A stretch of 32,046 nt of DNA. It comes from Deltaproteobacteria bacterium (lineage in GTDB: Bacteria; Desulfobacterota; DSM-4660; Desulfatiglandales; Desulfatiglandaceae). The notes beneath the pieces are model-generated. The model was not told the origin of the DNA, did no database searches, and saw nothing but the letters and a program-made list of their open reading frames with translations. Shown one piece after another: positions 1-32,046 of the stretch (position 1 is its first letter; every line of letters begins with the position of its first letter). Made by a program: the position numbers and the translations under genes. The stretch spans positions 1 through 32,046 of the forward strand of contig JAGGTJ010000134.1 in assembly GCA_021163815.1 (NCBI GenBank), given 5' to 3'.

Positions 1-2380
1 AATTTCTTACGTCGGCAATCTGGCACATACTCCCCCCGATGATGTCCTTCTGGTGGAGAGCGACGAAGATTATGTGCGGGTCTGCCGTGCGCTGTCACAC
101 CGTTTGAAACTCGATACGGCTGCGAAAGTGTGGGTGCGTTCAAAGAACCACTTTGCCTGGCTGCGGGATTTCACCGAACAGATTGGCTGTTCGTCCAGGT
201 TCGAGGAAAAAACAGCCCGTCTGGTGCTGACCGAGCAGTGGAATGTACAGGTGCCGAACTGGCTGACCGATACCGATGTTCTCGATCATGACCTTTTGGA
301 AATACATGTTGATTCTCAGAAACAGACCGATTTTGAAAGCCGTTTGCTCACACATCTCCTGGGAGTCGCCTTTCAGCCGGACATGCTGGGTAGCGCCCAT
401 CTTGTCGATGTGATCAAGGCGCTCGTCAGTGATGAAGCAAAGGCAGCATTCAAGAAATATCCGGTGCTACACCGCTGTCTCGAGACTAAATGCGAGCAAT
501 GGGCAGAGAGGAGCAACGAGACATGGATAAAGAATATCTGCAGACGGCTTCCTGAATATTCGAATGAGGTCTGGCAGTGGCTCAGCTTGTGGGCCGGCCT
601 GCACGGCTACCCCGAGAAGCTGCTGGAATACGTGCTGGCCCCGGAACAGGTTCTGCTTGTACGGAAGGTTCCCCCGGACGCGCTACACGATTTGCCTCTG
701 GAGTCTACGGCCAAGGAACAGATGCTGACCCAGATTGAACTCTTTTTTGCAGACATTGGGAAAAAAGTAAAATCGAGTGAAGATTTTCAGAAAGTTGTGC
801 AAGCGACTTCAGGAAGGCTCCTGAAAGAGTATCATCTCATTTCGAGCATTCTCAGGAGTAATCGATTTCAACCAACTGAAGAGGATGTTCAAGAGGTGCG
901 GACAAAATTCAGATATTGTCCGGGGGTGAGCGAAAACCAACTGAACGCCCTTCGCTACTGCGTTAAACCCGACCGCCCAACCCTGCTCGGGCCGGAAGAA
1001 GAATGGAGCAGCGTTGAATGGATTCGATGGACAGCTGAGGAATACGTGCCTTACCGCATGTGGCAGGTGCACAACGATTATTATGATGAAGACCTGGAGC
1101 AGACGGTAGCACGCTTCACGGAGTGGTATATCAGTGAATATGCAACGATCCACAAAGATCCAGACCTCAGCCTGACTCACTGCTTGAGGCCCCTTTCGTC
1201 GAACCGTTCAGAAAATGAGTTTTCGATAGTACTCCTTGTTGATTGCCTTCCCTTGGCTTTTATGGACCTCCTGGACGATGCCCTTCGTAACGTGGGCTTC
1301 AGTCGCCATGATTTGCACTACCGTTTCGCTGCGCTACCGACCATTACTGAATACAACAAAGCCGCACTCCTGAGCGGAGAGTGGCAAGAGAGCGCCGGGA
1401 ACTACGAGGCCATTCTCAAGACTCGCGCTATCACCGAGTGGGGCAGCAAACAGGTCGTATATCTAAGCAACCTGAAATCGATGTCGGAAATGGCGGCCCC
1501 TCAAGAGGCGACTATTGCCGTTCTCAACTTCGTGGACGGAGATGAGTTGCTGCACTCGGACGTGGAATCCAAGAACACCACGTATGAGGATGAGTTGCAC
1601 CGCCTTTTTGCCCGCATTGCTGAATCGGTAAGCAGGTTGTCACAAGAGTGGGCCGGGCCAAGGGAACAGTTAAGCGTTTATGTGGTAACCGATCATGGTG
1701 CCTGTCGCATTCTCGAAAAAGAAAAACGATCCTTTGATTCTACAGTCGTCAACAAGCTGTTTGCCAACGAAAAACACCGGTTTTCGGCCGTAGCCGAAGA
1801 TCAGATAGACGAGATACCTGAAAACTTGTGGGTGCTGGGGCATCGATTTAAGCGGCCGTTTGTTTCAGAGAACACGACCTACTTCTTGCCCAAGGGGCAT
1901 AATACCGTTCGCCAGGCAGGCAGGGTGAAAGGCTATATGCACGGCGGTGTTACCCCTGAAGAGGTTATTGTCCCGGCAGCACAGTACAAATTGGTGAAGG
2001 CGACTTGGAAAAAGCCAGCAGCGCGCTTCCTGAACCTGGACCTGACAAGAGAAACCGGCAGAGCCAAGTTCTATATTCAACGAGTCGTAACGCTGGAGGT
2101 CGAGATACAGAACCCGAACTCCTCTGACATACGTATTCTCCGAGCAAGTATCATGTCGCCTGAAACAGACCTCAAGAGCTGTGAAACCGTGGTAATACCG
2201 GCAGGGAGCGTGAACACCCTTCGAATGAACTGCTATTTCAAAAAGGCTGCCTTGGGGGAAAGAAGTCTGGAGATAGAGATCGCATATGAGATTGCCGGCG
2301 ATCAGCACACGCTCCCCATAACGCTTGAAAGTGAGTTCAGATCAGCCATGGCGAGCGGATTCAGCCTGAGGGACCTTTAA
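1..2380 (+). CDS. pglZ: PglZ-family BREX protein (alkaline-phosphatase-superfamily domain), 5' end cut by window edge
   Basis: Frame stays open to the left edge (..ISYVGNLAHTPPDDVLLVESDEDYV..), so the listed GTG at 53 is probably internal. PglZ-like core IVLLVDCLPLAFMDLLDDAL, VYVVTDHGACRIL and GYMHGGVTPEEVIVPAA. Confidence 0.85.
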   Translation, partial: ISYVGNLAHTPPDDVLLVESDEDYVRVCRALSHRLKLDTAAKVWVRSKNHFAWLRDFTEQIGCSSRFEEKTARLVLTEQWNVQVPNWLTDTDVLDHDLLEIHVDSQKQTDFESRLLTHLLGVAFQPDMLGSAHLVDVIKALVSDEAKAAFKKYPVLHRCLETKCEQWAERSNETWIKNICRRLPEYSNEVWQWLSLWAGLHGYPEKLLEYVLAPEQVLLVRKVPPDALHDLPLESTAKEQMLTQIELFFADIGKKVKSSEDFQKVVQATSGRLLKEYHLISSILRSNRFQPTEEDVQEVRTKFRYCPGVSENQLNALRYCVKPDRPTLLGPEEEWSSVEWIRWTAEEYVPYRMWQVHNDYYDEDLEQTVARFTEWYISEYATIHKDPDLSLTHCLRPLSSNRSENEFSIVLLVDCLPLAFMDLLDDALRNVGFSRHDLHYRFAALPTITEYNKAALLSGEWQESAGNYEAILKTRAITEWGSKQVVYLSNLKSMSEMAAPQEATIAVLNFVDGDELLHSDVESKNTTYEDELHRLFARIAESVSRLSQEWAGPREQLSVYVVTDHGACRILEKEKRSFDSTVVNKLFANEKHRFSAVAEDQIDEIPENLWVLGHRFKRPFVSENTTYFLPKGHNTVRQAGRVKGYMHGGVTPEEVIVPAAQYKLVKATWKKPAARFLNLDLTRETGRAKFYIQRVVTLEVEIQNPNSSDIRILRASIMSPETDLKSCETVVIPAGSVNTLRMNCYFKKAALGERSLEIEIAYEIAGDQHTLPITLESEFRSAMASGFSLRDL

Positions 2381-2423
2381 AACAATTATGAATTATGAAT
2401 GCGAAATTATGAATAGAAGCATT

Positions 2424-2634
2424 GGCATCCTTCATAGCAAGCCAAAAGTAGTTTACACTTTTAGGGATAATACACCTCAAAAAATATGACTTGTGCAATT
2501 AGCTATTAGCCGTTAGGTTTTAGCTTAATATCCCGTTTTTATAGAAGTTTTTACCTAATAGCTAACGGCTAATAGCTAATTGCTGGCATCCGTCTATGTT
2601 GAAAAAGTATAAACTACAGAATGAAGGATGTCGA
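2424..2634. repeat. Nested foldback/inverted repeat (MITE-like)
   Basis: Perfect 22-bp inner arms gcaattagctattagccgttag (2495-2516) and ctaacggctaatagctaattgc (2562-2583). Imperfect outer arms gcatccttcat..gtagtttacactttta (2425-2463) and aaaaagtataaactac..atgaaggatg (2602-2630). Confidence 0.8.
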
Positions 2635-2707
2635 AACATTGAATTCTTGGACAATTAGTCAGTGATTGAACCAGGGTAACTTCTAACAAATAAAGGAGGA
2701 ATTCAGG

Positions 2708-2746
2708 ATGAAACAGATGGATATTATTCATCATTCATCATTCTGA
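2708..2746 (+). other. 12-codon ORF MKQMDIIHHSSF with strong SD, just upstream of brxL; possible displaced brxL start or leader peptide
   Basis: AGGAGG at 2694-2699, ATG at 2708, TGA at 2744-2746. The listed brxL ATG at 2763 has no SD of its own. Confidence 0.5.
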
Positions 2747-2762
2747 ATTCATAATTCAAAAC

Positions 2763-4748
2763 ATGATGTCATTTGAACGCAAAGCGAAAGATTACTATGG
2801 CGAGGTCGTCATCAACAAAGGTCTCATGAGAAAGGCCGGATTTGGTGCCCGTGCGATTCCGGTCTATGTCGGTGAATGGATCATCAGCCAGTTCATGGAC
2901 GGAGACGAGCTGACCCCGGACGGTAGAAACGAGATTGTCAACACGGTCTCAAAGTATCTTCCGCAAAAAGCGGACAAGAACACGATCCTGAATCGCCTGA
3001 TGGAGCAAGAAGAGGTTCGTATTCTGGATGATTTTCGCGTCAACGTAAACCTGGAACGGCACACTCACGATCTCAGCATTCCGCTGTTGGATGTCAGTAA
3101 CGGGATGGTGCAAAAGGATATTATCGACAATAATCCTATGCTCCTGAAAACGGGTATGTGGGGGCTGGGTACATTGCGGTATGTCCCCCCCGATGGCGAG
3201 GACGTGAAGAAAGGCCAAATATGGATGGTCGATTTCAAGGCGTTTCAGACACCTGGGGTCGATTTAGACTACTTCAGGGAGTCACGTAAACATTTCAATA
3301 TCGACGAGTGGATCGACCTCTTGGTTTCGAGCTGTCAGTTCAATCCCGATGTCCATCGTTTATCACAAAAGCTCCTGTTGCTCAGCAGGATCATTCCCTT
3401 GGTTGAACCGAGGGTCAATCTCACGGAGTTGGCGCCGAAAGGAACCGGAAAGTCTTTTGTGTTCGACAACATAAGTCGGTATGCCGCGGTGATACCGGGT
3501 GGAAAGCTGTCGGCTCCTGCCCTGTTTTTCAATAGCAACACAAAGCAAATCGGCCTGATTCCACGATACGACGTTGTCGTGGTCGATGAAATCCAAAAGA
3601 TTCATACCGATGCATCCGGAGAGGCCATGGCGGCTCTCAAGATGTATCTTGAAAGCGGCAGATACCGCAGAGCAACAGGGGATATGGGAACGTCAGAGTC
3701 AGGATTTGTCATGCTCGGCAATATCACGCTGGGCATTAACAGATTGCCACTGTACGAAAGTGACGGGATATTCAGGGAGCTGCCGGCTGCCCTACAGGAA
3801 TCTGCGTTTATAGATCGAATCCACGGGTTGATCGAAGGATGGTTTATGCCGCGTGTATCCCGGAACACCCCATCAAAATCACTTGGATTCAAGGGGGATT
3901 TCTTTAGCGAAATACTTCATGAACTGCGTGTTGACCTGAGATATGCAGATTATGTCTCTCAGAGCTTACACCTCCCGCAATGTGAGGATATGCGGGACAA
4001 TAAGGCCATTTCTCGGCTGGCGGAAGGCTTTCTGAAACTGCTGTTTCCTGATCTCGAATTAAGCGAGGAAGAGTTCATTACCTACTGTGTAAATCCCGCA
4101 GTTCGCATGCGTCAGCAGATTCGAGATGAACTCTCGAAGATCGACCAGGAATTCAAGTGGGTCACAATAAAAAGTCAGATTCCGGATGAGTTTCAGTTGT
4201 CCCATCCCGATGAACGGCCAAACCCGGAGGAAGAAGCGAAAAAAGTCGATCCTCTGGCACCAGATCGTATTCCTGAAGAAAAAACCCTGGACCTTGTCGA
4301 GGGGCAGAAGGGAATCTCGTTTGAAAAGCTCTTCCTTCCCTATGTCAAGGGAGCCAAATCGATCAAGATTTGTGACCCGTACATTCGGCTGCAATATCAA
4401 ATATACAACCTGATGAGTTTCTGCGAGATTCTGGATCCGTCGGAAGGAACGCTGAAGGTCGATCTCGTCACGGCATGTGACACTTACCAGGAAACCGAAC
4501 TGAGAGGGAAGCTTGAGGAACTGAAAAAGGGGTTGAGCCCTGATCACATCGAGTTCAACTATGTTTTCGATAACAATCTTCATGACCGATGGATAGAAAC
4601 GGACACGGGGTGGAGAATTATCTTGGGCCGTGGACTCGACATATTCCAAAAACCTGAGGATAAGTTTACCTTGGGATTCCTGGATCAGACGAAACGGAAA
4701 TGTAAGGCAACAACAATTACCTACATTCGAGTGAAAGTAGCCTCTTGA
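2763..4748 (+). CDS. brxL: BrxL-like AAA+ ATPase with C-terminal MITD1-type (MIT_C, PLD-like) domain instead of Lon protease
   Basis: N-terminal VVINKGLMRKAGFGARAIPVYVGEWII; Walker A APKGTGKS; Walker B VVVVDEIQKI; C-terminus ISFEKLFLPYVKGAKSIKICDPYIRLQYQIYNLMSFCEIL...HDRWIETDTGWRIILGRGLDIFQKPEDKFTLGFLDQTKRKCKATTI. Next to pglZ on the same strand. Confidence 0.85.
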   Translation: MMSFERKAKDYYGEVVINKGLMRKAGFGARAIPVYVGEWIISQFMDGDELTPDGRNEIVNTVSKYLPQKADKNTILNRLMEQEEVRILDDFRVNVNLERHTHDLSIPLLDVSNGMVQKDIIDNNPMLLKTGMWGLGTLRYVPPDGEDVKKGQIWMVDFKAFQTPGVDLDYFRESRKHFNIDEWIDLLVSSCQFNPDVHRLSQKLLLLSRIIPLVEPRVNLTELAPKGTGKSFVFDNISRYAAVIPGGKLSAPALFFNSNTKQIGLIPRYDVVVVDEIQKIHTDASGEAMAALKMYLESGRYRRATGDMGTSESGFVMLGNITLGINRLPLYESDGIFRELPAALQESAFIDRIHGLIEGWFMPRVSRNTPSKSLGFKGDFFSEILHELRVDLRYADYVSQSLHLPQCEDMRDNKAISRLAEGFLKLLFPDLELSEEEFITYCVNPAVRMRQQIRDELSKIDQEFKWVTIKSQIPDEFQLSHPDERPNPEEEAKKVDPLAPDRIPEEKTLDLVEGQKGISFEKLFLPYVKGAKSIKICDPYIRLQYQIYNLMSFCEILDPSEGTLKVDLVTACDTYQETELRGKLEELKKGLSPDHIEFNYVFDNNLHDRWIETDTGWRIILGRGLDIFQKPEDKFTLGFLDQTKRKCKATTITYIRVKVAS

Positions 4749-4824
4749 TGAATTGTTGTCGTGAACAGCAAATAGAAGGACGGAGAGGGACTCGATAGAG
4801 GACCTAAAAGGAGATGGTGTAATT

Positions 4825-4887
4825 ATGCCACAGTCAAAGCTGATGCCCCAGCACATTGATCCGTCCTTACTGCAAATCAAGCCTTAA
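4825..4887 (+). other. 20-codon ORF (MPQSKLMPQHIDPSLLQIKP) with SD downstream of brxL; small peptide or truncated next gene
   Basis: AAGGAG at 4808-4813, ATG at 4825, TAA at 4885-4887. Confidence 0.35.
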
Positions 4888-4977
4888 GGACATATATACA
4901 TCAGCTCAATCGCTTTTGGAAGGTGGGGATTATTAACCACTTACCCTTTATCTCTTCGCTTCTCAGCCTTGATTTAC

Positions 4978-5400
4978 TCATGCTTCCACCCTCTCTTTCA
5001 GTTCATTCGAACATAGAAAAGAGCGAAAATCCTTTACCAATGGCCTTACAAAAACCATCTTGAGGGCGGTGGAATATCTCTTCCCCTTATGAAACAGATT
5101 TTTCCCCGTCGTCATACCTAAGCATTTCCAGTTTAAAGCCTTATAACAACGCCCGCGATATCTCTTCGGATCAACAAACGTTTCCATCAAAACCGGCCGG
5201 TAACCCCATCGCAGATGCCAATCTTCACATATACGTTGCTGAACCTGTCCCAGTACATGACTCGCGAGATTCTTCACATGAACCCATCTCAAAATAAAAA
5301 AGCTTGGTATTTATGACCTATCCAAAATTCCTCAACCACTGGTTGTCTCTCTATCCAATCCATTTATTTCGTACGCCAAGGGCCTTGGCCTCCCCGGCAA
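4978..5400 (-). pseudogene. Degraded DruA/DUF4338 protein remnant
   Basis: Frame 5292-4978 reads LRWVHVKNLASHVLGQVQQRICEDWHLRWGYRPVLMETFVDPKRYRGRCYKALNWKCLGMTTGKN.., typical of DUF4338/DruA. Homology runs upstream (IPSFFI) to a stop, and an out-of-frame piece ..ALGVRNKWIG.. lies near 5355-5390. Confidence 0.7.
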
Positions 5401-5572
5401 ACAGCAGCAGTAATCTTTACCGATGGAACTCGGAATCAATTTTCCCGGATGTTTCCATTAAGTGTATAGTCTATATCAGTCGGAGCTGAGAGTTTGCCCC
5501 GAAACAGTTTTTAACCCATGGCGCATTGAGCCATGATGCAAATAGAGTTTCATGAACGAAACGGATAGAATC

Positions 5573-6217
5573 TCACCCCTCCCTGAGGGCGATGACCGCA
5601 AGTTGATTTACCACGGCAGCGGCCAGGGCAGAACCGCCTTTCCGACCCTTAATGGTAATATATGGAACATCTTCCTGCATCATCAGGGCATCCTTTGATT
5701 CAGCCGCATTTACAAAACCCACAGGCATACCAACAATTAACGAAGGATAACATCTTTTTTCCTTTACATAATCAAGAAGTCTCATAAGGGCAGTCGGCGC
5801 ATTGCCCACCACATATATCCCCCCGTCAAGATGCGGACAGGCCAGATCAACTGCTGCATGGGCCCTTGTAATTCCCTGATCCGACGCAATCTGTCTTACC
5901 CTTTCATCTTTCATAAAACATTCAACACGGCACCCAAGCCTATCCATGCGGCCCGAGGTTATCCCTGCCCTGGCCATATTTGTATCAGTGACAACGATAC
6001 AGCCGTCAAGAAGCGCCTTTATCCCGGCATCAACCGCTGAAGGATGAAATTTTACAAGGGAAAGCATCTCAAAATCGGCAGAGGTATGGATCATCCTGCG
6101 GACAATCTCCCACTGGGCACCCTCAAAAGGCCTTGGTTCAGGCACTTCAGAATCTATAATTTCAAAAGAACGTTCTTCTATTTCATACGGTTTTATGGTA
6201 AGCATATCATCTTTCAT
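5573..6217 (-). CDS. cbiC: Precorrin-8X / cobalt-precorrin-8 methylmutase
   Basis: CbiC family: EIVRRMIHTSADFEM, CIVVTDTNMARAGI, VVGNAPTAL, SLIVGMPVGFVNAAESK. Overlaps cbiA by 4 bp. Confidence 0.95.
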   Translation of the reverse strand: MKDDMLTIKPYEIEERSFEIIDSEVPEPRPFEGAQWEIVRRMIHTSADFEMLSLVKFHPSAVDAGIKALLDGCIVVTDTNMARAGITSGRMDRLGCRVECFMKDERVRQIASDQGITRAHAAVDLACPHLDGGIYVVGNAPTALMRLLDYVKEKRCYPSLIVGMPVGFVNAAESKDALMMQEDVPYITIKGRKGGSALAAAVVNQLAVIALREG

Positions 6218-7710
6218 GGTTTCTCCCTGCAGAAATCTACAAAATTTTCAGCAACACCGGGGTTGGATCCCCAATGGAGATGTATATAAGAGGCAAGCAC
6301 CCTGTCTTTCACAAGGCCCTCAGTTGCATGGCCTTTTCCCCTGCGATTCCTGACTTCGTATATTGACATAACATCACGGCCTTCAGTATCCGCCCTGGAA
6401 TAGTGAAACTCATGCCCCCTGACCACAGTCCCGGAAGGGCCAAGCACAGACCTCCTTTTTGTAACAATCTCTCTGTAACCAAGTGCCCTGAATCTATGTT
6501 CCATGTAACAGGACAAGGGAAATATCCCTGCCATTTTAAAGGATTTCCCCTCAATGTCTGTCATCTTTTCCATCAGGCACATAAATCCGCCACATTCTGC
6601 ATAGATAACGCCGCCATCAGATGCAAATCCTCTTATGTCACTTAAAAGAGATGAATTCTGCGACAGCCTCTTGCAGTACAGCTCAGGATAACCACCCCCC
6701 AAGATCAGTCCCTGAATATCCCCTGGCAGGTATCTGTCTCTCAAAGGGGAAAAGAAAATAAGATCTGCCCCTGCATCAACGAGCAGTCTCAGATTTTCCC
6801 CATAATAAAAACAAAACGCCTCATCCCTTGCAACAGCTATCCTCACGAATCTGTCATGTACACGGGCTTTAACGCCCCTGTCGTTCAATTTTATATCGGT
6901 CGGATTCAGACAGCCACCCTGCATTTTGGAGTTTATGGGTGCCGGTTCTTCTGACACCTTACGCTGAAACCGTTCTTCTGGCCTTAAACAGACATTTTTC
7001 CTGCCTGAATCACATGACCTGCATCCTTTTGCAATCTCAAGAATATTATCGAGATCCAGCCCTTCCTCTATCCAGTCAGCAAGCCGTTCCCTCCGGACTG
7101 GATCCATGCCCATATCATCTGCCGTAACAAGACCGAGGTGTCTCGAAGGTATCTCTATACCCTCTGCCCTCGAAAGTGCACCAACTACAGGCATATCAAA
7201 ACTGGAACTCATTGCATCTTCAATAATCTCCCGGTGTGCAGGACTTCCGATTCTGTTCAGGATAACACCACATATATTCAGGTCAGGATCAAAAGATTTA
7301 AATCCAAGCACAACAGCGGCCACAGATCTTGCCATAGACCTCGCATCTACCACGAGAAAGACCGGCAGACCAAGCCACTTGGCCATCTGTGCGGTTGAAC
7401 CGGAATCATCTTTACCGGAAAAACCGTCAAACAAACCCATGACTCCTTCAATCAGGGCAACGTCTGCGCCGGTTGTGCAACGTATGAACATATCAAGATT
7501 ATATTGGCTGTCCATCATCCAGCCATCCAGGTTATGGGATTCCCTTCCCGTAACGAGCCTGTGATGTCCCGGATCAATAAAATCAGGCCCTACCTTGAAA
7601 GGCTGAACAGCAAGCCCTCTTCTGACAAGGGCAGCCATAATACCGAGGGATACAGAGGTCTTTCCGCAGCCGCTGTGGGTCCCCGCTATTACAAAAGCAG
7701 GCAATGTCAT
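6214..7710 (-). CDS. cbiA: Cobyrinate a,c-diamide synthase
   Basis: P-loop GTHSGCGKTSVSLGIMAAL; EGVMGLFDG; GATase domain LILGGGYPELY and YAECGGFMCLM. Confidence 0.95.
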   Translation of the reverse strand: MTLPAFVIAGTHSGCGKTSVSLGIMAALVRRGLAVQPFKVGPDFIDPGHHRLVTGRESHNLDGWMMDSQYNLDMFIRCTTGADVALIEGVMGLFDGFSGKDDSGSTAQMAKWLGLPVFLVVDARSMARSVAAVVLGFKSFDPDLNICGVILNRIGSPAHREIIEDAMSSSFDMPVVGALSRAEGIEIPSRHLGLVTADDMGMDPVRRERLADWIEEGLDLDNILEIAKGCRSCDSGRKNVCLRPEERFQRKVSEEPAPINSKMQGGCLNPTDIKLNDRGVKARVHDRFVRIAVARDEAFCFYYGENLRLLVDAGADLIFFSPLRDRYLPGDIQGLILGGGYPELYCKRLSQNSSLLSDIRGFASDGGVIYAECGGFMCLMEKMTDIEGKSFKMAGIFPLSCYMEHRFRALGYREIVTKRRSVLGPSGTVVRGHEFHYSRADTEGRDVMSIYEVRNRRGKGHATEGLVKDRVLASYIHLHWGSNPGVAENFVDFCREKP

Positions 7711-7743
7711 GTTTCATTTCCCAAAATCTTCAATAATTCCTTT

Positions 7744-7771
7744 TTGAAAATAGTTTATGCAGGATTCAGGT
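7744..7771 (+). repeat. Repeat family A, short copy
   Basis: ttgaaaatagtttatgcaggattcaggt in the cbiA-cbiP gap. Confidence 0.7.
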
Positions 7772-7803
7772 TCAATAATAATGACGTGCTAACAGACAAA
7801 AGG

Positions 7804-9330
7804 TTACAGATGAAGTCCATAGATCATCCTGTCAATATCACAATGGGCCTCGAAATGGTCAGCAAGACGATCATATTCCCTGAAACGTGCGGCCCTCTCC
7901 CCTTCAGAATGTCTCATCTGCAAGCCCTTCTCCTCTCTGATACGATTCAGAAAGGCCTCCCTGAATCCCGGAGAATCAAAAAGGCCGTGCAGATATGTCC
8001 CTGCAACCCGCAAATCCTCCATTATCCAGCCATCATTCCAACCGTTGTCCCTGCGGGAGGTATAAAGCCGTAAAAAGGGCATGCCTTTATCACACACAGG
8101 TTGTGTCCTCCCCATGTGAATCTCGTAACCCTCCACGTCCTTTTCGTTCACAAGGCACACACCCGTCACTTTCCGCACCACCTTATCGCCTGCAAGTTCC
8201 GTTGCAACAGGCAAAAGACCAATACCTTCCACCTCTTTTCTTGCTGATTCCACTCCAAGGCGGTCATGTATAACTCTTCCCAAAAGCTGATATCCGCCGC
8301 AAATACCTATAACCCTACCCCCCTTCAGGTAAAACTCCCTCACCTTGTCTGACCATTTGGTTTGTTGCATCCATAGGGCATCTTCCATTGCATTTTTGGT
8401 TCCCGGTATGATAAGACAGTCATAAGACATAGACATTTCATCAGGATGAAAAAGAAAATTAACTACAACATCAGGTTCACTCTCAAATATCTCAAGGTCG
8501 GTAAAATTGGAAATGGCAGGAAGTTTTATAACCGCAATATTAACCGTGTCTTTCCCTGTGGGTTTTAATGCACGTCTGTCCTTCTGCACCGAAACAGAGT
8601 CCTCCGGATCTATCCGGATGTCATTATAAAATGGCACCACTCCAAAGACAGGAAGAGATGTCTTCTCTTCTATATATGTTACCCCGGAATCAAACAGCCT
8701 TTTATCCCCCCGGAATTTGTTTATGATAAAACCTGATGTGATTTCCCTCTCTTTTCCTGAAAGGAGACAATGTGTACCAATCAGTTGGGCAAATATCCCT
8801 CCCCTGTCAATATCGCCTATAATAACACAGGAGGCATTTGCAAGGATTGCCATCCGATAGTTCACTATGTCATTTTTCTTCAGGTTCATCTCACAGCAGC
8901 TCCCGGCCCCCTCCATAACTATAACATCATGCTCTCTTGAAAGTATGTCATAAGACTCCTTAACGGCCTTCACAAGCATGGACTTGCGATTATGGTATTC
9001 CATGGCATCCATATGGCACAAAACCTTTCCCTGAACCACCACCTGGGCACCCTGTCCGCCTGAAGGTTTAAGAAGCACAGGATTCATGTGGACGGTTGGA
9101 ACAAGGCCTGCCGCCTCTGCCTGCACCACCTGGGCACGGCCTATCTCTCCACCTTCAAGGGTCACATAGGAATTGTTTGACATATTCTGGGCCTTGAAGG
9201 GGGCAACCCTGTATCCCCTGCGCCTAAGTATCCTGCACATGGCAGCGGCAACAATGGATTTGCCAACATCACTGCCCGTGCCAAGAAACATGATGGCCTT
9301 TGCCATACTATTGCTCTGGTTCATCTTCAT
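7804..9330 (-). CDS. cbiP: Cobyric acid synthase
   Basis: MAKAIMFLGTGSDVGKSIVAAAMCRILRRRGYRVAPFKAQNMSNNSYVT; GICGGYQLLG; YLHGLFDSPGFR. Start placed at an ATG 16 bp after the permease stop rather than the longer ORF start at 9381. Confidence 0.93.
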   Translation of the reverse strand: MKMNQSNSMAKAIMFLGTGSDVGKSIVAAAMCRILRRRGYRVAPFKAQNMSNNSYVTLEGGEIGRAQVVQAEAAGLVPTVHMNPVLLKPSGGQGAQVVVQGKVLCHMDAMEYHNRKSMLVKAVKESYDILSREHDVIVMEGAGSCCEMNLKKNDIVNYRMAILANASCVIIGDIDRGGIFAQLIGTHCLLSGKEREITSGFIINKFRGDKRLFDSGVTYIEEKTSLPVFGVVPFYNDIRIDPEDSVSVQKDRRALKPTGKDTVNIAVIKLPAISNFTDLEIFESEPDVVVNFLFHPDEMSMSYDCLIIPGTKNAMEDALWMQQTKWSDKVREFYLKGGRVIGICGGYQLLGRVIHDRLGVESARKEVEGIGLLPVATELAGDKVVRKVTGVCLVNEKDVEGYEIHMGRTQPVCDKGMPFLRLYTSRRDNGWNDGWIMEDLRVAGTYLHGLFDSPGFREAFLNRIREEKGLQMRHSEGERAARFREYDRLADHFEAHCDIDRMIYGLHL

Positions 9331-9346
9331 AAAAGACCTGCACCCC

Positions 9347-10087
9347 CTAATCCCTTGCCATGGAAACCACCTTAACTGCAATCAGAAAAAAAACAAGACC
9401 TGTTCCCAGCAGTATTACATAAGAAAACATATCAACAGGGTTTCCAAAGGAGGCTGCCCTGATAGCATTTGATGCATGGGTCAGGGGAAGAAGTAGAATG
9501 ATCTTCTGTGCCCACACCGGAAGACGTGACACAGGGAAAAAGGTGCCGCCAAGAAAGGCCATGGGCGTAATAACAAAGTTGGTAAACATGGCCTGATCCG
9601 CATGAGACCTAACCATCATGGCCATACCCACAGCAAGGGAGGAAAAGACAAAACTGTTAAGAAAAACGGCAACCCAGAACATGATATTCCAGTAATCAAT
9701 CATAACTCCAAACAGCAACCCAAGCCCGATAATTATTCCTACCGACAAAAAGGCACGTGTTATGCCTCCAAGTGTTTCACCAAGGACATATGAAATATTG
9801 CTTATGGGAGCAGCCTGAAATTCCTCAAAGATATGCCAGTAAAAACGGGATATATTGATTTCACTGCCAATCACAAATGCCCTGTTCATGCTGCTCATTG
9901 CTACAAGACCAGGAATCAGAAACTCCATGTAGGTATGACCATGGATTGTAACAGATTTGCCCATTGCATACCCAAAGGCAATAAGGTAGAGAAAAGGTGA
10001 AACCGCCATGGATGCAATCATCTTCAAAAACCGGCACCGCAAGATCATCATTTCTCTGTAATACACCGCAAAAAAACCGTTCATCAC
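9347..10087 (-). CDS. ABC-2 type transporter permease
   Basis: Hydrophobic protein; FLIPGLVAMSSMNRAF and TPMAFLGGTFFPVSRLPVWAQKIILLLPLTH are typical of the NodJ/DrrB-like ABC-2 family. TGATG overlap with the ATPase gene. Confidence 0.88.
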   Translation of the reverse strand: MMNGFFAVYYREMMILRCRFLKMIASMAVSPFLYLIAFGYAMGKSVTIHGHTYMEFLIPGLVAMSSMNRAFVIGSEINISRFYWHIFEEFQAAPISNISYVLGETLGGITRAFLSVGIIIGLGLLFGVMIDYWNIMFWVAVFLNSFVFSSLAVGMAMMVRSHADQAMFTNFVITPMAFLGGTFFPVSRLPVWAQKIILLLPLTHASNAIRAASFGNPVDMFSYVILLGTGLVFFLIAVKVVSMARD

Positions 10088-10920
10088 TTGACCTTCTTTC
10101 CTGTAAGAGACAAAAAGGCATCCTCAAGATTTACCCGCCTGAAGGAAAAACTGTCCTCCTGTTGTTCCGCATACTGTTTCGCCTCTTCTTTTGTTCTGAA
10201 ATATCTTGACCTTATATTGTCATTCATCATCAGGTCAATAGCCCACTCTCCCTGCCTTGATATGAGCGCTTGCGGGCTATCCACGGCCACAACCCTGCCC
10301 TCGTCAATAAAGGCAACCCTTTCAGCCAGAAATTCTGCCTCTTCAATATAATGGGTGGTAAGAAAAATAGTGGTCCCATTTTTCTGTATCTTCTTCATAA
10401 GTGCCCATATACGCCTCCTGATACTGGCATCCAAGCCAACTGTAGGCTCATCGAGAAAAAGTATCCTTGGCGAATGCATAAGCGCCCTTATGATCGTCAG
10501 TCTCCTTTTTAACCCACCGGATAGCCTGGAGACAGCAACATTCAGCTTGTCAGACAAACCTACATAATCTACAAGTTCATTGATCCTCTGTTTTCTCTCT
10601 TTTAAAGGCATATGAAAAAGCAGACCGTGAATAGTCAGGTTTTCAAACACTGTCAGTTCACTGTCCAGATTAATAGCCTGGAAAACCACTCCACACTGAC
10701 GTTTTGCTGCAAGAGTCTCCCTTTCAACATGAAAGCCGTTCAGCCATGCATCCCCGGAAGATAGTCTGGTAAGACCTGTCAATATTCGGATTGTGGTTGT
10801 CTTTCCCGCACCATTAGGGCCAAGATAGGCAAACATCTCCCCTTCACGTACATGCAGACTGACATCTTTCAGAACATGAGAATGCCCATATACCTTGTTG
10901 AGTTTTTCAATCCTTATCAC
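10084..10920 (-). CDS. ABC transporter ATP-binding protein (DrrA/NodI-like)
   Basis: Walker A GPNGAGKTTTIRIL; signature LSGGLKRRL; Walker B ILFLDEPTVGLD; H-loop LTTHYIEEAE. Probable GTG start at 10920 (IRIEKLNKVYG). Confidence 0.9.
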   Translation of the reverse strand: MIRIEKLNKVYGHSHVLKDVSLHVREGEMFAYLGPNGAGKTTTIRILTGLTRLSSGDAWLNGFHVERETLAAKRQCGVVFQAINLDSELTVFENLTIHGLLFHMPLKERKQRINELVDYVGLSDKLNVAVSRLSGGLKRRLTIIRALMHSPRILFLDEPTVGLDASIRRRIWALMKKIQKNGTTIFLTTHYIEEAEFLAERVAFIDEGRVVAVDSPQALISRQGEWAIDLMMNDNIRSRYFRTKEEAKQYAEQQEDSFSFRRVNLEDAFLSLTGKKVK

Positions 10921-10990
10921 GATAATTCCCCAAAGATGATGACATCGAGATTGTGAAAAAGAGCCATTTCCGGATCGGAAACTCGCCAGC

Positions 10991-11123
10991 ACCCAAAATT
11001 GATGAACCTGTAAAAAGTCGAGTCAATGGATAGGTAAAAATCTTCATATACAAGGCATAACACAGTAGATGGAGACTTTTTACGACGCCATCAAAATTGA
11101 TTCATGGATGGGCACTATGTAAC
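10991..11123. repeat. Repeat family B, copy 1, with hairpin arms
   Basis: gtaaaaagtc (11010-11019) and gactttttac (11074-11083) are perfect arms, followed by gacgccatcaaaattgattcatggatgggcac. Confidence 0.6.
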
Positions 11124-11345
11124 ATTCCGAACAGTAACAGCATCCAGTGGACATGCTTCTATACAGTCCCAATACCCCATACACATATCCTGAAAGACTA
11201 CAGGCGGTTTGAATGGCCCATCTATCTGTTTGATAACCTTGTGTGAGCAGGCCAATGTCGATAGACAGCGGCCGCTGTCAGGGGCACAGTTTTGGGGTTT
11301 ACATACATCATAGTTTACCATGGCAAATGATTTTTTGGGTTGCAT
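11115..11345 (-). CDS. Small ferredoxin-like protein with RLI-like N-terminus
   Basis: MVNYDVCKPQNCAPDSGRCLSTLACSHKVI...DMCMGYWDCIEACPLDAV; cysteine spacing of a 4Fe-4S protein with one ligand position replaced by Tyr. Confidence 0.7.
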   Translation of the reverse strand: MQPKKSFAMVNYDVCKPQNCAPDSGRCLSTLACSHKVIKQIDGPFKPPVVFQDMCMGYWDCIEACPLDAVTVRNVT

Positions 11346-11373
11346 TCCTTAATACTCCTTCAAATTTTTCCGA

Positions 11374-11440
11374 AAAAGGCATAGGTTAAAGGTCAGGCAA
11401 AGAGACTATCCTGTTAATAATATAAGACACTATGCCTTTT
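11374..11440. promoter_or_regulatory. 11-bp perfect inverted repeat upstream of the ferredoxin gene
   Basis: aaaaggcatag (11374-11384) and ctatgcctttt (11430-11440), in the presumed 5' leader. Confidence 0.45.
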
Positions 11441-11502
11441 ATGGGCCTTTCCCCCGCTTATGTAACAGGCTTAGAAACGAAAAACACCATACAGTTTCCA
11501 TT

Positions 11503-11530
11503 CTGAAAATAGTTTATGCAGGTCTTAGGT
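11503..11530 (+). repeat. Repeat family A, short copy
   Basis: ctgaaaatagtttatgcaggtcttaggt. Confidence 0.7.
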
Positions 11531-11604
11531 AACAAGAAAATCAACCATGAAAAAGACGCCCCATACAGTTCCACCATACATCATAAACATTTTTTTATTA
11601 TAGG

Positions 11605-11740
11605 ACCTAAATCCTGCAAGCGTCGAGTTTGCCGAAGATGCAAGGCGGCAAGGGCGCAGACGTACTCCGATACTTCAAGTCCTTGCCAACACCGCAGATT
11701 CGGTAAAATCGACGCTCCGGAAGCGGTAAACTATTTTCAA
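11605..11740 (-). repeat. Repeat family A, reverse copy split by a 108-bp GC-rich insert
   Basis: acctaaatcctgca (11605-11618), insert with terminal inverted repeats gcgtcgagtttgccgaa / ttcggtaaaatcgacgc, then taaactattttcaa (11727-11740). Confidence 0.6.
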
Positions 11741-11768
11741 AAATCACAATCTTTATCTTCAAATTGAT

Positions 11769-11856
11769 GCGTGTTATACAAGCACAACATTTTTATAATT
11801 CCTTGATATTAAAAGCATAATTTTCTTCTTGAAAATAGTTTATGCAGGTTTTAGGT
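11769..11856 (+). repeat. Repeat family A, near full-length copy
   Basis: gcgtgttatacaagcacaac...gaaaatagtttatgcaggttttaggt. 11795-11856 matches 12995-13056 at 60 of 62 bases. Confidence 0.85.
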
Positions 11857-11879
11857 TCCACTTAAATCCTGCATAAACT

Positions 11880-11990
11880 CGTAAAAAATCCGTCGCAAAA
11901 ATTTTAGACACAATATATCGTAACGCCCAGCAAAGTTATCCTAATATACTGAAGCCAAATTTCTGATTTTCGACTTTTTACGACGCCATC
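11880..11990. repeat. Repeat family B, copy 2, with hairpin arms
   Basis: cgtaaaaaatc (11880-11890) and gactttttacg (11972-11982), one mismatch, followed by acgccatca as in copy 1. Confidence 0.6.
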
Positions 11991-12010
11991 ACGGTTAATT
12001 CAAAAGTCAT

Positions 12011-12781
12011 ATGGAACTAACAAATAAACAGTACACGACACTAAGAAACCTGATTTACAACAACTGCGGGATTAATCTGCACAAGGGTAAACTGCCTCTT
12101 TTAAAAAACAGGTTGTCAAAGCGTTTGAGGGCAACTGGCATAGAAGATGTCAACACTTACATCAAACTCCTCAAGAATGACAATGATGAGTTTGTCAGTT
12201 TTATCGACACCATTTCCACAAATCACACATACTTTTTTCGGGAAAACAGACACTGTGAATTTCTTCTGGACAATCTGGACAGATCCAGACCTATCAAGAT
12301 ATGGAGCGCAGCATCCTCCAGTGGTGAGGAGCCCTTTTCTATTGCATTTCAACTGTTGAACAACAATTTTACCTTCAAGATACTGGCATCAGATATATCG
12401 ACAGCAATGCTTAAGCTGGCTGCAAGAGGTATATATCACAAAAAAAAGTTCAGACTGGTACCAAGGGACATTCTCAAAAAGTACTGTATGAAAGGCCATG
12501 ACAGGTGGGAAGGATATATCAAGATAAAAAAAGAAGTCGTATCCATGATATCTTTTAAAAGACTTAACCTTCTGACTGATCCTGTTCCGGGTGTATTTGA
12601 TGTGATATTCTGCAGAAATGTCATGATATATTTCGACAATCCTACAAAAGCCATGGTAGTAAACAAACTCGCATCTGCCATAAAACCCGGTGGATACCTT
12701 ATTATAGGGGCATCAGAAGGACTGGTCGGAATTGAACATGACTTACAGTATGTTGAACCAAGTATTTACAGAAAAAAATGA
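12011..12781 (+). CDS. cheR: CheR-type chemoreceptor glutamate methyltransferase
   Basis: IDTISTNHTYFFREN; IKIWSAASSSGEEPFSIA; FDVIFCRNVMIYFD; LIIGASEGL. Confidence 0.93.
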   Translation: MELTNKQYTTLRNLIYNNCGINLHKGKLPLLKNRLSKRLRATGIEDVNTYIKLLKNDNDEFVSFIDTISTNHTYFFRENRHCEFLLDNLDRSRPIKIWSAASSSGEEPFSIAFQLLNNNFTFKILASDISTAMLKLAARGIYHKKKFRLVPRDILKKYCMKGHDRWEGYIKIKKEVVSMISFKRLNLLTDPVPGVFDVIFCRNVMIYFDNPTKAMVVNKLASAIKPGGYLIIGASEGLVGIEHDLQYVEPSIYRKK

Positions 12782-12878
12782 TTACTGCCCACAGATGAGC
12801 ATGATCTGATCAAGCATTAAGCCCTTCCAACGAACTTCACAGAAAGTCGCGTAAGCACTTTATGGTATGTGACATTTA

Positions 12879-12944
12879 ACCTACATCCTGCAAACATCAA
12901 ATTCGTTCCTTATAGAATGCAGCGAAGCAGCATAAACCATTTTA
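12879..12944 (-). repeat. Repeat family A, split reverse copy
   Basis: acctacatcctgca (12879-12892), ~40-bp spacer, then taaaccatttta (12933-12944). Confidence 0.45.
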
Positions 12945-12972
12945 CAGCGCTATTAACCTTTATGGCCCCATA

Positions 12973-13056
12973 TTGTTACACACACAACTTTTCTATAATT
13001 CGTTGATATTAAAAACATAATTTTCTTCTTGAAAATAGTTTATGCAGGTTTTAGGT
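12973..13056 (+). repeat. Repeat family A, near full-length copy
   Basis: attgttacacacacaacttttctataattcgttgatatt...gaaaatagtttatgcaggttttaggt. Confidence 0.85.
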
Positions 13057-13233
13057 CTCATCAGAAACAGCAACTATCAGAAAAACAGACCCACGAGGCC
13101 ATATAAAAAAGTTCTTCAAGATTAACCCAACAGAACGGAATTCAAAAGTTCATAATCAGTAAAGGCCCTAGCAACAGACTCTATTTTATAGAGACCAATT
13201 ACATGTACTTTCATCATAACAACAAAACTAAGA

Positions 13234-13425
13234 TCAACCTCGACTTTTTTCAGAAAGAATTGTTTTAATCCGTGCTATTTCCTTCTTGACCTTTGGGATA
13301 GACGCAGTATTTGATAATTGACCAATCGCCTTTTGAAAACGTAAATTAAAGAATTCTTGAGACAGTTCAAGGCATCTGTCTTTCAGTTCCTGTATTCCTA
13401 ACTCTCTTAATTCATTTGTTTTCAT
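13234..13425 (-). CDS. rpmC: 50S ribosomal protein L29
   Basis: MKTNELRELGIQELKDRCLELSQEFFNLRFQKAIGQL; start trimmed from the longer ORF. Confidence 0.93.
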   Translation of the reverse strand: MKTNELRELGIQELKDRCLELSQEFFNLRFQKAIGQLSNTASIPKVKKEIARIKTILSEKSRG

Positions 13426-13429
13426 CGGC

Positions 13430-13840
13430 CTATACTCTCCTTGAAACAAACTTTGTAGCAAATGGCAACTTATTGCCCCCCAATCTAAAAGCCTCTCTCG
13501 CCACATCCTCGGAAACACCCTCAAGTTCATAAAGAATTCTTCCTGGTTTGACAGGAGCCACCCAACCTTCAGGAGCACCTTTTCCTTTACCCATTCTTGT
13601 TTCAGCAGGTTTTTTTGTTATTGGTTTATCAGGAAAAACACGAATCCACATCTTTCCACCACGTTTTACATGCCTTGTCACAGCTATTCTTGCCGCTTCT
13701 ATCTGTTGGGCAGTCATGTAACCCCTTCCTACAGCCTGTAAACCATAAACACCAAAAGCCAAGGTATTGCCTCGCATTGAAACACCTTTGAGTCTGCCTT
13801 TTTGTCTCTTACGATATTTAACTTTCTTTGGACTTAACAT
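13430..13840 (-). CDS. rplP: 50S ribosomal protein L16
   Basis: [47 protein letters not shown]. Confidence 0.97.
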
Positions 13841-13855
13841 AGTAAAGTAAAATCC

Positions 13856-14503
13856 TTATATTTTTTTGTTCTTATCAGGCAAAATTTCACCCTTAAATAT
13901 TATAACCTTAACACCTATTGTACCATAAGTCGTAAAGGCTTCAGCAAAGCCATAATCGATATCAGCCCTAATGGTATGAAGTGGCACCCTTCCTTCCCGA
14001 TACCATTCTCTGCGAGCCATTTCAGCGCCCCCCAGTCTTCCGCTACAGGTGATTTTGATCCCCAACGCCCCAAATCTCATAGCCGAACTAACGGCCTTTT
14101 TCATGGCTCGTCTAAAAGCTACCCGACGAACAAGCTGAGTCGCAATATTTTCCGCCACCAACTGCGCATCGACTTCAGGTTTTCTGACTTCCTGTATGTC
14201 TATTATTATTTCTTGCTTGATCTCTTTTTCTAAATCTTTTTTCAGTTGTTCTATATCAGCACCTTTTTTACCTATCACTATACCGGGCCGTGCCGTATGC
14301 ATACGAATTCTGACCTTGTTGGCAGCCCTTTCAATTTCTATCTTTGATATACCGGCCTGGGCAACACGCTTTTTTAAAAACTTACGAATCTTATAATCCT
14401 CTAATAAAAAGGTACTGTATTCCTTAGTTGCAAACCATCGTGAAGCCCATTTTTTATGGACACCTAGCCTAAAGCCAATTGGATGAACTTTTTGTCCCAA
14501 CAT
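13856..14503 (-). CDS. rpsC: 30S ribosomal protein S3
   Basis: [31 protein letters not shown]. Confidence 0.97.
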
Positions 14504-14611
14504 CCCCTCCAGATAGAACTAATTAAGCATCACAGCCTATTTCAATTTAATATCTTTACAAAAGGTGTGAATTTTCATTAAATTTTACAAAAAGACCTCA
14601 AAAAAAACAGA

Positions 14612-14953
14612 TTATATTTCATCCACAATCACTGTAATATGACTGGTTCGTTTTCTTATGCGTGTTGCCCGCCCTTGAGCCCTTGGTCGCCATCTTTTTA
14701 ACATGGGGCCTTCATCAGCATATACCTTCTTTAACCTTAACGTATCTATATCAAGACCCAAATTCTGAGAGGCATTTGCAGCCGCAGATTTTATCAGATC
14801 AGCCAATATCTTTGCCCCTTTTTTGGGCATAAAAGAAAGAATTGCAATTGCCTCTTCCAAGGTCTTTCCACGAACCTCTTTTATTATAATCCGCATCTTC
14901 TGAGGCGAAATCCTTACAAATTTTGCTACCGCTCTTGTTTCCATTATATTCAA
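14612..14953 (-). CDS. rplV: 50S ribosomal protein L22
   Basis: AVAKFVRISPQKMRIIIKEVRGK; GPMLKRWRPRAQGRATRIRKRTSHI. Confidence 0.97.
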   Translation of the reverse strand: MNIMETRAVAKFVRISPQKMRIIIKEVRGKTLEEAIAILSFMPKKGAKILADLIKSAAANASQNLGLDIDTLRLKKVYADEGPMLKRWRPRAQGRATRIRKRTSHITVIVDEI

Positions 14954-15021
14954 CTCTATTCTTTCAAAAGTAATACTGTTCTACGTTCATATGCCATTCA
15001 TATATCTTTTTTCAGGATATA

Positions 15022-15309
15022 TTATTTTTTACCCTTTAACTTGGATTTCTTACTACCAGCATGCCCATGAAAGGTCCTTGTTGGAGCGAATTCTCCTAGC
15101 TTATGCCCTACCATATCCTCAGAAATAGAAAGCGGAAGAAAATTTCTTCCATTATGTACTGCAAATGTAAAGCCAACAAATTCAGGGATTATAGTGGACC
15201 TTCTGGACCATGTCTTTATAGCCTTCCTACTCACAGCCCCTGACAATTTCTCCACCTTTTCTATCAAATAAGGATCTACAAAGGGTCCCTTTTTTAATGA
15301 CCTTGGCAA
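15022..15309 (-). CDS. rpsS: 30S ribosomal protein S19
   Basis: [40 protein letters not shown]. Confidence 0.97.
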
Positions 15310-15587
15310 AACTACCCTCCTTTCGGATATTCAAGTCTGTAAATCAATTGATCCCCATCTCACGAAGTATATCAAAAAATCAAGAAAATCAGATTATACA
15401 ATGATCAAGAAAAGACCTCAATATATAGATAAAGATCCCAAGTATTATCTCAACTATTATATAAAAAAAGATTAATTTTTTAAAAACAGATATCGGCCCC
15501 GCATTTCTCAACAGCAAAGTGGCACAAAAAAACAGCATTCAAACCTTGAAGAATAATATTTCATGATCCCTGTTTTTAAATAAAATC

Positions 15588-16418
15588 TTACTTTTTTCTT
15601 CTTCTAACAATTAAACGGTCGCTATTCTTTCTTTTTCTTGTCCTAAAGCCTTTTGTAGGAACACCCCACGGTGTCACAGGATGCCTGCCTCCTGAGGATT
15701 TACCCTCTCCACCCCCATGAGGATGATCGACAGGATTCATTGCCACGCCCCTAACATGAGGGCGTCTACCCAGCCATCTGTTTCTTCCGGCCTTACCAAT
15801 AGAGATATTTTCCTGATCCAGGTTTCCCACTTGACCTATAGTTGCCTTACAGTCAAGTAAAACCATCCTTACCTCACCTGAAGGAAGTTTTAATTGAGCA
15901 TACTTACCCTCTTTAGCCATTAACTGGGCATAGGTCCCCGCACCCCTCGCGATTTGTCCCCCATGGCCGATATTCATTTCAATATTATGCACATAGGTTC
16001 CAAGAGGAATGTTTTTTAATGGTAAAGCATTCCCAATCCTTATCTCAGCCCCTTCACCTGAAAGAAGTTTATCTCCTACCTGAAGATTATTGGGGGCAAT
16101 TATATATCGTTTTTCACCATCTGCATAACACAAAAGAGCAATATTGGCAGACCGATTAGGGTCATACTCAATTGATATCACTTTAGCCGGAATTCCGTCT
16201 TTATCCCTCTTAAAATCAATTATCCTGTATAAACGTTTACAGCCACCTCCACGGTGTCGAACCGTAATACGTCCATTCGAATTTCTCCCCCCACTTCGTT
16301 TCAAACTTTTGAGAAGACTTTTCTCAACTCTGGTATCAGTTAATTCTTCAAAGGTAGATACAGACTGAAACCTTCTCCCAGGGGATGTTGGTTTATTAAT
16401 TTTAATTCCCATATTCAT
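15588..16418 (-). CDS. rplB: 50S ribosomal protein L2
   Basis: [43 protein letters not shown]. Confidence 0.97.
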
Positions 16419-16433
16419 TTAAGCCAGATCAGG

Positions 16434-16721
16434 CTATACCCCCTCAAAAATATCCATATTCTGACCAGGTCTCAAGGTTACGATTGCCTTTTTCCAGTCA
16501 GAAGTTTTACCAATACTTCTTCCTACCCTGCGCTTCTTACCTTTAACATTAATAGTCCTTATATTTAAGACCTTAACATTAAATATAGCCTCTACAGCAC
16601 GTCTAATCTCTACCTTGTTGGCTCTTTTCTGTACCTTAAAAGAAACCTTGTTAAAGGAACTTTTTTGTACAGTGGTCTTTTCAGTACTAAGGGGCTCTTT
16701 TATGATTTGATATATATCCAC
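16434..16721 (-). CDS. rplW: 50S ribosomal protein L23
   Basis: IIKEPLSTEKTT; VEIRRAVEAIFNVKV. Confidence 0.95.
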   Translation of the reverse strand: MDIYQIIKEPLSTEKTTVQKSSFNKVSFKVQKRANKVEIRRAVEAIFNVKVLNIRTINVKGKKRRVGRSIGKTSDWKKAIVTLRPGQNMDIFEGV

Positions 16722-16725
16722 TGAA

Positions 16726-17349
16726 CTAACTCAATGCCTCCCCTATATCCTTTAAAACAGATTCTTCAAGCATAAGGACATTATACTTCAAGATATCATA
16801 GACATTAAGACCCTGATGGCGTACCACTTTTGCATCTTGCACATTTCTCGATGATTTTTCAAGAATATCTTCTTTATCATGCGTAACAATTAGAGCCTTA
16901 CTTAATTCAAACCGTTTTAATAATTCTACAAATTTTTTGGTCTTCAACTCTAAAAACTCATTAAAATCTTTCACAATAACAAGTTTACCCGATGCAACCT
17001 TATCAGTTAAAGCCATTCGCAAGGCAACTTTTCTTGTTTTCTTAGAAACACGATGATTATACTTTCGTTGCTTAGGACCAAATGCCACACCTCCCCCCTT
17101 TCTGATCGGAGCAGCAGCATCTCCCACCCTTGCCCTGCCAGTACCTTTTTGACGCCACAACTTTGCACCGGAAGCCTTAACACTTGACCTGCCTTTTGTT
17201 GAAGCACATCCTGATCTTCTGGCAGCGAGTTGAGCAAGAACGACTTGATGAAGAACATGTTTCTTTACCGGCACACCAAATATATCTTCTCTCAAATCTG
17301 CCTCAGAAACCTTTTCTCTATTAAGATTGTACACATTGCAACTAATCAT
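16726..17349 (-). CDS. rplD: 50S ribosomal protein L4
   Basis: LWRQKGTGRARVGDAAAPIRKGGGVAFGP; start trimmed to MISCNVYNLNREKV. Confidence 0.96.
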   Translation of the reverse strand: MISCNVYNLNREKVSEADLREDIFGVPVKKHVLHQVVLAQLAARRSGCASTKGRSSVKASGAKLWRQKGTGRARVGDAAAPIRKGGGVAFGPKQRKYNHRVSKKTRKVALRMALTDKVASGKLVIVKDFNEFLELKTKKFVELLKRFELSKALIVTHDKEDILEKSSRNVQDAKVVRHQGLNVYDILKYNVLMLEESVLKDIGEALS

Positions 17350-17517
17350 TGAATATACCTGCCACAACAGAGTGAAAATTAAACATGAACGCTCACAAAA
17401 GCAAGAAACAGAATTTAAGCGGCAATAAAACAAACATTACGTTTTTTCTTACAATATCACCGTATACAATACAAATTATCTCCGCAAAATCGAGTACCGC
17501 TTTCAGAACCCCTATGA

Positions 17518-18135
17518 TCAGGCCTTCCTGATTTCCAACAGGGCATTGGATCCGCCTGGAACAGAACCAGTGATTAAAAGAACATTTTCATCCGGTCTGA
17601 CATCAATAACCTTAAGGTTTTTTACCGTTACACGCTGGTTTCCCATTCTTCCGGGAAGCTTTCTTCCCTTTAATACCCTCCCCGGAGTAGCGCTACAACC
17701 TATAGAGCCAGGAATCCTGTGAGAACGAGAACCGTGAGTCTTTCTTCCACCCGCGAATCCCCACCTTTTCATCACACCGGCGAAACCTCTTCCTTTACTG
17801 TAGCCACTTACGTGTACTACATCACCAACATCAAAGATATCAGGTTTTATCTCCTGGCCTTCAGTAAATTCATCCACAGAATCCACCTTGATTTCCCTAA
17901 GATATTCAAAACAGCCTTTACCAACCCGTTTAAAATGTCCTTTTAAAGGTTTGTTTACCCGCTGTTCCTTTTTGGGAGAAAAGGCAACCTGAATAGCATT
18001 ATAGCCATCCCTATCTTTCGTCTTCTTTTGCATCACAACACATGGTTCAGCCTTAACAACCGTCACAGGGACACTAAATCCTTCAAGGAAACACCTTGTC
18101 ATACCTATCTTTTTTCCATACAATTTACTGACCAT
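17518..18135 (-). CDS. rplC: 50S ribosomal protein L3
   Basis: LYGKKIGMTRCF; GRGFAGVMKRWGFAGGRKTHGSRSHRIPGSIG. Confidence 0.97.
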   Translation of the reverse strand: MVSKLYGKKIGMTRCFLEGFSVPVTVVKAEPCVVMQKKTKDRDGYNAIQVAFSPKKEQRVNKPLKGHFKRVGKGCFEYLREIKVDSVDEFTEGQEIKPDIFDVGDVVHVSGYSKGRGFAGVMKRWGFAGGRKTHGSRSHRIPGSIGCSATPGRVLKGRKLPGRMGNQRVTVKNLKVIDVRPDENVLLITGSVPGGSNALLEIRKA

Positions 18136-18357
18136 ATGCAATTACTCCAAAGTTTTCACTTAACCTCTGACAATTTCTTCAAAACTGCCCGTTTTTTTGA
18201 TTTAACCGGCCATATCAGTGAGTTAAAAAAAAGGCATTGACAGCAAGCCTGCATAAAAGTTGCAACTCATAAAATGACAAAGGGCAGCTTTTTATATTAT
18301 AAACCCATTGCACAGTTAAGATAAAAAGCACAACAGGTTTTCCATAAGAGCCGTAAA

Positions 18358-18669
18358 TCACAATTTTATTTCCACATCAACACCTGCAGCAAGATCCAAT
18401 TTCATAAGAGCATCAATGGTCTGCTGAGTTGGTTCCAAGATATCCAACAAGCGCTTATGAGTTCTTATCTCAAACTGTTCTCTTGACTTCTTGTCAACAT
18501 GTGGAGATCTTAAAACACAATACTTATTAATAACTGTAGGAAGAGGTATCGGACCGGCAACTCTTGCTCCCGTATCTTTAGCAGTCTCAACAATCTCCTT
18601 GGCTGACTGATCCACCAAACTATGATCATAAGCCTTCAAACGTATCCTGATCTTCTGATTAGTTATCAT
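18358..18669 (-). CDS. rpsJ: 30S ribosomal protein S10
   Basis: [48 protein letters not shown]. Confidence 0.97.
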
Positions 18670-18678
18670 ATCAGCTAC

Positions 18679-19872
18679 CTACTCAATAATTTCACTAATA
18701 ACACCGGCACCTACAGTTCTACCACCCTCACGAATTGCGAACCTTAGCTCTTTTTCCATTGCAATCGGCATAATCAGACTTACTTCCATAGATACGTTGT
18801 CTCCAGGCATTACCATTTCAATTCCTTCCGGTAAAGTAACCACTCCTGTTACATCTGTTGTACGAAAGTAAAACTGAGGTCTATATCCATTAAAGAATGG
18901 CGTATGACGTCCACCCTCTTCTTTGGTAAGGATATATGCCTCTGCCTTGAATTTTGTATGCGGAGTGATGGTTCCCGGTTTGGCAACTACCTGTCCACGC
19001 TCCACCTCATCTCTCTTGGTTCCTCTTAGCAAGACACCTATATTATCGCCTGCCTGACCCTGATCAAGTATCTTACGGAACATCTCAACCCCTGTACAGA
19101 CTGTCTTCAGGGTATCCCTTATTCCTACTATTTCTACTTCATCACCTACCTTAATTATACCTCGCTCAACCCTGCCAGTTACCACTGTACCCCGGCCAGA
19201 TATGCTGAACACATCTTCTATAGGCATAAGAAAAGGTTTTTCTATATCACGGACAGGATCCGGAATATAACTATCTATTGCATCCATCAACTCAAATATA
19301 GGCTTGGCTTCCTCTGAATTAGGATCATCACTTTCAAGAGCCTTTAATGCGCTCCCCCTTATAATCGGGATATCATCTCCGGGGAACTCATATTTACTCA
19401 AAAGTTCCCTCAATTCCAGCTCTACCAATTCTATGAGCTCTTCATCATCAACCATATCGCATTTATTAAGAAATACCACTATATTAGGCACTCCTACCTG
19501 ACGTGCCAGCAATATATGCTCACGAGTCTGAGGCATTGGGCCATCATCTGCCCCTACCACGAGGATAGCACCATCCATCTGTGCTGCCCCTGTAATCATG
19601 TTCTTTATATAGTCAGCATGCCCCGGACAATCCACATGGGCATAATGCCTCTTATCTGTTTCATATTCCACATGCGCAGTGGCAATTGTTATCCCTCTTG
19701 CCTTTTCTTCCGGTGCCTTGTCTATCTCATCAAATGGCACAAAATTAGCTTTTCCCTTTTTAGCCAGATGTTTAGTTATAGCCGCTGTCAAGGTCGTCTT
19801 ACCATGATCGATGTGCCCTATTGTGCCTACATTCAAATGCGGCTTTGTTCTCTCAAATTTAGTTTTTGACAT
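18679..19872 (-). CDS. tuf: Elongation factor Tu
   Basis: [55 protein letters not shown]. Confidence 0.98.
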
Positions 19873-19895
19873 CTCTCATTCCTCCTTAAAGATAG

Positions 19896-20369
19896 TTACC
19901 AACGATAGTGGGCAAATGCCTTATTAGCCTCAGCCATCCTATGCGTATCTTCTCGTTTTTTAACCGCAGAACCTCTACCTTTGGCTGCATCCATAAGTTC
20001 ACCGGCAAGCTTGGCAACCATTGTCTTCTCTCCCCTTTGCCTCGCAAAGCCTACTATCCATCTTATAGCCAGAGCAAGCCTTCTGGACGATCTAACCTCC
20101 GTAGGTACCTGATAAGTAGACCCCCCTACCCTTCGGGATTTAACCTCTACCACAGGTTTAACATTATCAATAGCCCTTTGAAATACTGCTATCGGATCAT
20201 CATCTTTCATCTTTTCTTTTATGACATCAATAGCACCATAGAAAATCTTTTGAGCAATACTCTTTTTGCCTTCTTTCATCAAGCCATTAATAAACCTGGC
20301 AACCAGCACACTATCGTACTTTGGATCAGGCAATGTCTTTCTTTTAAGAATAAATTTCTTCCTTGGCAT
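19896..20369 (-). CDS. rpsG: 30S ribosomal protein S7
   Basis: [45 protein letters not shown]. Confidence 0.97.
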
Positions 20370-20391
20370 TAAACACTCCCCACATTAGACA

Positions 20392-20769
20392 TCAAAGGCT
20401 TTTTGGTTTCTTTGTACCATACTTGGACCTGCCTTGTCTACGGCCTTCCACTCCTGCCGCATCCATGGTTCCCCTGATAACATGATACCTTACACCAGGT
20501 AAGTCCTTCACTCTTCCTCCTCTGATCAACACTACCGAGTGCTCCTGAAGATTATGACCCATGCCAGGGATATAGGAGGTAACTTCAATTCCATTTGTTA
20601 ATCTAACCCTTGCAACCTTTCTAAGAGCAGAATTCGGTTTTTTTGGTGTAGAAGTATAAACCCTGACACATACCCCCCTTCTCTGAGGAGCACCCTGGAG
20701 AGCAGGGGTTTTCACCTTTTTCTTTGGCTTACGACGACCATTTCTTACAAGTTGATTAATGGTTGGCAT
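20392..20769 (-). CDS. rpsL: 30S ribosomal protein S12
   Basis: [54 protein letters not shown]; start trimmed. Confidence 0.97.
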
Positions 20770-21003
20770 CAATTCCCTCGTTAGTTTTTCGTCCACAAAC
20801 GAATTCTTTTGCAATATATACATCAACCTGCGCATTTATGCAGGCATACCATAAGACCTTTCAATTCCTTGACATTACACAAAAGCTATCGTTTATGGGT
20901 TAAAACCTTACTGTGCCCAAAAATTAATTCACGTATGGGCACTCGTTAACAACCCAATTCTTCACCATATTAAAAAACTATGGCGTATTTTTATATCCGC
21001 AAG

Positions 21004-21029
21004 TGGCCAGAATATTTTGAATCTGGCCA
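21004..21029 (-). terminator. Hairpin between rpoC and rpsL
   Basis: Perfect 8-bp arms tggccaga (21004-21011) and tctggcca (21022-21029). Confidence 0.4.
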
Positions 21030-21044
21030 TGCCGGTCTATCAGT

Positions 21045-21090
21045 ATTTCAATCAATAAGAATCCATTTTTCTATTCTTATTGGTTGAAAT
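21045..21090 (-). terminator. Long stem-loop just downstream of rpoC, possible terminator
   Basis: atttcaatcaataagaat (21045-21062) and attcttattggttgaaat (21073-21090), 18-bp stem with one mismatch, ~30 bp after the rpoC stop. No clear U-tract. Confidence 0.5.
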
Positions 21091-21120
21091 TGTCAAGCTG
21101 TTTTATGAATATAATAAAAA

Positions 21121-24100
21121 TTAATTTGCAATTCCTACCGAAATATCTCTGTACATCTTAACGCCAGTTCCTGCAGGAATCAAGCGTCCCATAATAACAT
21201 TCTCCTTAAGCCCTTTAAGATAATCCACCTTACCAGCAATACTTGCATTAGAAAGCACCTTGGTTGTCTCCTGAAATGATGCAGCAGAAATAAAACTCTC
21301 TGTACTGAGTGATGCCTTGGTAATACCAAGAAGCAACGGACTGGCTGTAGCAGGTTTCTTACCCGCTTCAATAAGCGCCCTGTTCTCCTCTTCAAATCTC
21401 CACTTATCCACCTGTTCTCCAATCAAAAAATTTGAATCACCTACATCTGTCACCTTGACCTGACGTAACATCTGGCGGACAATGACTTCTATATGTTTAT
21501 CATTAATTTTAACCCCCTGAAGCCTGTAAACTTCCTGTACTTCATTCACCAAATATCTTGCCAGTTCCTTGAGACCTCTTACCCTAAGAATGTCATGAGG
21601 ATCCGCTGACCCATCCATGAGAGGTTCTCCTGCTCTCACGTAATCCCCTTCGAGCACACTTACATGCTTACCTTTTGGGATAAAATAGGTAACAGGCTTG
21701 CCAACATCAGGTGTAATAATAAGTTTCCTTTTTCCTTTCAAATACTTACCAAACGACACCTCACCATCCACATCACTTATAATAGCCGTTTCCTTTGGTT
21801 TCCTGACCTCAAAAAGTTCAGCCACACGAGGCAAACCACCTGTAATATCCTTAGTTTTTGTAGTTTCTCTCGGAATTTTTGCAAGTACAGCACCTGATTG
21901 AACTTCATCACCCTCATTAACAATCAGAATAGCGCCTACAGGAAGATAATACCTTGCAACAGATTTGGATTTTTTATCCAACTTAATTGTCTTGCCTGAC
22001 GTATTTTTAATAGAAATTCTTGGTCTTACATCCATATCCTTGGATTCAACAATAATTCTACTGATCTTTCCGGTAACAGGATCGCGTCTTTCCTGCATGG
22101 TACTTCCTTCGATTATATCGCCGAATTTTACCCTCCCCGGAACCTCAGTCATAATCGGAATGGTAAAGGGATCCCATTCAGCCAAAACCTCCCCGGCATT
22201 TACCTGCTGTCCATCCCGAACCTTCAGTGTGGCACCATAAATAATAGGATACCGCTCAATTTCTCTGCCATTTTGTCCAAGAATAGCTATCTCCCCGTTA
22301 CGGTTCATTACAGAAAGAGAACCATATTCATTTTCCACAACATTAAGTCCCAAAAATTTCACTGTCCCACTGTTTCTTGCCTGCACTGTAGACTGTTCAA
22401 CTCTTTTACTGGCTGTACCTCCTATATGGAAGGTCCTCATTGTAAGCTGGGTGCCAGGCTCACCTATAGACTGGGCAGCAATAATACCTACAGCAGATCC
22501 CACATTAACCTCATGACCATGCCCCAAATCTCTGCCATAACATTTCCTGCATATACCACCACCCTTTGCCTCACAGGTAAGAACAGATCTGATCTTTACA
22601 CGCTCCACGCCAGCAGCCTCTATCTTCTGTACCTTCTCTTCATCAAACTCTTCATTGGCTGCAACTAAGAGTTCCCCTGTAACAGGATCATAAACATCCT
22701 CAAGGGCAACCCTTCCAAGGATCCTCTCCCCAATCATTTGAAGGATCTCTCCGCTTTCCACAAGGGCATTTACCCATATACCATCCATAGTACCACAGTC
22801 TTCTTCAGTAATAATAGCATCCTGCGCAACATCTACCAGACGTCTCGTCAAATACCCTGAGTTTGCTGTCTTGAGTGCAGTGTCTGCCAACCCTTTTCTG
22901 GCACCGTGAGTGGAAATAAAATACTGCAACACATTTAAACCTTCTCTAAAATTGGAAACAATAGGAGTTTCAATGATTTCACCGGATGGTTTTGCCATTA
23001 GTCCACGCATGCCTGCCAATTGCCGCATCTGGTCCTTGCTACCTCTTGCCCCTGAGTCAGACATCATGTATATGGGATTAAACGTGGCAACTTCAGCCTT
23101 TTTACCATCACCAGTATCCACCACCTCTGTAGATATCTCATTCATCATTTCAGAGGCAACATCTTCTGTGGCCTGGGACCAAATATCTACCACCTTATTA
23201 TATTTTTCACCACCCGTAATAAGACCTGTCTGATACTGATCCTCTATCTTTTTAACCTCTTCTTCGGCTTTTTCAATAATCTTCCTTTTTTGCGATGGAA
23301 CAACCATATCTTTCATGGAGATAGAGATTCCTGAAATAGTAGCATACTGATAGCCGGTATCTTTCAGTCTGTCTGCCAAAATTACAGTGGCCTTTGTACC
23401 TACCTTTCTGTATGATTCATTAATAAGCGATCTCAATGCCTGTTTGGACAGGACCTTGTTAATAAGCGAAAAAGGCAGGCCATCAGGTAAAATATCATAC
23501 AGAAGAGCCCGACCAACCGTCGTATCATATATCTCGCCTTTTATCCTGACCTTTATAGGTGCATGAAGATCTACTTCATTGGCATCATATGCTACTTGCA
23601 CCTCACTCGGAGAAGAAAAGATCAGTCCGGCACCTTTTGCAAAAGGTTTTTCCCTGGTCATATAATACAAACCCAAAACAATATCCTGGCTTGGAACAAT
23701 AATTGGATCTCCATTTGCAGGTGAAAGGATATTGTTTGTTGACATCATCAGAACTCTGGCCTCTATCTGGGCCTCTATGGAAAGAGGAACATGAACGGCC
23801 ATCTGGTCGCCATCAAAGTCAGCATTAAAGGCCGTACATACCAAGGGATGGAGCTGAATAGCCTTACCCTCTATCAAAATTGGCTCAAAGGCCTGTATAC
23901 CAAGCCCATGCAGAGTAGGCGCACGGTTCAGCAGTATACAATACTCCTTCACGACCTCATCAAGGGCATCAAAGACCTCCGGATCTTCACGCTCAACCAT
24001 CTTTTTGGCACTCTTGATCGTAGTTACCAGGCCTTTTTCATCCAATTTATTGTAAATAAAGGGCTTAAACAGTTCCAAGGCCATTTTCTTAGGCAAACCA

Positions 24101-25197
24101 CACTGATGCAAACGGAGATAAGGGCCTACCACAATAACAGAACGTCCCGAGTAGTCAACCCTCTTGCCAAGGAGATTTTGCCTGAATCTGCCCTGCTTAC
24201 CCTTAAGCATATCACTAAGAGATTTAAAAGGTCGTTTATTAGTTCCTGTAACCACCTTCCCCCTTCTGCCATTGTCAAACAGGACATCAACCGCTTCCTG
24301 GAGCATTCTTTTTTCGTTTCTTACAATAATGTCAGGGGCCTCTAATTCCAAAAGTCTCTTCAAACGATTATTTCGGTTAATGACCCTTCTGTAGAGATCA
24401 TTCAAATCTGACGTAGCAAACCTGCCTCCATCAAGAGGCACAAGCGGGCGCAGATCCGGAGGCAATACTGGAATTGTATCCATTATAAGCCATTCAGGTT
24501 TGTTACCGGAATTCCTGAATGCCTCTATAATCTTAAGACGTTTTATAAGTTTCTTTCTTTTTGCATCCGATTTGGAGTTCATCATCTCAGATCTTAAAGT
24601 CAATGACAGATCATCCAGATTAAGATCTTCAAGCAGGGTATGAATAGCCTCTGCACCAATTCCAACTACAAACCTGTCTCCATAATCAAGCCGGGCCTGA
24701 TAAAGTTGTTCATCTGTCAACAATGAACCTTTTTCCAGGGGGGTATCCTTGGGATCTATAACAATATAACTCTCAAAATAGATAACCTGTTCCAGATTTT
24801 TAAGGGTCAAATCCAACAGGTTTCCTATCTTTGATGGCAGGCAGCTCATAAACCATATATGGGCAACAGGACATGCAAGCTCAATATGTCCCATGCGTTC
24901 ACGTCTTACCTTACTCTGGATTACTTCCACGCCACATTTTTCACATACTATCCCCCTATGCTTCATCCTTTTATATTTTCCACAATTACACTCATAATCC
25001 TTTATGGGACCAAATATCTTTGAACAAAAAAGACCATCCCGTTCAGGTTTAAATGTTCTGTAATTGATAGTCTCAGGTTTTTTCACTTCACCATAAGACC
25101 ACTCCCTTATTGTCTCAGGTGAAGCCAAGGATATCTTTACCGCATTATAACTGGATGGGTCCTTAGGTTTTGCAAAAAAGCTATACCGTTCTTCCAA
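21121..25197 (-). CDS. rpoC: DNA-directed RNA polymerase subunit beta'
   Basis: [44 protein letters not shown]. Confidence 0.99.
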
Positions 25198-25327
25198 TGT
25201 CCCCTCCTAACAACTTGATGGCCTCGCAAACAGTCTTGAAAATTTTTACAACATAACTGTCTATAGTACACACTACACGTACTGTGTTATTCACAAACTT
25301 ACCATACGGTATGTCGTGACTAAGATC

Positions 25328-25354
25328 GGATTTTCCGACTTCTTACGAAACCAT
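25328..25354 (+). repeat. Repeat family B-like fragment in the rpoB-rpoC gap
   Basis: ggattttccgacttcttacgaaaccat resembles gattttcgactttttacgacgccat at 11965-11989. Confidence 0.4.
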
Positions 25355-25456
25355 AACAACTTAATTATCTTAAAAAGAATGTGTTACAAATGGCTTTGTT
25401 TCTTAATCTCCGTATTTGTCCTTTTGTAAGCCCTTAAACATTGTACAAAACACGGA

Positions 25457-28400
25457 TCAATCCGTATCGGCATCTTCAAAAAGATCAATCTTCAATCCCA
25501 GACTCTGCAATTCCTTTATCAGGACATTAAAAGACTCTGGCAGTCCAGGCTCAAGAACATTGTTGCCCTTTACAATCCTTTCATACATCCTCGTCCTGCC
25601 AACAACATCATCCGATTTAACTGTCAAATATTCCTGAAGAGAGTATGCAGCACCATATGATTCCATGGCCCATACCTCCATTTCTCCCAGTCTCTGACCA
25701 CCAAACTGGGCCTTTCCTCCCAGAGGCTGCTGCGTAACCAATGAATATGGACCAATCGAGCGGGCATGCAATTTATCATCAACAAGATGGTGAAGTTTCA
25801 ACACATACATCATACCAACAGTAACATCCTGATCAAATGGCTCTCCTGTTCTGCCATCATAAAGCCTTGCTTGACCTGTTACCGGCAGGCCTGCCTCAAC
25901 CAAATATTTCCTGATTTCCTCTTCGTTTGCCCCATCAAAAACAGGGGTTGCCATTGGAACACCGTTTTTAAGCAAAGCAGCCTTTTTTATAACCTCCTCA
26001 TCAGAAAAGCCTTCAAATACATCCTCATATTCCTTGGGACTTAAAAGATCCTTGAGTCTATCTTTCAGGGCATCAAGATCTTTTTTCTCCCTAATACTGT
26101 CAACCATGGCACCAATCTTTCGTCCCAATTCATAGGAAGCCCACCCCAAATGAGTCTCCAGGACCTGTCCGACATTCATCCTTGAAGGTACCCCCAAAGG
26201 ATTTAAAACAATATCAACCGGAGTTCCATCAGCAAAGTACGGCATATCTTCAACAGGAAGGATCCTCGACAAAACACCTTTGTTACCATGACGACCGGCC
26301 ATCTTGTCCCCGACAGACAACCTCCTCTTCACGGCTATGTAGACCTTGACCATCTTTATAACACCCGGAGGCAATTCATCTCCAAGGTTGGATTTCTCTA
26401 TTTTATCTTTAAGCAAGGCATTAATATCTTCAATTTTATCCATATAGTTATTGATAACATCTTCCACCTGTTCAATAACTTCCATATGGACATTGAGATC
26501 TGCCCCCAACCATGCCTCGATATCAATCCTGTCAATATCTGCCGCAATGATAGGTTTATCTGCAGGCAGGATAGTTTCACCTTTCTCCTTTTCGCGCAGA
26601 TCACTCTTTAATGTTTCACCAATCAACAATGTCTTCAGTTTATCCCTGACAATACTGGCAAGAATATTAATTTCATCAGCAAAATCCCTCTTTAATTTAT
26701 CTATCTCCTCAGCCTCTATAGCAAGTGTCCTCTCATCCTTTTCAACACCCTTTCTGGCAAAAACCCTGGCACCTATGACAACGCCATGCACACCCGGTGG
26801 AACACGTAAAGAGCTATCTTTGATATCACCCGCCTTATCTCCAAAAATGGCTCTTAAAAGTTTCTCTTCCGGAGAAAGTTGTGTCTCACCCTTGGGGGTT
26901 ATCTTGCCAATAAGCACATCACCCGGCTTAACTTCAGCACCCACCTTTACAATACCGCTTTCATCCAAGTGTCTCAGGGCATCCTCCACGACATTAGGTA
27001 TATCTCGCGTAATCTCTTCCTTGCCCAGCTTTGTATCCCTTGCCACCAGCTCAAATTCTTCTATATGAATAGATGTATAGCGATCTTCCTGCACAATCCG
27101 TTCACTGACAAGAATTGCATCTTCAAAATTGTAACCACCCCATGGCATAAAGGCCACCATCACATTCTGGCCAAGTGCCAGTTCCCCTAAGTCAGAAGAA
27201 GGACCATCTGCTATAGTCATACCCTTGGTAACAATATCCCCTTTTTTTACCGTTGGTTTTTGAGTATAACAGCTGTTCTGATTTGACCTCTGAAATTTGG
27301 CAAGCCGATAGATTTCTACATCCGTATCTCCTTTGTCAGAGTCCTCAGTACTCCTGATAACTATTCGCGATGCATCAACATCCACCACTATACCATCTTT
27401 TTTGGCAAGAATAGATGTTCCTGAATCCCGCATAACAATCCGTTCTACACCTGTTCCTACAAGAGGCGCCTGATTTCTCAGCAAAGGTACAGCCTGACGC
27501 ATCATATTAGAACCCATCAATGCCCTGTTAGCATCATCATGCTCCAAAAAAGGTATTAAGGAGGCAGAAACACTTACCAGTTGGTCAGGAGAAATATCCA
27601 TATAACGAACATCCTTGGCAGGTACCCTTGCCGCCTCACCTTCTATCCTGACGGCTACCTCTTCATTAATAAATCTGTTGTTTTCATCCAAGGGGGCATT
27701 TGCCTGTGCTATTGGATAATCTTTTTCATCAAGAGCTGACAGATATTCAATCTTATCCAACACCACACCATCTTCCACATATCTGTATGGAGTCTCAATA
27801 AAACCCAGATCATTCACCCTTGCATAAGTACTTAAAGAAACTATAAGACCGATATTGGGGCCCTCCGGGGTTTCAATGGGGCAAATCCTGCCATAATGAG
27901 TAGGATGGACATCCCGCACTTCAAATCCTGCCCTTTCCCTTGTCAAGCCACCAGGGCCTAAGGCGCTTAATCTCCTCTTATGAGTAATCTCGGACAAGGG
28001 ATTGGTTTGGTCCATAAACTGAGAAAGCTGGCTCGTACCAAAAAACTCATTAACAACCGCTGTAACAGGCTTTGAATTAATCAAATCATAGGGCATCAGG
28101 GTCTCGACCTCATGGAGGCTCATTCTCTCCTTGATCGCCCTTTCCATTCTGATCACCCCTACCCTGTATTGGTTTTCTAAAAGTTCACCAACTGCCCTCA
28201 CACGCCTGTTTCCCAAATTGTCAATATCATCTACGGCCGAATCCGTAGTTTTAAGACGAATCAGTTCTGCAACCGTTAACAGGATGTCCTCTCTTTTCAA
28301 GACCCTGTGTTCAAGAGGAACATCCAGGTTCAAACGGTAATTCATTTTAAGGCGACCTACCCGTGATAGGTCATAGGTATTGATGTTGAAAAAAAGGTTG

Positions 28401-29599
28401 TTAAAAAAATTATAGGCAATCTCCTGGGTTGGGGGCCTGCTGGGACGCATCTTCCTGTATATATCCAAAACTGCCTCATCTGGAAAATTAACCTTGTCCA
28501 AAAGCAGGGTATCCCTGATTGTGGTGCTTACATTCTGCCCGGAAAGAACAAGCACATCTATTTCCTTTATTCCCCTTTTCTGTATCAGCTCAAGTACTTC
28601 CTCCGTAATAGGCTGATTTGCCTCAAGCAACACCTCTCCTGTTTCAGAATCAACAAGATCATCAACAACAACACGGCCTACAATCTCTTTAATATCAACG
28701 GGAATGTAACTTATACCGTTGGCCTTTAGTTTCCTGTCGAGACGTTTGGTATACTTATCTCCTTCTTTGGCCAGGATCTCTCCTGTTTCAGGATTGATAA
28801 TATCCCTGGTAAGTTTCTTGGAATATAAATTTTTGACATTGGCCTCCTGCCAGCATTCATCCTTGTCTATACGAATTACCTCAGTATCGTAGAAGTAAGT
28901 CAAAAGCTCTTTCGTAGAATACCCCAAGGCCTTTAACAGTATCGTAACCGGAAATTTACGTCTTCTGTCAATACGAACATAAAGGTAATCCTTTGGATCA
29001 AATTCAAAATCAAGCCATGAACCCCTTAAAGGAATTATCCTTGCTGAATAGAGAACCTTGCCACTTGAATGTTTTTTCCCTTTATCATGCCCAAAAAAGA
29101 CTCCTGGCGAACGGTGAAGTTGAGCAACGATAACTCTCTCCGTTCCATTTATAATGAATGTCCCGGCATCTGTCATTATTGGTATAGAACCAAAATAGAT
29201 ATCCTGTTCCTTTATATCTCTTATACTTTTTACACCGGTATCGATATCTGTATCAAAAACAACCAAACGCACAGTCAATCTTAAAGGAACATCCCATGTC
29301 ATACCTCTATTCAGACATTCTTCCGCAGTATATTTAACATCTTCAAATGTATATTTGACAAATTCCAAAGAAGATGTCCCTGCAAAATCATGTATCGGAA
29401 AAATCCCGTTAAAAACAGCTTGCAAGCCAATATCTTCTCTCTCTTCAGGAGGAATATCCTTTTGCAAAAAACGTTCATAAGACCTTTTTTGCATATCTAT
29501 AAGATTTGGAATATCGAAAAGTTTCTTTATCTTCCCGAAACTTTTCCTGACACGTTTTATGTTACCCTTTTTTTCTGGCATAGCATTTCCTTCTTGCAT
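25457..29599 (-). CDS. rpoB: DNA-directed RNA polymerase subunit beta
   Basis: [66 protein letters not shown]. Confidence 0.99.
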
Positions 29600-30490
29600 T
29601 AAAGCCCTATTTATTGATTGGCAACTCGTTTATACCCATTCGATATTCGTGAATGGACATCTGTTTAAAATTTTTGTAACAAGATATTATAGCCAAATTA
29701 CACCGAACATTATCCGACATTAATATCTACCTGAATGCCCACTCATAAATGCAATAATTTTTCAAGATCAGGGCATACAAAATTTTTAACCACAAAAATG
29801 TATTTTCAGGATTAAACTGGCATGGCCGGATTCAAAATATCCCGGCCACCGACGGGAAAATACACCCTGGTTTTTCAACACGGTTTTGCGTATTTTTACG
29901 GTAAAATAAAAACAAATAATTACCGTATGGTCAGGTTAATCTTTAGACAGAAGCGATGTTGCACAAAAAGGGATGTCTTAAGTTTGGCTCATATGTCTAC
30001 AATTCATACACGGGCAAACAAAATAAGATCAGGAGTGGTAAGTAAAAAATTTACGAAATTCCACAGCCACTTGCAGATAGGTATTGTCGGAAGATATTTA
30101 ATGACTATAAGGCCGTACGCAAGGCCCTTTTTCCAAAGTGCATACTTACCCATATATAAACAGCAGATTACATAAAAACATTCCAAGAACATTAAAACAC
30201 ATAATACTTGCAACGTTTCAGATAAACTTTTATTTTGGAAAAAGACCTTTTATTTGCGGACAGCCTCACAGACTTATAGAATAGTTCCCATCCATAAATG
30301 ATTGTTTTTTTTGATATCAACGTCTGACTACATTAAACATGAAAAACAGGCCAGTTTATGGAATCACTTGCTTGCCTGCCACAGAGGACAGACGACACAA
30401 CCACACAATCAGGTACAGCATACCTTACACTATAAGACTATAAGAACATGAGAACTTTGGATAAGGCCTTATAAGCTCATCCACATTGAC

Positions 30491-30577
30491 GCGTGTTATG
30501 CAAAGACAACATTCCCATAACCACCTGATATCAAAATACAACTTCCTTCTTAAAGACAGTTCATGCAGACCTTAGGT
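30491..30577 (+). repeat. Repeat family A, diverged near full-length copy
   Basis: gcgtgttatgcaaagacaacattcccataaccacctgatatc...cttcttaaagacagttcatgcagaccttaggt. Confidence 0.7.
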
Positions 30578-30708
30578 ACAATACAATAAATTATGTGCGT
30601 TTATGAACATAATCCCTTGAATACCCTTGACTGTCATAATCTTGTAAAACGCATCATCTTTCTGGATTGGAAACTCTACAGTACAAAAAAATGACCTGTG
30701 AGCGAATA

Positions 30709-31092
30709 CTATTTAATCTCTACAGAGGCTCCTACCTCCTCAAGCTGAGATTTAATCTCCTCTGCTTCCTCTTTTGTCACACCTTCTTTAACAGGACCAG
30801 GTGCCTCATCTACAACGGCCTTCGCCTCTTTAAGTCCCAACCCTGTAATAGCACGTACAACCTTTATTACCTGTATCTTTTTGTCCCCAACACCTGTAAG
30901 CACCACATCAAATTCGGTTTTTTCAGGTTCTGCCTCCTGTGCACCACCACCAGCTACTCCTACCGGTACTGCCATTGGAGCAGCCGCCGTTACACCAAAT
31001 TTTTCTTCCAGCTCTTTTACGAATTCGGAAAGATCAAGAACTGTCATGTTTGAAATAAATTCAATAACATCTTCTTTGGTAATATCAGACAT
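30709..31092 (-). CDS. rplL: 50S ribosomal protein L7/L12
   Basis: [56 protein letters not shown]. Confidence 0.97.
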
Positions 31093-31130
31093 ATCCGTTA
31101 TTTCAACCTCCCTTGTTTTTAATTGCCTGG

Positions 31131-31658
31131 TTACGAATTATCCTTTTGTTCTTCAATAGCCTTCAATACATTCAGAAAGTTAACAATCACTGCATTCAAA
31201 ACTCTGACAAAAGATCCTGGTACAGCCTGCATTGCAGAAAGAACCTGTGCCAGTAATTGTTCCCTTCCTGGGAGAGAAGCCAAATGTTTAACATCCTCTG
31301 AATTAAGCACGTTACCAGAAATTTGACCACACTTAATATCAAGTTTCTCATTTTCCTTTGCAAAATCCACCAGAACCTTGGCAGGAGAAACCACATCATC
31401 GTAGGTAATAGCTATTGCAGACGGCCCTCGCATAAAATCCACAATCAGATTCGTATCTGTATCTCTACTTGCCAACTTGAGTAATCTGTTCTTTACTACC
31501 TGAAAGTCAGTATTGGTTTTCCTGAGTCCTTTTCTGAGTTCGTTAATGGCTTCAACATTAAGGCCTTGATAATCCACGAGAAAATTACCATTTGCCTTTT
31601 CAAGCTTAGAGTGAAGATCATTTACCAGTTGAACCTTATCTTCTTTTTTCATGTTCAC
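31131..31658 (-). CDS. rplJ: 50S ribosomal protein L10
   Basis: [34 protein letters not shown]; preceded by GAGGAGGTGA. Confidence 0.95.
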
Positions 31659-32046
31659 CTCCTCTCAATTTGACAGTATGCTGCAAATACCCCAAATAAA
31701 AAACAGGAGAAATAACCTGCGCCATAATTTTCAAGATCGCCTATAGCACAGATAATACAATGATAACTGCCCACCCGGAAAAAACTTTCACTCAAAAAAC
31801 ACTGTAAATTTAACCATCACAGATAGATATCAGCCATAAATAGCGTCATTCACAACAGTTCAATGAAATAAGATATCAGTTCTCCTGGTAAACAAAAAAT
31901 CAATAAAAAAAGACCACCCCAAAAAAACATGCAGAGCAAAGACATTTCTACTCTGACAGGCGGCCATAAAGATTGTACTCTCCTCTATCACTCAGGGGTT
32001 GCAGTTAGTGCATACAAAAAAAAGAATCTTGCACACACCCTATCTC

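Follow-up and report, generated by a model that had tools for sequence, protein, structure and literature searches.

The window, i.e. the whole analysed stretch of 32,046 nucleotides from a Deltaproteobacteria bacterium, contains an open reading frame at positions 2763-4748 that was confirmed to encode a BrxL protein ending in a MIT_C domain (Table 1). The architecture that joins BrxL to a PLD-fold tail is itself already known and published (PMC12839542); the new elements are the grouping of human MITD1 with such tails, an aspartate that relocates within the conserved site of the domain, and a methylating BREX context on the Type-4 side. How BREX stops phages is an open question, and a common BrxL tail with a coevolving, strictly conserved site offers specific point mutations in this respect.

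Table 1. Features of the brxL region, with positions in the window, strand and supporting evidence
Feature	Position	Strand	Evidence
brxL-MIT_C fusion gene (661 aa)	2763..4748	+	Pfam, NCBIfam, phmmer against the PDB, AlphaFold2
BrxL_N domain, residues 11-140	2793..3182	+	PF20442, 91.4 bits
BrxL AAA+ (MCM-like) ATPase domain, residues 154-467	3222..4163	+	PF13337, 338 bits
MIT_C (PLD-like) domain, residues 517-656	4311..4730	+	PF16565, 149.9 bits; AlphaFold2; TM-score with MITD1
DPYIR motif, residues 538-542	4374..4388	+	conservation in alignments
HxRx4D motif HDRWIETD (H607, D608, R609, D614)	4581..4604	+	counterpart of PLD HxKx4D
GRGLD motif, G622-D626	4626..4640	+	R623, G624, L625, D626 invariant; covariation
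PglZ, truncated at its 5' end by the start of the contig; partner of brxL, immediately upstream	2..2380	+	weak but consistent matches
382-bp spacer between pglZ and brxL, inverted repeats	2381..2762	.	sequence; comparison with relatives

The BrxL part was assigned with TIGR02688 of NCBIfam (443 bits for a cut-off of 329) and with the Pfam families PF13337 and PF20442 (338 and 91 bits, curated cut-offs of 25 and 28). Its ATPase domain holds a P-loop, APKGTGKS, at residues 224-231 and a Walker B DE at residues 275-276, and an alignment of 38 homologues showed G227, G229, K230, S231, D275 and E276 to be invariant. The MIT_C assignment relies on a match to the full PF16565 profile (model positions 1-142 of 142, 149.9 bits for a cut-off of 25, E = 5.7e-44) and on a fold shared with MITD1. 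The AlphaFold2 model of the domain, built from 52 homologues, reached a pLDDT of 94.8, and Foldseek matched it to human MITD1 (TM-score 0.84-0.85, E = 2.5e-17), followed by members of the PLD superfamily, among them Zucchini/PLD6 (4ggj) and bacterial PLDs. A remote profile search of the PDB with MIT_C, examined for catalytic PLD nucleases, found only MITD1; matches of the profile to OR497/OR329 repeat proteins and malate dehydrogenase were judged spurious. With phmmer against the PDB, residues 10-461 of the fusion paired with BrxL 8emc/8emh and residues 506-655 with human MITD1 2ymb and 4a5z (E about 1e-23), and Foldseek of the full-length model retrieved BrxL (8emh, E = 1e-37), MITD1 and MCM helicases.

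The first-pass annotation had described a BrxL ATPase fused to a MITD1-type PLD-like domain and had placed the tail at 4304-4747. Pfam, phmmer, AlphaFold2 and Foldseek agree on this fusion, MIT_C maps within that interval, and the comparison with PF16565 and the MITD1 structures that it called for is the one given above. It was also right in missing the canonical Lon-like domain, for which no match was found in Pfam, in PDB sequences or among the 50 Foldseek matches listed for the full-length model; a Lon-like domain concealed in the tail was ruled out on these grounds. TIGR02653, the profile of Lon-bearing BrxLs, scored 258 bits for a cut-off of 628 and covered residues 5-462 only. In canonical BrxL the catalytic dyad is missing from the Lon domain (PMC12839542), so that loss of this domain is not loss of a protease. 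Pfam found no N-terminal MIT domain in the fusion protein, which thus falls outside MITD1 proper.

A PLD-type tail has been reported in Type-1 BREX, where 1030 of 2913 taxa with BrxL bear a C-terminal HKD endoDNase instead of the inactive Lon; its Lys is changed to Arg, giving an HRD motif, and the tail is viewed as an auxiliary nuclease specific to Type-1, Type-4 BrxL being without extension (Rakesh & Krishnan 2026, PMC12839542). The published HRD motif corresponds to H607-x-R609-x4-D614 of the window, and we strongly infer that the HKD endoDNase and MIT_C are almost certainly the same domain. Such Type-1 proteins share with the window BrxL the N-terminal and MCM-like AAA+ parts, a PLD-fold tail replacing the inactive Lon, and the H-x-R-x4-D motif, whereas the BrxL core of the window lies on the Type-4 side and the operons of its relatives are without Type-1 BrxC and PglX. 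BrxLs with an inactive Lon-like domain (8emc, 8emh) resemble it in the N-terminal domain and the AAA+ motor (24-25 % identity in structural alignment), but their C-terminal domain is unrelated to MIT_C.

A single scan in which the MIT_C domain was the query returned 572 matches from a species-level genome collection, and 80 of these relatives were kept. At 75 of these 80 independent loci MIT_C lies in the same ORF as a BrxL core; of the remaining five, four are truncated where the contig ends and one is split. Given this recurrence as a single ORF, and an intact reading frame in the window with zero stops or frameshifts, a fusion arising by chance, frameshift or assembly artefact was ruled out. 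Within the window's phylum, 7 of 297 genomes gave a match to the domain, as did 9 of 289 Verrucomicrobiota (the phylum of locus L089) and 19 of 297 Bacteroidota (that of L048); most of the ORFs concerned measure about 670-710 aa, as BrxL-MIT_C does. Plasmid copies of the fusion are mostly labelled 'BREX system Lon protease-like protein BrxL', in which 'Lon protease-like' is a misnomer. As regards a phage-borne source, a search of 50,697 phage records with MITD1 as query found no MIT_C; the domain is present on 23 IMG/VR contigs, often as part of a complete BrxL ORF. Weak 59-125 MIT_C matches in L007-L010 and L012-L014 were taken as false positives, the proteins being MalK-type ABC ATPases where readable.

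MIT_C also occurs with other partners. It is followed by 17 Sel1 repeats in L171 (8113-11310), a DISARM/Dpd-like locus that also encodes a DpdE/DrmD-like helicase, a DrmMI-like methyltransferase and an Mrr nuclease, and it forms the C-terminus of a 947-aa dynamin-family GTPase (LeoA-like) on a plasmid of Candidatus Thiodictyon syntrophicum (L125, 4628-7471). In L172 (5780-6706), the gene of an NsnB-like (Menshen) AAA ATPase is followed immediately by that of a divergent MIT_C protein, both genes lying within a type III restriction locus. This adjacency, together with a weak PADLOC match of NsnC to window residues 528-636, recalls Menshen (NsnA-NsnB-NsnC), although that system has no BrxL and its similarity to the window is remote. 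Li et al., in their 2025 Menshen paper, are said to have been the first to report a BrxL with an HKD-endoDNase tail.

Conservation within the domain is concentrated in the motifs of Table 1. Across 52 domain sequences D538, P539, Q546, H607, R609, W617, R623, G624, L625, D626 and Q629 are invariant, and R542 and D614 are at least 90 % conserved; the full-length alignment of 38 proteins likewise gave D538, P539, R542, H607, R609 and R623-D626 as invariant. The site departs from the PLD/HKD motif HxKx4Dx6GSxN: HxRx4D is present, the Lys of HxK being Arg in all copies that match the motif, and RGLD stands in place of GSxN. D614 is replaced by Asn or Ser in 11 of 105 sequences. Residue 629 is Lys in MITD1 and in the dynamin and Sel1 fusions and Gln in nearly all BrxLs, a small hint that MIT_C members outside BrxL may differ in ligand or partner.

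Exactly one of residues 608 (H+1) and 622 (H+15) is Asp in 105 of 105 sequences, the pairs being D/G (54), A/D (47), R/D (3) and D/S (1). On a tree built with these two columns left out, the state changed seven times and every independent pair was reciprocal; on supported branches all five switches were reciprocal, although a sign test on five pairs (p = 0.0625) cannot reach 0.05. The rule held in 19 of 19 sequences of a held-out set fetched later and separately (D/G 10, A/D 9), and two further damaged sequences obey it (T/D with R623C; A/D with H607Q). Human MITD1 belongs to the D/G class. Because the two positions covary without exception, an acidic group is kept on one or the other, and the swap looks, from the alignments, as would be expected of a strongly constrained functional site or of a salt bridge that is essential. 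This relocating active-site aspartate of the BrxL tail appears to be undescribed.

A DNA-acting role is the best-supported reading of MIT_C, with catalysis putative, and we lean slightly towards the tail of BrxL being a DNA-acting, probably phosphodiester-processing effector module. This preference is based on the PLD-superfamily fold, the invariant motifs, the reciprocal Asp swap, the DNA-defence contexts and the published endoDNase reading; it was counted down because HxK is HxR, a form inactive in PLD1/PLD2, and because GSxN is absent. As judged from the operons of relatives, an N6-adenine methyltransferase together with a DUF4007/SspB-like protein, an SspC-like BrxC and PglZ would mark host DNA. 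Unmarked DNA would lead to loading of the BrxL ring, whose MCM-like AAA+ motor is evident in its fold and whose action would follow published BrxL work. The MIT_C domains, probably as dimers at the ring rim, would then act on the phosphodiester backbone of phage DNA through a site formed by H607, R609, D608 (or D622), D614, R623 and D626, binding the backbone and probably cutting or processing it. As a counter-point, nearly all of the invariant residues are also present in human MITD1, for which a part in cytokinesis and membrane binding are described; such residues can be structural, and the Asp swap could reflect a salt bridge and not catalysis.

It is conceivable, though we rather doubt it, that MIT_C is a catalytically dead PLD-fold scaffold that replaces the dead Lon and holds two BrxL rings together or docks a BREX partner, with no chemistry. 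The K-to-R change at HxK would fit, as K898R and K758R serve as catalytically inactive mutants of PLD1/PLD2 (PMC3648575), and so would the equally inactive Lon domain of canonical BrxL (PMC12839542), the 14 and 12 chains of the solved BrxL entries, as expected for double rings, and the true Type-4 BrxLs, which manage without any tail. Strict invariance of H, R, D and Q together with the reciprocal Asp swap exceeds, however, the obvious needs of a scaffold, and MIT_C moves onto unrelated partners.

The overall interpretation of the first-pass annotation stood as regards domain identity and was not supported as regards its other part, action at membranes. A tail that tethers BrxL to the inner membrane, or perturbs it, as in MITD1, is improbable in our view, even though MITD1 is the closest fold and is reported to bind membranes (Hadders et al. 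2012), and even though a dynamin-family GTPase of bacterial origin carries MIT_C and shares Lys629 with MITD1 and the Sel1 fusion. BREX and restriction-modification contexts act on DNA, as would the published putative endoDNase; the domain is net acidic on average (mean charge -4.9; -2 in the window, -4 in MITD1) and has a conserved polar site; BrxL has Q629 rather than Lys, and no other membrane feature was seen among the Pfam matches of the fusion protein.

Human MITD1 (2ymb, 4a5z) has in common with the window domain its fold and the DPYIR, HxR, GW and GRGLD motifs, at 36 % identity; it differs by Asn at 614 and Lys at 629, and by a MIT domain and an ESCRT partner that are absent from the window BrxL. 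Identity to human MITD1 is 44-45 % for the BrxL tails of L089, L048 and L002 and 47.6 % for that of a Thioflavicoccus plasmid BrxL, and trees join MITD1 to one subgroup of BrxL tails with a support of 100/100. A placement inside the 13 bacterial MITD1-like members and one as their sister are not separated by the AU test (p = 0.54), the tree holding a single eukaryotic sequence. The term 'eukaryote-like', applied earlier to the tail, probably has the direction wrong: the domain occurs widely among bacteria, and MITD1 falls together with a single subgroup of BrxL. In this MITD1-like group, the locus inspected in detail (L132) is a Type-1-like BREX with BrxB, BrxC (682 bits), PglX and PglZ, and the BrxL core of the group is sister to the Lon-bearing 8emc (SH-aLRT 88; long branches).

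We tentatively raise the idea, which at present seems to us rather unlikely to hold in full, that eukaryotes acquired the PLD-like domain of MITD1 from a BREX effector of bacteria. On this view MIT_C would be an anti-phage module that acts on phosphodiesters, with an atypical active site of HxR and a relocating Asp. Type-1 BREX, the methylating BREX of the Type-4 side and loci resembling DISARM/Dpd or Menshen would have this module in common, and ESCRT-dependent cell division would have taken it up later, perhaps with the site still intact. Such a link, if true, places a protein of human cell division among those that eukaryotes owe to prokaryotic immunity, and it predicts which MITD1 residues are of interest. 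The MITD1 kinship of the BrxL tail appears undescribed in the searchable literature: a literature search found no paper with BrxL and MITD1 together, and the text of PMC12839542 makes no mention of MITD1.

BREX genes on the window contig comprise the truncated pglZ and brxL only. The PglZ ORF matches BREX_PglZ_4 of NCBIfam (37.8 bits) and PglZ in PADLOC, and its TDHG and HGG..PEEVIVP motifs are readable. Nearly all intact relatives encode a PglZ homologue of about 800 aa upstream of brxL, from a 4 bp overlap to a 17 bp gap, and the 382-bp insert is absent from relatives, most intact ones having -4 to 17 bp between the two genes. The spacer has a 34-nt inverted repeat (arms 2495-2528/2550-2583), a further pair of arms at 2384-2415/2725-2756 and flanking ATTCATAATT-type repeats. 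It probably arose by insertion of a small MITE-like element, of which the window's MAG yielded no further copy. BrxC was not found in the rest of this MAG, which is 71 % complete. A degenerate or decaying locus, i.e. a fusion real in the family with a window copy that is no longer functional, is highly unlikely: the MAG origin, the pglZ broken by the contig end, the inverted-repeat insert, the BrxC result and the decay of the related locus L131 would fit it, but the ORF is intact with every invariant residue present, and several homologues found in other phyla match BrxL at 89-93 % identity along its length. Beside the BREX fragment, positions 5573-29599 hold CbiC, CobB and CobQ (cobalamin), an ABC-2 transporter, CheR, ribosomal protein genes, EF-Tu and rpoBC, which are ordinary chromosomal genes.

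The operon to which the window's BREX would belong was read from the loci of relatives. It starts with a DUF4007/SspB-like protein, a 154 aa protein and a 1320 aa N6-methyltransferase with GNPPW, and continues with a variable gene set (SLFN_AlbA_2; GmrSD_N/NsnA with a HEPN-like protein; or an OLD-type ATPase of HEC-01 type with DUF4276), a 1347 aa SspC/BrxC-like ATPase, the 800 aa PglZ and BrxL-MIT_C. As in Type-4 BREX (BrxP, BrxC/SspC, PglZ, short BrxL), DUF4007 (47 bits), an SspC-like BrxC (110 bits) and the order PglZ-BrxL are present in the operons of L126-L130, these features being found in relatives and not in the window's MAG, and the BrxL core tree places the window group as sister to Type-4 BrxLs, apart from Type-1 (SH-aLRT 100). 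The group differs from Type-4 in three respects. An N6-methyltransferase with GNPPW occupies the place of the PAPS reductase of phosphorothioation, no BrxP-like protein or PAPS reductase being found in the window group, where the BrxP query from L139 matched three true Type-4 loci only. PglZ of the window and its relatives scored 31.7-37.8 bits for a BREX_PglZ_4 cut-off of 140, and stayed under every NCBIfam BREX cut-off. Finally, BrxL carries MIT_C, whereas the Type-4 control loci L139-L141 encode BrxP, BrxC, PglZ and a short BrxL of 485-498 aa with no tail. Type-1 membership was not found either, as the BrxC of L128 gave no NF033441 match and PglX models remained far under cut-off. On these sequence criteria the window group is best read as a variant of BREX on the Type-4 side that methylates and whose BrxL has a tail; the AU test (p = 0.51) did not separate an independent gain of MIT_C on this side from common descent.

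Such an operon misfits two published generalisations, i.e. that Type-4 uses phosphorothioate modification and that Type-4 BrxL has no C-terminal extension (PMC12839542), and it bridges the phosphorothioate and methylation branches of BREX. L126-L130 and L135 combine DUF4007, an N6-methyltransferase, an SspC-like BrxC, PglZ and BrxL-MIT_C, a Type-4-like chassis with methylation instead of phosphorothioation, and this variant is apparently undescribed. In L016, L018, L019 and L020, a swap site lies directly upstream of BrxC, with extra genes that differ from one relative to the next.

The BrxLs of close relatives are 74-93 % identical and come from Acidobacteria, Planctomycetota, Thermodesulfobacteriota and others, a presence in many phyla that we read as wide transfer. 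In L016-L020 and L025 the BrxL or its MIT_C tail hardly differs between bacterial phyla, or between these and one contig of an archaeon (Methanophagales), which suggests that horizontal transfer has been recent and wide or, in single cases, that a MAG was wrongly binned.
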